A DNA stretch of 64,000 nt. Source: Nitrososphaerota archaeon (GTDB lineage: Archaea > Thermoproteota > Nitrososphaeria > Nitrososphaerales > Gagatemarchaeaceae). Made by a program: the position numbers and the translations under genes. Positions 1 to 64,000 of this stretch are shown piece after piece (position 1 is the stretch's first letter; each line of letters begins with the position of its first letter). The stretch covers positions 62,001-126,000 of the forward strand of contig JAPCJI010000003.1 of the NCBI GenBank assembly GCA_027887005.1, in the 5' to 3' direction. The notes beneath the pieces are model-generated. The model did not search any database and was not told where the DNA came from. It saw only the letters and a list, made by a program, of their open reading frames with translations.

Positions 1-1
1 C

Positions 2-763
2 GAAGACGGAGCGGGCTATCGACTGACGGGCTCGAAGTACCTCATCTCAAACGGGTCAATCGCGACCAACGTAATCATTTTCGCCTACCCGAAACAGGGA
101 GGCGGGGGTCCCAGTGCCTTCATCGTCGACACCAAGCAGAAGGGATTCTACGTAGACATGAGGTTGGACGAGAAGATTGGGCTCTTCACCTCGGACACCT
201 CGTTGCTATCGCTGGAGGACGTCTTCGTCGCCAGCGAGGACCTGCTGGGGCAGGAAGGAAAAGGGCTCGCGGTTGCCTACTCCGCCCTCCTCAACGGGAG
301 GATAGGGATCGGCTCGGGGTGCATCGGCGTGATGGAGGATTGTCTCAACCAAGTCAAAGAGAGGGCGTCCTCGAGAGTACAGCATGGTAAGCAGATCGGG
401 AAGCACCAGCTGGTTCAGAAGCACATAGCTTTCATCGAATCGAATCTGGAGGCATGTAGGTGGCTCGTCTACAGGGCCGCGATCAAGAAGGACGAATACG
501 AAAAGGACACAAAGAACCTTGCCCTGAGGGGGGACGCAGACCGGCTCTCAGCCGTTGCGAAGTACATGGCCTCGAAGGGAGCGTTCGAGTCCGCGGACAG
601 GGCGGTACAGGTCTTCGGTGGCTTCGGATACTCGATAATGTCTCCCGTGGCCAAGCATTTCCTCGACGCCCGGGTCGCGCGCATCTACGAGGGGACCGAC
701 GAGATCATGGAGCTGAAGATCGCCTCCTCGATCCTAGGCAAGGACTTCGAAGCCTACAAGTAG
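2..763 (+). CDS. acyl-CoA dehydrogenase, C-terminal part (5' end outside window)
   Basis: The frame is open from base 2, so the gene starts before the window; the first internal ATG (158) is not the start. The visible 253 residues cover part of the middle beta domain and the whole C-terminal helical domain. The C-terminal segment contains GGFGYS and then RIYEGTDEIME; the Glu of YEGT is the catalytic base position in short- and medium-chain acyl-CoA dehydrogenases. The family is an FAD flavoenzyme that makes the alpha-beta double bond of an acyl-CoA and passes electrons to ETF. Substrate chain length cannot be read from this fragment. The next gene follows after 31 bases with its own TATA box. 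Confidence 0.93.
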   Translation, partial: EDGAGYRLTGSKYLISNGSIATNVIIFAYPKQGGGGPSAFIVDTKQKGFYVDMRLDEKIGLFTSDTSLLSLEDVFVASEDLLGQEGKGLAVAYSALLNGRIGIGSGCIGVMEDCLNQVKERASSRVQHGKQIGKHQLVQKHIAFIESNLEACRWLVYRAAIKKDEYEKDTKNLALRGDADRLSAVAKYMASKGAFESADRAVQVFGGFGYSIMSPVAKHFLDARVARIYEGTDEIMELKIASSILGKDFEAYK

Positions 764-771
764 CCTTATAC
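764..771 (+). promoter_or_regulatory. TATA box for the CoxG-like gene
   Basis: CCTTATAC is centred about 27 bases before the ATG at 795, so the transcript would be nearly leaderless. Confidence 0.5.
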
Positions 772-794
772 TGCGAAGGAGTCGACTGGGAGAT

Positions 795-1241
795 ATGCAA
801 ATCCACCTGGAGGGCTCCAACACAATGAAGTCGAGCCGCGAAACGGTCTTCGGTCTCCTGACCGACCCGAACTTCCTCGCGAAGACCCTTCCCGACGCAG
901 AAGACGTCCATGTCCTTGACGGGTCGAGCCTTGAAGCGAAACTCAAACTCAGGTTGGCCGTGGTGAGCAGTAGGCTCAACGTGAAGCTTAGGCTGACGGA
1001 CATGCAACCGCCCTCTAAGGCGACCCTGATGGCGGAGGGGTCAGGAAGCGGAAGCACCATGAAGATCACCAGTGTCTTCAATCTTGAAGGTGAGAGCCCT
1101 ACGACCATGAGATGGTCTGCCGATGCCGAAATCGGCGGCGTCATGGCCGGTCTCGGTTCGACTGTCCTTCGAGGATTCGCAGCAAAGAAGGTGGGCGAGA
1201 TATTCGAGGGCATAACCCGCGCCGTAGAAGCCAGCACCTAG
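795..1241 (+). CDS. CoxG-like SRPBCC (START/polyketide cyclase fold) protein
   Basis: A 148-residue protein with the pattern of the CoxG family: a short N-terminal strand, then a helix with RETVFGLLTDPNFLAKTLPDAE, beta strands rich in alternating charged and hydrophobic residues, a Gly-rich turn (SGSGS) and a C-terminal amphipathic helix. CoxG proteins were first found beside CO dehydrogenase genes, where they help membrane attachment or maturation, but stand-alone copies are common and their ligand is unknown. No CO dehydrogenase subunit is visible here. The neighbour upstream is an acyl-CoA dehydrogenase, so a hydrophobic ligand is possible (inference). The ATG is supported by the TATA spacing. 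Confidence 0.75.
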   Translation: MQIHLEGSNTMKSSRETVFGLLTDPNFLAKTLPDAEDVHVLDGSSLEAKLKLRLAVVSSRLNVKLRLTDMQPPSKATLMAEGSGSGSTMKITSVFNLEGESPTTMRWSADAEIGGVMAGLGSTVLRGFAAKKVGEIFEGITRAVEAST

Positions 1242-1274
1242 GGGGCCGAGGGTCTGGCCAATCTAGCAGGTGAC

Positions 1275-2501
1275 ATGTTCGGCCGCGCTCTGGACGTTCT
1301 CCACAAGAACGCAGTGGAGAAAGGGCTGAGGACATCAGCGGCATACTACAACCAAATCTGGGCGAGGGACGCGTTCATCAGCTTCCTGGGGGCGAACTTG
1401 ATAGGAGACCCAAGACTGATGAGGTGCGCCAAAACCACTGTCTCCACCTTCGCAAAGACCGCCTCGCCCATGGGCCAGATCGCCAACTTCTACGACCTGG
1501 TCACCGATGGCCCGGAGTACGGGTACTCCGGCTCCACTGACTCGACCTGCTGGTACATCATTGGTCTCGCAAGCCTCTACCGCGCGACCGAGGACCGGGC
1601 CCTCCTCGAGGAGCCTCTCGACGCTGCAGTCGCTGCTTTCAAGTGGCTCAGGTACCAGGATGCCAACAACTCATGGCTGATCGACTCTCCCCCGGGGGCC
1701 GACTGGATGGACGCTTCCGTCCAGCGGGCGGGGAAGACCCTCTACAACAACTCGCTTTTCCTGATCGCCGCTCACTCCATGGCGCTCCTCCTTTCGGCCT
1801 CCAGGCTATCCATCGCGAAGCCGTACTGGATTGACCCGTCAGAACTCAAGAAGAGGTTCAACGACGTCTTCCTGCCGGAATTCGAGAGCCCTGCGAGGAT
1901 CGCAGCCTATTGGCCGAGGCTGTCGGGCGCGTTCAGGGGAGCCAAGCCTCTGAACTTCTCCCAAAGCTACTACCTTCACTACGTCTCCTTCTCCAGGGTT
2001 GATATTCACTTCGACGCTCTCTCCAACCTGCTCTGCATCCTTTCAGGCCTGGCGAGCACAGAAACGTCCCTGTCCATACTGGCCAACATGAGTTCACGGC
2101 GCCTTTCGAAACCATACCCGACCAGGTGCCTCGACCCTCCATACCGAGGCGAGGGGGTGAGCTTCGACAGGGCGTTCGACTCCTCCCTGCCCGTACAGCA
2201 CAGGAGCAGCCCCTACGCCTACCACAACGGTGCCGTCTGGCCGTTCATTGGCGGTCTGCACGTGGCTGCCCTGAGCAAGATGGGCATCGACTACGCATCC
2301 ACGGAGCTCGAGAGTCTCGCCAGGGCTGATTCCTTGTGCAGGAAGGACGAGAAGATTGGGTTCAACGAGTGGATCCATGGGAAGACAGGAGAGCCCCTAG
2401 GCCAGTTCGGCCAGTCCTGGAGCGCGGGGATGCTCATCGGGGCTGTGCAGGCGTCGAGAGGGAAGCATGTACTGGGTTTCCTCTCCGAACAAAACGCATA
2501 A
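1275..2501 (+). CDS. glycogen debranching enzyme C-terminal-like glycosidase (six-hairpin fold)
   Basis: A 408-residue protein resembling the catalytic (alpha/alpha)6 barrel of amylo-alpha-1,6-glucosidase and GH15-like enzymes. WARD lies at residues 29-32, followed by SGSTDSTCWYI, a DWMDA segment, NGAVWPFIGG, and near the end FNEW with QSWSAG, the usual position of the second acidic catalytic residue in this group. It lacks the N-terminal glucanotransferase domain of full debranching enzymes, so it is shorter than they are. It may release glucose from alpha-1,6 branch points or from another alpha-glucan or glycoside; the exact substrate is not evident. No signal peptide is seen, so it is probably cytoplasmic. 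Confidence 0.7.
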   Translation: MFGRALDVLHKNAVEKGLRTSAAYYNQIWARDAFISFLGANLIGDPRLMRCAKTTVSTFAKTASPMGQIANFYDLVTDGPEYGYSGSTDSTCWYIIGLASLYRATEDRALLEEPLDAAVAAFKWLRYQDANNSWLIDSPPGADWMDASVQRAGKTLYNNSLFLIAAHSMALLLSASRLSIAKPYWIDPSELKKRFNDVFLPEFESPARIAAYWPRLSGAFRGAKPLNFSQSYYLHYVSFSRVDIHFDALSNLLCILSGLASTETSLSILANMSSRRLSKPYPTRCLDPPYRGEGVSFDRAFDSSLPVQHRSSPYAYHNGAVWPFIGGLHVAALSKMGIDYASTELESLARADSLCRKDEKIGFNEWIHGKTGEPLGQFGQSWSAGMLIGAVQASRGKHVLGFLSEQNA

Positions 2502-2507
2502 TTATTG
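2498..2507 (+). promoter_or_regulatory. TATA box for the DUF1326 gene
   Basis: CATAATTATT overlaps the stop codon of the glycosidase and is centred about 28 bases before the GTG at 2531, which supports that GTG as a leaderless start. Confidence 0.5.
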
Positions 2508-2530
2508 CCTCTTAGCTTCCATGGTCGCAC

Positions 2531-3181
2531 GTGCCAGCTAGGATACCCCTGACAAAGACCGTCCAGATCCCGAAGTGGGAAATCCAAGTTGACTACGTCG
2601 AGACGTGCAACTGCACCTTCGGATGCCCTTGCAATTTCAGCGGCCACCCCACCGACGGGTTCTGCAGGGCGCTCGTTCTCTACAAGATCAACAAAGGCTT
2701 CTATGGCGACACGGTCCTTGACGGTCTCCCGGTGGTTTATGTCGCATCCTGGCCGAAGGCGATTCACGAAGGGAGCGGGACCATGCAACTCTACTCGAGC
2801 GAGAAGGCTACTCCGAAGCAGAGGGAGGCCATAGACATGATCTTCAAGGGAATGGCCAAGGGCAACGGGCCATTCGCCATCTTCGCCACCACCCTGAAGT
2901 ACGTCCACGACACCGAATTCGTTGACCTGAAGTACAAGATTGCTGGCAAGTCGAGCAGCTTCTCGGTTCCGGGTGTCCTGGAGGTGCAGGTGGAACCTTT
3001 CAGAGATGCGGTCTCGGGAGCGGAGGTCCAGACCGAGGTGCATGTTCCCACGGGTTTCATCTGGAAAAAGGCGAAGGCAGCAAGGACGAAGACGATGCGC
3101 ATCGTGAGCGAACACCTTAGCTTCGACGAATCAGGTCAGAACGCCTTCTTCTGCGAGAACCTGCGCTTCAAAGGACCCTAG
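2531..3181 (+). CDS. DUF1326 family protein
   Basis: A 216-residue protein matching DUF1326: an N-terminal beta segment (KWEIQVDYVETCNC), a cluster of cysteines in CNCTFGCPC at about residues 27-35, a Gly/Pro-rich middle and the WPKAIHEGSG segment. The clustered cysteines suggest metal or redox chemistry, but no biochemical role is established for the family. No transmembrane helix is present. It starts with GTG, chosen from the TATA box 28 bases upstream. The neighbours (glycosidase, phosphoesterase) give no clear pathway. Confidence 0.75.
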   Translation: MPARIPLTKTVQIPKWEIQVDYVETCNCTFGCPCNFSGHPTDGFCRALVLYKINKGFYGDTVLDGLPVVYVASWPKAIHEGSGTMQLYSSEKATPKQREAIDMIFKGMAKGNGPFAIFATTLKYVHDTEFVDLKYKIAGKSSSFSVPGVLEVQVEPFRDAVSGAEVQTEVHVPTGFIWKKAKAARTKTMRIVSEHLSFDESGQNAFFCENLRFKGP

Positions 3182-3277
3182 CCTTCTACGCGGTCCAGCC
3201 TCAAGAATCACGGCTAGTCCGTGATGTGCTGGCAGGATTGGAGGATTCGGAATTAACAGGTTTTTGAGAAAACATCA

Positions 3278-3286
3278 TTAAATATC
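3278..3286 (+). promoter_or_regulatory. TATA box for the phosphoesterase gene
   Basis: TTAAATATC lies in an AT-rich patch after a T-run (3260-3265) that may end the upstream transcript. Its centre is about 37 bases before the GTG start, giving a leader of about 10 bases. Confidence 0.5.
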
Positions 3287-3318
3287 TACAGGAATTTGAC
3301 GGCACTTCGGAGTCCAAC

Positions 3319-4263
3319 GTGCCCAGGCTATTCTTCATCACCGACGTACACGGGTCTGAGAAGTGCTTCCGGAAGTTCCTCAATGCAGCCAAGGTCTACA
3401 AGGCCGACACTCTCATTCTAGGAGGGGACATCACCGGCAAGGTGATGGTGCCCATAGTAGAGAACCCGGACGGAACCTACACGCTCCGTCTGTTCGGGGA
3501 GGACTCTACGATCAAGGGAAGTCGTCTCCAGGAGACTCAGAAGTTCCTTTCAGACGCGGGCCAATACTCCTTCGTGGCCACCCCTAGCGAGGTCCTGGAG
3601 ATACAGTCGGACAAGGCGAAGGAAGAAAAGGTGTTCAACGAGGCCATGGCCTCGGTCCTCAGGTCCTGGGTCCTGTTGCTTGAGGAGCGCCTGAAGGGCA
3701 CCGAGATCATATGCTACATCTCTCCCGGGAACGACGACAAATTTGAGATCGACTCGTTCCTCGTCGATTCGGGACACCTAGTGAACCCCGAGAACCGGAT
3801 TGTCGAGCTCAAGAACGGCTTCGAGATGATAACTCTCGGCTACGCCAACCCTACGCCCTGGAAGAGCCCGAGAGAGGTAAGCGAACCGGAACTTGGCAGG
3901 ATGATTGAGAATCTTGCGTCTAAGGTCCAGCGGCCCCAGACCGCAATCTTCAATCTCCACGTCCCCCCGATCAACACCGAACTGGACAGGGCGCCGGCCG
4001 TCTCCAAAGACTTCGAGTACGTCAAGGAGGGACTAGGAATCAAGTTCATACATGTAGGGAGCTCGGCGGTCAGGGAGTCCATAGAGAAGCACGCTCCCAT
4101 GCTAGGTCTCCACGGACACATCCATGAATCCAAAGGGTTCGTGCGCCTTGGAAGGACTCTGTGCATGAACCCCGGGAGCGAATACGCGGACGGGATGCTC
4201 AGGGGGGCGTTGGTGAACTTGGCCGACGGGAAAGTGAAGGAGTTCCTTCTAACCAGCGGTTGA
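3319..4263 (+). CDS. calcineurin-like metallophosphoesterase
   Basis: A 314-residue protein with the metallophosphoesterase motifs in order: DVH near residue 8 (D-x-H), GGDITGK near residue 37 (GD), GNDDKFE in the middle (GND), NLHVPP, and GLHGHIHES near the C-terminus (GHxH). These bind two metal ions. The family hydrolyses phosphomonoesters or diesters such as cyclic nucleotides; the substrate is unknown here. Start is GTG, in agreement with the upstream TATA box. It ends 8 bases before the convergent ABC permease gene. Confidence 0.85.
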   Translation: MPRLFFITDVHGSEKCFRKFLNAAKVYKADTLILGGDITGKVMVPIVENPDGTYTLRLFGEDSTIKGSRLQETQKFLSDAGQYSFVATPSEVLEIQSDKAKEEKVFNEAMASVLRSWVLLLEERLKGTEIICYISPGNDDKFEIDSFLVDSGHLVNPENRIVELKNGFEMITLGYANPTPWKSPREVSEPELGRMIENLASKVQRPQTAIFNLHVPPINTELDRAPAVSKDFEYVKEGLGIKFIHVGSSAVRESIEKHAPMLGLHGHIHESKGFVRLGRTLCMNPGSEYADGMLRGALVNLADGKVKEFLLTSG

Positions 4264-4271
4264 TTTCGACT

Positions 4272-5135
4272 CTAGGACGTGAACTCTTTCCTTTCGAAGA
4301 GCCATAGGCCCAGCGCGGCTGATATGACGAAGTAGGCCGCCATTATCACAAGCCCTTCAGGAACCGTGGCATTGAAGGTTGAAATGCTGAACCTCCCCGG
4401 CCCTCCGGGCCCACCGAAGGACGCAGTCGAGAAGTGCTGTGGGAACGGAAATGTAAGTATGTTGGATACGATCCCGGCTCCGTAGGTGATCGAGAACCAC
4501 GGCTCGATGCCGATGACGGTGGAGAAGATCGTGTCGACGACGTTGAATACAAAGAGTAACAGTATGACGCTCATCAGGATTGAGATGGAGCTACTCTTGA
4601 AGAGCGAACTGAACGCGAAGGCCAGAGAGAGCGCTGCGATGAGGTAGATCCATGCGAATGCGACTGACTGCAGGAACTCCCAGGGCACTGTGGGTCCAAA
4701 GTAATAGATGCCGTTCGCAATGATTATTGCGGCGTATACCAGTAGAACTATCGTCGAAGCCGCGAGCGCAGCCAGCCACTTCCCCACATAGATCGCTGAC
4801 CTTCTTATCGGATTGGGAACCAAGAAATACCCAGTTCTGTTCTGGAACTCGCTTGAGATAGCGTCCCCCCCGAAGAAGGCTGTCGAAAGTATCACTACGA
4901 AACCTGAAAAGCTCCCCCACCCCGCTCCGTAGAATCCCAGGACGCTCAGGAGGATTCCCGCGGGTCTGTAGTATCCGATGGCGAAGGTGAGGAGGCCGCT
5001 GATAAGCAAGACGATGGCGAGCATCACGTAGAACCTCCTTGCCCTGAAATAGTTCAAGAAGGCGTACTTCGTCATTATCATGACATGGTTTAGAGTGCTG
5101 ACCCGCGCGTAGTCGCTCTGTGTCTCTGTCGACAT
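4272..5135 (-). CDS. ABC-2 type transporter permease
   Basis: A 287-residue membrane protein with about six hydrophobic segments: one after the ARRFYVML turn, one around residues 70-90, and pairs towards the C-terminus, ending in WLFERKEFTS. The sequence FFGGDAISSEFQNRTGYFLVPNPIRRS is the typical cytoplasmic loop of ABC-2 permeases that contacts the ATPase. It lies 5 bases downstream of an ATPase gene on the same strand, so the two should form one exporter. The substrate is unknown. Confidence 0.85.
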   Translation of the reverse strand: MSTETQSDYARVSTLNHVMIMTKYAFLNYFRARRFYVMLAIVLLISGLLTFAIGYYRPAGILLSVLGFYGAGWGSFSGFVVILSTAFFGGDAISSEFQNRTGYFLVPNPIRRSAIYVGKWLAALAASTIVLLVYAAIIIANGIYYFGPTVPWEFLQSVAFAWIYLIAALSLAFAFSSLFKSSSISILMSVILLLFVFNVVDTIFSTVIGIEPWFSITYGAGIVSNILTFPFPQHFSTASFGGPGGPGRFSISTFNATVPEGLVIMAAYFVISAALGLWLFERKEFTS

Positions 5136-5140
5136 GGTGC

Positions 5141-6079
5141 TTACAGAGTCTCCTTGATCAGCTTGAGATAGGCGTCTTCGAGGCCAGTCGACGTCTCCCG
5201 GAAGCTCACGATGCCGACGTTCATGTCTGCAAGTCTGGTGAAGAGGCGTTCCTGAGCCTGGAGTCCTCCCGTGAACCTAATACTGAGGTGCCTCGCGTCT
5301 GTCTTCTGGGCCTTCTCCACGCCCTCGAGGTGCAATATCTTGGACAGGATCGCTTCGTCCACGTCTCGGGAGAAGCCGGCCTCAGCTGCTCCTCCATCTC
5401 CGGCGAACTTCGCTGTCACATTGCCAATCGTGTCGTAGACGAGGAGCTTGCCATGGTCTATCATCGCGACTTCCTGGCATACATCGGTGACCTCGCTCAG
5501 GAGATGGGAACTCATGAAGACGAGCCTGTTCCCGAGAGACTTTACAATGTCCCTGACTTCACTCATTCCCCTGGGGTCCAACCCAGTTGAGGGTTCGTCA
5601 AGGATAATCACTTGAGGGTCGCTCAACAGGGTGGATGCCACGTTGACCCGCTGCTTCATCCCCTTCGAGAAGCTCCCGACCTTCTTATCCTCCCACTCCT
5701 GCATCTTTACCTTCCCAAGTGCCTCGTCTATCCTCTTGGTTCTCTCTGACTTCGGGACGCCTCTCAGTTCTGATAGCATGGTCAGTGCCTCTCTGGCGGT
5801 GAGAGAGGGATAGATCTCCGGGGTCTCGATTAGTGACGCGCACGAAGCGAGAGCCTTCCTCTTGTCATCCCGGATTTCCACTCCGTTGATCATCGCCCGT
5901 CCCTGGGTTGGTTTTATCAGGCCTGTGAACATCTTCATGGTCGTCGTCTTCCCGGCGCCGTTGGGACCGAGGAATCCGATGCACTTGGTGCCCTCGAGCT
6001 TCAGGTTGAGGCTCGAAACGGCCGCGAAGGAACCGAAGGACTTTGAGAGATTCGCCGCTTCGATTGAGGGTCCTGACAT
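5141..6079 (-). CDS. ABC transporter ATP-binding protein (exporter 1)
   Basis: A 312-residue CcmA/DrrA-type ATPase. Walker A (GPNGAGKTT) is near residue 39, the signature is FSKGMKQRV, Walker B is VIILDEPSTGLDP, and the H-loop is SSHLLSE. A C-terminal domain of about 90 residues follows, as usual for partners of ABC-2 permeases. It sits between two permease genes: 5 bases upstream of the 287-residue one and 13 bases downstream of the 258-residue one. The four genes therefore appear to be one operon with two exporters. By position it serves the downstream permease. Confidence 0.92.
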   Translation of the reverse strand: MSGPSIEAANLSKSFGSFAAVSSLNLKLEGTKCIGFLGPNGAGKTTTMKMFTGLIKPTQGRAMINGVEIRDDKRKALASCASLIETPEIYPSLTAREALTMLSELRGVPKSERTKRIDEALGKVKMQEWEDKKVGSFSKGMKQRVNVASTLLSDPQVIILDEPSTGLDPRGMSEVRDIVKSLGNRLVFMSSHLLSEVTDVCQEVAMIDHGKLLVYDTIGNVTAKFAGDGGAAEAGFSRDVDEAILSKILHLEGVEKAQKTDARHLSIRFTGGLQAQERLFTRLADMNVGIVSFRETSTGLEDAYLKLIKETL

Positions 6080-6092
6080 GTCGCCATTTCTC

Positions 6093-6869
6093 CTATGTTA
6101 CAACTTTCCTGAAGAGGTAGAGCGTTGCGCCCAGAGTGACGATGGCGATACCCGTGATCACGGCCAGAGCCCAGACTATGTCTCCACCAACCACCGAGTT
6201 GGGAAGAGATAGGTCTCGAATAGCATTGACCGAGATGCTAATCGGATTGACCCTTGAGACGCTCGCCATCCAGTCGGGGATCGCCTTCGTAGGCACAAGA
6301 GCGGTGCTCATGAACAGCAGAGGAAATGTCAAGAAGCCACCAATCCCGAATACCGTCTCAGCGCTGCGCGTTCGTAGTCCGATTGCGAGTGATATGCCAG
6401 ACCAAGCGAGGCCGAAGAACGCAATTATGAAGAGAATCAGAGCAATTCCACCCACCCCGGTCGCGACGTTGAACCCGAGGATGAATGCAAGCACGAGGAT
6501 GATTGCCGATTGGATAAGCACTCTGAACGCATCCGTGACAAGCCTCCCAAGCAGAATTGCTGACCGGTTGACCGGGGTCACCAGAATCTTCTGCAGCATA
6601 CCTGAGTTGAGTTCATCAACTATCGACGTACCCGACTGAAGCGCACTGCTGAACCCGTTCTGAAGCAATATTCCAGGAGTGGCAAATGCGAGATAAGAAA
6701 CACCAGGCGCCAGGCCGAAGGCAGCTAGCGGAAACTTCGAGAATAGCTGTGTGAAAAGAACTAAGAAGATTATGGGCTGGAGAAGGGAGAAGAAGAGCAG
6801 GATGGGATTCCTAATGAGCTTCTTCAAGGCCCGAATGAAGAGATAGTAGGTGTCTGAGAATAGGCTCAT
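6093..6869 (-). CDS. ABC-2 type transporter permease (DrrB-like)
   Basis: A 258-residue membrane protein with six predicted hydrophobic segments and the ABC-2 loop LNSGMLQKILVTPVNRSAILLGRL, typical of DrrB/NodJ-like drug and lipid exporters. It begins with ATG at 6869 and overlaps the upstream ATPase gene by 4 bases (ATGA), so translation is coupled and the pair forms one transporter. In the DrrAB family the usual cargo is an amphiphilic drug or lipid; no substrate can be assigned here. Confidence 0.87.
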   Translation of the reverse strand: MSLFSDTYYLFIRALKKLIRNPILLFFSLLQPIIFLVLFTQLFSKFPLAAFGLAPGVSYLAFATPGILLQNGFSSALQSGTSIVDELNSGMLQKILVTPVNRSAILLGRLVTDAFRVLIQSAIILVLAFILGFNVATGVGGIALILFIIAFFGLAWSGISLAIGLRTRSAETVFGIGGFLTFPLLFMSTALVPTKAIPDWMASVSRVNPISISVNAIRDLSLPNSVVGGDIVWALAVITGIAIVTLGATLYLFRKVVT

Positions 6870-7891
6870 TGTCTCACTGGCCTTCTGGCTGCCCCGAACC
6901 TAGCGCGGGTAGTCTGTTTCGTGTTCAATTCTTCCGTCCTGATCCTCCTTCCTGTGTGCTGCAGAAACACGTCGTCTAATGTAGGGGACGCGAAATTTAC
7001 TGACGAGAGGTGAATATTGTTCGCGTCAAACGTCCTAACGATGTCGGCTATTATGAGGCTCGCGTTCTTCGCGTACACCGTGAGCCCGCCGTCTGAATCG
7101 AGAATCTTGCTTATCCCTTGGAGTCCCCCCAGGACCTTCCTCGCCTTCTCCTTGGTCTCCGAGGCCGCACTTCCGTTCTCGAGGGTCATCGTGATCGAGT
7201 CCGCCCCGACCTCGCGCTTCAATGATTCGGGGGTCCCGCTGGCGACTATCTTTCCCTGGTCCACAATGTAGAGCCTTTGGCAGAGTTTGTCTGCTTCCTC
7301 CATGTACTGAGTGGTGAGGAAGATTGTGATTCCCTCCTCTCTGTTGAGTTTGGACAGGTATTCCCAAATCGCGGCCCTCGATTGTGGGTCAAGACCTGTG
7401 GTCGGTTCGTCCAGGAAAAGCACCTTTGGCTTGTGAACTAGAGCCGATGCGAGGTCCAATCTCTTCTTCATGCCCCCTGAATAATGACCTGCACTCCTGT
7501 CTGCGGCATCCGCGATGCCTACTAGATTCATGAGTTCGACCACTCGATTCTCCAGGTCCTTTCCCCCCATCTGATGGAGATGTCCCTGGAGCATCATGTT
7601 CTCCCTCCCGGTAAGATCAGGGTCGACCACCGTCTCTTGACTCTGAACACCGATTAGCTTCCTTATCTCGTTACCATGCTTCTCAACGTCAAACCCCGCA
7701 ACGGTCACCTTGCCTGATGTCTTCTTGAGGAGCGTCGTAAGCACCTTTATCGTAGTACTCTTGCCCGCGCCGTTCGGGCCCAGGAAACCGAAGAATTCCC
7801 CTTCGTTGACTTCGAAGGATATTCCGTCGACGGCTTTGGTCCCGTCTGAGTAGATCTCAACCAGGTCTTCGACCTTGATAGTCTCGGCCAT
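6866..7891 (-). CDS. ABC transporter ATP-binding protein (DrrA-like, exporter 2)
   Basis: A 341-residue ATPase: Walker A GPNGAGKST near residue 39, signature YSGGMKKRL, Walker B VLFLDEPTTGLDP, and a DrrA-type C-terminal domain. It is the first gene of a four-gene minus-strand operon. Its ATG lies about 28 bases downstream of a TATA box and the region between it and the PadR gene is full of inverted repeats. PadR regulators beside drug-export ABC genes usually repress them and release on binding a toxic ligand, so an inducible efflux function is likely (inference from context). Confidence 0.92.
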   Translation of the reverse strand: MAETIKVEDLVEIYSDGTKAVDGISFEVNEGEFFGFLGPNGAGKSTTIKVLTTLLKKTSGKVTVAGFDVEKHGNEIRKLIGVQSQETVVDPDLTGRENMMLQGHLHQMGGKDLENRVVELMNLVGIADAADRSAGHYSGGMKKRLDLASALVHKPKVLFLDEPTTGLDPQSRAAIWEYLSKLNREEGITIFLTTQYMEEADKLCQRLYIVDQGKIVASGTPESLKREVGADSITMTLENGSAASETKEKARKVLGGLQGISKILDSDGGLTVYAKNASLIIADIVRTFDANNIHLSSVNFASPTLDDVFLQHTGRRIRTEELNTKQTTRARFGAARRPVRQ

Positions 7892-7914
7892 TCGAGGGCG
7901 CAGACCGAAGAACC

Positions 7915-7922
7915 GATATAAA
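7915..7922 (-). promoter_or_regulatory. TATA box of the ABC exporter operon
   Basis: On the minus strand this reads TTTATATC, centred about 28 bases before the ATG at 7891, giving a leaderless or nearly leaderless mRNA. It directly abuts the inverted repeats at 7923-7958. Confidence 0.6.
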
Positions 7923-7958
7923 CATATCGAATACTATACTGATATGTATATCGTATAG
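7923..7958. promoter_or_regulatory. candidate PadR operator: two overlapping inverted repeats
   Basis: CATATC (7923-7928) pairs with GATATG (7941-7946). CTATAC (7934-7939) pairs with GTATAG (7953-7958), and inside the second pair GATAT and ATATC extend the match with one unpaired T. The repeats lie between the TATA box of the exporter operon and the PadR start codon and would cover the PadR promoter. This is the expected place for an autoregulatory PadR site. The symmetry is visible in the sequence; PadR binding is inferred. Confidence 0.6.
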
Positions 7959-7978
7959 CGATAGCTTAAAAAGAGGTC

Positions 7979-8563
7979 ATGGAGTCCCCGGCTGTCACAG
8001 TGGCAGCCCCCAGCTCAAGACATTGGAAACATCCGCAGGCGATTCCAAGGGGTTTCCTTCGGGTGTATATCCTCACTGCGCTTTCGAGGTCCCCGATGAC
8101 CGGCTACGACATCATGCAGCGGATTGAGGAGAAAACCGAGGGGGTTTGGCGTCCAGGACCGGGGACCATCTACCCTCTTCTCAAGAGCCTAGTGCGCGAG
8201 AAGCTAGTCACGCACTCACAAAGGTCGAAGAAGACCTCCCGCATCGCCTATACAATTACTGATGCAGGCCGGGGTGAACTCCTAGCGATGAGGGCGGAAA
8301 TGGCATCGTTCGGTGGAAAGGAAAGGGCGGTAATGAGGCTGGTTTCTGACCTCATGGAAGGCAGGACCCTTGTGACTCTATTCCTGAACCGCAGCAGGGA
8401 CGGTGCAGAGTTCCTCCGGTCGAAAATTCTGGAGCTCCCGGAGCCTGAAAGGACGGCGGCCCTAAGGGACCTTCGAACGATAACTGAGAACCAAATGGAC
8501 TGGATCAACGCGAACCTGGAGAAGCGACTCGTCGCTCCAGCGCGGGCAAAGGCTGTCCGCTAA
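7979..8563 (+). CDS. PadR family transcriptional regulator
   Basis: A 194-residue protein with an N-terminal winged helix starting near residue 25: RGFLRVYILTALSRSPMTGYDIMQRIEEKTEGVWRPGPGTIYPLLKSL, where the GYDIM and PGTIYPLL segments are typical of PadR. A charged C-terminal dimerisation helix follows. It is divergent from the exporter operon, 87 bases apart. It probably represses that operon and itself through the inverted repeats in between. The extension before the winged helix (about 24 residues) is longer than usual, so a downstream start is possible. Confidence 0.9.
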   Translation: MESPAVTVAAPSSRHWKHPQAIPRGFLRVYILTALSRSPMTGYDIMQRIEEKTEGVWRPGPGTIYPLLKSLVREKLVTHSQRSKKTSRIAYTITDAGRGELLAMRAEMASFGGKERAVMRLVSDLMEGRTLVTLFLNRSRDGAEFLRSKILELPEPERTAALRDLRTITENQMDWINANLEKRLVAPARAKAVR

Positions 8564-8596
8564 GCTTAGATTGAATCAGTCAGGTGACGTTGCCCT

Positions 8597-10003
8597 ATGA
8601 GGAGGACAAAGATCATCTGCACCGTAGGACCTTCGAGCAGCTCAGTGAGGATTATCCGTCGCCTTGTCCCCATTGTTGACGTCTTCAGAATCAACTTCTC
8701 TCACGGTGACACCAAGAGCCACCTCCGCGACCTAAGCACCATCAGGGGGGAGGCACGAAGGGCGGGCAGGACGGTAGCCATCCTTCAGGACCTGCCAGGC
8801 CCCAAAATCAGAGTCGGCAAGATGGCGAATGGAGCAGCGGAACTTACGCGGGGCAGTGAGTTTCTACTGTCCTCTTCAGAAGTCGTCGGAGATTCGACGC
8901 GGGTGAGCATCAACTATCCGAACCTCCTGGATTCTGTGGAGAAGGGAAACCTCCTCCACCTAGCTGACGGGCTCATCAGGCTGAGGGTCGACGGGAAGGA
9001 TAAGGATGGGGTCCTTTGCACGGTACTCGCTGGAGGAATCCTAAGCTCTGGGAAGGGGGTCAATGCGCCCGGCGTAAGGATGAACGTGGACTATCCAACA
9101 GCCGCAGACTCCGCTCATCTGAGGTTCGGACTCAAGCACAGCGTCGATTTCATAGCCGCATCTTTCGTAAGGTCCCCAACCGACCTAAAGGCCCTGAGAA
9201 GACACCTGCCTCAGAGAGGACCAATGCTTGTGGCAAAGATAGAGAAGCGTGAGGCAGTCCGCAACTTCGACGCGATCCTTTCGGAAGCTGACGGCATAAT
9301 GGTCGCGAGGGGAGACATGGGCATCGAGGTCCCGATCGAAAAGGTGCCTGCCATCCAGAAGGAAATCATCGGGAAGTGTAATCGCGTGGGAAAACCCGTC
9401 ATAGTCGCCACTCAGATGCTCGTCAGCATGGTAAACTACCCCGTCCCTAGCCGTGCCGAAGTCACGGACGTCGCGACCGCGGTGCTTGACGGCACCGACG
9501 CAGTGATGCTTTCAGACGAGACGGCGGTCGGGAAATATCCCGTGGAGTCGGCCAAGATGCTCGACAGGATCGCCCGCTCCGCCGAGAAGATGCCCCAAGC
9601 CGTACCGACGTCACGCACAGAAGCCGAGACAGGGGACACGGCTGAGGCCATAGGCCGCGCTGCCTGCAGGCTCGCTGACTACGTGGGCGCGAAGGCGATC
9701 GTGGCTCCCACCCAGACGGGTTCCACGGCCCGGAGGGTCGCCATGTACAGGCCCAGGCAGCCGATAGTGGCACTCTGTACGGAATTGAGAATCGTCAGGC
9801 AGATGAAGTTGTACCGGGGCGTGGTTCCGGTAGTGGTGCAGCAAGCGAAGACGACGGATTGGCTCTTCTCGAAGGCAGACCAGGCCGCAGAAAGGCTCGG
9901 GTTCGCCAAGAAGGGAGAGCGGATAGTGGTCACCTCGGGGACCCCAGGGATGAAGGGCACCACGAACGTGATCAAAGTCTCGACTGTCGGAAGCCGGGCG
10001 TAG
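8597..10003 (+). CDS. pyk: pyruvate kinase
   Basis: A 468-residue enzyme of the usual length. KIICTVGPSS begins near residue 5, RINFSHG near 32, then LQDLPGPKIRVG, KIEK, the ADGIMVARGDMGIEVP loop and VATQML. These build the active site that transfers phosphate from phosphoenolpyruvate to ADP, the last step of glycolysis. The alpha/beta C-terminal domain is present. In the effector region no special motif can be assigned. It stands alone between the PadR gene and the convergent helicase gene. Confidence 0.97.
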   Translation: MRRTKIICTVGPSSSSVRIIRRLVPIVDVFRINFSHGDTKSHLRDLSTIRGEARRAGRTVAILQDLPGPKIRVGKMANGAAELTRGSEFLLSSSEVVGDSTRVSINYPNLLDSVEKGNLLHLADGLIRLRVDGKDKDGVLCTVLAGGILSSGKGVNAPGVRMNVDYPTAADSAHLRFGLKHSVDFIAASFVRSPTDLKALRRHLPQRGPMLVAKIEKREAVRNFDAILSEADGIMVARGDMGIEVPIEKVPAIQKEIIGKCNRVGKPVIVATQMLVSMVNYPVPSRAEVTDVATAVLDGTDAVMLSDETAVGKYPVESAKMLDRIARSAEKMPQAVPTSRTEAETGDTAEAIGRAACRLADYVGAKAIVAPTQTGSTARRVAMYRPRQPIVALCTELRIVRQMKLYRGVVPVVVQQAKTTDWLFSKADQAAERLGFAKKGERIVVTSGTPGMKGTTNVIKVSTVGSRA

Positions 10004-10018
10004 TAAGCACCTGACTAC

Positions 10019-11569
10019 CTATTCTACGAAGTCCATCAGAGTGGGGCTCTTCGCCCGCCTCTTCCTCGTGGGCTTCTCGCTGGCCTCCCTGACAAGCTCC
10101 TTCATCCTGCTCTCTTTGGACAGGCTGCTGTAGTAGTAGCTCTCGTCGACGGTGCCTTCGGCCAGAAGTATGACCACCCTGCCCTCGGTGGTTCTACCCG
10201 TCCTGCCGCGCCGCTGGATGTACCTGATCTCCGATGGAACGGCCTCGTAGAAGACCACAAGGTCGACGTCAGGGACGTGCAACCCTTCTTCACCGATGCT
10301 GCTGCTGACGAGGATCTTGAAGTCTCCAAGGGTGAACCTCTCCAACGCCCGTGTCTGTGTCCCCTGGTCCATCCCCTCGCTCCCCTCCCTGTCAGACTGC
10401 CCTACGAACCTCTGCGCGACCCGCCCATCTCGGCCCAGGGCCCGAATGATGTCTTCTATCGTATCTCGATATTGAGTGAAGACTATGACCTTGGAATCTG
10501 GCCTCCTGGCAAACTGACCCTTTACCACGTCGAGCATCACGCTCACCTTGGGGTGCTCGACCGCCTTCAGCGCCTCGGCTTCTTCCTCGATCTTCAGCCA
10601 CCTTGGGTCCTTCAACAGGGACTTCGTCGACTTGCCTGTGTCCGTCCTCTCCCTGAGCTTCCTGAGATACCTGGCAAGCGATGGCGCCCCCTGGGTTTCT
10701 ATCATCTCTAGCGCGTGCAATATGACTACGGCCTGAGACTGGTTCATGATTGCCCCGAAGATGTACCCCTTCTGGCCTCCCTGGGCCGACTTGAGCCTGG
10801 CGGAGATGGTCATCCTCGCCGCAAGCAAGGCCTTCTTCGACACTCTGTTCGACCTGAGGAAACCCCCCGACAGCAGCTTCTTCACCCTCTCGTTGTAGAG
10901 CTCCCTAAGCCTGAGGGTCACGTCGTAGTACTCGTCAGGCACCTTTACCTTGATAGCCTCGATATTCGTCTGCTCAACGTACTCCTTCACATCATCACTC
11001 TCTTCGCTCCTCGCCTCGATGCGGTCGATGAAGAGGCTCCTCCGGATCTCGTTCACCCTTTCCTTCGAGGACCCTGGAGACGCGGTCAGTCCAAGAATCA
11101 GTGGATGCTCCGCGCGCTCAAGGTACGCCTCAGCCAACTTTGTGTAGGTGTAGTCCTTCACGCTCCTGTGCGCCTCGTCGAAGACCGCAAGGGCGACATC
11201 TGTGAGCGACACCCTTCCGTGCTTGACGTCGTTGTAGACGGTCTGGGGCGTAGCAAAGATCAGTCGTGCCGTCAGCCAAAGTCCTTCCCTTTCCCCCGGG
11301 TCCACTGTTCCGGTCAGAACGACGAACGACTCCTGAGGGAGGTTCAACTGCTTCCTGAAGCTCTCGAAGTGCTGGATGACCAGGGGCCTCGTCGGAGCCA
11401 GGACCATCACCTTCGACTTCGGGAACTTCTGTAGTATCTCCGAAGCCACCATGATCGCGACCATCGTCTTGCCGAGCCCTGTGGGAAGCACGACCAGGGT
11501 GTTCGAAGATGCAGCGTTCTCGGCTATCCTCTTCTGGTATTCACGGGCCTCGAATTCCTTTGAGAGCAA
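10019..11569 (-). CDS. Hef/FANCM-type superfamily 2 helicase
   Basis: A 516-residue helicase. Motifs: Walker A PTGLGKT near residue 31, LAPTRPLV, TGTV, DEAHR (motif II) near residue 134, GLTASPGS (motif III), and IQRRGRTGR (motif VI). The helical insertion between the two RecA domains is typical of the Hef/FANCM/MDA5 group. The ERCC4 nuclease domain found in euryarchaeal Hef is absent, so this is the helicase-only form. Hef acts on stalled replication forks. The C-terminus SPTLMDFVE resembles a degenerate PCNA-binding tail, with Leu and Phe in the right spacing but no Gln (inference). Confidence 0.85.
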   Translation of the reverse strand: MLSKEFEAREYQKRIAENAASSNTLVVLPTGLGKTMVAIMVASEILQKFPKSKVMVLAPTRPLVIQHFESFRKQLNLPQESFVVLTGTVDPGEREGLWLTARLIFATPQTVYNDVKHGRVSLTDVALAVFDEAHRSVKDYTYTKLAEAYLERAEHPLILGLTASPGSSKERVNEIRRSLFIDRIEARSEESDDVKEYVEQTNIEAIKVKVPDEYYDVTLRLRELYNERVKKLLSGGFLRSNRVSKKALLAARMTISARLKSAQGGQKGYIFGAIMNQSQAVVILHALEMIETQGAPSLARYLRKLRERTDTGKSTKSLLKDPRWLKIEEEAEALKAVEHPKVSVMLDVVKGQFARRPDSKVIVFTQYRDTIEDIIRALGRDGRVAQRFVGQSDREGSEGMDQGTQTRALERFTLGDFKILVSSSIGEEGLHVPDVDLVVFYEAVPSEIRYIQRRGRTGRTTEGRVVILLAEGTVDESYYYSSLSKESRMKELVREASEKPTRKRRAKSPTLMDFVE

Positions 11570-11666
11570 TTCCGGATGACCTTCCGACCTTAGCCTAGCC
11601 CACGCGCTAAAAGTCTTCTCGGGCCGAGGAGGCCCCGGACCGGTCTTTGGGAAGGTCGAGCACTTT

Positions 11667-11674
11667 CCTTATAG
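11667..11674 (+). promoter_or_regulatory. TATA box for the DUF929 gene
   Basis: CCTTATAG would place transcription start near 11697. This is downstream of the TTG at 11647 and therefore argues for a start at TTG 11713 or ATG 11725. Confidence 0.4.
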
Positions 11675-11724
11675 ACGGCATCCTCAACGCCATTGCGAAT
11701 GGTGCTGGCAACTTGAGAGCGAGG

Positions 11725-12579
11725 ATGAAGAGACGCCAGAGGATCAGGCGCATCACAATCGTCGGAACCATACTCATCGTCGGAGTCTCCCTGGCAGTGG
11801 GGATCTACCTCGTTTCGACGGCACAGAGCCCACTGGCGCCCAAGATAGGGACCCTGGTGGCCTCCCCTGACATGGCTTCGCTCTATTCGAGTTCCCTGGT
11901 AGTACCCTATGGGCAGCCCCCTGACAACGCGACGCTGCACTCTGTGATAAGTTCCACAGGTTCCCCCTATCTCTCAGGGACGAAACCTATCGTGGTCTAC
12001 ATTGGGGCCGAATTCTGCCCCTACTGCGCTGCCGAGAGATGGCCCCTGATCATCTCGCTCATGAGGTTCGGGAACTTCTCCAACCTGCACTACACCCTGT
12101 CGAGCGGGAGCGATGTGTACCCCAACTCGCCGACCTTCACCTTCGTCGGGAGCACTTACACAAGCAAGTATGTCGTCTTCCAGCCATATGAGAACGAGGA
12201 CCGGAACAGGAATCCCCTCCAGTCGGTGCCGTCTAACTACTCAGCCCCGTGGCAGGCGCACGGAGCAGGATACCCATTCCTGAACTTCGGCAACAGATAC
12301 ATCTCACCCGGCTCGACAGTGTCAAACACAATCTCAGGGGAGAACTGGACTCAAGTGCTCCGGGGGATAGCCTCCGGCGATTCTTTCGGCCTCCAAGTCA
12401 AGAAGTCGGCAAACCTGATGACCTCTCTCATATGCAAGCTGACCGATAGCCAGCCATCGAGGGTGTGCCACACCTACCCCATCGCCACCACCAGCAGCGG
12501 GATTGCCGCCCCAACAGTAGCGAGGGTTGGGATAGTCTCAGTCCCTTCAAGGGCGAGCGTGTCCCGCAACGAGGGATAG
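11725..12579 (+). CDS. DUF929 thioredoxin-like, membrane-anchored thiol protein
   Basis: With the ATG at 11725 the protein has 284 residues and begins KRRQRIRR followed by about 20 hydrophobic residues, a typical signal anchor. An earlier TTG at 11647 is in frame but lies before the TATA box. The extracytoplasmic part carries [19 protein letters not shown], a CPYC active site in a thioredoxin-like strand-helix context, and matches DUF929. The VKOR gene begins 4 bases after its stop. Together they look like a DsbA/DsbB-like pair that forms disulfides in exported proteins: the CPYC protein as thiol oxidant and VKOR as its quinone-linked re-oxidant (inference from context). Confidence 0.8.
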
Positions 12580-12583
12580 GCAC

Positions 12584-13105
12584 TTGAGAATCTCCCGTCT
12601 GAAGCTCCTCCTCCTGGTCGCAATGTCGGCCTTCGGGCTGTGGGCGGCCTCCGAGGTGCTAATAGTCTACTACTACCTTCACCAGGCTCTTCCCCTTTGC
12701 ACCTCCCAACCGGGAGGCTGGTTTGTCTTCGATTGCAACGTAGTTCTCGGCAGTTCGTACAGCCAAATCTTTGGTATTCCCCTCGAACTCTTCGCGGTCA
12801 TCTACTTCATCGTCAACATCCTGCTCGTATTCACCATCGCATTCGCGAGCGCCCGGTCCGCTGAACGAAGTCTGGACATCCTGTTCGTCTGGAGGTTCCT
12901 CGGGGTACTGATTGTCCCATACCTTGTGTTCGTAGAACTCTTCCTTCTCAAAGCCATCTGCATCTACTGCACGATGATGCATGTGGCCATCGTACTCGAT
13001 TTCATCGTCATCAGCTATCTTCTCTACTACAGCAAGAATTCCTTGTTCGAGAACCCGTCATCGGTCGGCGCAGGACCCAACGAACCAAGCAAGGCTGCGG
13101 TCTAA
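12584..13105 (+). CDS. vitamin K epoxide reductase (VKOR) family protein
   Basis: A 173-residue protein with four to five membrane helices. The conserved cysteine pattern is visible: one Cys in PLCTSQ and one in FDCNV, the loop pair, and CIYC in the fourth helix, the quinone-proximal active site. SSYSQIFGIPLE matches the VKOR loop with its conserved Ser. The family passes electrons from a thioredoxin-like partner to quinone. Start is TTG at 12584, 4 bases after the DUF929 stop, so the two genes are co-transcribed and probably coupled. Confidence 0.9.
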   Translation: MRISRLKLLLLVAMSAFGLWAASEVLIVYYYLHQALPLCTSQPGGWFVFDCNVVLGSSYSQIFGIPLELFAVIYFIVNILLVFTIAFASARSAERSLDILFVWRFLGVLIVPYLVFVELFLLKAICIYCTMMHVAIVLDFIVISYLLYYSKNSLFENPSSVGAGPNEPSKAAV

Positions 13106-13108
13106 TCT

Positions 13109-13116
13109 CTTTATAG
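13109..13116 (+). promoter_or_regulatory. TATA box for the GYD gene
   Basis: CTTTATAG is centred about 27 bases before the ATG at 13139, so the gene is probably leaderless. Confidence 0.55.
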
Positions 13117-13138
13117 CCGAAACTCCCCGGGGCGGCAC

Positions 13139-13426
13139 ATGCCTCACTACGTGTCCTTCCTGAAATGGACCGAGAAGGGAATCACGAACTTCAAGGAAAC
13201 CCCCAAGAGGGCCGAGGCCGCCCGGAAACTGGCTGAGCAGATGGGCGGGAAGATTTGGCTCTGGTACACCATGGGCAAGTACGACCTGGTGGCCATCAGC
13301 GAGTTCCCTGACGACGCCGCCGCGAACAAGTTCTTCCTCACCGTCGGCAGCTTGGGTAACGTGCGAACGACCACTACTAAGGCATGGTCTGAGCAGGATT
13401 TCGCGAAACTAGTAGGCGAAATGTAG
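13139..13426 (+). CDS. GYD domain protein
   Basis: A 95-residue protein that is entirely one GYD domain: PHYVSFLKWTEKGITNFKETPKRAE, then MGGKIWLWYTMGKYDLVAISEFPDD, where MGKYDL is the position of the G-Y-D motif that names the family (here with Lys before Tyr). The fold is a small ferredoxin-like alpha-beta domain that usually forms dimers. No enzymatic role is established. It has its own promoter and stands apart from the VKOR gene. Confidence 0.85.
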   Translation: MPHYVSFLKWTEKGITNFKETPKRAEAARKLAEQMGGKIWLWYTMGKYDLVAISEFPDDAAANKFFLTVGSLGNVRTTTTKAWSEQDFAKLVGEM

Positions 13427-13545
13427 TCTCCTGACCAGACCCCCCTCATTTACTTGCGTACTTGCGCCCAGGTCCCCGTCGGGTATCGACGAATCTCTTT
13501 TCGCCCGCTAGCCTCCCAGCAATGGCAAGCTGTTCGGCCTTCGTC

Positions 13546-14016
13546 CTATCCTTCGATGTGATCGCGGATTGCGCGGACGAGCTTGGGGTCCTTCCGAAGG
13601 AAATCGACCAGTCCCTCGATCCTGCTGATCGTCACGGGCTGGATGTGATGCTCTATCCCCTCTGTATCCTGATAGGCCACATCGTCTTCCACGCCGAGCA
13701 TCAACAGCAGTTCCGAGATGATGCTGTGCCTCTTGATAACGGACTTCGCAATCCTAACACCCTTGTCGGTCAGCCTGATGCCCCGATAAGGCTCGTGAAC
13801 CAGATACTCCCTAGAGGCCAGCCTCTGAAGCATGCTTGAGACTGTTGGGGGTTTCACCCCGAGTCTCTCAGCGATGTCGACAGTGTTCGCGTAGCCCTTG
13901 TCATGTATCAGGTGGTAGATCACTTCAAGGTAGTCTTCCAGCCTTGAATGAGCTTCTTGCTGCTCCGTCTGGGTAACCCTTGCCAAATCGTCCCTCTTGA
14001 GAAAGCAGGCCTCCAC
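13546..14016 (-). CDS. DtxR/MntR family metal-dependent repressor
   Basis: A 156-residue protein. The winged helix spans roughly residues 20-80: SRLEDYLEVIYHLIHDKGYANTVDIAERLGVKPPTVSSMLQRLASREYLVHEPYRGIRLTDKG is the standard DtxR/MntR DNA-binding domain. The dimerisation domain follows with HSIISELLLMLGV and IEHHI, which supply metal-binding His and Glu positions. No SH3-like third domain is present, as in MntR. It starts with GTG at 14016; TTG at 13986 is an alternative. It is divergent from the MntH gene, with operator-like repeats between, so it probably represses Mn(II) or Fe(II) uptake when metal is plentiful (inference). Confidence 0.9.
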   Translation of the reverse strand: MEACFLKRDDLARVTQTEQQEAHSRLEDYLEVIYHLIHDKGYANTVDIAERLGVKPPTVSSMLQRLASREYLVHEPYRGIRLTDKGVRIAKSVIKRHSIISELLLMLGVEDDVAYQDTEGIEHHIQPVTISRIEGLVDFLRKDPKLVRAIRDHIEG

Positions 14017-14039
14017 TCATTAAAAAGCCTTCTCAAATA

Positions 14040-14052
14040 GTTAGGCGCGACT
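14040..14052. promoter_or_regulatory. candidate metal-repressor site, copy 1
   Basis: GTTAGGCGCGACT matches copy 2 (14078-14090) at 11 of 13 positions. It lies between the divergent start codons of the repressor and MntH, close to the likely repressor promoter (CTTTTTAAT on the minus strand near 14020-14027). Confidence 0.5.
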
Positions 14053-14077
14053 CCAAAGAGATGGCAGCCCTAATTAT

Positions 14078-14093
14078 GTTAGGTGCGTCTAAC
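14078..14093. promoter_or_regulatory. candidate metal-repressor operator, copy 2 (palindromic)
   Basis: GTTAG-GTGCGT-CTAAC has perfect 5-bp arms around a 6-bp centre, and its last base is shared with the MntH TATA box. DtxR-family operators often contain TTAG/CTAA arms. A repressor bound here would block TBP at the transporter promoter (inference). Confidence 0.6.
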
Positions 14094-14100
14094 TTATATA
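14093..14100 (+). promoter_or_regulatory. TATA box for mntH
   Basis: CTTATATA directly follows the palindrome and lies about 32 bases before the ATG at 14129. Confidence 0.55.
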
Positions 14101-14128
14101 CGACAGAGGTTTCCCGACGAAAAGAATC

Positions 14129-15421
14129 ATGCACGTTCCTTGGAACAGGACTCTGAAGTCATCAGAGCAGCTCAAGGAGGAGAAACTTGAGCGGGCGCGC
14201 AACCGCATTTCCCTGCGCAACCTGTTCGTGTATCTCGGCCCAGCACTCATCGTGAGCATGGCCTACATGGACCCGGGGAATTACGGGACGGACATCCAGA
14301 GCGGGGCCTCCTTCGCCTACGACTTGTTGTGGGCAGTCTGGATGGCCAACCTCATGGCTATGCAGCTGCAGTATCTCTCTGGGAAGCTTGGAATCGCGAC
14401 CGGAAAGGACCTTCCAGAACTCATCCGTGGATCGCTGAAGCACAAGAAGTTCACAATCCCCTACTGGCTGGCGGCGGAGGCGGCTGCGGCCGCGACAGAC
14501 CTGGCCGAGTACCTTGGGACTGTCATCGCTCTCAATCTCCTGTTCGGTGTCCCACTTCTGTTCGCCGCCATCTTCGGGGCTGCAGACGTGATACTTCTGC
14601 TGGTCCTGATGAAGGAACGTTTTAGGGTCATCGAGTATTTCTTCATGCTCTTCGTTTCCGTGATAAGCATAGGTTTTCTCTATCAGGTAATCATCATTGG
14701 GCCAAGCCTTTCCGAGATAGCATACCACTCCGTGGCAATCTCCATCAGCAGCCAGACCATCCTGTTGGTAGTCGGAATAGTAGGTGCCACTGTGATGCCA
14801 CACGCGCTCTTCGTCCACTCCACCCTGACAAGGAACAAACTGACCACAGGAAGCATTGAAGAGAAGAGAAGGCACAGGCGACTGCACCTCAGGGAGGTCA
14901 TCGTTACCCTTACGCTCGCTGGACTTGTCAATGTAGCAATCCTCGTGTCGGCTGCCGCTGCTTTCCATCTCAACTACAGCGGGGTGTCCACAATAAACGA
15001 TGCCTATCAGATAATGGTGCCCCTCTATGGCTACCTGGCAGGCGCCGTGTTTGCCATAACCCTATTGGCCTCGGGCCTCGCTTCTTCGACTACCGGCACA
15101 CTCGCAGGCATTTCCATCATGGACGGACTCTTGGGCAGCCATGTTAACAAGAACCTCCGGAGGGTCGTGACGCGGCTAGTGAACGTGTTTCCCACCACTG
15201 CTGCGATCCTGATCGGACTCAATCCACTCTCGTTACTGATCTACAGCCAAGTGATCCTCAGCTTGATGATACCCCTACCGATGATTCCCTTGATAATCTA
15301 TACGAGCAGGAGGAGGGTGATGGGCGAGTTTGTGAACAGGAGGATTACCACAGTTCTGGGGATACTCTGTGCCATTACGATAATCTCTCTCAACATCGCC
15401 CTGCTCTACTCTGCACTCTAG
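14129..15421 (+). CDS. mntH: Nramp-type Mn(II)/Fe(II) transporter MntH
   Basis: A 430-residue membrane protein with about 11 helices. The two metal-binding motifs of the Nramp family are present: MDPGNYGTD in helix 1 (DPGN) near residue 49 and MPHALFVHS in helix 6 (MPH). Nramp proteins take up Mn(II), Fe(II) and other divalent metals together with protons. The divergent DtxR/MntR-type repressor and the palindrome over the TATA box suggest metal-dependent control. The next gene, on the same strand 93 bases on, is a Cys-rich CDF-like protein. Confidence 0.96.
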   Translation: MHVPWNRTLKSSEQLKEEKLERARNRISLRNLFVYLGPALIVSMAYMDPGNYGTDIQSGASFAYDLLWAVWMANLMAMQLQYLSGKLGIATGKDLPELIRGSLKHKKFTIPYWLAAEAAAAATDLAEYLGTVIALNLLFGVPLLFAAIFGAADVILLLVLMKERFRVIEYFFMLFVSVISIGFLYQVIIIGPSLSEIAYHSVAISISSQTILLVVGIVGATVMPHALFVHSTLTRNKLTTGSIEEKRRHRRLHLREVIVTLTLAGLVNVAILVSAAAAFHLNYSGVSTINDAYQIMVPLYGYLAGAVFAITLLASGLASSTTGTLAGISIMDGLLGSHVNKNLRRVVTRLVNVFPTTAAILIGLNPLSLLIYSQVILSLMIPLPMIPLIIYTSRRRVMGEFVNRRITTVLGILCAITIISLNIALLYSAL

Positions 15422-15517
15422 GGTGCTGAACCGACACAGAGGGAGTCGCCGGGGTCTGCTCTTGGAAGGAGGCGTCAATCATTAAGAGCACCGTAGATTC
15501 TAGCCTGGAGCAAGTTG

Positions 15518-16243
15518 ATGTCTATGATGCCTTCGTCCTCAGGGTGTCAAACCTGCGGTTGCATTGAGACGTCCTGTGCAACCTGCCAGACTCCGGCCGA
15601 TTGCTCTTGCTGTGTCTCCTGTTGCTGCGACAACAATCATGTCGCCTGGAGGCGCATGAGGATCGGAACTGGGATTAGGGTCGAATATCTGAGCACAGCG
15701 TGGATGACGGTCGAGGCCGCAGGTTCCATCGCATTTGGTCTCATGGCTGGTAGCCTAGCTCTCCTAGCATTCGGTGGCGACAGCGTGATTGAACTAATAT
15801 CTGGTTTGGCCGTGCTTGCTTATCTGCGAAAGGATTCGAGCGGCACGGAAATGCATGGAAGCAGCCGAACCGCACAGGTCACGAGTGCCCTTCTCTTCGC
15901 GCTGATTCCAACGATCGGACTCGGGGCCACCTACTCATATCTTGCAGGACTCAGGCCGGAAGCCTCTCCACTCGGCATAACAGTGGGCATAGGAGCTGTC
16001 ATCATGATGCCCTATCTTTGGCTTCAGAAAAGCAGGATAGGCAGGGAGACGCGGTCTCTACCTCTTTCGATGGACGCGATAGAATCAGTCACATGCTTCT
16101 TCATGTCCATAGCCCTCCTCGGCGGCTTGGTCGTTGAATACCTCACAGGGCTCTGGTGGGTCGACTATGTCGCCACTGGGGTGATACTAGCCTTCGTGGC
16201 GAGAGAAGCTGTCGAATCATATCACGAACTGCACGCAGAGTAA
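15518..16243 (+). CDS. CDF-like cation transporter with Cys-rich N-terminus
   Basis: A 241-residue membrane protein. Residues about 10-37 hold 11 cysteines in CxC, CxxC and CCC clusters and resemble a metallothionein-like metal-binding segment. The rest has five to six helices; EAAGSIAFGLMAGSLALLAFGGDSVIELISG matches the early helices of cation diffusion facilitators, and DAIES later would be the second metal-site acidic segment. The usual cytoplasmic C-terminal domain is absent. It starts at ATG 15518 (a TTG 3 bases earlier is also possible) about 35 bases after CATTAAGA. It may export or sense a soft metal (inference). Identification as a CDF relative is moderate; the Cys cluster is plain in the sequence. 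Confidence 0.65.
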   Translation: MSMMPSSSGCQTCGCIETSCATCQTPADCSCCVSCCCDNNHVAWRRMRIGTGIRVEYLSTAWMTVEAAGSIAFGLMAGSLALLAFGGDSVIELISGLAVLAYLRKDSSGTEMHGSSRTAQVTSALLFALIPTIGLGATYSYLAGLRPEASPLGITVGIGAVIMMPYLWLQKSRIGRETRSLPLSMDAIESVTCFFMSIALLGGLVVEYLTGLWWVDYVATGVILAFVAREAVESYHELHAE

Positions 16244-16349
16244 CGGGTTTCTCAAGACTGGCGGAGCCACGCAACAAAACATCGAAGCCGAATAGTGGGG
16301 GGGGGAACTCCAAGCATACATGAGGTTCTCTGAGCAAACCGGGTCCGCG

Positions 16350-17009
16350 CTATCGTCCCGGAGGACTTCTCACGGCTCCATAATGGAGAACGAGCTCTCC
16401 ATTTCTATCTGTCTTGATTGACAGGAGCTTCAGAGTTCGTTGTCTTATCATTGAACCCCAGTAGAGCTTCCCGCGTCCGAGGATGACAGGCATGACCATG
16501 ATCCTATAATCGTCGACTAAGCCTCTTTGGATGAACTCCTGTGAGACTGAAGGGCCCGCGTCTACAATGATGTCTTTTCCAGGTTCGGCTCTCAAACGGG
16601 AAACAATCCGGGCGAGGTCCCCCTTCATCACCCTGGAGTTCTGCCACTCGGTCTTCTTCAGATTGTGAGAGAGAACGATCTTCTGACTCCGCTCAAGGAA
16701 TCGGGAGAACTCGAACAGATACTCCGGATCAGAGGGCTTTCTCGCCGATAACGAGTGGTATGACACGTGGTCCTCGTAGGACCGCCGGCCGTAGATGATC
16801 GTGTCTACCGAGTTGTATCGTCTGATCCACAGATCTTTGAATACCTCACCCGGCTCGCTCGAATGAGCGTCGGATCCAGGATACTTTGGGAACTCGCCGT
16901 ATCCATCCAGCGTCATGTAGAGGTTCGCTGTGACTGTTCGCGCCGTTTCTATGGCCCCATCCGAAGGCCCATCCCTCGCTATGGCGATAAACTCTTCGTG
17001 GTCATTCAC
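16350..17009 (-). CDS. RibD C-terminal / dihydrofolate reductase-like protein
   Basis: A 219-residue protein starting with GTG at 17009. The core has the DHFR-like fold of RibD_C proteins: TVTANLYMTLDGYGEFP (first strand and substrate loop), DTIIYGRRSYED (the xxGRxTxE-like segment), SQKIVLSH, KDIIVDAGPSVSQEFIQRGLVDDYRIMVMPVILGRGKLYW (the conserved nucleotide-binding and dimer segment). These enzymes use NADPH; some reduce riboflavin precursors, but many homologues have no known substrate. The other riboflavin genes are not nearby. Confidence 0.8.
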   Translation of the reverse strand: MNDHEEFIAIARDGPSDGAIETARTVTANLYMTLDGYGEFPKYPGSDAHSSEPGEVFKDLWIRRYNSVDTIIYGRRSYEDHVSYHSLSARKPSDPEYLFEFSRFLERSQKIVLSHNLKKTEWQNSRVMKGDLARIVSRLRAEPGKDIIVDAGPSVSQEFIQRGLVDDYRIMVMPVILGRGKLYWGSMIRQRTLKLLSIKTDRNGELVLHYGAVRSPPGR

Positions 17010-17080
17010 GCGTAGTCCTGACTAGCCATCCCAGTCCAAGTGCATCAAGCCATTGCAATAGAATTGGAATGAAACCAGTG

Positions 17081-17165
17081 TGCGGGGGGTGGGATTCGAA
17101 CCCACGAACCCCTGAGGGACGAGGTCCTAAGCCTCGCGCCGTTGACCAGGCTGGGCGACCCCCGC
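17081..17165 (-). tRNA. tRNA-Leu (anticodon UAG)
   Basis: An 85-base tRNA on the minus strand. The acceptor stem is GCGGGGG paired with CCCCCGC and discriminator A. The anticodon stem is CGAGG/CCTCG around loop CTTAGGA, giving anticodon TAG. A long variable arm with a CCC/GGG stem is the class II mark of leucine tRNA. The T arm is GTGGG-TTCGAAT-CCCAC. No intron is seen and CCA is not encoded. Confidence 0.96.
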
Positions 17166-17190
17166 AGCGAACGGACGGCAGGTGCGTGAA

Positions 17191-17199
17191 ACTATAACG
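17191..17199 (-). promoter_or_regulatory. TATA box of tRNA-Leu
   Basis: On the minus strand CGTTATAGT lies about 30 bases upstream of the mature tRNA 5' end. Confidence 0.5.
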
Positions 17200-17223
17200 G
17201 TTTACCTGGCACACGGAACAGGC

Positions 17224-17847
17224 TCAGGCGTCACCCCTCGACCCGCCGGGTGCGCTTGGCTTCCTTCTGAACCTCGCAAATGTCGCTTCCCAATCGACTT
17301 TGTAGACGACCACTCCGATTCCTATGAACGCTATCACGGTGATGATTGTGGTCACAGTCGAGGTTATTCCGAAGGTGTTTGTCAGGGTGCTAAGTAGGCT
17401 GTATTCCAATGGGATTTCGACGGAGCTCTTCACCAGCTTCGCGAGGAACGTGACCGAAGTCATGGGGGCGAGGGTGGCGGAGTTCGCGCCTGCGCCTATG
17501 AACAGGTAGTCATCGAATGGGAAGACAGGCATGACCGCCGCGACGAAGAGACCGGCATAGAAGCTCCTCTGCCCTGCAATCCTTCCAATCAGCCGGACGT
17601 TCTTGTTGGGAAGCAGGAACCTCCTTAGCCCGAAGGAACCGTAGTAGATCCCCACCTTCGCAAGAGTCGCCCCGCTTGCTGTCACCAGCACCACCGCTAG
17701 GTACCCAAAAGGCGTGAAACCAAACAACGAAAGGTTGAGGGCTCCAAGAAGAGTGTAGGACGCCCCTACGAACGGTGTGACGTTTGACGCAAAGGAAATG
17801 ATGAAGATGACTACAAGCTGGATAAGCCAGTCGAGGGGCAGTCCCAT
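17224..17847 (-). CDS. membrane protein, possibly DedA/VTT-like
   Basis: A 207-residue protein with five to six hydrophobic segments and a basic tail (RFRRKPSAPGGSRGD). SNVTPFVGASYTLLGA near the N-terminus and the central GLRRFLLPNKN loop recall SNARE-associated (VTT/DedA) proteins, which have re-entrant loops and act in lipid scrambling or ion-coupled transport. The match is weak and the function is not known. It is transcribed towards the tRNA gene. Confidence 0.55.
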   Translation of the reverse strand: MGLPLDWLIQLVVIFIISFASNVTPFVGASYTLLGALNLSLFGFTPFGYLAVVLVTASGATLAKVGIYYGSFGLRRFLLPNKNVRLIGRIAGQRSFYAGLFVAAVMPVFPFDDYLFIGAGANSATLAPMTSVTFLAKLVKSSVEIPLEYSLLSTLTNTFGITSTVTTIITVIAFIGIGVVVYKVDWEATFARFRRKPSAPGGSRGDA

Positions 17848-17992
17848 CTGTCGACCCTGGTCTGAGGATGATTAATCCATGAGGGCAAGGAGGAAAAACT
17901 CCTAAACCCCCAAAACGTGAGACGTGCAAATGGAACTGAAAGAGATATAAGGCGATTTCAGTCGGCGCGACCAACGGCGAAGATGAGACAAC

Positions 17993-18283
17993 TTGTCCAA
18001 GATACTGGCATTCGTGGATATCTTTGTGGAGTCGGCGGAGATGGACAACGTTGTTGCCGCTCTTTCCAAGCTTGAAACGCTAGATGAGCTCTACGAGGTC
18101 ACGGGAGAGTTCGACATAGTCACGCTCGTGTCCGCCTCAGACATTGAGGAGTTCCGGGAGATTCTGAAGAACAAGATACTAAAGATAAAGGGTGTGAAGA
18201 GCACTGTAAGCTCCGTAGTCCTACACACCCACAAGGGACCACGGTCAGACGGGTCGCAGGGTCCACGGCGACCACGCCAGTAG
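17993..18283 (+). CDS. stand-alone Lrp/AsnC ligand-binding (RAM) domain protein
   Basis: A 96-residue protein made only of the AsnC C-terminal domain: AFVDIFVESAEMDNVVAALSK, ELYEVTGEFDIVTLVSASDIEEF, IKGVKSTVSSVVL. It lacks the helix-turn-helix. Such proteins bind amino acids or partner with full Lrp regulators. Start is TTG at 17993; a TATA-like GATATAAGG at 17943-17951 lies upstream. The kdp operon follows after 62 bases, but a link is not shown. Confidence 0.85.
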   Translation: MSKILAFVDIFVESAEMDNVVAALSKLETLDELYEVTGEFDIVTLVSASDIEEFREILKNKILKIKGVKSTVSSVVLHTHKGPRSDGSQGPRRPRQ

Positions 18284-18345
18284 GCCGTCCCAGCTGTGTG
18301 CATCCTCTTGACTAGGCCGGCTCTAAACCATCGGGGTCCTGACTC

Positions 18346-20001
18346 GTGATCGACGCACCTCAGACCCTTTCCCTCATCCTGATCCTTGGATCTGCTCTCG
18401 GGCTAGCTTGGCTCATCTCCCCGTATCTCGCGAGGGTCTATAGGAGGACGCCCAGCCGGTTCGACAGGGTTCTGATCCCCATTGAACACGGGATCTACCG
18501 GCTATTGGGAGTCGACTCCGGGCACGTCATGGGGTGGAAGGAGTACTTCCTCGCAGGCGTTCTAGTCAACGTCGTCCAGATGGCGCTAGCCTTCCTGATT
18601 CTGACCTCCCAGGGCTTTCTCCCTCTGAACCCCCAGGGCTTCCCCGGGCTGAGCTGGGACCTCTCCTTCAACACCGTCGTTTCCTTCGCCACCAACACCA
18701 ACCTCCAGCACTATGCGGGTGAGAGCTCTCTCTCCTACCTCAGCCAGATGACTGCAATCCAGTTCCTCCAGTTCACCTCCGCTGCGACTGGGATGTGCAT
18801 GGGCATCGCCATGGTGAGAGGTTTCGTCGTCGGTTCCAAGGACATGGGTAACTTCTATGTGGACTTCGTCAGGACCCTCACGCGCATCCTTCTTCCCTTC
18901 TGCTTCATCGCCGCGTTGCTGCTGGTCGCACTCGGCGTCCCCCAGACCCTAGGCGGGTACACATCCGTGACCACTGTGGAGGGAGCAACCCAATCGATAC
19001 TCGTCGGGCCGGTAGCCTCACTCGTGGCCATAATGCAGCTCGGCACCAACGGGGGTGGATACTTCGGAGCGAACTCGGCCTATCCCTTCATGAACCCGAG
19101 CCAGATAACTGACATCCTCGAGATCGGCCTGATGCTCCTCCTTCCCACGGCCCTCCTCTTCGTCTTCGGGGAGCTCCTGGGCAAGAAGAGGGAGGTCAGA
19201 CCTTTTCTGATCGGGGCCTACGGCCTCTTCATCATCGACCTGGCCATAGCCTTCATCCCTACCACCCCTCTCGGCCTGGGAATCGAGACGAGGATAGGGG
19301 GCTTCATGTCCGCATTCTGGACCGTCGTGACGACCGCCGTCACCACAGGTTCGGTCAACACGACCCTCGTCGCCATGCATCCTCTCGTCATCCTTTCGGC
19401 CTTCATGGGCATGCTCATCCAGGCCACCCCGGGCGGGAAGGGCGTCGGCCTGATGTACATGATGATGTACATCATCATAACAGTCTTCGTCGTCGGTCTG
19501 ATGTCCGGGCGGACCCCGGAATACCTAGGAATCAAGATCACGAGCAGGGATGTGAAGCTGGTGATGCTCGCCTTCCTCGTCCATCCGATCATCATCCTGA
19601 TCCCTACAGTCGTGGCCTATGCTTCTGGTGCAGTCGCCGCCATCGGCCTTGGGGGCGGCGCGGTCGGTTTCACTCAGGTCTTCTATGAGTTCACGACATC
19701 TGCTGCGAACAACGGGTCCGACTTCCTCGGCACCCTTGCAAATACCCCCTTCTTCAATGTCTCAACGGCGATGGTGATACTCGTTGGGCGGTACGCGCCG
19801 ATCGGGATCCTCATGGCCCTCGGAGGGTCGATGATCGGCCGAAAGAGGAGCGTGGTCTCCGGACTAAAGACCGAGAGCTTCACCTTCTCCATCGTGCTCA
19901 TCGGAACGATTCTTGTCCTCGTCGTGCTAACCTTCTTCCCCTTCCTCGCTCTCGGCCCGATCCTGTCCTACTTCCAGGGAAACGTGAATGGGTTTGGCTA
20001 G
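18346..20001 (+). CDS. kdpA: potassium-transporting ATPase subunit A
   Basis: A 551-residue membrane protein (E. coli KdpA has 557). The four selectivity-filter repeats are visible, for example TNTNLQHYAGES in the first and GTNGGGYFGANSAYPF in the second, followed by TTGSVNTT and TTSAANNGSDF. It forms the K+ channel-like part of the KdpFABC pump that scavenges K+ at very low concentration. Start is GTG. It overlaps kdpB by 14 bases. No short kdpF reading frame is obvious upstream and no kdpD or kdpE sensor genes are nearby. Confidence 0.97.
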   Translation: MIDAPQTLSLILILGSALGLAWLISPYLARVYRRTPSRFDRVLIPIEHGIYRLLGVDSGHVMGWKEYFLAGVLVNVVQMALAFLILTSQGFLPLNPQGFPGLSWDLSFNTVVSFATNTNLQHYAGESSLSYLSQMTAIQFLQFTSAATGMCMGIAMVRGFVVGSKDMGNFYVDFVRTLTRILLPFCFIAALLLVALGVPQTLGGYTSVTTVEGATQSILVGPVASLVAIMQLGTNGGGYFGANSAYPFMNPSQITDILEIGLMLLLPTALLFVFGELLGKKREVRPFLIGAYGLFIIDLAIAFIPTTPLGLGIETRIGGFMSAFWTVVTTAVTTGSVNTTLVAMHPLVILSAFMGMLIQATPGGKGVGLMYMMMYIIITVFVVGLMSGRTPEYLGIKITSRDVKLVMLAFLVHPIIILIPTVVAYASGAVAAIGLGGGAVGFTQVFYEFTTSAANNGSDFLGTLANTPFFNVSTAMVILVGRYAPIGILMALGGSMIGRKRSVVSGLKTESFTFSIVLIGTILVLVVLTFFPFLALGPILSYFQGNVNGFG

Positions 20002-22138
20002 CCTCCAGGGTGCGAGGGCCGTCCGCCGCCGGATTCCACTCTTCTCGGCCCGGGTCCTCAAGGACTCGATCCTGAGACTGAGCCCCATTTCGCTGCGGTC
20101 GAACCCGGTCATGCTCATTGTGGAACTTACCTTTTTCATAGTGGGGGCAATGGCGGTCTATCCCCAGGGCTTCGTCCCTGTCGCCAAGCCCAGCAATCAG
20201 GCCTTCTACGTTGAAGTTGCCCTCATACTCCTAATCACCGTCTGGTTCAGCACTCTCTCAGACTCGCTTGCCGAGCAGCAAGCCAGGAGCACTGCCAGCA
20301 GCCTCCGGCGGCTCGAGACCGAGGTGCTTAGCAAGAAGGTCTTGAAGGAAGGCTGGACTACGACGGTAGTACCGACAAGGTCCTCAGACCTCCGGAAGGG
20401 AGATCTGATCCTCCTCGAAACCGGAGACACAGTCCCCATCGACGCGGATGTGATCGAGGGCATCGCGATGGTCGATGAATCTCTGCTCACAGGGGAATCC
20501 GCACCCGTGCGAAAGGCGCCCGGAGACACGCTAATCGGCGGCTCGAGGCTACTGTCCGACACCCTCACGGGCAAAGTCTCGGTGAACCCAGGCGAGACAT
20601 TCATCGATCAGATGATCAGGATGGTGGAGTCCTCAAAGAGGCCCAAGACCCCCAACGAACAGGCGGTGACCATAGTCCTGCTCGGTCTGACTGCCATTTT
20701 CAGCATCATAATCATATCCCTGTTCAGTCTCTCAGTAACCCTTGGCCTTGGAGCGGACCTTTCCGTCCTGATCGCGCTCTACGTTTGCCTCCTCCCGACC
20801 ACAATCGGCGCTCTTCTCCCTGCCATCGGCCTGTCTGGCATGTCTAGGCTCTACAAGAAGAGGATAGTCGCGAAGTCCGGAAGGGCCATCGAAACAGCGG
20901 GGGACGTCGATGTCATTCTCCTCGACAAGACCGGCACAATCACCGTAGGGAACAGGAGGGCCATCCAATTCATTCCATTCGAGGGGCATACGGTTGGCGA
21001 CGTGGGGGAGGCCGCGTTCCTCTCTTCATGGTATGATGACACCCCCGAGGGGCGGAGCATAATCGACCTCGCCTACGAGAGCGGGTTCACTCCCAGAGAA
21101 CTGAACACCCTTGCGCTCTCAGAGGTCTACGAGTTCTCTGCCGCCTCTCGGACTAGCGGAGTGAAGATCAACAGGGGAGCGGCCCTCAACCTGCCGAAAG
21201 GGCCTGACCTGGGAAGGGAGCGCCTAAGGTTCAGGAGGAAGGTTTCGGGGTTCTTCGAGGACTGGAACCAGTCGGAACCGGAGGTCGAGGTGATCAAAGG
21301 AGCCCCCGACGCCATCAAGGAGCGTCTCTCGTCGGTCCCCTCGAACTACAACGAGCTAGTCAACAGCGTAGCCGCGGCTGGCGAAACCCCAATCGTTGTG
21401 TCGAGAGGGGACAAAGCGCTGGGGATCATCCGGCTGAAGGACGTCCTCAAGGAGGGAATACGAGAGAAAATCCAGTCTGTAAAGGCCATGGACATTAGGC
21501 CTGTGATGATCACGGGCGACCAGCCTCTCACAGCGAAGAGCATCGCCGCCGAAGTGGGGATTGACGAGTACGTCCCCCAGGCGCGCCCAGAGCTGAAGTT
21601 CAGCATCGTCAAAAGGGAGCAGGCCGAATCACGCATCGTCGCGATGATCGGCGACGGCACCAACGATGCCCCTGCCCTGGCCGTAGCAGACGTGGGCCTT
21701 GCCATGAGCTCCGGAACAGAAGCCGCGAAGGAGGCAGCGAACATGGTGGACCTTGAATCCAATCCCGCGAAGGTGATAGACGTGGTGCTGCTCGGCAAGC
21801 AACTCTTGATGACCAGGGGAGCGGTGACCGCCTTCAGCATCGCCAACGACGTGGCGAAATACTTCGCGATAGTGCCTGTCCTCTTCGCAGCCACGATTCC
21901 CCAGCTGACTGCACTGAATATCCTTGGGCTCGGCTTGAACAGCGCGGTCCTCTCTGCTCTCATATTCAACGCGGTCATTATCCCGGTTCTGATCCCCATA
22001 GCCATGAAAGGGGTCACCTTCAGACCCGCCGGTACCATGTCCATCTTCCTGCGGAATGTCCTTTTCTACGGGGTGGGGGGGATCATAGTTCCATTCGTCG
22101 GGATAAAGCTGATCGACATCCTGATTTCGACAATATAG
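19988..22138 (+). CDS. kdpB: potassium-transporting ATPase ATP-binding subunit B
   Basis: A 716-residue P-type ATPase. DKTGTIT carries the phosphorylated Asp, LTGESAPV is the actuator-domain TGES, MITGDQPLTAKSIA and MIGDGTNDAPALA form the hinge of the P domain. It is longer than E. coli KdpB (682). The extra residues lie in the nucleotide-binding domain, around INRGAALNLPKGPDLGRERLRFRRK between the SAASRTSGV segment and KGAPD. It powers K+ uptake through KdpA. Confidence 0.98.
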   Translation: MGLASLQGARAVRRRIPLFSARVLKDSILRLSPISLRSNPVMLIVELTFFIVGAMAVYPQGFVPVAKPSNQAFYVEVALILLITVWFSTLSDSLAEQQARSTASSLRRLETEVLSKKVLKEGWTTTVVPTRSSDLRKGDLILLETGDTVPIDADVIEGIAMVDESLLTGESAPVRKAPGDTLIGGSRLLSDTLTGKVSVNPGETFIDQMIRMVESSKRPKTPNEQAVTIVLLGLTAIFSIIIISLFSLSVTLGLGADLSVLIALYVCLLPTTIGALLPAIGLSGMSRLYKKRIVAKSGRAIETAGDVDVILLDKTGTITVGNRRAIQFIPFEGHTVGDVGEAAFLSSWYDDTPEGRSIIDLAYESGFTPRELNTLALSEVYEFSAASRTSGVKINRGAALNLPKGPDLGRERLRFRRKVSGFFEDWNQSEPEVEVIKGAPDAIKERLSSVPSNYNELVNSVAAAGETPIVVSRGDKALGIIRLKDVLKEGIREKIQSVKAMDIRPVMITGDQPLTAKSIAAEVGIDEYVPQARPELKFSIVKREQAESRIVAMIGDGTNDAPALAVADVGLAMSSGTEAAKEAANMVDLESNPAKVIDVVLLGKQLLMTRGAVTAFSIANDVAKYFAIVPVLFAATIPQLTALNILGLGLNSAVLSALIFNAVIIPVLIPIAMKGVTFRPAGTMSIFLRNVLFYGVGGIIVPFVGIKLIDILISTI

Positions 22139-22600
22139 GTGAATGAATTGGAAAACTCTAAACCAAACTACAGGCCTGTGGTCGGACTTGCGGTTCTGTC
22201 ACTTGTCATATGCGGACTGCTCTTCCCCCTAGCGATAACGGGCATCGCTCAGGTCATCCTCCCGTTTCAGGCGAATGGTGAAATCGTTCAGCTCAACGGC
22301 CACTCGGTCGGCTCCAGCCTGATCGCCCAGGGATTCAACTCCCCGAAGCTGTTCCATGCCAGGGCCTCAAACCAGTCCGCGTCAGGGGTGGACCCTGACA
22401 TCCCGCTTTCGGACGCTCTCCTACAGGTCCCGCGGATAAGCTCGGCGACTAACATTCCTTCGACCACCATCACCTCGATTGTGAACGGGAACGTGGAGGG
22501 AACGATATGGATATTCGGAAGCCCCTACGTGAACGTGCTGAAATTGAACCTTATCCTAATCGAAGCGAACCCGACCGTTTACCAGAACCTCACGTTCTAG
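22139..22600 (+). CDS. kdpC: potassium-transporting ATPase subunit C
   Basis: A 153-residue protein starting with GTG directly after the kdpB stop. One N-terminal membrane helix (VVGLAVLSLVICGLLFPLAI) is followed by an extracytoplasmic domain. QVILPFQANGEIV, SSLIAQGFNSPKLFHARASN and SGVDPDIPLSDALLQVPRI match KdpC, though the protein is shorter than the bacterial form (about 190). It stabilises the KdpAB complex. Confidence 0.95.
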   Translation: MNELENSKPNYRPVVGLAVLSLVICGLLFPLAITGIAQVILPFQANGEIVQLNGHSVGSSLIAQGFNSPKLFHARASNQSASGVDPDIPLSDALLQVPRISSATNIPSTTITSIVNGNVEGTIWIFGSPYVNVLKLNLILIEANPTVYQNLTF

Positions 22601-22621
22601 TCTGAATTCCTTCCTGGGAAC

Positions 22622-22942
22622 CTAGTGAGACTTCGACTTCTTCTGTGCTTCTTTCTTGAGCTTCTTTTCCCGTTCTTCCCGCTTTGTCCTGTCGTACTCC
22701 CCGAGCGGACCCGCGTGCTCGACATACCCGTGGTAGATCTCGATAGCCCTCTTGACCACTTCCTCCGTCTCATGGTCTCTCTTTCCGAACCTCACAGAGA
22801 GATTCCTCCTGTCGAGGACGGCCCACTCGAAGCCTTTGTGCTTCTTCAGCTCTTCGACGGCGAGCTCCATGGCGTACTCATTACCGAAAAGCCCCCTAAT
22901 CTCCCACGAGCCTGCCACGCAAGCACCTACCTCAGTCTCCAC
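22622..22942 (-). CDS. small charged hypothetical protein
   Basis: A 106-residue protein with no recognised domain. A compact alpha-beta part (residues 10-75, with AVEELKKHKGFEWAVLDRRNLSVRFGKRD) is followed by a Lys/Glu-rich tail ending KKLKKEAQKKSKSH. Its coding character and position between kdpC and the DUF255 gene suggest a real gene. The ATG at 22942 or an internal ATG may be used. No function can be given. Confidence 0.6.
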   Translation of the reverse strand: METEVGACVAGSWEIRGLFGNEYAMELAVEELKKHKGFEWAVLDRRNLSVRFGKRDHETEEVVKRAIEIYHGYVEHAGPLGEYDRTKREEREKKLKKEAQKKSKSH

Positions 22943-22955
22943 ATAAAAACTAGCC

Positions 22956-24989
22956 CTACTTCGGAATCAATTGGGCCCTCAACCCCTCGGCCGTATCCGC
23001 GGGGAGTTTGCAGGTGAAGTTCTGGCAGACGTAGGCCCTCGCCTTCGCCCCCACCTTCCTCCCCTCCAACAACGTGGTCAGCCCCTCCAGCCGCTCATGA
23101 TTCTCCTCCGTCGCCGTCAGGACCACCTTGTCGGGAAGGAAGGGGCGCCGCACCTCCGCCAAGAGGGTCGCCGCCCCCGCTAGGGTCCGAGAGGTTACGA
23201 CCACCTCCTTCATCCCGTTCAGAAGCAAGTCCAGGACGACGAGCATGTTCGCGTGGGCTGTGGGCTGTTGTTCCACGTCTGAGCTGAAGAAACGCAGTGC
23301 GCGCTCGGCCGCTCTCCTGGTCTCTCCGTCCCCGGTCAGCTCGCTGAGTCTTACGAGGTCCACCATCGCCACGGAGTTGCCCGACGGCGTAACCCCGTCA
23401 TACCCTTCCTTGAGCCTGGCAGGCTGGGCGTCCACCGTCAGGAAGAACCCCCCCTTCTCCTTGTCCTCGAAGTCATCCACCATAACCTTCGCGAGTCCCT
23501 TCGCCTCCTGAAGCCAGCCGGGCTCTGACGTCGCCTCGAAGAGGTCCAGAAGGCCCTGGATGAAGAACGTGTAATCCTCCAGCGTCCCCTCCAGCTTCGC
23601 CTCGCCTCCCGCATACCTTCTAAGAAGCCTCCCCTCTTTTGCGCAATTGCTCAGGACGAACTCCGCAGCCTCGGATGCCGCCTTCAGGTACTCCGGCCTT
23701 GACAGGGCTGCGCCAGCATAGGCGAGCGCCGAGATCGCCAGCCCGTTCCAGGAAGTAAGAATCTTGTCATCGGTGGCAGGCCTCGGTCTCATGATTCTCG
23801 CTTCGTAAAGCTTGGACCGCCAACCTCTCACCTTCTCCGAGCCAACTTCTTCCGACACCTTCAAGTGGAGAATCGACCTTCCCTCGAAGTTCCCGCTGTT
23901 GGTTACCCCATACACTCTGCAAAACTCGCCCCCGTCTGCTGCCCCCAGGACTTCCTCGACCTCGGCCGGGGTCCAGGTGTAGTAGAGTCCCTCTCCCTCC
24001 TCTGTGTCCGCGTCCTGGGCCGAATAGAATCCGCCCCCCTTGTCCTTCATCTCCTTCATCAACCAGCCGAAGATGTCCTCCACCGTCCTCGCATACTCTT
24101 CTTTCCCCGTGACCTGGTACGCTTCGGTGTAGACCCTCGCGAGCAGGGCATTGTCATAGAGCATCTTCTCGAAGTGAGGGACGAGCCAAACCTTGTCTGT
24201 AGAGTATCTGTGAAAACCGCCCCCCAGGTGGTCGTGTATCCCCCCGGCCGCCATCTCGTCCAGAGTCTTCGTCACGCTCCTCAGCGCAAGTTCCTTCCCT
24301 GTCCGGTAATGGTATCGCAGCAGGAAGGAGGACGCCAGCGGAAGCGGGAACTTCGGAGCTCCTCCGAACCCACCATGCTCCTGGTCGAATGAAGACACCA
24401 TCGCGGCGTACCCATCGTCCAGGTTCGCGAGTGTGAGTTCCTTGGAGTCCTTTCCCCGGACATCCATCGTGAGCGCCTTCGCGATCTGGTCCGCGTTCTC
24501 GACTATCTCCCCCCTCTTGTCCTTCCAGACCTGTGCGACAAACTCCAGCACCTGTCTGAAGCTTGCCATCCCAAAACGCGGCTCAGGAGGGAAATACGTC
24601 CCTCCGTAGAACGGCTTCAGGTCAGGCGTGAGGAAGACGTTCAGTGGCCACCCTCCAGAACCTGTCATCGACTGGACGGCGCTCATGTAGTAGGCGTCCA
24701 GCTCAGGCCTCTCCTCCCTGTCGACCTTGATGGGGATGAAGTTCTTGTTGATGATCGCAGCTATCTCTGGGTTCTCGAACGATTCACGCGACATCACCGT
24801 GCACCAGTGACAGCTTGAGTAGCCGATGCTCAAGAATACTGGTTTATTGTCATTCTTCGCCCTCCGGAGGGCTTCCTCCGTCCAAGAATACCAGTTCACC
24901 GGATTGTTTGCATGTTTTCGCAAGTACGGACTCTTTTCCGATGCCAGGCTATTCTTCTTCTCTCTGGGTTGGGGTCGCATTGATTTCAT
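22956..24989 (-). CDS. DUF255 (YyaL/SPATA20-type) thioredoxin-domain protein
   Basis: A 677-residue protein. The N-terminal thioredoxin-like DUF255 domain holds [28 protein letters not shown] (CHWC) and the [14 protein letters not shown] and [23 protein letters not shown] segments. The rest is an (alpha/alpha)6 six-hairpin domain with [32 protein letters not shown] and [13 protein letters not shown]. The family resembles N-acyl-glucosamine epimerases joined to thioredoxin; its substrate is not established. The start is uncertain by a few residues (ATG at 24989 or 24980) and overlaps the upstream LAGLIDADG-HTH gene by 41 bases. Confidence 0.92.
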
Positions 24990-25869
24990 GGAAACGCCTG
25001 AGATATCTGTATGCTGTCCTTTCGGAGACGCCTATAGCGTTTCCTATCTCATGGACCGTCTGACCCTCATATTGTTTGAGGCCTGCCTCTCTTGCAAGGT
25101 CATCCAGTCGCGATTTCTTCATAATGGCCCTCGTATCGCGGTAGAGGTAGCTACGCCTGGCCGTCTGGACGCACCTGTCTCTGCCATCAAGTATCGATTT
25201 CCTCAAAGAACGATAGAGAGGCCCGAATTCGGACCAAGGTTTCCCATCGCCAAGGTTGGCTATCTCTCGCGCGGCAAGCTTTTCTTGGTGCCGAATCTGG
25301 ATAAGATTGGTCAGTCTCAAAGCGCTTTTGCCAGAAACTCTTAGTTCCCATTGAACATCTGAGGAGGCTATCCTTCCGCGAAGGGAGGTCGGTATCCCGT
25401 AGTCATTGATGGCGCGTTGCATTTCTGCCAGAATTCTTCGCTTCCTATTACTGAGCATGTACTCTGCCCTGCAAAGGTCTCCCGATTTTCTCAATCCGAC
25501 ATGTCCCTCCGCGTCTGTGAATCCGCCGAGGGCAAAAGGGAATAGGCGCGGATCTCGTAATTCAAGGAGCCGCCCCTTCCGCTCGTCCAACAGGAACCCG
25601 AATGACTCATCAAGATGGTAGACAACGCGCCACGCGTACCCAGTAGGATTAGGCATTCCGTAGATTATTGGCCTCGCGTACTTCGAAAACAAACTAGATA
25701 CAAGTTTGAGTTGGGCAGGATGCGTTGTGCTGAGCTCAGCTCTCACCTTCCTTCCGTGCTCTTGGACCCTTAGGTCTCCTAGAGCGAAGAACTTAATGTA
25801 CGTCGCGTCCTCTATCCCTCCATCAAAAGGGCGGAAAGGCAGACTGCGACTGTGTGAGGGCCTTCTCAC
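24949..25869 (-). CDS. free-standing LAGLIDADG protein with C-terminal helix-turn-helix
   Basis: With GTG at 25869 the protein has 306 residues; that GTG is about 24 bases downstream of a TATA box, and the open frame before it looks non-coding. Two LAGLIDADG-like helices are seen: IKFFALGDL near residues 25-32 and [12 protein letters not shown] near residues 112-123, each with the catalytic-position acid (Asp, Glu). The halves are pseudo-symmetric, as in monomeric homing endonucleases. Residues about 270-292 ([23 protein letters not shown]) form a helix-turn-helix. No intein or intron host is visible. It may be a homing enzyme or a regulator derived from one, as WhiA is in bacteria. The 3' end overlaps the DUF255 gene. 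Confidence 0.7.
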
Positions 25870-25886
25870 CCAGGAACAGACGGTTG

Positions 25887-25898
25887 GTCTATATAGAC
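25887..25898. promoter_or_regulatory. palindromic TATA element between the LAGLIDADG and MFS genes
   Basis: GTCTATATAGAC is a perfect 12-bp palindrome. It is placed 24 bases before the GTG of the minus-strand gene. On the plus strand the MFS start at 25945 is 52 bases away, so that gene may use the nearby TCATATCG (25900-25907) instead. Confidence 0.5.
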
Positions 25899-25944
25899 TC
25901 TCATATCGAAGGCTCGCGAACCCAACGACACAAGAATTGGATTC

Positions 25945-27435
25945 TTGAGTGAATGGAATTTGCAATACAAGTGGACGGTCCTCACCGTTACTACCGTTGG
26001 TGTCCTCATGAGCGGCATCGACGGACGCATAGTAATCATCGGTCTCCCGACCGTGGCCGCAGCGCTGCACGCCGACGCCGAACAGGCCATCTGGTTCACC
26101 CAGGCCTACACCATAGGCAGCACCATCGCCCTGCTCTTCATAGGAAGGGTAAGCGACATTTTCGGCCGCGTCAAGGTCTACACCCTAGGCTTTACAGTGT
26201 TCACCATCGGCTCGGTTCTCACCTCCTTCTCCACCACTCCCGACCTTTTCATCGCATCGAGGATGTTCCAGGGCCTGGGAGCCTCCGCCCTGTTCGCCAA
26301 CTCCGCAGCCATTGTCACTGATGCGTTCCCCACCACAGAGCTCGGAAAGGCGCTCGGCATCAACTCCGTGGCCTTCAGGGCTGGCTCCATGCTCGGCCTC
26401 ACCCTAAGCGGCTTCATCCTGTCGATAGCCGATTGGCGCTTTCTCTTCTACATCAACATCCCTGTGGGGATATTCGGGACCCTCTGGGCGCACAGGAAGC
26501 TGAAGGAGATCGGCGAGCGCGAGCGCGGCGCTCCCATGGACTGGCCGGGCTTCGTCACCTTCAGCACGTCGATAACGAGCTTCCTCCTCGCGCTGACCTT
26601 CGCCGCCTACGGCACGGCCGAGGATCTGGTCGTGGCCGCCCTGGGGCTCATCTCGACCCTGGCCTTCGCTTCGTTTCTTCTCATTGAGAAGAGGACCAAG
26701 ACCCCTCTCCTCGACCTCAGCCTGCTGAGGATAAGGGAGTATGCTGGGGGAGTGACCACCCAGCTCCTCAACGCCATGGCCTGGGGGGCGTTCATCCTCC
26801 TCCTCAGTCTGTATCTGCAGCTCGTCCAGGGCCTCTCGCCCATCCAGGCAGGCATATCCATCCTCCCCTTCGACGTCGCCTTCCTGATCGTCGGTCCAAC
26901 CAGCGGACGGCTCTCCGACAAGTACGGCACCATGCCCTTCACCACCGCCGGCCTGGCGACCGTCAGCGTCTCCTTGTTTCTTCTCTCGACCCTCGGGCCC
27001 GCCACGCCCTTCTCCACAGTGCTCGTCTACCTTGTCATCGGGGGAGGGGGCATGGGGCTCTTCGTCTCCCCCAACATGAGCTCGATCATGGGGTCTGTAC
27101 CGGCCCACAGGCGGGGGGTTGCGTCTGGCCTGAGGGCCACATTCTTCAACGTCGGCTACACTCTGAGCTTCAACATCGTCATCCTCATCCTCGCCCTCTC
27201 CGTCCCCTACGCGGTGATAACGAGCATAATTTCTTCGGCCTCCGGCGTCCACGTCACCCTCGCCGACAAGGACCTCTTCGTGGCCGGGCTCAACAACGTC
27301 TACCGCGTCCTCGTCGTCATCAACACGGTCGCCATCATCCCCTCTCTCCTCAGGGGACGGCGCGTCGTTTCCAATGACAAGGAACCCGATTCAGATTCAA
27401 ATACAGGCGCGGCGACCTCGCTCTCAGCCGATTAG
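25945..27435 (+). CDS. MFS drug efflux transporter (DHA2-like, 14 helices)
   Basis: A 496-residue protein with about 14 hydrophobic segments. The N-terminal half holds LMSGIDGRIVIIGLPTVAAAL (motif D1 of drug/H+ antiporters), LLFIGRVSDIFGRVKVYTLGF (motif A) and ASRMFQGLGASALFANSAAIVTDAFP (motif B). These define the DHA2 family, which exports toxic or amphiphilic compounds by proton exchange. Start is TTG. The aconitase gene follows with a single base between. Confidence 0.92.
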   Translation: MSEWNLQYKWTVLTVTTVGVLMSGIDGRIVIIGLPTVAAALHADAEQAIWFTQAYTIGSTIALLFIGRVSDIFGRVKVYTLGFTVFTIGSVLTSFSTTPDLFIASRMFQGLGASALFANSAAIVTDAFPTTELGKALGINSVAFRAGSMLGLTLSGFILSIADWRFLFYINIPVGIFGTLWAHRKLKEIGERERGAPMDWPGFVTFSTSITSFLLALTFAAYGTAEDLVVAALGLISTLAFASFLLIEKRTKTPLLDLSLLRIREYAGGVTTQLLNAMAWGAFILLLSLYLQLVQGLSPIQAGISILPFDVAFLIVGPTSGRLSDKYGTMPFTTAGLATVSVSLFLLSTLGPATPFSTVLVYLVIGGGGMGLFVSPNMSSIMGSVPAHRRGVASGLRATFFNVGYTLSFNIVILILALSVPYAVITSIISSASGVHVTLADKDLFVAGLNNVYRVLVVINTVAIIPSLLRGRRVVSNDKEPDSDSNTGAATSLSAD

Positions 27436-27436
27436 A

Positions 27437-30136
27437 ATGCCTCTCGAGAGCTTGGAATCGATCCGGGAGAAGTTCGAGGCTCCGTCCGGCACAGCGACGG
27501 CGTTCAACATCCTGAAAATGAAAGAATTCGGGTACGACGTAGAACGGCTTCCCTATTCCATACGGGTCCTTCTAGAAAACGCCGCCAGGCACTCTGGGAA
27601 GGTCCAAGGAGCCCTCGAATCCGCTCACGCCCTCGCCCAATGGCCGAACTCGATCGGGACGGAGACCCCTTTCATGCCCTACAGAGTGCTGCTTCAGGAC
27701 TACACCGGAGTCCCCCTGGTGGTCGATCTTGCGGCAATGCGGGACGCGGCAAGACTTCGGGGAGTGGACCCGAAGAAGGTGAACTCCGACGTCCCCGTCG
27801 ACCTCGTGATCGATCATTCAATACAGGTTGACGCCTGGGGGGACGACCTCGCCTTCAACGTAAACCTCGAGAAGGAGTACGAGCGGAACTCGGAGCGCTA
27901 CCAGCTACTGAAGTGGGCCCAGTCCTCGTTCAAAGGAATGCGGGTCTTCCCTCCCGGAAAGGGGATCTGTCATCAGTTCAATCTCGAGTACCTTTCCCAG
28001 GTCGTGGCTAAGGCACAATCGTACGACGGTCTCCTTGCCTTCCCCGACACCCTCGTCGGCACTGATTCGCACACGACCATGGTGAACGGGCTCGGGTGCC
28101 TGGGCTGGGGGGTCGGCGGCATAGAAGCCGAGGCAGTCATGCTTGGCGAGCCCTACCACATGCCCATCCCCAAGGTCCTGGGCGTAAGGTTCACCGGAAA
28201 CCTCAACGAAGGGGTCACGCCCACCGACCTCGTCCTGACGGTCACCGAGAAACTCCGTCAGAAAGATCTGGTGGGGTCGTTCGTCGAATACTTCGGTGAG
28301 GCCTACGGAGAGCTCTCCGTGCCTGACCGGGCTACCATCGGGAACATGTCCCCGGAGTACGGGGCGACGGCGGGCTACTTCCCAATCGACGATGCCACGT
28401 TGACCTACCTAACTGGAACCGCCAGGCCGAGGAGTCACGTGGACCTCGTCTCGAAGTACGCCAGGGCCTTCGGGTTCTTCGTCGGGGACATCGAACCTCG
28501 CTACTCTGAGGTGATCACAATTGAGCTGGACAAGATAGAACCTTCAATCGCCGGTCCGAGGAATCCGGAAGAAAGGCACGCGCTCCAATCCGTCCCAGCA
28601 TTCGCCAGGTCCATGCTGGACGAGCGGAGGGCCGCGGCTCAGCAGGGCAAGGCCGCGTCCGCCACGACCCGCTCTGCCCTGATGCTCGAGGAGGACGGTC
28701 CGATTCACACAGGCCTCCAGGACGGCGGGGTCGTCATCGCGGCCATCACGAGCTGCACCAACACCTCCAACCCGACGGTGATGGTGGGGTCCGGGCTTAT
28801 AGCCAAGAAAGCCATCGAAGCCGGGCTGACAGTGAAGCCCTGGGTAAAGCCCAGCCTGGCACCAGGCTCCACAGTCGTCACCGATTACCTGCAGAACGCC
28901 GGCCTCCTGGGCTATCTCGACAGGCTCGGCTTCAGCCTCGTCGGCTATGGCTGCACGACCTGCATAGGGAACAGCGGCCCACTGTCCCCTGAAGTGGAAC
29001 GCCAGATCAAGGAGAGAGACCTGTACGCGGTCGCCGTCCTCTCGGGTAACAGGAACTTCGACGGCAGGATCCATCCGCTCGTCAAGGGCTCTTTCCTGAT
29101 GTCGCCTATGCTCGTTGTGGCCTACGCCCTCGCGGGGAGGGCCGACTTCGACTTCGCCGCCACCCCGCTAGGCATAGGAAAGGACGGGACCCTGGTCTTC
29201 CTGAAGGACCTGTGGCCGACACTTGCCGAAATCAAAGGAGCCGTGGAACGATCCCTCAATTCGGGACTCTATCAGAAGAGGTACGCGGACGCCATGAAAG
29301 GGGACGACAGGTGGGAGTCACTGACAACCTTCGCCGACGAGGTCTATCACTGGGACGAAAGCTCGACCTACATCAGGAACCCCCCGTGGTTCGAACCTTC
29401 CCAGTCGACCTCCGCGAAGTCAGACGTCCACGGAGCCCGGGCGCTAGCAGTCTTCGAGGACAAGGTCACCACCGACCACATCTCTCCCGCAGGCACCATC
29501 GGGGTCGACAGCCCAGCCGGCACATACCTGGGCGAGCGGGGGGTGGACTTGCTTCACCTCTCAACCTATGGCAGCAGGAGAGGCAACCACGAGGTAATGG
29601 TGAGGGGGGGCTTCAGCAACATCAGGCTCAGGAACGACCTGGCCAAGGGTAAGGAGGGCGGTTTCACTGCGCACTTCCCCGGTGGGAAGGTGATGCCCAT
29701 CTACGATGCGGCCGTGCTCTATTCAAAGGAGAAAGTCCCTCTGGTCATCCTTGCTGGGAAGCAGTACGGAGCCGGGAGCTCCAGAGACTGGGCGGCCAAG
29801 GCGCCGAAGCTCCTTGGGGTGAAAGCCGTGATCGCCGAGAGCTTCGAAAGAATCCATCGCAGCAACCTCGTCGCCATGGGAGTCCTCCCTCTCCAGTTCA
29901 AGCAGGGCGAGAGCGCGAAGAGCCTCGGCCTGACAGGGGAAGAAACCTTCGACGTTATCGGGATCGCAGCGATGAGCGCCCCCAAGCAGTGGGCGGAGGT
30001 GTTCGCCAGGGGCGTGTCGGGGGAGAAGAAGTTCAGCGTCCTCGTCCGGGTGGACAATGAGACAGAAATGCAGTACCTCAGTCGCGGCGGGGTCCTCCCC
30101 TACGTATTCGACAAACTGCTCAAGAATGTACACTGA
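27437..30136 (+). CDS. acnA: aconitate hydratase
   Basis: An 899-residue enzyme, the usual AcnA length, starting with ATG at 27437 right after the MFS stop; an earlier in-frame ATG overlaps the MFS gene and is less likely. Cluster cysteines occur in AITSCTNTSNP and in YGCTTCIGNSGPL. The swivel domain has GAGSSRDWAAKAPKLLGV and ESFERIHRSNLVAMGVLPLQF. It interconverts citrate and isocitrate in the TCA cycle through a [4Fe-4S] cluster. The gene junction suggests co-transcription with the exporter. Confidence 0.98.
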   Translation: MPLESLESIREKFEAPSGTATAFNILKMKEFGYDVERLPYSIRVLLENAARHSGKVQGALESAHALAQWPNSIGTETPFMPYRVLLQDYTGVPLVVDLAAMRDAARLRGVDPKKVNSDVPVDLVIDHSIQVDAWGDDLAFNVNLEKEYERNSERYQLLKWAQSSFKGMRVFPPGKGICHQFNLEYLSQVVAKAQSYDGLLAFPDTLVGTDSHTTMVNGLGCLGWGVGGIEAEAVMLGEPYHMPIPKVLGVRFTGNLNEGVTPTDLVLTVTEKLRQKDLVGSFVEYFGEAYGELSVPDRATIGNMSPEYGATAGYFPIDDATLTYLTGTARPRSHVDLVSKYARAFGFFVGDIEPRYSEVITIELDKIEPSIAGPRNPEERHALQSVPAFARSMLDERRAAAQQGKAASATTRSALMLEEDGPIHTGLQDGGVVIAAITSCTNTSNPTVMVGSGLIAKKAIEAGLTVKPWVKPSLAPGSTVVTDYLQNAGLLGYLDRLGFSLVGYGCTTCIGNSGPLSPEVERQIKERDLYAVAVLSGNRNFDGRIHPLVKGSFLMSPMLVVAYALAGRADFDFAATPLGIGKDGTLVFLKDLWPTLAEIKGAVERSLNSGLYQKRYADAMKGDDRWESLTTFADEVYHWDESSTYIRNPPWFEPSQSTSAKSDVHGARALAVFEDKVTTDHISPAGTIGVDSPAGTYLGERGVDLLHLSTYGSRRGNHEVMVRGGFSNIRLRNDLAKGKEGGFTAHFPGGKVMPIYDAAVLYSKEKVPLVILAGKQYGAGSSRDWAAKAPKLLGVKAVIAESFERIHRSNLVAMGVLPLQFKQGESAKSLGLTGEETFDVIGIAAMSAPKQWAEVFARGVSGEKKFSVLVRVDNETEMQYLSRGGVLPYVFDKLLKNVH

Positions 30137-30142
30137 CGCAAC

Positions 30143-30151
30143 CGTTTTAAC
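30143..30151 (+). promoter_or_regulatory. TATA box for ilvE
   Basis: CGTTTTAAC is centred about 30 bases before the ATG at 30177, so the gene should be leaderless and begin at that ATG and not at the earlier in-frame start inside acnA. Confidence 0.5.
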
Positions 30152-30176
30152 ACCGAAAAAAACCGTATTTCCTCCG

Positions 30177-31085
30177 ATGACCAAGGAGCTGCTGGTGTAT
30201 GTCGACGGCAGATTCGTCGAGAAGTCAAAGGCGGTGGTCTCAGTCTTCGACCACGGGCTGCTCTACGGGGACGGCGTCTTCGAAGGCATCCGCGTCTACG
30301 GCGGTAACGTCTTCAGGCTCGTGGACCACATCGACAGGCTCTACGACTCAGCGAAGAGCATACACCTGAAGGTCCCTCTCACCAAACACGAGATGTCCGA
30401 AGCTGTCCTCGAGACCCTCAGGAAGAACCACCTCCGCGATGCCTATGTCAGGCTAGTGGTCACCCGGGGCTCAGGTGACCTGGGAGTAGACCCAGAGCTC
30501 TGCAAGGACCCCACGCTCTTCATAATCACTGAACCCTCGGCGTCCGGACCAGCACCCAGGGACCCCAAGGTTGTGAAGCTCATTATATCCTCCGTGAGGC
30601 GCGATTCCGTGGCCGCGACCACCCACGAAATCAAGTCTCTCAACTATCTGAACAGCATCCTTGCGAAGATCGAGGCCACCAACGCCGGCGCCGACGACGC
30701 CATCCTCCTCGACGAGAGGGGATTCGTTTCGGAGGCGAGCGTGACCAACATATTCATCGTCAAGGACCGCATGATCTCGACCCCTTCTCCTGCCGCAGGT
30801 ATCCTCCACGGCATCACCAGGGCGCGCCTCATCAGGCTCTCCTCCGACCTTGGCAAGGACGTTCAGGAGAGGGATGTCACTCCCTTCGACCTGATAACCG
30901 CGGACGAAATATTCCTGGCCGGGACCAAGTCGGAGATGCTCGCCGTCGGCGAGGTCAGCGGGACAAGGATAGGCTCAGGAGGAGTCGGACCGATGACGCG
31001 GAAGCTCTACCAGGAGTTCACAAAGATCCTGCAAAGGCCAGAAGAAGGGACTCCGGTCTACGAAGCAGAGCCGGCTACCGTCTGA
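30177..31085 (+). CDS. ilvE: branched-chain amino acid aminotransferase (class IV)
   Basis: A 302-residue PLP enzyme. VFDHGLLYGDGVFEGIRVYGG near residue 22 and EIKSLNYLNSILAKIEA near residue 147 (the Lys binds PLP) are diagnostic; EASVTNIFIVKD and GITRARLI complete the cofactor site. It transfers the amino group between glutamate and leucine, isoleucine or valine. Related class IV enzymes (D-amino acid aminotransferase, aminodeoxychorismate lyase) are less likely given EGIRVYGG. Confidence 0.93.
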   Translation: MTKELLVYVDGRFVEKSKAVVSVFDHGLLYGDGVFEGIRVYGGNVFRLVDHIDRLYDSAKSIHLKVPLTKHEMSEAVLETLRKNHLRDAYVRLVVTRGSGDLGVDPELCKDPTLFIITEPSASGPAPRDPKVVKLIISSVRRDSVAATTHEIKSLNYLNSILAKIEATNAGADDAILLDERGFVSEASVTNIFIVKDRMISTPSPAAGILHGITRARLIRLSSDLGKDVQERDVTPFDLITADEIFLAGTKSEMLAVGEVSGTRIGSGGVGPMTRKLYQEFTKILQRPEEGTPVYEAEPATV

Positions 31086-31091
31086 TCAAGC

Positions 31092-31307
31092 CTAGGTCCG
31101 CGGCTCCGAGGCTTTCGCACCGATGGAATATGCGAGCAACCCCGCCCCGACCGAGGCGAGGACGAGCCCGATAAGCTGAGTCGCAAGCTGCTGAAACGGG
31201 TCTACGTTCTGCCCGTAGATCGTGTAGGCCACCGAATAGGCCAGTACCAGCCAAAGGAACCCAAACACGAGGAGGAACCCGCCTATGCCCGCGAACTCTG
31301 CTCTCAA
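31092..31307 (-). CDS. small two-helix membrane protein
   Basis: A 71-residue protein with two hydrophobic segments (GIGGFLLVFGFLWLVLAYSV and LIGLVLASVGAGLLAYSIG) separated by a short polar loop, and a short charged tail. No domain is recognised. It is convergent with ilvE, 6 bases apart. Confidence 0.55.
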   Translation of the reverse strand: MRAEFAGIGGFLLVFGFLWLVLAYSVAYTIYGQNVDPFQQLATQLIGLVLASVGAGLLAYSIGAKASEPRT

Positions 31308-31372
31308 CAGCCCGCTCCCATGCCAGGCTTACATAACGCTTTGGCGCCTCTCAAGAACCTCTCTCAGCAAAA

Positions 31373-31381
31373 TCTAAATAC
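31373..31381 (+). promoter_or_regulatory. TATA box of the RNA polymerase operon
   Basis: TCTAAATAC in an AT-rich patch would start transcription near 31407, giving a leader of about 50 bases before rpoH. This is unusual here, since most genes in the window look leaderless. Confidence 0.5.
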
Positions 31382-31459
31382 TCTCTCAAGGGCGCCTTTC
31401 ATTGGGCCCTGCGCATTGTATTGTGCACGTCAGTCAGTATTAGGTCTGAATGGGGGTAG

Positions 31460-31777
31460 ATGGAAATAGCTCCAGCCAAGGCTTCAGCTAAGACAGCCCC
31501 CAGGAAGGCGGCAAAGCGGAAGGTGAAGGAGGAAGAGGTTCCCTCATTCAAGGTGAGCACTCACTTCCTCGTTCCAAAGCACGAACTCTTGACCAAGGAA
31601 GAAGCAGGAAAGGTACTCGGGACCTACAATTCGACCCCTAGCCAGTTCCCCTACATCCTGATGACCGACCCCATAGCCAAGGAGACTGGCGCCAGGCCCG
31701 GAGATTTCATCAAGATAACGAGGCGCAGTGAGACGGCCGGCTCCAGCATCTACTACCGATACGTGGTGGAGGCCTGA
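31460..31777 (+). CDS. rpoH: DNA-directed RNA polymerase subunit H (Rpo5)
   Basis: A 105-residue protein. The first 25 residues are a Lys/Ala-rich extension (AKASAKTAPRKAAKRK), and the rest is the Rpb5 C-terminal domain: STHFLVPKHELLTKEEAGKVLG, PSQFPYILMTDPIAKETGARPGDFIKITRRSETAGSSIYYRYVV. It is the first gene of the rpoH-rpoB-rpoA cluster, 2 bases before rpoB. The subunit sits in the polymerase jaw. Confidence 0.96.
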   Translation: MEIAPAKASAKTAPRKAAKRKVKEEEVPSFKVSTHFLVPKHELLTKEEAGKVLGTYNSTPSQFPYILMTDPIAKETGARPGDFIKITRRSETAGSSIYYRYVVEA

Positions 31778-31779
31778 CC

Positions 31780-34700
31780 ATGAGCAAACAGATACAGAAG
31801 TCGAACTCCTGGATCGTACTCCGCGACCTTCTGGAGAGGGAGGGCGTCGCAAAGCAGCACCTCAACAGCTACAACGAGTTCGTCACCCGCGGCCTCCAGA
31901 ACATCGTCGACGAAATCGGCGAAGTAGAGGTCGAAACGGTCAGCACTCCATACAAGATAAAATTCGGACGCATAACCCTCGGCTCCCCCAGGGTCGTGGA
32001 AATCGACGGCTCGGTGAGCAGCATCCTCCCAATGGAAGCACGCCTCCGGAACCTCACCTACTCCGCCCCAATACTTCTCGAAATGACCATCGAAGAGGAA
32101 GGTCTCCCGCGAGACACCACCCGCCAGCACATCGGTGACCTCCCCGTGATGGTGAAGTCCGAGCTCTGCCAGCTCGCTAACCGCTCCAAGGAGCAGCTCA
32201 TCGAATCCGGAGAGGACCCCATCGACCCAGGCGGCTATTTCATCATCAACGGCGCAGAGCGAGTCATAGTAGGGCTCGAAGACCTCTCCCCGAACAAGAT
32301 CCTAGTCGACCAGGAGAAGCTCTCCGGCTCCACGACCTACAAGGCAAGGGTCTACTCCTCCGTCGTAGGCTACCGCTCCAAACTCGAGCTCACCCTCAAG
32401 CAGGACGGCGCCATCAACGTCAAGGTCCCGAGCTGTCCGGTTGACCTCCCCTTCGTCATCGTCATGCGCGCCATGGGGATCAAGTCCGATAAGGAGATCG
32501 CCGACGCCATATCCCCGAAGTCGGAGATCCAGGACCTCCTCGAGGTCTCCTTCGACAAGGCCGGCGAAGCGCCGACCGAGAAGGACTCCCTGGTCTACAT
32601 CGGCAATAGGGTCGCCCACGGCATGCTCGAAGAGTTCAGGGTCAAGCGGGCGCTCTCCATGCTCGACTGGGGCCTCCTCCCCCACCTGGGGAAGACCGAC
32701 GACAAGCGCTACGACAAGGCGATGTTCATGGGCGAAGCCGTCTGCAAGCTCCTCGAGCTCAGGCTGGGCTGGATCGGCGCCGACGACAAGGACCACTACG
32801 GCAACAAGGTCATCAAGTTCGCCGGTCAGATGCTCGCAGACCTCTTCCGGACCGCCTTCCGCAACCTGGTCAGGGACATGAAGTACCAGCTCGAAAGGAC
32901 CGGCCAGAAGCGCGGAGGTAACGTGGTAGGCGCAGCCATCAGGACGGGCATCATCACTGATAAGCTCAACAACGCGATAGCCACCGGCAACTGGGGGAGA
33001 GGGAAGGTCGGGGTCACGCAGCTCCTGGACAGGACCAACTACCTCAGCACCCTCAGCCACCTCAGGCGGGTACAGTCCCCCCTGAGCCGGAGCCAGCCCA
33101 ACTTCGAGGCCAGGGACCTGCACGCAACCCACTTCGGAAGGATCTGCCCCTCCGAGACCCCCGAAGGGGTGAACTGCGGCCTCGTCAAGAACCTCGCACT
33201 CTCAGCCATTATCTCCGTCGGCGTCCCCTCACAGGAGGTCGAGGAGAAGCTCTGGGAGCTCGGCGCCCGCCAGATCCGGGACACCGACCAGAAGATGCAA
33301 GACAAGGGCTGCAGGATATTCATGGACGGCAGATTCATCGGCTACGTAGACGACGGCGACCGCCTGGCCAAGGCCTTCAGGAAGCTCAGAAGGGAGGGCC
33401 AGATCAACCCGGTCGCGAGCATCCTCTACGTTCCCCCGGTCAACGACCGTGCTTACCCTCGCCTCTACATCAGCCTCAGCTCGGGGCGCGTCCTCCGCCC
33501 CCTGGTCGTGGTCGAAAGCGGAAGGCCTCTCCTGACCCCCGAAGTCCTAGAGAAGGTCTCCGCAGGCCAGCTCTCCTGGCGCGACCTCGTGGAGCAGGGA
33601 ATGGTGGAGCTCGTGGACGCCAACGAAGAGGAGAACCTCCTCGTCGCCATGAGCCAGGAGGACATCACCACGAGGAACACACACATGGAGCTCTTCCCGG
33701 CAGCCATGTTCGGCATAGCCGCGTCGATCATCCCCTACCCTGAGCACAACCAGTCCCCGAGGAACACCTACGAATCTGCCATGGCCAAGCAGTCCCTCGG
33801 CTTCAGCTCCCCGACCTACCCGATCTCCCCACACGTCAGACAGCACCTTCTGGTCAGCCCCCAGTCCCCGGTCGTCAGGACCAGGACCCTGGAGCTCCTC
33901 AAGATCGACGACCGCCCCCTGGGCCAGAACTGCGTCGTAGCCGTCCTCTCTTTCGAAGGCTACAACATCGAGGACGCCATCATAATGAACAGGTCCAGCG
34001 TCGAAAGAGGGCTTGCCCGGTCGTTCTTCTACCGCCTCTACGAAGCGGAGGCCAAGCAGTACCTCGGCGGGATGAGGGACACCTTCGAGGTCCCGGCCGC
34101 TGAGTCCAACATCCGGGGCTACCGGGGCGAGAAGTTCTACCGCCTCCTCGAGGGGGACGGGGTCGTCTCCCATGAATCCCAGGTGACCGGAGGGGACGTG
34201 GTCATCGGGAGGACAAGCCCCCCAAGGTTCATGGAGGAGTACAAGGAGTTCGAGATCAAAGGGCCCTACAGGCGTGACACCTCGGTGGCCGTAAGGCCAT
34301 CGGAGACCGGTGTAGTCGACTCGATCTTCATGACCGAGAACGTCGAAGGGGGCAGGATGTACAAGGTCAGGGTCAGGGACATGAGAGTCCCCGAGATTGG
34401 AGACAAGTTCGCCTCCAGGCACGGCCAGAAGGGAGTCATCGGCCTGGTGGTCCCCCAGGAAGACATGCCCTACACCGCAGAAGGGGTGGTCCCCGACGTC
34501 ATAATTAACCCGCACGCCTTCCCGTCGAGAATGACCGTCGGCCAGTTCATCGAGTCCATCGCCGGCAAGTCGGGGGCCTTCCGAGGCTCGCCGGTGGACG
34601 GCTCCGCCTTCGCCGGGGAGAACATCGAGGACCTCGAAAAGGTCCTCCGCGACCGAGGTTTCGAGGCGACAGGAAGAGAGGTCATGTACGACGGCAAGAC

Positions 34701-35136
34701 GGGGAAGAAGCTCGCGGCCGACGTCTTCGTCGGCGTGGTATACTACCAGAAGCTCCACCACATGGTCGCCGACAAGATCCACGCGCGGGCAAGAGGCCAG
34801 GTCCAGATGCTCACCAAACAGCCCACCGAAGGCAGGGCGCGGGGCGGAGGCCTGAGGTTCGGGGAGATGGAGAGGGACTGCCTGATCGCCTACGGCGCCT
34901 CCATGGTCCTCAAGGACCGCCTCCTGGACGAGGCAGACAAGACCGAGATCTACGTCTGCGAGAAGTGCGGCCTAATCGCCTATTACGACGCGAAGCAGAG
35001 AAAGTACACCTGCAAGATCGACGGGGACGCCGCGAAGATCTCCACCGTCGTCGTCGCCTACGCCTTCAAGCTACTCCTCCAGGAGATGATGAGCCTGAAC
35101 ATCGCCCCGCGGCTCATGCTGAAGGACAAGGTGTAG
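31780..35136 (+). CDS. rpoB: DNA-directed RNA polymerase subunit B (Rpo2, unsplit)
   Basis: A 1118-residue catalytic subunit in one piece (some euryarchaea split it into B' and B''). Conserved blocks include GRICPSETPEGVNCGLVKNLAL, SFEGYNIEDAIIMNRSS, KFASRHGQKGVIG and MTVGQFIES near the C-terminus. The C-terminal zinc site reads CEKC, then 14 residues on, CKID: the fourth ligand position, normally Cys, is Asp. The gene follows rpoH by 2 bases and precedes rpoA by 4, so the three subunits are made together. Confidence 0.99.
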   Translation: MSKQIQKSNSWIVLRDLLEREGVAKQHLNSYNEFVTRGLQNIVDEIGEVEVETVSTPYKIKFGRITLGSPRVVEIDGSVSSILPMEARLRNLTYSAPILLEMTIEEEGLPRDTTRQHIGDLPVMVKSELCQLANRSKEQLIESGEDPIDPGGYFIINGAERVIVGLEDLSPNKILVDQEKLSGSTTYKARVYSSVVGYRSKLELTLKQDGAINVKVPSCPVDLPFVIVMRAMGIKSDKEIADAISPKSEIQDLLEVSFDKAGEAPTEKDSLVYIGNRVAHGMLEEFRVKRALSMLDWGLLPHLGKTDDKRYDKAMFMGEAVCKLLELRLGWIGADDKDHYGNKVIKFAGQMLADLFRTAFRNLVRDMKYQLERTGQKRGGNVVGAAIRTGIITDKLNNAIATGNWGRGKVGVTQLLDRTNYLSTLSHLRRVQSPLSRSQPNFEARDLHATHFGRICPSETPEGVNCGLVKNLALSAIISVGVPSQEVEEKLWELGARQIRDTDQKMQDKGCRIFMDGRFIGYVDDGDRLAKAFRKLRREGQINPVASILYVPPVNDRAYPRLYISLSSGRVLRPLVVVESGRPLLTPEVLEKVSAGQLSWRDLVEQGMVELVDANEEENLLVAMSQEDITTRNTHMELFPAAMFGIAASIIPYPEHNQSPRNTYESAMAKQSLGFSSPTYPISPHVRQHLLVSPQSPVVRTRTLELLKIDDRPLGQNCVVAVLSFEGYNIEDAIIMNRSSVERGLARSFFYRLYEAEAKQYLGGMRDTFEVPAAESNIRGYRGEKFYRLLEGDGVVSHESQVTGGDVVIGRTSPPRFMEEYKEFEIKGPYRRDTSVAVRPSETGVVDSIFMTENVEGGRMYKVRVRDMRVPEIGDKFASRHGQKGVIGLVVPQEDMPYTAEGVVPDVIINPHAFPSRMTVGQFIESIAGKSGAFRGSPVDGSAFAGENIEDLEKVLRDRGFEATGREVMYDGKTGKKLAADVFVGVVYYQKLHHMVADKIHARARGQVQMLTKQPTEGRARGGGLRFGEMERDCLIAYGASMVLKDRLLDEADKTEIYVCEKCGLIAYYDAKQRKYTCKIDGDAAKISTVVVAYAFKLLLQEMMSLNIAPRLMLKDKV

Positions 35137-35140
35137 AGAA

Positions 35141-38100
35141 ATGTCAATGGAGCAGGCCCTCAAGACCATCCGCGGAATCGACTTCGCGGTCTTCTCCCCG
35201 AGCGAGGTCAGGAAGTACTCTGTGGCGGAGGTCACCCAGCCCGAAACCTACGACGAAGACGGGATGCCTGTCCAGGGAGGCCTGATGGACAGCCGGCTCG
35301 GGACCCTTGAGCCAGGACAGAAGTGCGGCACCTGCGGGAGCACAGCTGGCCGATGCCCCGGCCACTTCGGCCACGTGGAGTTGGCTGAGCCGGTCCTCCA
35401 CATCGCCTTCGTAGATGAGATCAACAAGCTCCTTCAGACCACCTGCCGGACCTGCGGAAGGATCCTGCTTCCCCAGCAGGAGCTTGACGCCTACCGGGCC
35501 AAGCTGGCAGCAAAGACGGACTTCAGCCCCGCATTGACCGAAGCGGTGGCTAAGGAGATCACCACCAAGGCGAAGAAGGTCAAGCTCTGTCCTCACTGCG
35601 GCAAGCAGCAGTTCCAGATCGAGTTCACAAAGCCCACCATCTTCCACGAGATCACCGAAGAAGGGGGCGCCACCCGGCTCCTCCCCGTAGCCATCCGCGA
35701 GAGGCTGGAGAGGGTCAACAACGAGGACCTCGATGTGCTCGGGTTCAACTCCAAGGCCGCGCGCCCCGAATGGTTCGTCCTGCAGGTCCTCCCCGTCCCG
35801 CCCCTCACCGTGAGGCCCTCTATCACCCTCGAATCAGGAATCCGCTCCGAAGACGACCTGACCCACAAGGTCGTGGACATCCTCAGGGTCAACCAGAGGG
35901 TCCGGGAGTCCAAGGAGTCAGGCACCCCGCACCTCATCGTCCAGGACCTGGTGGACCTCCTCCATTACCACGTCACGACCTACTTCGACAACGAGGTCTC
36001 TGGCATCCCCCAGGCGCACCACCGCTCGGGAAGGCCCCTCAAGACCCTGAGCCAGAGGCTCAAGGGAAAGGAAGGAAGGTTCAGAGGCTCCCTTTCCGGC
36101 AAGAGGGTCGACTTCTCCTCACGGACAGTCATCAGCCCCGACCCCAGCCTGGACATCGGCGAGGTAGGTGTCCCCTTCGAGATCGCAAAGAAGCTCACAA
36201 TCCCAGAGAAGGTCTCCCCCTGGAACCTCGAGAACCTGAAGGCCCTGGTGGTCAAGGGTCCCTTCGAGCACCCGGGCGCCAACTACGTCATCAGGCCCGA
36301 CGGGGTCAAGATCAGGCTTGACTTCGCCAGCGACAGGAAGGCCCTGGCGGACTCCCTCGCTTCAGGCTACGTGGTCGAAAGGCACCTGATGGACGGGGAC
36401 GTGGTCCTCTTCAACAGACAGCCCTCCCTCCACAGGATGTCGGTCATGGCCCACTTCGTCAGGGTCCTCCCCTACCGGACCTTCCGACTACACCCTTCGG
36501 TCTGCCCACCCTACAACGCAGACTTCGACGGCGACGAGATGAACCTGCACGTCCCCCAGAGCGAGGAATCCCGCTCCGAGGCACTGATGCTCATGAAGGT
36601 CCAGGACCAGATAATCTCACCCAGATACGGAGGCCCGATCATAGGCGGGATCAGGGACTTCATCACGGGCGCCTTCCTCCTCACCAGGGACGAGACCCTT
36701 CTAACCCCGGGAGAGTTCTCGAACTCGGCCCTCGTCGGAGACTACGAAGGGGACCTCCCCGAGCCGGAAGTGAAGGGGGCCCACCCCATGTACACTGGCA
36801 AGCAGCTCTTCTCCCTCTTCCTCCCGAAGGGGATGAACTACGTCCAGACTTCGAAGTGGGCGAAGGCATCGAAGTCTGGGGCTTCAAACGACGTCGTGAT
36901 CAAGGACGGGCACCTCATCTCCGGCGTGGTCGACAAGGCGGTCATCGGGGCCGAGGAGCCCGACTCCCTCCTCCACCGCATCGCCAAGGACTACGGCAAC
37001 GAGGACGCCCGCAACTTCCTGAACTCAATCCTGAAGGTGCTGAAGAACTTCCTCACCAGGAGGGGCTTCACCTACGGCTACAACGAACTGGAGCTCCCGG
37101 ACGAAGCGAAGAAGGGCATCAAGGACACCCTGGACGAGGCGTACACCAACGTCTTCGACCTGATCAAGAAGTACAAGGCCGGCACCCTTCAGCTCACCAG
37201 GGGCCTCTCCCCCGAGGACTCCCTCGAGGCCTACGTGGTCAACGAACTGGCCAGGGCCAGGGACAGGGCAGGCAGGATCGCGGACCGCTCCTTCCCCCCA
37301 GAGAACTCGGGCATGATCATGGCACGCACAGGCGCCAGGGGCTCCAGCCTCAACGTGGGCCAGATGACCGCGGCCCTGGGCCAGCAGTCCGTCAGAGGGA
37401 AGAGGATCGAGAAGGGGATGAGGGGCAGGGCCCTAAGCCACTTCGCCTGGAACGACCCCTCGCCTGAGGCGAAGGGCTTCGTAAAGAGCAACTACCGCGA
37501 CGGCCTCTCCCCCACCGAGTTCTTCTTCCACGCCATGGGGGGTAGGGAAGGGCTGGTGGACACCGCCGTCAGGACCCAGCAGAGCGGCTACATGCAGCGC
37601 AGGCTGGTCAACGCCTTGGAGCACCTGAAGGTGGAGTACGACCTCACGGTGAGGGACCCCCACGGTCACATCATCCAGTTCCTCTACGGGGAGGACGGCG
37701 TCGACCCCGCCAAGAGCGACCACGGCCGCCCGATCAACCTGGACAGGCTCGTAGAGACCGAGGAGCTCCTCCACAAGTCTAAGACGAAGCTCGACGACGG
37801 CACCATCGACAAGCTGGTCAAGAAGTACGAGTCGGGCCTCAACGACAGGCTCGCCAAGGAGCTCAGAGACAAGCTCGCAGGCTCCCACCTGACGGAGGAA
37901 GGCGCCAGGGAGACCATCGAGAAGGTGGACGAAGGCCTCGACTACTCCCGCGTGGAGCCGGGAGAGGCTTCCGGCATAGTCGCAGCCCAGTCCATCGGTG
38001 AGCCCGGCACCCAGATGACGCTTAGGACCTTCCACTTCGCAGGGGTCAGGGAAAGGGACGTCACCCTCGGACTCCCCAGGCTCATGGAGCTGGTGGACGC

Positions 38101-38929
38101 CCGCAAGATCCCCGCCACCCCGTCCATGGACATCTACCTGACCAAGGAGTACTCCACCTCGAACGAGAAGTCTGTGAAGGTTGCCAAGGAGATCCTTTTC
38201 ACCAAGGTGGGGAACGTGGTCAGCTTCAGCGAAGTCGACCCCACCGAAGGAATCAAGCTGCACCTCAGCCACGACCAGCTGGTCGACAGAGACACCAACG
38301 CCGAGGAGATCTCGAAGGTGATCGAGACGGGCAAGAGGAACGTGCAGCCCGACAAGAAGGACAAGAACGTCATCCACGTGAGCATGGAGAACGCAGACCT
38401 CTCGGCCCTCTTCACCCTCAGGAACAAGATCCTAAACATGAAGCTGAAGGGCATCCCCGGCATAACCAGGGTCACCGTCGTCAAGGAAGGGGAGGATTGG
38501 TTCATCCAGACCGCAGGCTCAAACCTTGGGAAGGTCGTCCAGGTCCAGGGTGTCGACCCCACGAGGGTCTACACCAACAACGTCCACGAAGTCGCCCAGG
38601 TCCTCGGGATCGAGGCTGCCCGGTCCACCCTGGTCAGGGAAGTCATGAGCACCCTCGACGAGCAGGGCCTCGAGGTGGACATCCGCCACATCTTCCTGGT
38701 CGCCGACCTGATGACGTCGAAAGGATACCTGCAGCAGATCGGAAGGCACGGCATAGCAGGGACCAAGAGCAGCGTCCTCGCCCGGGCCGCTTTCGAGATC
38801 ACAGTCCCGACCCTGGCCGAAGCAGCGGTGAAGGGGGAGGTGGAAGACCTGAAGGGGGTAACGGAGAACGTCATCGTCGGCCTGCCCATCCCAGTGGGGA
38901 CGGGTATGATCGACCTCTACATGAGCTGA
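35141..38929 (+). CDS. rpoA: DNA-directed RNA polymerase subunit A (Rpo1, A' and A'' fused)
   Basis: A 1262-residue largest subunit covering both A' and A'' in one frame. N-terminal zinc ligands are in [17 protein letters not shown]. The catalytic Mg site NADFDGD begins at residue 459 within [18 protein letters not shown]. The bridge helix and trigger loop region ([35 protein letters not shown]) and the A''-type segment ([16 protein letters not shown]) follow. Most archaea split this gene; an intact form is characteristic of Thaumarchaeota-related archaea and a few others. L30e follows after 5 bases. Confidence 0.99.
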   Translation: [1262 protein letters not shown]

Positions 38930-38934
38930 TCCAG

Positions 38935-39237
38935 ATGTTAGACAACGCACTGCTGTCCAAGGTCCTCAAGGACGCCATGAAGGGGGGAAAGTCCGCCCTC
39001 GGCGCCAAGGCGACCCTCGCGTCCATTAAGGGGACCAAGGCGGTCCTCTGCACTCGCTCAGTCCCTGCGGCCCTGGGGGAGAGGCTCAGGGCCGAGGCCA
39101 AGGCCCAGGGCGTCCCTGTGGTGGAGCTGCCCATATCCTCCGCAGACCTCGCAAGGCTGGTCGGGAGGCCCTATAACGTCTCGGCCATGGGGCTCCGCTC
39201 CGTCAGCGAGGCAGACATCAACCACCTGATCCGGTGA
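38935..39237 (+). CDS. rpl30e: ribosomal protein L30e
   Basis: A 100-residue protein of the L7Ae/L30e RNA-binding family: LKDAMKGGKSALGAKATLASIKGTKAVLCTRSVPA, then GVPVVELPISSADLARLVGRPYNVSAMGL. The ATG at 38935 gives the usual length; the longer open frame overlapping rpoA is not coding. It lies between rpoA and nusA, a conserved place for this gene in archaea. Confidence 0.93.
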   Translation: MLDNALLSKVLKDAMKGGKSALGAKATLASIKGTKAVLCTRSVPAALGERLRAEAKAQGVPVVELPISSADLARLVGRPYNVSAMGLRSVSEADINHLIR

Positions 39238-39244
39238 TGCTCCA

Positions 39245-39688
39245 ATGCCCGAATTCAAACTGAACTCCGAGGAAGTCTCCCTCCTCTCCATGTTCCAGGG
39301 CATGACTGGGGCCACCACCCGCGACTGCATCGTGGACGAGAAGAGGAACAGGCTGATCTTCGTGGTCGCGAAAGGGCAGATGGGCCTGGCCATCGGCAAA
39401 GAGGGAGCGTCGGTCAAGAAGGCCGAGCGGGCCGTGAGGAGGCCGGTCGAAGTGGTCGAGTGGGCCGACGACATCGAGGGTCTCGTGAGGAACGCCCTCG
39501 GGGCGAAGTACGTGCAGGAGGTCAAGCTGAGCGAGAGCCTCGACGGCACCCAGGGGGTCGTGGTGGTGGTCGACTCGCGCAAGAAGGGGGCGGTGCTCGG
39601 AGTGGGGGGGAGAAACGCGGAAAAGGTGAGGCTCCTGGCGAAGCGCTACTTCGGGGTCAACAACGTCCAGATCACCTCGGAATTCTGA
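39245..39688 (+). CDS. nusA: NusA-like transcription termination factor (two KH domains)
   Basis: A 147-residue archaeal NusA: only the two KH domains. GLAIGKEGASVKKAERAV is the GxxG loop of the first and GVGGRNAEKVRLLAKRYFGVNNVQI that of the second. It lacks the N-terminal polymerase-binding and S1 domains of bacterial NusA. It binds RNA and is conserved between the polymerase and S12 genes. Confidence 0.93.
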   Translation: MPEFKLNSEEVSLLSMFQGMTGATTRDCIVDEKRNRLIFVVAKGQMGLAIGKEGASVKKAERAVRRPVEVVEWADDIEGLVRNALGAKYVQEVKLSESLDGTQGVVVVVDSRKKGAVLGVGGRNAEKVRLLAKRYFGVNNVQITSEF

Positions 39689-39691
39689 ACG

Positions 39692-39700
39692 ATTTAAATA
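39692..39700 (+). promoter_or_regulatory. internal TATA box before rps12
   Basis: ATTTAAATA lies just after the nusA stop and about 32 bases before the TTG of S12, so the ribosomal protein pair probably has its own promoter inside the cluster. Confidence 0.5.
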
Positions 39701-39727
39701 CGGTGAGAAAGGGTTGCGATTGGAAAA

Positions 39728-40165
39728 TTGACGGGTCCCCCGCGCGGAGAATTCGCAGCCAGGCAGGTCGCACAGAAGAGGCAGCGATTCCGCTGGTCGA
39801 ACAAGTGGTACAAGAGGCGCAAGCTTGGCCTCGACTACAAGTCAGACCCCCTCGAAGGCTCCCCCCAGGCCCGGGGCATAGTCCTCGAGAAGGTCGGGAT
39901 CGAGTCCAAGCAGCCCAACTCCGCCATCAGGAAGTGCGTCCGAGTGCAGATCGTCAAGAACGGAAAGCAGATCACCGCCTTCCTCCCGGGGGACGGCGCG
40001 CTCAACTTCGTCGACGAGCACGACGAAGTGATCCTCCAGGGCATCGGAGGGTCAATGAAAAGGGCCATGGGGGACATACCGGGGGTCCGGTGGACAGTCT
40101 TCAAGGTCAACGGCGTTTCCCTCAACGAGCTTGTCTACGGCAGGAAGGAGAAGCCGAGGCGCTAG
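39728..40165 (+). CDS. rps12: ribosomal protein S12
   Basis: A 145-residue protein with the universally conserved S12 core: [30 protein letters not shown] and [12 protein letters not shown], the decoding-centre loops. Start is TTG at 39728, in agreement with the TATA spacing. S7 follows after 2 bases. Confidence 0.97.
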
Positions 40166-40167
40166 CC

Positions 40168-40779
40168 ATGAGCAAGCAGACTCTCGAGTATCCAAACCTC
40201 CTCCTCTGGAACAGGTGGGATATGACAGGGGTCAAGATCGAAGACCCGGGGCTCCAGAACGTGATCAGCCTGAAACCGGTCCTCGTCCCACACTCCGGGG
40301 GGAGAGCCGAGCACAAGAAGTTCGGCAAGACCAGGGTCAACATAGTCGAACGCATGGTCAACCAGATGATGCACTTCGGCAAGAAGTACGGCAAGAACAC
40401 CGGGAGGATGGGGGGCAAGAAGCAGAAGGCGCTGAACATCGTTAGGACCGCTTTCGTGATCGTAGAGCTGCGCACCGGCCAGAACCCAGTCCAGCAGCTG
40501 GTGAAGGCCATCGAGAACGCTTCTCCCAACGAAGACACCACGCGGCTGAGCTATGGAGGAGTGGTGTACCACCAGTCGGTGGACATCTCCCCCGTCCGGA
40601 GGATCGACCTGGCGCTCAGATTCATCTCCGAGGGAGTGAGGACGGCCGCCTTCGGCTCCCCAAGGACGGTCGAGCAGGTCCTCGCCGACGAGATCATACA
40701 GGCGGCCTCTGGAGACTCAAACAGCTTCGCGGTCAAGAAGAAGAACGAGCAGGAACGGGTCGCTATGGCTTCCCGCTAG
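40168..40779 (+). CDS. rps7: ribosomal protein S7
   Basis: A 203-residue protein: ERMVNQMMHFGKKYGKNTGRMGGKKQKALNIV, PVQQLVKAIENASP, GGVVYHQSVDISPVRRIDLALRFISEG. The ATG at 40168 follows S12 by 2 bases. Its last 17 bases overlap the convergent hydrolase gene. In many archaea EF-2 and EF-1A follow here, but in this window EF-1A is 6 kb away. Confidence 0.97.
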   Translation: MSKQTLEYPNLLLWNRWDMTGVKIEDPGLQNVISLKPVLVPHSGGRAEHKKFGKTRVNIVERMVNQMMHFGKKYGKNTGRMGGKKQKALNIVRTAFVIVELRTGQNPVQQLVKAIENASPNEDTTRLSYGGVVYHQSVDISPVRRIDLALRFISEGVRTAAFGSPRTVEQVLADEIIQAASGDSNSFAVKKKNEQERVAMASR

Positions 40780-41488
40780 AATCAGGACCCTTCTTCTCCT
40801 CTTCTCTTCTCACAGCCAGCCCCTTCAATTCGTTCTCGAGCTCCGGCGGTTCTGCCACCATCGCCCCCGGGTTCGAAAGGAAGAGCCTGACAAGCTGCAT
40901 CACCTGGGGAGCCCTGAACTTCTGCAGCCTGTGCGACATTCTGAAGTCATACCTCGGGTCCTTCGCCACGGCGTCCAGGACCTCCAGCCGCGATGTCCCG
41001 ATCGCGTCCCTCAGAAGGTATCCGGCCTTCAACTGGGTCATCATGTCGTCTTCGGCGTACACGATCAGGGTCGGCCTACGCAGCTTCTCCAGCCTCCTCA
41101 ACTGCTCCTTGTCGTAGGAGCTTGCGATGAGGACTACGGATTTCACAGACTCGGGCGAGGAGAGGGCAAGTTCCAGCCCGACCTGGCCTCCCCACCCGCT
41201 CCCCACCACGGTCATCCGCTCGATCGAAAGTCTCTCCGCAAGGTCCTTGAGGGTCTGGGCCTGGGTCCTATAGTCAGGCGTCTCAAGGGGTCTGGACGAC
41301 TTCCCGTAGCCGACCAGGTCCGGCGCCACAAGCCTGTAGGAGTCCGAGAGCTGGAGCATCGGTTCCCACACCCTCCAGCTTTCCTTCTGCTCGCTCCCGT
41401 GCAGGAGAAGGACAGTCTCCCCCGCTCCCGCGAACGCACAGTTGACGGAGAATTCCCCCACCTCGAGCTGCTTCTCTGTGGCCTCCAT
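40763..41488 (-). CDS. alpha/beta hydrolase fold protein without the usual nucleophile
   Basis: A 241-residue protein with the fold's landmarks: LLLHGSEQKE (oxyanion HG), LVAPDLVGYGKSSRP, LSIERMTVVGSGWGGQVGLELAL, and VYAEDDMMTQ. The nucleophile elbow normally reads GxSxG (for example GHSWGG); here it is GSGWGG, with Gly in the Ser position. Either the neighbouring Ser acts in a shifted elbow or the protein is not a hydrolase. The 3' end overlaps S7 by 17 bases in convergent orientation. Confidence 0.8.
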   Translation of the reverse strand: MEATEKQLEVGEFSVNCAFAGAGETVLLLHGSEQKESWRVWEPMLQLSDSYRLVAPDLVGYGKSSRPLETPDYRTQAQTLKDLAERLSIERMTVVGSGWGGQVGLELALSSPESVKSVVLIASSYDKEQLRRLEKLRRPTLIVYAEDDMMTQLKAGYLLRDAIGTSRLEVLDAVAKDPRYDFRMSHRLQKFRAPQVMQLVRLFLSNPGAMVAEPPELENELKGLAVRREEEKKGPDSSGKP

Positions 41489-41549
41489 GCTAAGTTCGCC
41501 TTCCCTGATTGCCTTTCAAACCTTTTCGTTCGGTCTCAAACAACGCTCA

Positions 41550-42542
41550 TCACTTCACGAACGAAGAGCTGAACGCGACCCGGTTCGCCTGCAGGACGTC
41601 CGCCTCCTTCAGGATGCCCACACTCTGGAGGAATTCCATCTCGCCCCTGAGATTCGTCCTCAACATCTCCGGCCCGTCGGTGTTGAGCGTGAACTTCAAT
41701 CGGTGCCCCCTGATGGCCCGGAACACCCGTTTCATCTCTCGGACGTCCTTGATGACCCCGGTGTTGAGGTTCGAAGTCGGGCAAACCTCCAAGACCGTCC
41801 CCCGTTCGGAGAGTAGGTCCATGGTCGCCTCGTCCTCCGTCGCCCGCACGCCATGCCCAATCCTCTCTGGCTCAAGGTGTTCTAATACCTCTTGAACCGA
41901 CTCGTGCCCCTCGTCCTCCCCGGCATGGACCGTCAACCCCAGTCCAGCCTTCCTCGCCCTCCTGAAAAGCCCAGAGTATTCGGAGTACTTGAATCCCGGA
42001 GTGGCGGGCCCTGCCATGTCGATCCCGACGACGCCTCGCCCGGAGAAGAGGAGCGCCTTGTCGAGCAGGATCTCGTTGAGCCTGTGGCTAAACCCCCTGT
42101 CGAGGCAGACTATTATCCCGGTCTTAACCGGGTATTCCAGAGACGCCCGGTCGATCCCCCTCACGGCCGCCATCATTATGTGGTCGAGGTCCTGTTCCCC
42201 TCCCCTGTTCCTCTTCATCGGGTTGAACCTAAGCTCGAGGAGGGTAATGTTGTTCTTCCTGTATGCCCCTGCTATCGTCTGGTAGACAGAACGCTCGATC
42301 GCCGTCGGGCTCGACTGTACGAGTTCCGTCCAGTGGAACAGGGCTAGGTACTCCTCGAAGGACTTCCTCTTGCTGTCCGGGACGGTAATCATCTCCACGA
42401 ACTTCCAGTAGTCTTTCGTCGGGAGCCTGATCCCCTGGGCGTGCGCTATCTCCCACATCACCGCCGGGTCCACGGAGCCTCCCAGGTGCACGTGAAGCTC
42501 CGCCAGCTCAGTCCGGGGCCCGAGCCTGTCCATCCTGATCAC
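41550..42542 (-). CDS. adenosine/adenine deaminase family protein
   Basis: A 330-residue amidohydrolase. Zinc ligands HxH lie in ELHVHLGGSVD near residue 20; GLTVHAGEDEG supplies the third His and the catalytic Glu region, RIGHGVRATEDE the next His, and TLNTDGPEM the final metal Asp. The last motif is usually DD; here the second Asp is Gly. The family deaminates adenosine, adenine or modified adenylates; the precise substrate is open. The GTG start overlaps the guaA stop (GTGA), so the two are coupled, which places it in purine salvage. Confidence 0.85.
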   Translation of the reverse strand: MIRMDRLGPRTELAELHVHLGGSVDPAVMWEIAHAQGIRLPTKDYWKFVEMITVPDSKRKSFEEYLALFHWTELVQSSPTAIERSVYQTIAGAYRKNNITLLELRFNPMKRNRGGEQDLDHIMMAAVRGIDRASLEYPVKTGIIVCLDRGFSHRLNEILLDKALLFSGRGVVGIDMAGPATPGFKYSEYSGLFRRARKAGLGLTVHAGEDEGHESVQEVLEHLEPERIGHGVRATEDEATMDLLSERGTVLEVCPTSNLNTGVIKDVREMKRVFRAIRGHRLKFTLNTDGPEMLRTNLRGEMEFLQSVGILKEADVLQANRVAFSSSFVK

Positions 42543-44083
42543 TGGGGCTCGATGGTGGCCGGGGGCTTCGAGGAGATGGAATAGGCCACAGCCACCACCC
42601 CCTCCACTTCATTGGTAATCCTTCTCGACATCTTCTCCAGCACCTCGTCCGGAAGCCTGGCCCAGTCAGCCGTCATCGCATCCACCGACTCCACCACCTT
42701 CACAGTCACCTGGTACCCCAGCCTCCTCTCGTCACCCAGTACCCCCGTGACCCTGTCGTCCCCGACGTAGGCGAACGCCTGCCAGACCCTGCCGTAGACC
42801 CCTTCCTCTTCGAGGACCTCCTCCACGATCCTCCCCGCCTCCCTCGAGATGCGCAGCTTGTCCGGCGTCACGTCCCCGACGACCCGGACTGCCAGCCCCG
42901 GACCAGGGAACGGGTGCCTTTGCAGGACCTTCTTGGGGAGCCCCAGGAGGGCCCCCAGCTCCCTGACCTCGTCTTTGTACAGCTCCCTTAGAGGTTCCAC
43001 CAGATTCATGGAAAGCCCCGGGGGGAGCCCCCCGACGTTGTGATGGGTCTTGATGACCGAAGCGGGCCCAGTCGTCCTCCCGCTTTCAATCACGTCCGGG
43101 TAGAGAGTGCCCTGGGCGAGGTGGGCGAAGGGCCCGTCGCTCACAGCAAACTCCTCGAAAACGTCTGCAAACACCATCCCCACCACCCTCCTTTTCGCCT
43201 CAGAATCCTTGATGCCCGACAGGGCCCCGAGGAACCTCTCCGACGCGTCCACTATCGCAACCTTCACTCCGAGGTCCCTGGCCAGGAACCCGCTGACCTG
43301 GCCCGCCTCCCCCGACCTGAGCAGCCCTGTCTCGATGAAAAGGCACTGAAGCCTCTCGCCCAGGGCCTTGTGCAGAAGTGCGGCGGTCACTGATGAATCG
43401 ACCCCCCCTGACACAGCGCAGAGCACCCTACCCTCCAGCAGAGAGAGCGACTCGACCGACCTCTTCATGAATCCCTCCAGGCTCCAGTTCTTCCCCGCCT
43501 GGCAGACCTTGAACACGAAGTTCGAAAGGAGGACCTGTCCCCCTTCGGTGTGGGACACCTCCGGGTGGAACTGGACGCCGTACTGCCTCCCTTCCGACGA
43601 CCTCACCGCGGCATAGGGGGAGCCCTCGCTCTCTGCGATGGCCCTAAGTGTCCCGGGGATCCTGGTGGCCGAATCCGAGTGGCTCATCCAGCAGACGAGC
43701 CTGTCCTTCCCGACCCCTTCGAAGAGACCACCCCTGTCCAGAACGGTCACGGTCGACCTCCCGTACTCCCTCCTCTCGACCCTCCCCACCTCACCCCCCC
43801 TCGCCCTGACCAGAAGCTGATAGCCGTAGCAGATTCCCAGCAGAGGGAGCTCTCCGTTGAACAGCTCCGGGTCGGCGACGGGAGCCCCCTCGGAGTAGAC
43901 CGAAGCGGGGCCCCCTGAAAGTATCACCCCTGCAACCCCCATGGCCTTCAGCTCCTCAAGTCCGCTGCCGTGGGGTACCAGGGCAGAATAGACCCCGAGG
44001 GCCCTCACCCTCCTGCAGATCAGGTGCGCGTACTGGCCTCCGAAGTCGAGGACGGCGATCCCCCCGGCCAGCTCCCCGTCCAA
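42539..44083 (-). CDS. guaA: GMP synthase (glutamine-hydrolysing, single chain)
   Basis: A 514-residue enzyme with both parts fused. The amidotransferase has LGICYGYQLL (nucleophile Cys) and VQFHPEVSHTE; the ATP-pyrophosphatase has CAVSGGVDSSVTAALLHKA; the dimerisation domain ends SKPPATIEPQ. It makes GMP from XMP. Many euryarchaea encode the two parts separately, so the fused form is notable but not unique among archaea. It lies 7 bases downstream of guaB. Confidence 0.98.
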   Translation of the reverse strand: MDGELAGGIAVLDFGGQYAHLICRRVRALGVYSALVPHGSGLEELKAMGVAGVILSGGPASVYSEGAPVADPELFNGELPLLGICYGYQLLVRARGGEVGRVERREYGRSTVTVLDRGGLFEGVGKDRLVCWMSHSDSATRIPGTLRAIAESEGSPYAAVRSSEGRQYGVQFHPEVSHTEGGQVLLSNFVFKVCQAGKNWSLEGFMKRSVESLSLLEGRVLCAVSGGVDSSVTAALLHKALGERLQCLFIETGLLRSGEAGQVSGFLARDLGVKVAIVDASERFLGALSGIKDSEAKRRVVGMVFADVFEEFAVSDGPFAHLAQGTLYPDVIESGRTTGPASVIKTHHNVGGLPPGLSMNLVEPLRELYKDEVRELGALLGLPKKVLQRHPFPGPGLAVRVVGDVTPDKLRISREAGRIVEEVLEEEGVYGRVWQAFAYVGDDRVTGVLGDERRLGYQVTVKVVESVDAMTADWARLPDEVLEKMSRRITNEVEGVVAVAYSISSKPPATIEPQ

Positions 44084-44090
44084 ACCCGTC

Positions 44091-45194
44091 CTACCTCTTT
44101 ACCTCGAGGGAATGCGCCCCAAGCTCTCCGGCTCCGATGGAGCTCATCACCCCGAACCTCGACTTCCTCCACATCTCCCCGACGTCCCTGGCCCCCGCGT
44201 ATCCGAAGGCAGCCATCAACCCGTTCTCCATGGTCCGAACGACCCCCTCGACCTTTCCAGAGTAGGGGACGTAGGCCTCCACCCCCTCGTCCAGTCCCTT
44301 CGCCGGGACCGAATACCTGTCAACCGCGAACCTGACCTTCCGCGCCGCTGCGCTCGCCATTCCCCGGTGGGTCTTGAATTTCCTCCCTCCCCTGACGACC
44401 ACCCCGCTGGGCGCCTCCTCCGTCCCGGCAAGCATCGAGCCCAGCATGACGGTCGACGCACCCGCCCCGAAGGCAAGAGCCGCGTCCCCGGGCCCTCTTA
44501 TCCCGCCGTCCCCGATCACCGGCACCCCGACATTGCGCTCGGCAACGGCGCTCGCGACCTGGGCCACTGCGAAGAGGGTCGGTGCCCCCACCCTGGTCAC
44601 CTCTGACGTGATGCAGATCGAACCTGACCCTATCCCTGCCCTGAACCCCTCCACCCTCGGCAGTTCGTCCACTATGTCGAACACCGACTCCCTCGTCCCC
44701 ACGTTCCCCGCGATGAAATCGGAGCTTAGGTCGGGAATCACCTTCTTGGCTGCTGCCATTATCTTCGAATTGTGGAAGTGCGCCACGTCTGCAACAAGGA
44801 AGTCTGCCACCCTGTCCAGTGCCCTGCAGCGCTCCGGGTCCAACGGCGAGACCGACGCGCCTACCAGAGGCCTCCCCTTCTCGTCCCTGCTCCTCGCTTC
44901 GACCTTGGCCCTCTTCACCCTCCTGACCTGCTCCACCTGGTCGTCCCTGGACATGTTCCTGTGGATCGCCCCCGCTCCCCCCAGCTTGGCCATCTCGAGG
45001 GCCAGGGCCCACTCCGTCACCGTGTCCATGGGGGACGAGACCAGGGGCACTTCGAGCCTGATGTGAGAGGTGAGCTTCGACGAGAGGTCTATGTCCCTGG
45101 GCTCGGCCTCGCTCCTCCCCGGAAGGAGGATGAAGTCCCTGAAGGTGAAGACACTCTGGGCCGATTCGAGCTTCGAGAGAAACGTTGATGGCAA
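44091..45194 (-). CDS. guaB: IMP dehydrogenase without CBS domains
   Basis: With TTG at 45194 the protein has 367 residues. FTFRDFILLPG starts the barrel; VPLVSSPMDTVTEWALALEMAKLGGAGAIHRN follows directly, and the catalytic loop GIGSGSICITSEVTRVG carries the active Cys. The region after AIHRNMSRDDQVEQVRRVKR goes straight to the barrel, so the two CBS domains of classical IMPDH are missing. It makes XMP for guaA, the next gene. The longer open frame up to 45308 includes the TATA box and is unlikely to be translated. Confidence 0.93.
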   Translation of the reverse strand: MPSTFLSKLESAQSVFTFRDFILLPGRSEAEPRDIDLSSKLTSHIRLEVPLVSSPMDTVTEWALALEMAKLGGAGAIHRNMSRDDQVEQVRRVKRAKVEARSRDEKGRPLVGASVSPLDPERCRALDRVADFLVADVAHFHNSKIMAAAKKVIPDLSSDFIAGNVGTRESVFDIVDELPRVEGFRAGIGSGSICITSEVTRVGAPTLFAVAQVASAVAERNVGVPVIGDGGIRGPGDAALAFGAGASTVMLGSMLAGTEEAPSGVVVRGGRKFKTHRGMASAAARKVRFAVDRYSVPAKGLDEGVEAYVPYSGKVEGVVRTMENGLMAAFGYAGARDVGEMWRKSRFGVMSSIGAGELGAHSLEVKR

Positions 45195-45229
45195 GGCTGT
45201 AGACCTTGCCGAATTCGTAAACTGCGCTC

Positions 45230-45239
45230 GGTATAAGAA
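45230..45239 (-). promoter_or_regulatory. TATA box of the guaB-guaA-deaminase operon
   Basis: On the minus strand TTCTTATACC would start transcription near 45208, about 14 bases before the TTG at 45194. Confidence 0.45.
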
Positions 45240-45347
45240 CCCTCGCCCGGGTCGCGATAAATTGACACGCCCGTGCCCTCGAACCCCCGATGAATTCGGT
45301 CTCCACAATCGTTAATTAGGCTGAAAAGCCATTTGCTGCATTCGGAA

Positions 45348-45521
45348 ATGAGCCAGGACCCGGCCTCGATCTTCGGCGGACTCATGCTCGGCTGCATCAG
45401 GGACAGGTACGTCGGCGAAGGAAGGAGGGTGTTGGTGGAGGGCGCGGTCTCCCTGGCCCTCGGACTCTGCGCCAGCGTCGCGACCACCTACCTGCTGTCT
45501 CTGGCCGGAATCTTCGTCTAA
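45348..45521 (+). CDS. small membrane protein
   Basis: A 57-residue protein with one clear C-terminal membrane helix (about residues 33-56: EGAVSLALGLCASVATTYLL) and a charged N-terminal segment (IRDRYVGEGRR). ATG 45348 follows GTTAATTA (45311-45318) by about 33 bases, which supports it over an earlier in-frame start at 45333. No function known. Confidence 0.5.
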   Translation: MSQDPASIFGGLMLGCIRDRYVGEGRRVLVEGAVSLALGLCASVATTYLLSLAGIFV

Positions 45522-45601
45522 AGATATCAACAATTCCGTAAAGGAATACTATCTTCCGCCCATTTACCGACTTTGGAGCCGCTATCATACATCGAAACGA
45601 C

Positions 45602-45808
45602 ATGGGAAGAAAAACCATACTGCTCGGATTCTGGCTCCTGGGCTACGCCCTCGGATTCTTCGCCTACCTCGTCAGAGCGCCCGTCATTAACTTCGTAATG
45701 ACTCTCGGGCTCAGCGCTGACGCCGCGGCAGGGCTCATCACGGGCTTTGCGGGCTCTCTGGTGATGCTCGTCGGAGTAATCCTCTGGAGCTACCTGTCAT
45801 CGAACTGA
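45602..45808 (+). CDS. small two-helix membrane protein
   Basis: A 68-residue protein with two hydrophobic segments (TILLGFWLLGYALGFFAYLV and GLITGFAGSLVMLVGVILWS). ATG at 45602. Between it and the previous small gene is a short inverted repeat (ATTCC at 45533-45537, GGAAT at 45543-45547). No family recognised. Confidence 0.5.
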   Translation: MGRKTILLGFWLLGYALGFFAYLVRAPVINFVMTLGLSADAAAGLITGFAGSLVMLVGVILWSYLSSN

Positions 45809-45890
45809 TAGCGCTTTTCGGGCACCAGCCCGGCTACAGTCGATGACGTTTCCCGTTTTCGCGGGCGCTTTTTGAGCCTCCCTTGAAGGG

Positions 45891-46397
45891 TCACTTGATT
45901 CTCTTGGAGTAGATGCTCTTCTCGATCTCCGCGACCCTCTTCATCTCGGTCTCCCCCTTCCCGTAGATCCGCAGGTAGAGATACTCCGCCCACTCTCCTA
46001 TCTCTGGGAAATTGTACTTCACCCTGTAGGAGCGGAGTATCGGCTCGCACTTCGTCCAGACCGTCCGAACCGTCCCGTGCCAGTAGTCGTCCACGACGTC
46101 CAGCGACACTATCCCTCGTTTGACCAACAGAGCCAGGCCTTCTATGAAAGTCAGCCAGATTATCATGGCCACCTCCTCGGGTCTCCCCTCTATTTCGTCG
46201 TAGGTCTTGTATTGCATCTTGGTGATGAGGATGAAATTCCTGACGAAATCGGGGTCTGACACCTTTTCGGAGATCGCCCGTATTACGTCCGCCTCTCGTA
46301 CCCTCGTGAAGTGCCGGAGCTCGCGGACGCCTATTATCACGCCCAGCAGGACCGCCACCGTGCTGACCGCTGTCAGCAAGATGCCTAGGTCGACCAC
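45891..46397 (-). CDS. single-helix membrane protein of unknown function
   Basis: With GTG at 46397 the protein has 168 residues: one N-terminal membrane helix (GILLTAVSTVAVLLGVIIGV) and a soluble helical domain with READVIRAISEKVSDPDFVRNFI and IIWLTFIEGLALLVKRGIVS. Similar layouts occur in DUF4760-like proteins, but no firm assignment is possible. The open frame continues to 46508 but that part is upstream of the TATA box. The GTG is chosen because it lies about 26 bases downstream of that box. Confidence 0.6.
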   Translation of the reverse strand: MVDLGILLTAVSTVAVLLGVIIGVRELRHFTRVREADVIRAISEKVSDPDFVRNFILITKMQYKTYDEIEGRPEEVAMIIWLTFIEGLALLVKRGIVSLDVVDDYWHGTVRTVWTKCEPILRSYRVKYNFPEIGEWAEYLYLRIYGKGETEMKRVAEIEKSIYSKRIK

Positions 46398-46417
46398 CCC
46401 AACAGAAACGTGGCCCT

Positions 46418-46427
46418 TCGTATATAT
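46418..46427 (-). promoter_or_regulatory. TATA box of the single-helix membrane protein gene
   Basis: On the minus strand CATATATACG, centred about 26 bases before the GTG at 46397. Confidence 0.5.
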
Positions 46428-46656
46428 GCCCAGGAGCCCGACCAGGGTGGATTGTCCCTGGTCAGGCCCTCCCACTCGCAGGTCTCCGCGTGGCGCCTGT
46501 CGAAGCATTTACCTCGCCCCCGAAGAAAAGAACGAGGTCTTCGACGAAGCCGCGGCCCTAGGGGAATTCTACGAAACCTCGGCGGTCGTGCGGTTCAAGT
46601 CCCGGCCCAAGTCACCTCGGTCTTTTCCATGCTTTTTCAAAATCCGCTCCATTACG

Positions 46657-46666
46657 CTTAAATATA
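46657..46666 (+). promoter_or_regulatory. TATA box for EF-1A
   Basis: CTTAAATATA, a strong box, would start transcription near 46688 and leave a leader of about 15 bases before the ATG at 46705. Confidence 0.6.
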
Positions 46667-46704
46667 CTGAGAGGCGGCCGTTTCACTGTAACAAGTGACG
46701 TAGC

Positions 46705-48030
46705 ATGGCAAATAAGCCTCACCTGAACCTGATAGTAACCGGTCACGTGGACCACGGTAAGTCCACTTCAATGGGCCACTTCCTCTTCGACCTCGGCGTG
46801 GTCGACCAAAGGATGATCGAGGAGTTCGCGAAGGAGTCCGAGAAGACTGGAGCCGGCGACTCGTTCAAGTACGCCTGGGTCCTCGACCAGCTGAAGGACG
46901 AAAGAGAGAGAGGAGTTACCATCGACCTCGCATTCCAAAGGTTCGAGACTCCGAAGTACTTCTACACCCTGATCGACGCCCCCGGGCACCGTGACTTCAT
47001 CAAGAACATGATTACGGGCGCCTCCGAGGCGGACGCCGCGGTCCTCGTAGTCTCGGCCAAGAAGGGCGAAGAGGACGTTGCCCTGGGCCCAGGCGGCCAG
47101 GCCAGGGAGCACGCCTTCCTCCTGAGGACCCTCGGCGTGACCCAGCTCGTCGTGACGATAAACAAGATGGACGACCAGACTGTGAAGTATTCCGAACAGC
47201 GCTTCGGCGAGGCGAAGCAGGACGTGGAGAACCTGCTAAAAACAGTCGGGTACAACACCGCCAAGATCAACGTAATCCCGGTATCCGGCTGGACCGGCGA
47301 GAACCTGGTCAAGAAGTCGACCAACATGCCCTGGTACAAGGGGCCGACCCTGATGGAAGCCCTCGATCAGTTCACCGAGCCTCCGAAGCCCATCGAGAAG
47401 CCGCTCAGACTCCCGGTCCAGGACGTCTACACAATCACTGGCGTCGGCACGGTCCCGGTCGGAAGGATCGAGACTGGCAAGATCAAGGTCGGAGACAGCA
47501 TATCGATCATGCCCGAAGGCCTGACGGCTGAGGTGAAGTCCATAGAGACCCACCACACTGCGATGCAGGAGGCCATGGCAGGAGACAACATCGGTTTCAA
47601 CCTGAGAGGAGTCTCGAAGACCGACTTCCGAAGGGGTTCAGTCCTCGGTCCTTCCAACAACCCTCCGACCATCGCCAAGGAGTTCCTCGCGCAGATAATC
47701 GTGGTCTACCACCCGACAGCCATAGCCCCAGGCTACACCCCGGTGCTCCATGCCCACACCGCCCAGGTCGCAGCCACCATCGTCGAGATAGTCGCAAAGA
47801 TCGACCCGAGGACAGGCCAGCCCACAGAAGAGAAGCCCAAGACCATCAAGACGGGAGACTCGGCCATCGTGAAGATCCAGCCACTCCGACCTATCGTCCT
47901 CGAGACGTTCAAGGAATACCCAGAATTGGGGAGGTTTGCGCTTCGTGACATGGGGTCAACCGTAGCAGCAGGAATTGTGCGGGAAATCACGCAGAAGGGC
48001 CAAGTCGAGAAGGCAGTCGCAAAGGCATAG
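46705..48030 (+). CDS. tuf: translation elongation factor 1-alpha
   Basis: A 441-residue GTPase. G1 is GHVDHGKS near residue 14, G3 is DAPGH, G4 is NKMD and G5 lies in the VSGW segment; domains 2 and 3 follow with PVGRIETG and HTAQVAATIVEIVAKIDPRTG. It brings aminoacyl-tRNA to the ribosome. It stands alone with its own strong promoter, away from S12-S7, and no S10 gene follows. Confidence 0.98.
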   Translation: MANKPHLNLIVTGHVDHGKSTSMGHFLFDLGVVDQRMIEEFAKESEKTGAGDSFKYAWVLDQLKDERERGVTIDLAFQRFETPKYFYTLIDAPGHRDFIKNMITGASEADAAVLVVSAKKGEEDVALGPGGQAREHAFLLRTLGVTQLVVTINKMDDQTVKYSEQRFGEAKQDVENLLKTVGYNTAKINVIPVSGWTGENLVKKSTNMPWYKGPTLMEALDQFTEPPKPIEKPLRLPVQDVYTITGVGTVPVGRIETGKIKVGDSISIMPEGLTAEVKSIETHHTAMQEAMAGDNIGFNLRGVSKTDFRRGSVLGPSNNPPTIAKEFLAQIIVVYHPTAIAPGYTPVLHAHTAQVAATIVEIVAKIDPRTGQPTEEKPKTIKTGDSAIVKIQPLRPIVLETFKEYPELGRFALRDMGSTVAAGIVREITQKGQVEKAVAKA

Positions 48031-48212
48031 CTGCCCCTAGAAGCACTTTACCCGCCTTCCACAGTCGACTTCACTAGTTTGGGTTTCTGAGCGCCTTCAG
48101 CGACTTGAACCTATGTCCCCGAGTGAATTCGTTGAACAAAGGCAGACGTGCTTCTGTCATTCCCGGGCAATCGTTTAGTAGTGGAGAGAGCCGCGCATCT
48201 CGGTAACATCAG
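48031..48212. other. intergenic region after EF-1A
   Basis: About 180 bases with no gene, tRNA or clear repeat. No strong TATA box before the MTHFR-like gene was recognised. Confidence 0.4.
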
Positions 48213-49052
48213 ATGGCTTTTCTTCGAGTCGTGGAAGTCTTCCCGCCGCTCTTCCCGATCGTGGGGACAATAGCTGACGTCCAACTTCAGAATCGACTCG
48301 ATGACCTGGTCGAAGACGTCACCAAGATCAAGGACTGTGCTGACCTCATCCTGGTCGCGAACGTCAAGAACCCTGAGCTACTGAAGGTCTCGACCCTCAG
48401 GGTGGCGGCGCTCATTCAGGCGAAGTCAGGCATCCAGGCCGCCCCCTCGATTGTTGCGAGAGACTTGAGCCGCCTGCAACTTCTCTCCGAGATCGTCACA
48501 GCCTACTCTCTTGGGCTCACCTCCGTAATGCTGGTCTGGGGGGACAGATACCCGGCAGAAGCAAGATCGAGAAACGTCTATGATTTCCAGGGGCTAGCGG
48601 AGGTCATTGGCGAAGCGTCGCGCATAGGGAAGAGGACCGGAGTCGATCCCAGGATCCTGACCCCCTTCACCCTTGCCCCCCAGGGTGGGCGCCAGGCGAA
48701 GCTGGGGATGCGCAGGGCTGAGGCTGGGGCCTCCCTCTTCCTGGGCCAACCCCCGACCACCGACCCCCACCAAACTTTCGACGAGCACGAAGCGGCCATC
48801 GGGTCCGCGGGGTTGGAGGGGCGCGTCCTGCTGAACGCGTTCCCCTTCCGAGACACAAAGGATGTGCTAGAATGCGAGAAATACTTCGGGTGGACGCTCC
48901 CGGAGAGGCTGCACGGGATAGCAAAGGGGGGCAGCGCCGCCCTCATCCGCGAGGCCAGGAGCGTGGTCAGCCGCCTGAGGCTTGACGGTTACCCAGGAGT
49001 CTATGTCTCAACCCGGGGCGAGCCCTCAATCGCCAGGGATATCCTCTCCTGA
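48213..49052 (+). CDS. methylenetetrahydrofolate reductase-like protein
   Basis: A 279-residue TIM-barrel protein. VEVFPPLFP starts the barrel, then DLILVANVKNPELLKVSTLRVAAL, AAPSIVARDLSRLQLLSEIVTAYSLG, VMLVWGDRYP (the conserved GD region), and FLGQPPTTDP. This resembles MetF, which reduces methylene-tetrahydrofolate to the methyl form using FADH2. N-terminal Glu in EVFPP would be the catalytic acid. It is shorter than E. coli MetF and could act on a different C1 carrier. Confidence 0.7.
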   Translation: MAFLRVVEVFPPLFPIVGTIADVQLQNRLDDLVEDVTKIKDCADLILVANVKNPELLKVSTLRVAALIQAKSGIQAAPSIVARDLSRLQLLSEIVTAYSLGLTSVMLVWGDRYPAEARSRNVYDFQGLAEVIGEASRIGKRTGVDPRILTPFTLAPQGGRQAKLGMRRAEAGASLFLGQPPTTDPHQTFDEHEAAIGSAGLEGRVLLNAFPFRDTKDVLECEKYFGWTLPERLHGIAKGGSAALIREARSVVSRLRLDGYPGVYVSTRGEPSIARDILS

Positions 49053-49067
49053 ACCGCCGACACAAGC

Positions 49068-49077
49068 GTTATATTTG
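49068..49077 (+). promoter_or_regulatory. TATA box for the small membrane protein gene
   Basis: GTTATATTTG is centred about 29 bases before the ATG at 49102 and supports that start over the in-frame start at 48982, which overlaps the previous gene. Confidence 0.55.
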
Positions 49078-49101
49078 CGACCCACGGCGCCAACGCATCT
49101 C

Positions 49102-49356
49102 ATGGCCAATGACAGGGCAATCGGCGGGACGATCTTCGCGGGTAGCATCATCGGGATAATCCTCTACGGACTGCTGATCTGGTACTGGCCCCTGCTGGTT
49201 CTCGAGATAACGGCCTTCCTCGCCGTGCTCCTCGTGCTTGCAATCCTAGGCTGGATCGGGTACACCATGGCGACAACCCCGCCACCGGAACCCATCACGG
49301 ACATCCCCGAGATGGCGCCGGACCCGAAGTCCGTGTCGGACGACAAGAAGAAGTAG
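49102..49356 (+). CDS. small two-helix membrane protein
   Basis: An 84-residue protein with two adjacent helices (GTIFAGSIIGIILYGLLIWY and LEITAFLAVLLVLAILGWIG) and a Pro-rich then Lys-rich cytoplasmic tail ending DDKKK. Family unknown. Confidence 0.55.
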   Translation: MANDRAIGGTIFAGSIIGIILYGLLIWYWPLLVLEITAFLAVLLVLAILGWIGYTMATTPPPEPITDIPEMAPDPKSVSDDKKK

Positions 49357-49582
49357 CAGCGCCCTAGGAATTCGGCGATACCGCGAGGCATTCGATAGGG
49401 CGAATTTGAGTCGCCTCATCTTTAAGAAAGCTCGGAAACTACCGATCATTGCAAGACCGTGACGGCACCACGCGGGACGACCTCTGAATCATCGGACGGT
49501 AGTCCTCCTGCAGAGTAGCATCTCCCTGCGCAGGACGGGCATCCTCGTCTTCTCCGCCAGGATTCTCAGCATCTTTTCCGGC

Positions 49583-51073
49583 ATGGTGTTCCTTGTGATG
49601 ATCACCGGTTGGCTCTCCCTTGCGCGGTTCGGTCTTTGGGAAGTCATCCTAAGCTTCGTCGCGATCTCCTCCTACCCGGCAGGGTGGCTTACGTTCTGGG
49701 CGACAAGAGACGTCGCTCGCGGAAAGTTCGTTGCGAAGTCCGCCATCTTCCTCAACCTGGCCTTGAGCTTCCTTGGCGTCGGTGTGTATTTCGCGGCTTG
49801 CCTGGTCACGGGCTCGCTCTCGGTTACAAACTACTCGGCCTTCCTCCTGGCGGTCCTCCTCGTCCCTCTCTCTTACTGGGGCGCTGCTGCGAACGCGATC
49901 GCTGCGGGCCACAGGCCGTCTGCCTTCGGATACTCGATCCTCTTCGCGGAGGTCGGCAAGCTGGTCGTCGCATACCCCGTCCTGTTCGTGCTGAAGCTAG
50001 AGATCACTGGGGTCATTCTAGCGATGATGGCCTCCTACGCAATACAAGCCGTGGCCACGACCCTACTTGTGAGGGGCGCGACGAAGGATCCCATCAGCTT
50101 GGATGTGGGACGGCGTTGGCTTCGGGATTCATGGGTGCCCGCTACCTATTCGCTTGCCGGGGCAGTACTCACGGCTGACACCGTATCGGCGTACCTCGTG
50201 TCCGGGGCCTACGTGCTTTCAGGTTACTTCCAGGCCGCCTACCAGGTTGGGATTCTCGTTTCATACGCCGGCTTCCTCTCCTATGCGATGTACCCTCTAC
50301 TCCTGCGGGGAGGGTCAGAGGACGCTCCGAGTGCCACCCTCGACCTTATCCTGATGTTCGGGGCCCCAATGGCAGCGGGGGTGATCGCCCTTGCCCCCAC
50401 CCTCCTCAGGGTCCTCTCGGCCTCCCTCGTCGCCGGCGGGGCGAACGTCTCCCTCGGCCTTCAGGTCCTTGCGTTCGCAGGTTTGGTGTCTGCTGTCAGC
50501 TCATTCTCCGATTCGACTTTGATAGGCAGGGAAAGGGCCGACCTAGACCCAGACAAAGGCTTCGCCAGGTACCTGAAGAGCGCGTTCTGGTTCGTGTCGG
50601 CTGTCAACATCGGCTACGCGGCCGGCTACCTCGTTTCTGTCACCCTGATAGTGTACTTCGGAACCGCGTCGGGGTTGAACATCTCAGCGATAGTCACTGC
50701 CTGGTCCGTCGCTCTCTTGGGATTCTTGGTCGTCGCCACCGCGATCAAACTAAGACGGCTGAAGGGCCGTGTCAGGCTTTCCCTTACTTGGTCTCTGGGT
50801 TGGTATTTCTCCCTGTCCGCGCTGATGGCCCTTCTGATCTATTTCATCTCAGGTTGGCTGCTCCCGCCGATCGCGGACCGGTTCCTACTTGGATTCAGGA
50901 CCATGGGCGTAGTCGCCATCGGCGCGGCCTTCTACTTCTCACTGCTCTTGATCTTGGACAGACGCGTACGGGGAATGGCGCTGCAGTTTCTGGAGGGCTC
51001 GAGCGTCAGCCGCCTAGGTGCGCGCCGGTCGGAGCCTCCGGCGCCTTCCGCTGGCCAAGAATCCCCCTCCTGA
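49583..51073 (+). CDS. polysaccharide flippase (Wzx/MATE-like); N-terminus unresolved
   Basis: From the first ATG the protein has 496 residues with about 12-13 helices, of the polysaccharide transport type (WPSYPAG-like ISSYPAGWLTFWATRDVARGK, RWLRDSWVPATYSLAGA). It should move lipid-linked sugars across the membrane. The same frame is open upstream to 49463 and encodes ISLRRTGILVFSARILSIFSG, which looks like the real first helix of such flippases, but contains no ATG, GTG or TTG. A GTG at 49459 with a TATA-like CTTTAAG before it is in another frame and stops at 49516. A CTG start, a frameshift or a sequence error is possible. Confidence 0.8.
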   Translation: MVFLVMITGWLSLARFGLWEVILSFVAISSYPAGWLTFWATRDVARGKFVAKSAIFLNLALSFLGVGVYFAACLVTGSLSVTNYSAFLLAVLLVPLSYWGAAANAIAAGHRPSAFGYSILFAEVGKLVVAYPVLFVLKLEITGVILAMMASYAIQAVATTLLVRGATKDPISLDVGRRWLRDSWVPATYSLAGAVLTADTVSAYLVSGAYVLSGYFQAAYQVGILVSYAGFLSYAMYPLLLRGGSEDAPSATLDLILMFGAPMAAGVIALAPTLLRVLSASLVAGGANVSLGLQVLAFAGLVSAVSSFSDSTLIGRERADLDPDKGFARYLKSAFWFVSAVNIGYAAGYLVSVTLIVYFGTASGLNISAIVTAWSVALLGFLVVATAIKLRRLKGRVRLSLTWSLGWYFSLSALMALLIYFISGWLLPPIADRFLLGFRTMGVVAIGAAFYFSLLLILDRRVRGMALQFLEGSSVSRLGARRSEPPAPSAGQESPS

Positions 51074-51611
51074 GCGCCCCCAAGGGGGGCGCTACGTGAA
51101 ACTTGTACGCGTAGGACCACAGCTTCCTCGTCCACATTGTGCGCGAACTCATGTGGGGGAGGGAAGGGTCGTGCCTGTGCTCGAAGGTCACGTCGATAGG
51201 CTTGACCAGGCCTGCCTGGAACTCCGGCTGGCGGAATTTCACTTCTTCACAATAGTCTGGCCAGTCGTCCATCGGGTTCTGAAGGAGGAACTCTCTGAAC
51301 ACAATCCCAGTGTCAAGGAAGCCCCGAGTAGGCAGCGGCAGACCCCTAGGGTGGGCAAAGCGGTATCCACGGTGGTCGGTGTGTCCGAGGAGCTTCTTGA
51401 AACTCCCCTGGTCGAACCAGCAGTCGCCCCCCGCGATTACCACATAGGGAGTCTTGGACCTCCTTAGCCCTCGATTGACCGCCGCCCCGACGTTCCTGTC
51501 GTAGACGAGGTGGACCTGTCTTACGCCTTCGAATCCCGAGAGCAGCTCCGCGTAGTCCCTGCCCTGCCCCCGGTTTCTTGTGTCTCCGACAACCACGACG
51601 TCCACCATCAC
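51006..51611 (-). CDS. glycosyltransferase-like protein (GT2-like nucleotide-binding part)
   Basis: A 201-residue protein: VDVVVVGDTRN, HLVYDRNVGAAVNRGLRRSKTPYVVIAGGDCWFD resembles the N-terminal GT-A part, with GGD as a DxD-like motif, and FEHRHDPSLP near the end supplies acidic and His residues. It is shorter than usual GT2 enzymes. Its 3' end overlaps the convergent flippase gene by 68 bases. It belongs to the surface polysaccharide block. Confidence 0.6.
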   Translation of the reverse strand: MMVDVVVVGDTRNRGQGRDYAELLSGFEGVRQVHLVYDRNVGAAVNRGLRRSKTPYVVIAGGDCWFDQGSFKKLLGHTDHRGYRFAHPRGLPLPTRGFLDTGIVFREFLLQNPMDDWPDYCEEVKFRQPEFQAGLVKPIDVTFEHRHDPSLPHMSSRTMWTRKLWSYAYKFHVAPPLGALRRGILGQRKAPEAPTGAHLGG

Positions 51612-51755
51612 GTCCTAATCAGAAGCCTCGTCTCATTCGCCCTCGCTTTATCGCTTTCCGCGGCGGGGACCCTGAAGATATGCTTGAGCTCAAATACCAG
51701 AGGCTTGCCGCATCGCCAGTGAAAGGGAGCATCGCATGAGGAAGGTCGGAGATCC

Positions 51756-52562
51756 CTGAGGATCCTCCACGTCTGGAACACCGCGGGGGTCGCGAGCACC
51801 ATAGCGAAATTCGTCGACAGGGACTACAAGACCCAGAGCCTGGTAGTCACGCGCAGGGACTCGGACAGGTTCGGCCTCACGACTTACGGGAAGACCTACG
51901 CCGACGGGCCGTTCGTCTTCCTCCTTCGCGCGGAGCTTATGGCGCGCAACTTCGACATCGTCCACGTCCATTCCCTGGACAGGGTCGTCCCCTGGCTGAA
52001 ACGGCTCTACGGCGGAAGGCCGGTCGTGATGCACTACCACGGGACTGACATCCTTGGCAGGTGGGAGGAGAAGAGGGGGAGGTGGAGGCGCGCCGACTTC
52101 ATCGCCTACTCGACCCCGAACCTCTCGGAAGGCGCACCGGCCGAGGCGGTCCACCTTCCGAACCCTGTTGACACCGACCTCTTCCATACGGGAAGTCAAA
52201 AGACGCCGAGGTCGGCCCTTACCATACGATACGGGATGGACGAAGAGGCCAGGAAGGTCGCGGCTGAGAAGTCCCTGGACCTTTCTCTGGTGGACAGAGG
52301 GAGCGTCACCTACGCCGACATGGCCAGCCTTCTTTCCAAGTTCGAGTACTACTTGGACCTTCGGAGGCCCATGGGGTTCGACGAGCCCGTGAAGTCTCTG
52401 GGCAAGGCCGCACTGGAAGCGCTGGCCTGCGGATGCAAGGTGGTGGATTGGTCCGGACGGGTCCTTGAAGGCCTGCCGGGGGAGAACAGGCCCGAAGCGG
52501 TGGCAGCACGTTGGCACTCGGTCTACGAGGCTCTCGTCCGAGGCGGAGCGGCACGCAATTGA
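51756..52562 (+). CDS. GT4-type glycosyltransferase with CTG start
   Basis: A 269-codon frame. Residues LRILHVWNTAGVAS at its beginning match the usual (M)RILHV start of GT4 enzymes, and the codon where Met should be is CTG (51756). GGAGATC, a Shine-Dalgarno-like sequence, precedes it with normal spacing. No ATG, GTG or TTG lies between the upstream stop (51720) and the conserved region; the first ATG in frame (51939) would remove the whole first domain. Further motifs: FDIVHVHSLDRV, VVMHYHGTD, ADFIAYSTPNL, VHLPNPVDTDLF, PMGFDEPVKSLGKAALEALACGCKVV. It should add a sugar in surface glycan synthesis. Confidence 0.72.
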   Translation: MRILHVWNTAGVASTIAKFVDRDYKTQSLVVTRRDSDRFGLTTYGKTYADGPFVFLLRAELMARNFDIVHVHSLDRVVPWLKRLYGGRPVVMHYHGTDILGRWEEKRGRWRRADFIAYSTPNLSEGAPAEAVHLPNPVDTDLFHTGSQKTPRSALTIRYGMDEEARKVAAEKSLDLSLVDRGSVTYADMASLLSKFEYYLDLRRPMGFDEPVKSLGKAALEALACGCKVVDWSGRVLEGLPGENRPEAVAARWHSVYEALVRGGAARN

Positions 52563-53398
52563 AGACAGTCGGCGTGGTCCTCGCCGCCAGGAACGAGGAG
52601 AAGTCGATCCCGGGCGTACTGGCAGCCCTCGAGAACCAGACACTCCGCCCGACCGAGGTGGTTGTGGTGGACGACGGCTCAAGAGACCGCAGCGGACAGA
52701 TTCTTGAGGCCGCGGCCCGCCATTCCGTGTTCAAGCTGACCATGGTCAACCTCCCGTATCATGAAAAGAGCTACGTCGGGCTCCCGGAGCTCGCCGCGGT
52801 CTTCAACTCAGGTTTGAAGGTCCTGAGGGACAGTAGTCCGAAAGTGGACTTCGTGATGATCCTAGGAGGAGACCACCTCCTTCCGCCGAACTACCTGCAG
52901 AAGATAGTAGAGAAATTCGAGGCTGACCCTTTCCTTGCGGTCGCAGGAGGGCGGATAGCCAATGAACCCTACTGGGAGCATGCTCCGAGGGGGTCGAGCA
53001 TGCTGGTGAGGTTCGACTTCTGGGAGAAGGTGGGCGGGGTGAAGTTTCCGGTCGACTACGGATGGGAGAGCTGGCTGTACCTAAAGGCACTTCAGACCGG
53101 TCGCCAGACTAGGAGCTTCAAGGACGTGCCCACGACCGTCTCACGCAGGACGTCGGCGACCAAGGGGGTGCCGTATGGAAGGGCGATGTTTGCCCTGGGG
53201 TACTACTGGCCCTACGCCCTTGGCAGATGCGCACTCCTCGCGCGCCGGTCGCCCAGAAGCGCAGTCCAGATGTTCGCCGGATACCTTGGTCATGGTGGAG
53301 TGAAGCGCCTCGACGTGGCAGACTGGGTCGGGAGGAGCCAGCGAAGAACTCTAGTGAACAGGGCCGCACTGGTCCTCCTGCGCCGCGGCAGACGCTAG
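52559..53398 (+). CDS. GT2 family glycosyltransferase
   Basis: A 279-residue enzyme starting with TTG at 52559, whose TTGA overlaps the stop of the GT4 gene. GVVLAARNEEKSIPGVLAALENQTLRPTEVVVVDDGSRD is the classic GT2 start with the DDGS nucleotide-binding motif; FVMILGGDHLLPPNYLQ carries the GGD metal motif, and WESWLYLKAL an acidic acceptor region. It acts after or with the GT4 enzyme in glycan assembly. Confidence 0.9.
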   Translation: MKTVGVVLAARNEEKSIPGVLAALENQTLRPTEVVVVDDGSRDRSGQILEAAARHSVFKLTMVNLPYHEKSYVGLPELAAVFNSGLKVLRDSSPKVDFVMILGGDHLLPPNYLQKIVEKFEADPFLAVAGGRIANEPYWEHAPRGSSMLVRFDFWEKVGGVKFPVDYGWESWLYLKALQTGRQTRSFKDVPTTVSRRTSATKGVPYGRAMFALGYYWPYALGRCALLARRSPRSAVQMFAGYLGHGGVKRLDVADWVGRSQRRTLVNRAALVLLRRGRR

Positions 53399-53413
53399 GG
53401 CCTTCTGAACACA

Positions 53414-54265
53414 CTAGCCGGCAGCCGAAGCCGTTCTTCGAAGTGCCGCCCGCCCGCCCACGCAAAGCTGGAGAACCCTCCGGTGAAGGGTAGGGTTGGC
53501 CGTGGCGAAGTAGCTGAACCTGTCCCTGAGGTCGAAGGCAGGCCTCAGCCCCGCCTGGCCATCCCCGGTGATAGTCGCGCCCGCTTCCTTTGCGATGAGG
53601 AACCCTGCGGCGAAGTCCGTTATCCTCATCCTCTTCCTAAGGTCTATTGAAGCGTCGATCCTTCCGTCTGCGAGGTAGCATAGCTCAAGTGCATTCGCCC
53701 CGTAGTGGACCTGTCGCTTCGCCCCTCGGATCAGAGGTTCGATGCGACGGAGCATCCCGTGCTCTGCCATGCTGATGTCGATCCCTACCACCGCCGAGGA
53801 AAGGACCATGGTCTTCGAGGTCCTCAGTTTTACTCCGTTCTTCGTCGCTCCCCTCCCCCTCTCCGCATAGAAGGCGTCCCCGGTCACGAGGTCGCGGATG
53901 AAGGCGTGGGTGATGTCCTCGAGCCTCTTCCCTTTGGCGATGGCCACCGACGAACAGTAGAACGGGATGCCGCGCTCGAAGTTGGAAGAGCCGTCGAGCG
54001 GGTCGATTATGGCGAGATGGCTCAGCTTGGAATCTCCCCTTCGACCAGCCTCCTCGCTCAGGAACCCCAGGCCGCGGATTTCCGAGAGGGCCCTGAACAG
54101 CTCCCCTTCCGCCTTCTGGTCGGCGACCAGGGTCTTGTCACCGGAAGCGCCGATCCCCAGGACCTTCGTGCCCTCTCCGCCCAGAACGAGCTCGGAGACC
54201 TTTGACCTCACCCTCGCAGTGGCCTCTGCCATAAGCTCCCTCCAGGGAGCCTCCTTCGCGTTCAC
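53414..54265 (-). CDS. inositol monophosphatase family phosphatase
   Basis: A 283-residue protein. LSEEAGRRG supplies the first metal Glu, IDPLDGSSNF near residue 89 is the signature metal motif, and RITDFAAGFLIAKEAGATITG near the end gives the third metal Asp and the second signature. In archaea such enzymes act on inositol-1-phosphate and often also on fructose-1,6-bisphosphate. Its start overlaps the end of the kinase gene by 4 bases. Confidence 0.9.
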   Translation of the reverse strand: MNAKEAPWRELMAEATARVRSKVSELVLGGEGTKVLGIGASGDKTLVADQKAEGELFRALSEIRGLGFLSEEAGRRGDSKLSHLAIIDPLDGSSNFERGIPFYCSSVAIAKGKRLEDITHAFIRDLVTGDAFYAERGRGATKNGVKLRTSKTMVLSSAVVGIDISMAEHGMLRRIEPLIRGAKRQVHYGANALELCYLADGRIDASIDLRKRMRITDFAAGFLIAKEAGATITGDGQAGLRPAFDLRDRFSYFATANPTLHRRVLQLCVGGRAALRRTASAAG

Positions 54266-54852
54266 CCAGGGGTCACTTTTCTCTTCTTGAGGAGGTCTAC
54301 TATCACCCCGAGCGTCGATTCCAGGTTGGAGTCGGTCTGCACCTTGTTGACATTCCCCTCCCCCAGCTCCCTGTGGGCTTCGGCGAGGGCGGTGTAGTAG
54401 CGCGTCCTGAAGAAGTCTGTCATGTTCCTCTCCCTTTCACTCTTGCCCAACTGTCTCGCTTCGATGGTCTCGAAACCGGCTTCGAGGATGACATAGAGAT
54501 CTGGCCTCATCAGCGGGCTCCCCATGATCTCCCTGACCATCTTCAGCATCGACGGGTAGGCCGCGCTCTTGCCCAGGTCGTAGCGGATCCTGGCGTAGGC
54601 TAGGTCGGAAAGGAGGTACCCTTCGGAGACGATGTCCTTGGTGTTCCTCATTTTCGAGATCATTGAGCTGTACATCATCGTGGCCCCGAGCAGGCTGTAG
54701 TCGGCGAAGGTGTCTGCCCTGTCAGCGACAGGGACCTCCTCGGGGACCGCGTGCGCCGACTCCTGAAGCCTCAGCCATCCCGTCTTCTCCAAGCCCTTTG
54801 CTAGGCTGGTCTTGCCTGTCCCAGAGAACCCCTCGAGAACGAGGAAAACCAT
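54262..54852 (-). CDS. P-loop nucleotide kinase-like protein
   Basis: With ATG at 54852 the protein has 196 residues. LVLEGFSGTGKTSLAKGLE is the P-loop, VSEGYLLSDLAYARIRYDLGK resembles the DR(Y/F) region of thymidylate kinases, and RPDLYVILEAGFETIEAR with RQLGKSERERN gives a lid. It could phosphorylate a nucleotide or a small metabolite; the substrate is not evident. It is translationally coupled to the phosphatase downstream. Confidence 0.75.
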   Translation of the reverse strand: MVFLVLEGFSGTGKTSLAKGLEKTGWLRLQESAHAVPEEVPVADRADTFADYSLLGATMMYSSMISKMRNTKDIVSEGYLLSDLAYARIRYDLGKSAAYPSMLKMVREIMGSPLMRPDLYVILEAGFETIEARQLGKSERERNMTDFFRTRYYTALAEAHRELGEGNVNKVQTDSNLESTLGVIVDLLKKRKVTPG

Positions 54853-54904
54853 GCGAGTCCACCGCTCTTCCAAGTCGGCATTTAACCTCGCCCTGGCAGT
54901 CGGG

Positions 54905-55522
54905 CTAGGGGAGGGTAACGAACGCCGCGTAGTTGAAGAGCACGAGGTAGGCGAGATACACCAGGTACCCGACGCCGAGGTATGCGACAGTCGGGACTCC
55001 GTAGCTCACCTCTACCATCGCGCCCTGCTTCTGGTTCGCCTCGACCTCTTCCCTCGCCACGTTGACGTCCCTGTTCACCTCGGTCCGGACTCCCCCGGCC
55101 ACGATTGCCTTCGGTATCCACTTCTGCTCCTTGAGGAACCTTTCAATTGCGATGCTTTTCCCTCCCCTTGCATCTCCGGTCAGGAAGGCGTAGCTAATGT
55201 GACAGAGGGCCACGACCGCTGCTGCGAAGAGCGGCAGGAAAGGAGAGAGAGGGTACGGGTCGGCCGCGACGAACACGAGGGCGATGGCATCCGCCTGGCC
55301 CACGGCCCCCAGCAGGGTGAAGACAAGGGCTATAGTCCCCACCAGCCCCAGCTTGAGCAGCTCCTGGCTGGGGGCAGGGCTGGCGGAGATGACCATCGAA
55401 TAGACAATGAACGCTACCCCTGCCAGCGCCGGCGCCCAGACGAGGTCATTGACCGCCCGTTCAGTTATGTCCTGATAGGCTGCGACTGCCAAGGAGACGC
55501 CGATGAGCAGCTGAGCGTACAA
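54905..55522 (-). CDS. A24-family prepilin peptidase-like protein
   Basis: A 205-residue membrane protein. YQDITERAVND after the first helix holds the first catalytic Asp, and GAVGQADAIAL the second (GxxD type). Five to six helices follow, with a charged loop between. The A24 family cleaves the signal peptides of archaeal pilins and archaellins. No pilin gene is in the window. Confidence 0.75.
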   Translation of the reverse strand: MYAQLLIGVSLAVAAYQDITERAVNDLVWAPALAGVAFIVYSMVISASPAPSQELLKLGLVGTIALVFTLLGAVGQADAIALVFVAADPYPLSPFLPLFAAAVVALCHISYAFLTGDARGGKSIAIERFLKEQKWIPKAIVAGGVRTEVNRDVNVAREEVEANQKQGAMVEVSYGVPTVAYLGVGYLVYLAYLVLFNYAAFVTLP

Positions 55523-55572
55523 CCGCCCTGGAATCCAGGGCTCAATATAAGAGCCGAGCGGTCATCCCTTCG

Positions 55573-57237
55573 CTAGCTCTCTTCGACCTTGAGCTTCTGG
55601 CCTTGGAAGATCTGCTCCACCTTCCTGATGTCATCGATGTCCGGGAGGGCCTTGTCAGTGCGGATCCTCTTGATTCGCGGGAACCGGAGGGCGTACCCGC
55701 TGTCGTGCCTGCCGCTCCTTTGGATGCTATCGAAGGCGACCTCGAGGACGATCTCTGGTTTCACCCTTCTCCAGTAGCCCCTGTCCTCGATTGTGATCTC
55801 CTTCAGCCTCTGCGTCATCTGGGCGATCTCCACGTCGGTCAGTCCGCTGTACGCCTTCCCTATTGTCCTTAGGGCGGCGCCGTCCCTCACCGCGAAGGTG
55901 TAGTCAGAGATGACGCCAGCACGCTTCCCATGGCCGTACTCTGCCGACACTACCACCGCGTCGATGGTGTCCAGCTCTTCCTTGAGCTTCACCCAGCCTG
56001 AGCCTCTCTTTCCCATAGTGTACTCGCTGGCCGGGTCCTTCACGACGAGCCCCTCGTAGCCCAGCGCTCTGCTTCGGTTGAAGGCCTTCTGGATTTGGGA
56101 GGCATTCCTAACTCTCTCAGACTCCGCGGGCCTGACCTTCCCCCCCTGGATGAGCTTGTTCATCTCCTCCTTCCTCCGCGACAGCGGGAGGCCCACCATC
56201 TCCCGGCCGTCCTTCTGGAGCAGGTCGAAGGCGAAGTATACCACCGGCGCATTCTTCGCGGCCTCCTCGAAGTCTTCCATTCTCCTGAGCCGCCGCTGCA
56301 GGAGCTGGAAGGGGAGGGGCTTCTCGTCGGCGAAGGGAACGATTTCACCGTCGAGGATGAAATCCCCCTCCCCGGCCGCGAGTGTTTGCGTCACCTCCGG
56401 GAAGCTGGAGCTGACGTCCTCGAGCCTCCGGGAGTAGAGCCTTACCTCCTTGCCTAGCTTGTGGGCTTGCGCCCTGACTCCGTCATACTTGTACTCGGCG
56501 TAGACTTCTTTGCCGAAGTGCTCCGCGATTTCCGTAGCCGTTGCCATGGGCTCGGCGAGCATGAAGTTGACGGGCCTGAATTGGGTGATTCTCAGCCTGC
56601 TCAGCTTCCCCTCGGCCGCAGCTTTGGCGAGGAGGCCGATGTCTCCCACCACCATGTGGGCCCTGGCCACCTCCGCCTTGGAGACCGAGTATGCACTTGC
56701 GATTGCTTCTTCCAGGAGTCCGGAAACGAGCCCGGTTCGCATCTCGCCCGTCAGGACCTTCACAATGTACTTCCCCTCCAGTGGGCCCGCCCTAAGTATC
56801 AGAGACTTCACTACCCCTTTCCTGTTGGCGGTGGAGCCCTTCCCCTTGGACGACCGGAGGCGCAGAAAAGCGGCTTCGATGTCCGCAAGGGTCAGAGGTT
56901 CCTGGAAGAGCGTCTGCTCCTGCTTCTCCTCCAGAAGCTCAGCTGCCACCTCCCCCAGGTCCCCGTGCCTGAGGTAGACCTCAGAGACCCTTTCCCGGCT
57001 TGCCCCCGTCGCTTCCTTGAGGACGTCGAGTAGAGCAGAGTAGCCCACCTGGGCCTCGTCCTTGCTCCCTCTCTCCGACGAACTCCCGACTGCCAGCCGG
57101 GCTGCGATCTGTGCTTCGTCAGGCTGAAGCGACCTGAGGTACTCTGAAAGGATCTTCACCTTCTCGGTCTTGCTCCTCGTCCCCCTGGACTTCTCCAGGG
57201 TATCGGCCAGCGTGATGAAAGCTGGGCTACGTTTCAT
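55573..57237 (-). CDS. lig: ATP-dependent DNA ligase
   Basis: With ATG at 57237 the protein has 554 residues. A helical DNA-binding domain (SPAFITLADTLEKS onward) leads to the adenylation domain, where EYKYDGVRAQAHK carries the nucleotidyl Lys. SRRLEDVSSSFPEV, FILDGEIVPF, EGLVVKDP and WVKLKEELDTIDAVVV are the other motifs; the OB-fold domain ends with RFPRIKRIRTDK. It seals nicks in replication and repair. Its ATGA overlaps the stop of the acetyltransferase gene. The longer open frame up to 57537 lies antisense-like within that gene's frame and is not coding. Confidence 0.97.
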   Translation of the reverse strand: MKRSPAFITLADTLEKSRGTRSKTEKVKILSEYLRSLQPDEAQIAARLAVGSSSERGSKDEAQVGYSALLDVLKEATGASRERVSEVYLRHGDLGEVAAELLEEKQEQTLFQEPLTLADIEAAFLRLRSSKGKGSTANRKGVVKSLILRAGPLEGKYIVKVLTGEMRTGLVSGLLEEAIASAYSVSKAEVARAHMVVGDIGLLAKAAAEGKLSRLRITQFRPVNFMLAEPMATATEIAEHFGKEVYAEYKYDGVRAQAHKLGKEVRLYSRRLEDVSSSFPEVTQTLAAGEGDFILDGEIVPFADEKPLPFQLLQRRLRRMEDFEEAAKNAPVVYFAFDLLQKDGREMVGLPLSRRKEEMNKLIQGGKVRPAESERVRNASQIQKAFNRSRALGYEGLVVKDPASEYTMGKRGSGWVKLKEELDTIDAVVVSAEYGHGKRAGVISDYTFAVRDGAALRTIGKAYSGLTDVEIAQMTQRLKEITIEDRGYWRRVKPEIVLEVAFDSIQRSGRHDSGYALRFPRIKRIRTDKALPDIDDIRKVEQIFQGQKLKVEES

Positions 57238-57746
57238 TTCCCGAGTTGTATGGCCATGACCAGGGCCCCCTCTCCGTCCCTGTAGTAGGCTTCGAGGCGG
57301 TTCGTGACCTTGTACCCGAGCTTGTCGTAGAGCGATATCGCCAGCTGGTTTGAGACTCTGACCTCGAGATAGGACTCTGTCGCAGTCTTCTTTTCCATCT
57401 CCTCCTGGGCTGCGACCATCAGCCTGCTCCCTATCCCCTTCCCCCTGTGCTCCTCGGTGACCGCAACCGACACCACGTGACCCTTCCTCGCAAGACCGAG
57501 CCTCCTCAGATGGGAGAAGCCGTATTCCACCCTGCACATGATGTATCCCACCAGCTCGCCCCCCAACTCAGCCACCAGGAAAGTCTCCGGGAATTCGCCA
57601 AGTATCTCGTAGTAAAAATAGTCCGAATAGTGCTCAGGCAGTGTCTTCATGTTGATGTCGATAATTGCGGGGACGTCGTCTCTGTCGCACCTGCGTATCT
57701 CGTAGTCGCCCACCTTGGCCAAGACTGACTTCTGCAAGCCTGTCAT
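57234..57746 (-). CDS. rimI: RimI/Ard1-type N-terminal acetyltransferase
   Basis: A 170-residue GNAT protein. YEIRRCDRDDVPAIIDINMKTLPEHYSDYFYYEIL is the substrate part, VVSVAVTEEHRGKGIGSRLM carries the acetyl-CoA loop (RGKGIG), and NQLAISLYDKLGYKV the last motif. Archaeal homologues acetylate protein N-termini. The stop overlaps the start of the DNA ligase gene. Confidence 0.9.
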   Translation of the reverse strand: MTGLQKSVLAKVGDYEIRRCDRDDVPAIIDINMKTLPEHYSDYFYYEILGEFPETFLVAELGGELVGYIMCRVEYGFSHLRRLGLARKGHVVSVAVTEEHRGKGIGSRLMVAAQEEMEKKTATESYLEVRVSNQLAISLYDKLGYKVTNRLEAYYRDGEGALVMAIQLGK

Positions 57747-57825
57747 TTCCTCTGCTATGTCCAGTGGTTAAGTTTTGCTGGGGGTGAAGAGACCTTATTA
57801 TCGCAGGCGGGCAGGCGGACCCAGG

Positions 57826-58944
57826 TTGGACCCGCAACCGACAGAGGTCGACTCCGAAGTCCGCTCAAAGTTCTCCGTCAAGGACAGCTTCCAGCTTGCG
57901 GAAGGAGAAGTGGAGTACAAGGTCGAATACCGCCCGGACTCCAGGGTCCGCTTCGAGGAGCTGCACCGTTCGCTCCTCATCAAGGGATTCACTCCCCTCC
58001 TGGTCGGCACCCGAGAGGAGGCAGCCCTGATAGTGAGGAAGAAGCAGGCTGTCGGTCCGTCGAGGTCGAGGGTGCCCGTCATCCTCGGGCTCCTGACCCT
58101 TGTTTCAGTCCTTGTGTTCGCCATATTCCAGAGGGAGAGCTACCAGCAGTTCGCGTCCGGGTTCCAGGGGAACGTGGTCGTATTCACCTACGGGGGCGCG
58201 GTAATCGCGGTGCTCGCCGCCCACGAACTGGGTCACAGGTACTTTTCGAAGAGGTCGGGGACCGCCCCTCCGACCCCCTACTTCATCCCCGGGATCCCCG
58301 ACGTCACCTCCTTCCTCCCCGCCCTGGGTTCGTTGTCGCGGCAGAAGGAGCCGACTGTGAACAGGGATCGGCTCTTCGACATAATGGCCGTGGGGCCTCT
58401 TCTGGGCTTCCTGGTGGCGGTCATCCTGTATGCAGCCGGGGGCTTCTTTTCCGCCCCGTCGTCCTCGCCGCTGAGCGGATGCCAGTACGTCGGGAACGTT
58501 GAATTCTGCACCATCAACAGCAGCATTCTCCAGACAGCCTTGGACCGGCTCCTGGGTCCCCTCGTTCCTGGCGTGGCGTCCGGGTTTGTGAGGTTCTCTC
58601 CCCTCCAGGACGGCGCTTCGGTGGGGTTCCTCCTGACATTCTTCGGGCTCCTCCCCATGGCCTCCTTCGACGGGGGACACCTCTTCAGCTTGGGCTGGGG
58701 GGTGAGAGGGATGAGAGTGGCGACCTACCTGAGCGTGTTCCTGCTTATCGTCCTGGACACTCCCAACTATTGGGCCCTGGCCATCATCGTCCTGCTCGTG
58801 GCCGGCCGTCCTGCGGAACCCCAGCTGCTCGACGAGGTCTCACGCATTTCAGCCAGCCGGAGATGGATCTACCTGGGGATGCTCGTCCTGGCTTTCCTAT
58901 GCGTCCCCATGCCTCAGAACCTGGCCTTCCTTCCCCTAGGCTGA
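57826..58944 (+). CDS. site-2 protease-like M50 zinc metalloprotease
   Basis: With TTG at 57826 the protein has 372 residues; CCTTATTAT about 29 bases upstream supports this start over the earlier TTG at 57775. A soluble N-terminal domain of about 90 residues leads to about seven helices. AAHELGHRYFSKRSG is the HExxH site, and LPMASFDGGHLF near the end provides the third zinc ligand (DGG). Such enzymes cut transmembrane proteins, often to release a regulator. Its 3' end overlaps the convergent LarA-like gene by 9 bases. Confidence 0.9.
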   Translation: MDPQPTEVDSEVRSKFSVKDSFQLAEGEVEYKVEYRPDSRVRFEELHRSLLIKGFTPLLVGTREEAALIVRKKQAVGPSRSRVPVILGLLTLVSVLVFAIFQRESYQQFASGFQGNVVVFTYGGAVIAVLAAHELGHRYFSKRSGTAPPTPYFIPGIPDVTSFLPALGSLSRQKEPTVNRDRLFDIMAVGPLLGFLVAVILYAAGGFFSAPSSSPLSGCQYVGNVEFCTINSSILQTALDRLLGPLVPGVASGFVRFSPLQDGASVGFLLTFFGLLPMASFDGGHLFSLGWGVRGMRVATYLSVFLLIVLDTPNYWALAIIVLLVAGRPAEPQLLDEVSRISASRRWIYLGMLVLAFLCVPMPQNLAFLPLG

Positions 58945-60033
58945 CGAGACCCAGCATTCGGCCGCCCGGGTAACCACGTTCATCTTGCCTGTCCGCCCAA
59001 GCTTGTTGAGTATCCGCCCCACCGCCTCCCCCGAGCCCCGCGCGGTTGTGAGCCCGAGCTTCGACCTGGCGTAGACCTCCGGGAGGCCTGAGAGGAGGAG
59101 GACCTCGTATTCCTCCTTGAGCTTGTTGAGATAGAAGACCTCCTCCATGCCATCGACGTACTTCTCCTTCCGCCTGCCCGTGTCCACGGTCATCCGCCCA
59201 GTCGCCAGCATTTCGAGTGCCGTCGAACCCAGGCCTTCGGAACATTCGGCCACCAGGAGGACGGCGCCCGACCTCTTGACCCCGGCCAGCGCGTTCCAGA
59301 CGCACCTGAGCGATGACGACAGAGTGTCGTCGTAGCCCCTCCCCCCTGCGCCGACGACCAGGGCACGGGCCTGGGGAAGGCTCGAGACCATGAAACCGTT
59401 CTTGATCGCGTCGAAGGGGGCGTCCTCCATGACCGCCTTCACCCGACCGCCCCTGGGGATGACATTGAGGTAGCTTGCCTCCGTGATTCCCCCGGCGATC
59501 TCCTCCATCTTCTCGCGGGAGTCGGTCTTGTGGAAGGGTGAGGGCTCCATCACCTTCGATGACGCAGCCTCGGCCATGGAGTGGGCGACCCAGTTCAGGC
59601 AGGCTTCGACTTTGGCGTCGACGATGCCGAAAAGCGGGTCGGGTCTGGCCGTGCCCAGGAAGGCCTTTCGTCCAGGTTGGGTCAATGGCTGCGCCAGTAC
59701 CAACCCACCCTCAGCAGACGACAGCGGAGGAGGGAGGGTCGCAATTCTTCCCCTGATTTCAGCGATGGAAGACTCGATCTTTTTCGGGGCGGCAGCGAAG
59801 AGCTTCAGGGCATCGGGGGGTGCCATAGAGGGGACAATCTGCTTGAGCAGTTCAAGGGTGCTCGGGGTCGAGTCGCAGACGAAGAGGGACGAGGCTTCCT
59901 TGACAACCTCGGCAAGCCGTTCGATTTCTGCGGTGCTGGTTTCGGGCGCGGGCTCGACGACCGTGCCCAGGTTCTCGGCCTGCACAGTGATGAGCGTTTC
60001 GACCTGCCCATATGGAATCCAGAGTTCTGGCAA
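58936..60033 (-). CDS. LarA-like (DUF2088) protein
   Basis: A 365-residue protein with a LarA-type start: LWIPYGQVETLITVQAENLGTVVEP. The middle has ALVVGAGGRGYDDTLSSSLRC and VLLVAECSEGLG, which fit the two alpha/beta domains of lactate racemase. The conserved His pairs that hold the nickel pincer cofactor in LarA cannot be recognised at their usual place, so racemase activity is not implied. Start is TTG at 60033. Confidence 0.65.
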   Translation of the reverse strand: MPELWIPYGQVETLITVQAENLGTVVEPAPETSTAEIERLAEVVKEASSLFVCDSTPSTLELLKQIVPSMAPPDALKLFAAAPKKIESSIAEIRGRIATLPPPLSSAEGGLVLAQPLTQPGRKAFLGTARPDPLFGIVDAKVEACLNWVAHSMAEAASSKVMEPSPFHKTDSREKMEEIAGGITEASYLNVIPRGGRVKAVMEDAPFDAIKNGFMVSSLPQARALVVGAGGRGYDDTLSSSLRCVWNALAGVKRSGAVLLVAECSEGLGSTALEMLATGRMTVDTGRRKEKYVDGMEEVFYLNKLKEEYEVLLLSGLPEVYARSKLGLTTARGSGEAVGRILNKLGRTGKMNVVTRAAECWVSSA

Positions 60034-60056
60034 ACATCATGTCGGGTGCGTGGTTG

Positions 60057-60065
60057 TTTTATAAG
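60057..60065. promoter_or_regulatory. bidirectional TATA element for pyrE and the LarA-like gene
   Basis: TTATAA (60059-60064), palindromic, within TTTTATAAG. Its centre is about 27 bases before the pyrE ATG (60088) and about 28 before the TTG of the LarA-like gene (60033), so one box could serve both leaderless genes. Confidence 0.55.
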
Positions 60066-60087
60066 CTCGAATGGGGGGAAAGGACTG

Positions 60088-60702
60088 ATGACCTGGAGGA
60101 AGCGCCAAAAACTCGTTCGCGACCTCGCCGAGGGGCTCGCAAAGGCTGGAGCCCTGCAGTTCGGCACCTTCACACTTCCCGATGGGATGGAGAGCTCGTA
60201 TTTCATCAACCTGAGGGGGCTTCCCAGCTACCCGGGGGTATACGGCCTGGTGATAGGGGCAATGGGAGACCTCCTGTCGACAAAGGCACCTAAGGCGAAC
60301 GCCATCTTCGCAGCTTCGGGAACGGGACTGACGATAGCCTCGCCTTTGGCCGTTTCACTGAAGAAACCGATGGCCTACACCAGGATGTGGGGCCAGGGGA
60401 GCGGGAAGGCGGTGGAGGGAGAGGTGAGGCCCGGGTGGGACCTCGTGGTGGTGGACGACCTTGCGACGTCTGGCAAATCGATCCTGACTTCGGCGAAGGC
60501 GGTCGAAGTGGCGGGAGGGGAGGTCAAGCATGCGGCGGTCGTCATCGACAGGCTCGAGGGAGCGAGGGAAAGGCTCAGCAAGGAGGGAATCACTTTGCAC
60601 TGCGTCACCGACGTCATGGAACTAGCGGACACCCTGGCTTCTATGGAACTGATCAGCCAGAGAGACCTGAAAGCCATCACAAAATCCGTGGGCGGCCGCT
60701 AA
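60088..60702 (+). CDS. pyrE: orotate phosphoribosyltransferase-like protein
   Basis: With ATG at 60088 the protein has 204 residues. GALQFGTFTLPDGMESSYFINLRGLPSYP is the OPRTase N-terminus, TGLTIASPLAVSLKKPMAYTR the middle, and DLVVVDDLATSGKSIL the PRPP-binding loop with two acidic residues. It makes OMP in pyrimidine synthesis; a purine or other pyrimidine PRTase is less likely. The 3' end overlaps tbp by 4 bases (convergent). Confidence 0.85.
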   Translation: MTWRKRQKLVRDLAEGLAKAGALQFGTFTLPDGMESSYFINLRGLPSYPGVYGLVIGAMGDLLSTKAPKANAIFAASGTGLTIASPLAVSLKKPMAYTRMWGQGSGKAVEGEVRPGWDLVVVDDLATSGKSILTSAKAVEVAGGEVKHAAVVIDRLEGARERLSKEGITLHCVTDVMELADTLASMELISQRDLKAITKSVGGR

Positions 60703-61256
60703 TAGGCCATTAGGTTCTTTTCTTCGAGAGTTACGTGTAGGTTGTTAACGGCCCTGTAGACTTCGCTTTCCTTCTTCGCACCTGTGCAGACGAGCTTCCC
60801 CGAAGCGAACAGCAGTATCACAGTCTTCGGGTCGGCCATGCGGTGGATAAGACCCGGGAACTGCTCAGGCTCGTACATCGACTTGGGCAGGGTCCTCGCC
60901 GCCTCCTCGAGGTGGACCTTGCCCCCCAGGCTTGCCGACGCGACTATGTTCTGGATTTGCACTTCGGCCTCGTTCTTGATTGGGATCTTCCCCTTCTTGA
61001 GCTGCCGGACCACTTCTGCTACTGCTTTCCTTGCCATCTCTTCGGACTTGGCGCCCGTGCAGACCATCTTTCCCGAGCTGAAGATCAGGGTGGCGGTCTT
61101 CGGGTTCCTCAGGCGGAAGACCAGGCCGGGGAACTGGTCGGGGTGGTATTCGACGGTGACGAAGTTCTTTGTGATGAGGTTGAGGTCGACCGTCTGGTTG
61201 ATCGATGCGGAAGCTACTACGTTCTCGATGCTGACTATCGCCTTGGTTTGGGGCAT
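60699..61256 (-). CDS. tbp: TATA-box binding protein
   Basis: With ATG at 61256 the protein has 185 residues: two pseudo-repeats, the first with QFPGLVFRLRNPKTATLIFSSGKMVCTGAKS and the second with QFPGLIHRMADPKTVILLFASGKLVCTGAKK. This is the saddle fold that binds TATA boxes with TFB. Two TATA boxes precede the ATG, the nearer 27 bases away. TTG at 61262 is also in frame but adds only two residues. Confidence 0.98.
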   Translation of the reverse strand: MPQTKAIVSIENVVASASINQTVDLNLITKNFVTVEYHPDQFPGLVFRLRNPKTATLIFSSGKMVCTGAKSEEMARKAVAEVVRQLKKGKIPIKNEAEVQIQNIVASASLGGKVHLEEAARTLPKSMYEPEQFPGLIHRMADPKTVILLFASGKLVCTGAKKESEVYRAVNNLHVTLEEKNLMAY

Positions 61257-61549
61257 TTGCAAAGGCGGAATTCATTCGGTATATAAAGGGTATATAAAAC
61301 GTGTGAGGGGGAACTGTTACCTTCGCGGGGTTTACGCCTAAGTTCGTCTCCCTGTTTACTTTCGGGGGATGGCAACCATCTCGTCTCGGTGGGGAAGTAT
61401 TCCTTGAATAGACGCTTGCTCAAGTCGGAATAGCCTTCAGAATCATTCCAGTAGTATCCGCAGACGTAACAGGCCTTTAGAGTAAATCGACCGTCCTTCT
61501 TTTCATAAAGGAATCCCTTACCACATTCGGGACAGACTTCTCGGTTCAT
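61235..61549 (-). CDS. small zinc-ribbon protein running into the tbp promoter
   Basis: A 104-codon frame. CPECGKGFLYEKKDG and CYVCGYYW form a four-Cys zinc ribbon in the first 35 residues. The C-terminal half (from about residue 58) is low in conserved-looking features and reads across the tbp TATA boxes and start codon, so it may be a tail acquired at a junction. The ATG overlaps the stop of the upstream gene (ATGA), showing translational coupling. No function known. Confidence 0.55.
   Translation of the reverse strand: MNREVCPECGKGFLYEKKDGRFTLKACYVCGYYWNDSEGYSDLSKRLFKEYFPTETRWLPSPESKQGDELRRKPREGNSSPSHVLYTLYIPNEFRLCKCPKPRR
61278..61298 (-). promoter_or_regulatory. two tandem TATA boxes of tbp
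   Basis: On the plus strand GGTATATAAA occurs at 61278-61287 and again at 61289-61298, 11 bases apart, about one helical turn. On the minus strand both read TTTATATACC. The nearer one is positioned for a leaderless start at 61256. The pair might allow TBP to control its own gene (inference). Confidence 0.7.
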
Positions 61550-62079
61550 CTCGGTATCTTCCCTGCCAAATCTTCGAGACCACGAACCCTCTTTTCAAGG
61601 GTATCAAGCAATTTGGTGGTTCTCTCCAAACTGGAAGCCAGATGACTCATCTGAGCATCACGGAAGGGTTGGAGTTTGAAGGTTTTTGGGACGCGCCCTT
61701 CTTTCATCAGGATTCGAATTAGACGATACAGTTCCTTCTCGACAAGAAGCTTGTCAGTTGAGGGCGTGTCCGCATCTGAATATTTGTCCAATAGAGCGTT
61801 AAGCTCCTTGAATCGCTCGTCAACAAGCTTCACTTCATATCTGCTATACGAAGAATCCCACTCATAAGAGACCACTTCCGATTTCCTTAGCTTGTAGAAG
61901 TTCTTGTATGACCCATTTTCCCCCTTGGAAAAGGCAAAGTTCACGTCCTCATTGTTGGCATCCTTGTCCGTCACATCAGGAATTACGTCTCTGTTATAGT
62001 AAGCCACCGAGAAATCTTGGACGAGACTGTGCCTTTGGCCTTCGTTGAAGTAGTCGTCCTTACTTGCGTCCTTGCTCAA
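61546..62079 (-). CDS. coiled-coil protein of accessory operon
   Basis: With TTG at 62079 the protein has 177 residues; the frame extends to TTG 62118. No domain is recognised. The N-terminal half is polar, the middle (VKLVDERFKELNALLDKYSD, KLLVEKELYRLIRILMKEG) and C-terminus (MSHLASSLERTTKLLDTLEKRVRGLEDLA) are helical, the last probably coiled coil. It overlaps the RHH gene upstream and the zinc-ribbon gene downstream, so the three are translated as a coupled set. Confidence 0.6.
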   Translation of the reverse strand: MSKDASKDDYFNEGQRHSLVQDFSVAYYNRDVIPDVTDKDANNEDVNFAFSKGENGSYKNFYKLRKSEVVSYEWDSSYSRYEVKLVDERFKELNALLDKYSDADTPSTDKLLVEKELYRLIRILMKEGRVPKTFKLQPFRDAQMSHLASSLERTTKLLDTLEKRVRGLEDLAGKIPR

Positions 62080-62242
62080 TCTCCCGATACTCCTTCTTGA
62101 GCTTCTTTTGTTCCGCAAGCCATTCTTTCAGGGCTTCATTCAACACGTCTTGGAGTTTCTTACCATCCTTGATGGCCTGAATCTTGGCCTCCTTCCAGAT
62201 GTCCTCGTCCACTTTCACCGACGTTACCGTTGGATTGCCCAT
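62060..62242 (-). CDS. ribbon-helix-helix DNA-binding protein
   Basis: A 60-residue protein. TSVKVDEDIWKEAKIQAIKDGKKLQDVLNEALKEWLAEQKK fits the ribbon-helix-helix fold: one strand and two helices, with a Lys/Glu-rich tail. Such proteins are repressors, plasmid regulators or antitoxins. ATG 62242 (or GTG 62245) lies about 26 bases downstream of a TATA-like GTTAAATA on the minus strand. The palindrome at 62252-62267 sits between that box and the start, a typical autoregulatory place. Confidence 0.75.
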   Translation of the reverse strand: MGNPTVTSVKVDEDIWKEAKIQAIKDGKKLQDVLNEALKEWLAEQKKLKKEYREIEQGRK

Positions 62243-62251
62243 CACGGAAGC

Positions 62252-62328
62252 ATACTACGGGTAGTATTTAACATAGACGGTAGTATTCCTCTACCGTAGT
62301 ATTAATATAGTGTATGCTACAATACTAC
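62252..62328. promoter_or_regulatory. cluster of five ATACTAC/GTAGTAT heptamers in a divergent promoter
   Basis: ATACTAC occurs at 62252-62258 and 62322-62328; its complement GTAGTAT at 62261-62267, 62280-62286 and 62296-62302. The first two form a perfect 16-bp palindrome with a GG centre. A second inverted repeat, ACGGTAG (62277-62283) with CTACCGT (62291-62297), overlaps the middle copies. The copies flank the TATA boxes of both divergent genes, so they are likely operators for the RHH protein (inference). Confidence 0.7.
62301..62309 (+). promoter_or_regulatory. TATA box for the 31-codon ORF and SWIM gene
   Basis: ATTAATATA is centred about 28 bases before the ATG at 62333 and overlaps one of the heptamer copies. 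Confidence 0.55.
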
Positions 62329-62332
62329 TGCC

Positions 62333-62428
62333 ATGAGCCGAGAACAACTCCGCGCAGAAATGGGCGATGAGGAATATTTCGAACAGCTCGAAGCCAAGCA
62401 GAATGAAAAGGAGTGGATGGACAGATGA
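62333..62428 (+). CDS. 31-residue acidic small ORF
   Basis: The ORF begins MSREQLRAEMGDEEYF and ends in EWMDR; it is rich in Glu, Gln and Lys/Arg and probably one helix. It is leaderless by its TATA spacing and its stop overlaps the ATG of the SWIM gene (ATGA). No family is recognised. It could be a true small protein or a leader for the next gene. Confidence 0.45.
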   Translation: MSREQLRAEMGDEEYFEQLEAKQNEKEWMDR

Positions 62429-62796
62429 GCCATTCCCCTTCTTACGATTATCGCGCTGAGCGTGGCAGGCTAATCTGCGACAAGGGGACTGAGGTAAGCA
62501 GGTTAGACGACAACGAATACGCGGTAAGGAGTCAGTCAGGAGTCGGGCAGTATCAAGTCAGAGCTACCGAACTTGGATGGACTTGCTCTTGTCCCGACTA
62601 CTCCTACCGACAGTCCAAGTGCAAGCACATCCACGCGGTAGAGTTCTCGCGGAAGATTCGAACTGCCGTAGAGCTTGGAACTCTCGCAGAGTTCACCACG
62701 ACAGACGCTTTGTGTGTTCTGCGGTTCAAGGCACGTAATCAAGGACGGTGTTCGCCACAACAAGGCGGGAGACCTTCAGAGGTTCACCTGCCGTGA
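62425..62796 (+). CDS. SWIM zinc-finger protein
   Basis: A 123-residue frame. An N-terminal beta-rich half is followed by WTCSCPDYSYRQSKCKHIHAVEF, the CxC-x(n)-CxH pattern of SWIM zinc fingers, at about residues 54-74. SWIM domains bind DNA or proteins and occur in MULE-type transposases. The last 40 residues overlap the DDE transposase frame and may not be native; the transposase frame is one base further on, so a +1 shift would fuse the two. ATG 62425 is preferred over GTG 62413. Confidence 0.7.
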   Translation: MSHSPSYDYRAERGRLICDKGTEVSRLDDNEYAVRSQSGVGQYQVRATELGWTCSCPDYSYRQSKCKHIHAVEFSRKIRTAVELGTLAEFTTTDALCVLRFKARNQGRCSPQQGGRPSEVHLP

Positions 62797-63559
62797 GTGT
62801 GGATACGATTTCTCCGTGAACGTTGGTTTCGAGAAGATGAAGCACGACCCGAAGGCAATAACGACCGCACTTCAGCTATACTTCTCAGGGGAGAGCTTGA
62901 GAAACGTCCAGAAATCTCTCAGGCTCTTGGGTGTAGAGGTCTCTCACAAGACGGTGTGGAAGTGGATTCAGAAATACGTCGGACTGATGAAGACCTACCT
63001 CGACAAGATTACCCCTCAGGTTTCGGACACTTGGCGAGCCGACGAGGTGTATGTCAAGTTCCGAGGCAACATGAAGTATGTCTTCGCCATGATGGACGAC
63101 GAAACCCGCTTCTGGATTGCTCAGGAGGTCGCGGACTCTAAGGCCAAGCTCGACGCGAGGCACTTCTTCTTCGAGAGCATGAAGGCAGGCGGAAAGGTTC
63201 CCTCAACCCTGATAACCGACGGGCTGAAGGCCTACCATGTCGCGTTCAAGAAGGTCTATGCGTGGAGGAAGTATCCAGAGAAGCCCGTCCACATCAAGGA
63301 GATTTCCCTCCGAGGGAAGATTCACAACAACAAGATGGAGCGCATGAACGGGGAGCTAAGAGACCGCGAGAAGGTGATGCGAGGCCTTAAGGTCGTGGAC
63401 ACGCCCATCTTGAAGGGGTATCAGATTTACCATAACTTCGTGAGGCCACATCAGGCCTTGGACGGGAAGACCCCTGCGGATTTGGCAGGCATCAAGGTGA
63501 TGGGGAAAAACAAATGGCTCACACTAATTCAGAACGCTTCAAGAGATGAGAGGAATTAG
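62675..63559 (+). mobile_element. DDE transposase (IS6/IS240-like) gene
   Basis: A 294-codon frame starting with TTG, opening just after an in-frame TAG at 62669. An N-terminal zinc ribbon (CVFCGS, CRECGYDFS) precedes a DDE core: ADEVYVKFRGNMKYVFAMMDDETRFW (first Asp), STLITDGLKAYH (second Asp) and HNNKMERMNGELRDREKVMRGLK (Glu), then HNFVRPHQALDGKTPADLAG. This is the catalytic pattern of IS6-type transposases. It overlaps the SWIM gene by 122 bases. No terminal inverted repeats were found nearby, so the element's ends are not defined. Confidence 0.82.
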
Positions 63560-63610
63560 AATCAAAAATGCAGGCTTAAGTATGTCCGCAAATTACGAGG
63601 GCAGGAAGCA

Positions 63611-63925
63611 ATGGTCAAACCCTCTATCTTTGACGTAGATACTAATCCAGACAAGGAAAAACACACAGTTACGCTCTATACTACCAAAGGGGTTAGTGGT
63701 GTGTTCGTCGGACACGTCAAAGAGTTCCCAGGCGTGGTAGTCCAAGCTGATAGCATAGAACACGTCAAGGATGAATGCACGACATCTCTCGACTTGCTAG
63801 TGTCAGAGTATCCAGAACTTCATGACAAACTGTGGCCAAAGCATATCTCAGCGAAACAATACACAGGTATCTTCAAGAAAGGATTGGAGTATCGGACGAT
63901 AGAGGTTACCGTTCCTTCATTCTAG
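63611..63925 (+). CDS. HicB-like antitoxin family protein
   Basis: A 104-residue protein with the HicB partial RNase H-like pattern: HTVTLYTTKGVSGVFVGHVKEFPGVVVQADSIEHVKDECTTSLDLLVSE, where a Pro-Gly turn is followed by a helix. No C-terminal DNA-binding domain is obvious. A likely partner begins 15 bases after its stop. TATA-like CTTAAGTATG lies upstream (63573-63582). Confidence 0.6.
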   Translation: MVKPSIFDVDTNPDKEKHTVTLYTTKGVSGVFVGHVKEFPGVVVQADSIEHVKDECTTSLDLLVSEYPELHDKLWPKHISAKQYTGIFKKGLEYRTIEVTVPSF

Positions 63926-63940
63926 AGGAAGCTTGCATGG

Positions 63941-64000
63941 ATGCCTAGCACTCATAGCTGGCACGAAGCCAAGACCGTCCTTCTCGCTCTGGGGTATCAC
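63941..64000 (+). CDS. start of a possible HicA-like gene (cut by window end)
   Basis: The first 20 codons (MPSTHSWHEAKTVLLALGYH) resemble the opening helix of HicA mRNA interferases, in which a Leu/Gly-Phe or Gly-Tyr turn follows. Only position and this short similarity support the call. Confidence 0.35.
   Translation, partial: MPSTHSWHEAKTVLLALGYH

Follow-up and report, generated by a model that had tools for sequence, protein, structure and literature searches.

CDF transporters without a C-terminal domain (CTD) are already known, according to the available parts of PMC7926707 and PMC4995437, and the latter cites Russell and Soulimane 2012, whose title reports that a CDF lacking the cytoplasmic domain binds Zn and Cd. 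One such protein, TMEM163 (ZnT11), is described in the available text of PMC7926707 as having DxxxD in TM2, a long N terminus, and a short C terminus. Metal-binding or Cys-rich segments of CDFs have been described as well: The accessible portion of PMC7428307 reports a metal-binding N-terminal motif preceding TM1 of ZnT8, and that of PMC1868760 reports Cys/Ser-rich regions in ZnT1-like CDFs. Here, we analyzed an archaeal gene that joins both properties, as it encodes a CTD-less CDF with a dense cluster of cysteines ahead of TM1.

Results

The window encodes a CTD-less CDF that ends with its sixth predicted helix

The window, that is, the whole stretch of 64,000 nucleotides that was analyzed, comes from an archaeal genome of 1.6 Mb (26 contigs, 96% complete). 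Translation of positions 15518..16243 on the forward strand, together with Pfam, AlphaFold2, and VIA-align analyses, revealed a CTD-less CDF-type transporter of 241 amino acids with six predicted membrane helices and a Cys-rich N terminus. The protein matched Pfam Cation_efflux (PF01545) over residues 61-233 with 46.9 bits against a cut-off of 26.6. No Pfam CTD model matched it, and residue 241 is the end of both the chain and the sixth predicted helix, which agrees with an earlier note on this DNA that described a short CDF-like membrane core without a CTD. TIGR01297, the NCBIfam model of full-length CDFs, gave 41.1 bits, below its cut-off of 82.35. Scored as a canonical full-length CDF, the protein lacks both the TM5 HxxxD/DxxxD motif and the CTD.

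The AlphaFold2 model (pLDDT 87.1) was compared with solved structures. VIA-align gave Z 18.6 for ZnT7 (177 residues aligned, 2.7 Å) and Z 18.1 for YiiP, while the first 38 rows returned by Foldseek were all CDFs, 7 of them at E <= 0.001. As judged from the predicted model, the protein has the six-helix CDF membrane fold, in a comparison that barely covers residues 1-38. The mean number of Lys and Arg residues was 3.7, 3.4, 4.4, and 2.3 in the predicted inner segments and 0.2, 1.0, and 0.04 in the outer ones. This excess of Lys and Arg on the predicted inner side places the Cys module in the cytosol by prediction; the positive-inside pattern and homology suggest that both termini are cytosolic.

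The N-terminal cysteine module is translated and conserved

Alignments A1 and A3 and codon counts delimit an N-terminal cysteine module at residues 10-37 (15545..15628, forward strand). Its cysteines occupy residues 10, 13, 15, 20, 23, 29, 31, 32, 35, 36, and 37, so that the 11 cysteines within 28 N-terminal residues reported in the earlier note are borne out by the translation. Among 518 six-frame open frames of at least 60 amino acids in the window, the runner-up 28-residue stretches contain 5. Given that Cys makes up 1.04% of the residues in the window's longest open frames, a binomial model puts the chance of at least 11 cysteines in 28 residues at 2.7e-15. This density and the binomial value rule out a chance or low-complexity Cys run.

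The module is also conserved in homologs. Nine of the 11 cysteines are invariant across 23 aligned homologs, and of the 22 letters in the C32 column, 21 are Cys. C31 is found in the window protein alone, the same column being Asn in 18 of the 23 homologs; thus, the family motif comprises 10 cysteines, roughly CxxCxCxxxSCxxCx5CxNCxxCCC, and the window protein has one extra. H41, located right after CCC (15638..15640, forward strand), is present in 23 of 23 homologs and is a possible further ligand; W44 is invariant too. The nine invariant Cys columns are encoded by 148 TGC and 59 TGT codons in the 23 homologs, and this synonymous drift indicates that these residues are translated and that purifying selection maintains them.

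The earlier note raised the concern that translation might begin after the cluster, which does not hold. An in-frame stop lies 7 codons ahead of M1 and four start codons all precede the first cysteine, which fixes the N terminus within a few residues. The next in-frame start after the cluster is M47. The short upstream frame, the position of M47, and the synonymous-only drift of the Cys columns together led us to reject a start codon downstream of the cluster.

Modeled alone, the module reached a pLDDT of 56 (low confidence), as compared to 79-87 for its blocks in the full model. Pfam metallothionein families matched neither the window protein nor the 23 N-terminal stretches, and a Pfam search with the module returned nothing convincing. 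No known fold was recognized in the module either, as the profile search of solved structures gave just UBR boxes with E of 0.09 or worse, which we took as chance matches. When 61 genomes were scanned with a strict DNA pattern built on six Cys codons, 23 places matched, 19 of them inside this CDF gene; the remaining 4 (G033:C10, G046, G062, and G063) fell at low-complexity or stop-bearing places, and a reversed control of the pattern gave 7 matches. Thus, for the strict six-Cys pattern in these 61 genomes, looser forms being outside its reach, we discarded the possibility of a free-standing module outside the CDF gene.

A cysteine occupies the predicted transport site

Profile alignment with YiiP identified D88-xxx-E92 of TM2 (15779..15793, forward strand) as the counterpart of the site A Asp pair, and C193 of TM5 (16094..16096, forward strand) at the place of the site A aspartate. 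E189 and C193 align with the TM5 His and Asp of YiiP; in YiiP, the aligned TM2 and TM5 residues belong to the metal site. E66, D88, E92, D186, and C193 show no variation among the 24 archaeal and 17 bacterial members compared, and because C193 is invariant in all of them, the transport-site Cys marks the subfamily. Residue 189 is more variable, with Glu in 17, Gln in 4, and Ala in 3 archaeal proteins and Glu in 5, Gln in 8, and Cys in 4 bacterial ones. Four Bacillota members (L043, L044, L109, and L110) have Cys at both TM5 site positions (CxxxC), a still more sulfur-rich site.

We delimited the CTD-less TM5-Cys subfamily by the retention of E66, D88, E92, and C193 and by the lack of a CTD, and the window protein falls within it, as do all 24 archaeal and all 17 bacterial proteins compared. 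The subfamily is common to archaea and bacteria and apparently uncharacterized. By its aligned residues, the sulfur-containing transport site would fit soft metals.

Several bacterial relatives carry cysteines at the opposite end

Bacterial members were sampled by tblastn of plasmids, which found 67 records, 17 of which were read, and by one pattern scan of genome contigs. The short bacterial "cation transporter" proteins (PF01545, 206-296 amino acids, n = 17) are likewise CTD-less and have the same invariant E66, D88, E92, D186, and C193; 7 that were aligned share 28-37% identity with the window core. A regulator gene of the ArsR/SmtB or winged-helix type directly precedes the CDF gene in 12 of the 17 plasmid records. 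In L109, one more CDF gene stands between the regulator and the gene, and four of the 17 records, whose gene table is incomplete, list no regulator. The N-terminal Cys motif is absent from all 17 plasmid proteins, and L117 alone has Cys before TM1 (three residues). Instead, the metal-binding residues of the bacterial proteins, where present, lie in the C-terminal tail, which contains at least 2 Cys in 8 of the 17 and at least 4 in 5 of them. Judging from these sequences, Cys appendages may have arisen at one end or the other of a shared core.

A core tree was built without the N-terminal columns and without an outside root. In it, a branch with support 100/100 sets apart the 24 Cys-headed archaeal proteins, and two cluster-less archaeal proteins (L038 and L079) grouped among the bacteria. 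Because the Cys-headed archaea occupy one side of this branch, the Cys head was probably gained once.

The fusion is spread across the lineage and lost in places

A protein search of 101 related genomes gave a match in 38. We left out G048, G053, G060, G072, and G099, which have conventional or cluster-less CDFs, as well as the degraded G015, leaving 32 genomes. The gene copies of these 32 genomes, of G123 from the class sample, and of G015 add up to 38. The cluster is present in 33 copies, some of which have 9 Cys (for example, L025 and L026). The others comprise two copies cut by contig ends, with the last part visible (G042 and G026), one intact core without the cluster in any frame (G038), and two degraded copies (G031 and G015). 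Thus, the same fusion, which the earlier note proposed to look for in other archaea, is found there, and an absence of the cluster from orthologs, which would have counted against it, is not general, G038 being the lone intact exception. The fusion is a lineage-wide variant of the CTD-less CDF subfamily and not an isolated curiosity.

The G038 ortholog (G038:C39; L032 and L066) shares about 60% core identity. A short-search tree nests it among the Cys-headed proteins with a support of 88, which is not strong, and this position points to loss of the cluster. Its frame extends into a further C-terminal stretch, and KdpA, KdpB, and a small Lrp-type gene lie nearby, as they do in the window. Broken copies were also observed, with a stop inside the cluster in G041:C74 (L034), a stop in G022:C2 (L017), a frameshift in G033:C5 (L036), and decay in G015:C1 (L040). 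Because the G022, G041:C74, and G033 copies are broken, although counted among the 33 cluster-bearing ones, the gene appears to be undergoing loss in places.

Of the 31 genomes of the window's genus, 17 gave a Cation_efflux match, which is this gene in 16 and a conventional CDF in G016; G013 has a second, weak match of 80 amino acids. The other 14 genomes, some of which are incomplete, have no Cation_efflux match. Outside this genus, members of the family and order can have this gene together with a conventional CDF. Matches were found in 13 of 300 genomes of a class sample, including G048, which is cluster-less, and G015, where the gene is degraded, and in 21 of 300 genomes of a phylum sample, where 19 further loci, mostly ordinary CDFs, had no cluster. 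We found no viral or phage carriage of the gene.

Two further observations concern related frames. In JOPF051, between mntH and the intact CDF gene (L021:1618 onward, forward strand), there is a decayed second Cys motif, CxxCxCxxxxCxxC, followed by unrelated sequence and stops; its position upstream of the intact gene suggests an old duplication. In the same order, G092:C3, G077:C4, and G098:C1 (L098-L100) contain CDF-like open frames of 209-210 amino acids that match Cation_efflux and do not match the profile from alignment A2. These proteins are perhaps a separate CTD-less branch.

A proposed soft-metal exporter with a capturing head

On balance, we lean toward reading the protein as a proton-driven CDF exporter of soft divalent metals of the Zn and Cd type, whose cytosolic Cys module captures metal. 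A soft divalent metal is favored by the sulfur-containing site, the ArsR/SmtB habit of the bacterial relatives, and the Cys head. In the mechanism that we propose, the ten conserved cysteines and one histidine ahead of TM1 would form a small metallothionein-like site, which, by analogy, might hold perhaps three divalent ions. The module would capture or sense excess metal at the cytosolic entrance of the pore and so take over the metal sensing of the YiiP/ZnT CTD. It could raise the local metal level or switch transport, as the CTD is thought to do in longer CDFs. The metal would then be held by D88 and E92 in TM2 together with C193 in TM5, and its release on the outer side would be coupled to an exchange for protons. 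The fusion may act as a buffer plus transporter, the role suggested in the earlier note.

The same genome encodes two heavy-metal P1B ATPases besides KdpB. One (L118) is of the copper type, with 603.9 bits for TIGR01511 against a cut-off of 397. The other (L119) failed the copper model (360.1 against 397 bits) and passed a cadmium-family model (472.3 against 313.5 bits), and the window CDF, therefore, need not be the sole Zn/Cd exporter.

The mntR-mntH neighborhood and the question of manganese

The earlier note also named MntH and an MntR-type repressor as neighbors, and both assignments are confirmed by equivalog-level or family models above their cut-offs. MntH, an NRAMP divalent metal importer (14129..15421, forward strand), lies 96 nt before the CDF gene (Pfam Nramp, E 8.6e-102; NF001923, 443 bits against 430). 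The MntR-type repressor of the DtxR family (13546..14016, reverse strand) is divergent to mntH (NF003025 equivalog, 142.9 against 138). Farther upstream, at 11647-13105 on the forward strand, a DUF929 protein with a CPYC motif is directly followed by a VKOR-family membrane protein, likely a disulfide-forming pair.

A near-perfect palindromic box, TTAGGTGCGTCTAA (14079..14092), lies beside a TATA-like element before mntH and is a candidate MntR operator. A box as good occurred in 1 of 500 shuffles, for a pattern written after seeing the site. Weaker boxes before mntH in L021, L062, and L067 were matched by 56, 58, and 165 of 500 shuffles, respectively, and were dropped as support for MntR control. 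Solely the window's mntH box beats shuffles, and no box ahead of the CDF gene does so.

The gene order mntR-mntH-CDF is found in the window and in G027, and mntH precedes the CDF gene in JOPF051/G043. Divergent arrangements with the CDF gene occur for mntH in G084 and for mntR in G076. Most other loci have no neighbors in common with the window, and the neighbors vary between genomes. An NRAMP match is present in 27 of the 32 ortholog genomes and adjoins the CDF gene in 4 of these 27, with contig ends hiding some cases. The 4 adjacent cases belong to three separate core-tree branches (P0001 with L021; L025; L030).

These neighborhoods speak for a Mn (or Fe) efflux CDF of the MntR regulon, in which MntR would repress mntH and switch on the exporter, as in Bacillus MneP/MneS. 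Consistent with this, every position of the window MntR that aligns with the Mn ligands of B. subtilis MntR is identical. However, Cys clusters are poor ligands for Mn, and the low proportion of NRAMP-adjacent genes makes the link to Mn from MntH adjacency a weak one. As a further, weak point against it, the window, G027, G043/JOPF051, and G076 have no mntH-like box ahead of the CDF gene, and the weak boxes in G084 lie in a region shared with mntH. If the gene were co-transcribed with mntH, MntR would be expected to repress it at high Mn, a point against Mn export. The available part of PMC9993123 does describe B. subtilis MntR as an activator of the CDFs MneP and MneS. The pump site, though, is not of the kind that the available text of PMC4995437 describes for Mn-CDFs such as OsMTP8.1, with DxxxD in both TM2 and TM5: The window protein has DxxxE in TM2 and ExxxC in TM5, and the family has E/Q/A-xxx-C in TM5. 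We therefore regard a Mn exporter as unlikely.

The boldest reading, for which gene adjacency is the one piece of evidence, links soft-metal export to Mn import. Here, an exporter with a metallothionein head, gained once in this archaeal class, would stand beside a promiscuous NRAMP and strip Cd, Zn, and Co that enter with Mn, passing them via the Cys module to a Cys-containing pump site that would mark a separate soft-metal branch within the CDF superfamily. In addition to Mn and Fe, NRAMPs transport Cd, Zn, Co, Ni, and Pb, as stated in the available part of PMC10185341, so that an exporter of these ions beside mntH could clean up after import. Such import proofreading is, in our view, a long shot.

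Other roles for the cysteine module

Soft-metal export with a capturing head assigns the cysteines to cargo. They could instead be structural, forming a Zn-filled knot that joins the dimer or pins TM1 in lieu of the CTD, with no capture of cargo. The strict Cys spacing and the invariant H41 and W44 do suggest a defined fold, and the available text of PMC7428307 reports that the N-terminal HCH of ZnT8 binds Zn with the CTD of the neighboring subunit and that its deletion lowers transport. Nevertheless, the bacterial relatives and the G038 ortholog have no such module, and some bacterial proteins have Cys tails at the opposite end, a pattern that suggests an accessory metal-binding role and leaves a purely structural knot improbable.

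A Cu(I) carrier or copper-linked exporter, in which the Cys module would hand Cu+ to the thiolate site, seems quite improbable. Cys-rich modules bind Cu+ well, and one of two copies in G041 (L051) sits next to genes for an HMA protein, an Lrp-TRASH regulator, and a P1B ATPase that contains YHS; ATPase and HMA genes of these kinds also lie near the second copy (L050). However, this copper-type context is seen in G041 only, among 22 loci and the window, and the window genome already has the copper-type ATPase L118. In addition, the two acidic residues retained at the site suit divalent ions, and all CDF substrates known at the time of PMC1868760 were divalent, according to its available text.

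A redox sensor whose cysteines form disulfides, with metal incidental, might be imagined from the DUF929/VKOR pair upstream but is very improbable, as the module lies on the predicted cytosolic side and the 22 loci compared contain no relative of the window DUF929 or VKOR protein.

Discussion

Our analysis suggests a pared-down CDF branch, present in archaea as well as in bacteria, where a Cys replaces a transport-site acid and Cys-rich appendages at either end stand in place of the CTD. It opens two questions to experiment, namely whether metal can be sensed and loaded by a CDF that has no CTD and whether one site A thiolate shifts selectivity to soft metals. Poorly known archaea would gain a specific, assayable metal-handling protein. 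While the parts are known, both CTD-less CDFs and metal-binding CDF segments, the ten-Cys head on a CTD-less CDF appears to be new, as no such N-terminal fusion was found among the matches listed in a literature search that had subscription papers outside its scope.

Metallothioneins, including SmtA and the animal types, have densely packed cysteines in paired and triple spacing, and the module is alike in both respects, but it gave no Pfam match and is fused to a membrane protein. The six-helix CDF fold and the TM2 acid pair are common to the window protein and YiiP/FieF, a Zn/Cd/Fe CDF. In contrast, YiiP has a CTD, HxxxD in TM5, and no N-terminal Cys module, whereas the window protein has ExxxC and ends with TM6. 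MneP/MneS of B. subtilis, which are activated by MntR, are likewise CDFs tied to MntR/MntH, but no MntR box was seen before the window gene and its pump-site residues differ from those of Mn-CDFs.

MmCDF3 of Maricaulis maris and TMEM163 also consist of a CDF core with little or no CTD, a likeness drawn from their partially available descriptions and not from sequence, and the literature found, as far as its text was available, reports no Cys-rich N-terminal module for either. Compared in the same way by description, TMEM163/ZnT11 has DxxxD in TM2, where the window protein has DxxxE. The HCH motif of ZnT8 and the Cys/Ser regions of ZnT1-like proteins, as portrayed in the available parts of their sources, are also cytosolic metal-binding or Cys-rich CDF segments. 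However, HCH comprises three residues that work with a CTD, while the window protein has 10-11 Cys before TM1 and no CTD, and in the ZnT1-like proteins, these regions are found in a loop and at the C terminus, while the window module precedes TM1. Last, PacL1-CtpC of Mycobacterium likewise ties a cytosolic metal-binding motif to a metal exporter, according to the available text of PMC9374683; there, PacL1 is a separate protein that accompanies a P-type ATPase, whereas in the window, the cysteines are fused directly to a CDF.
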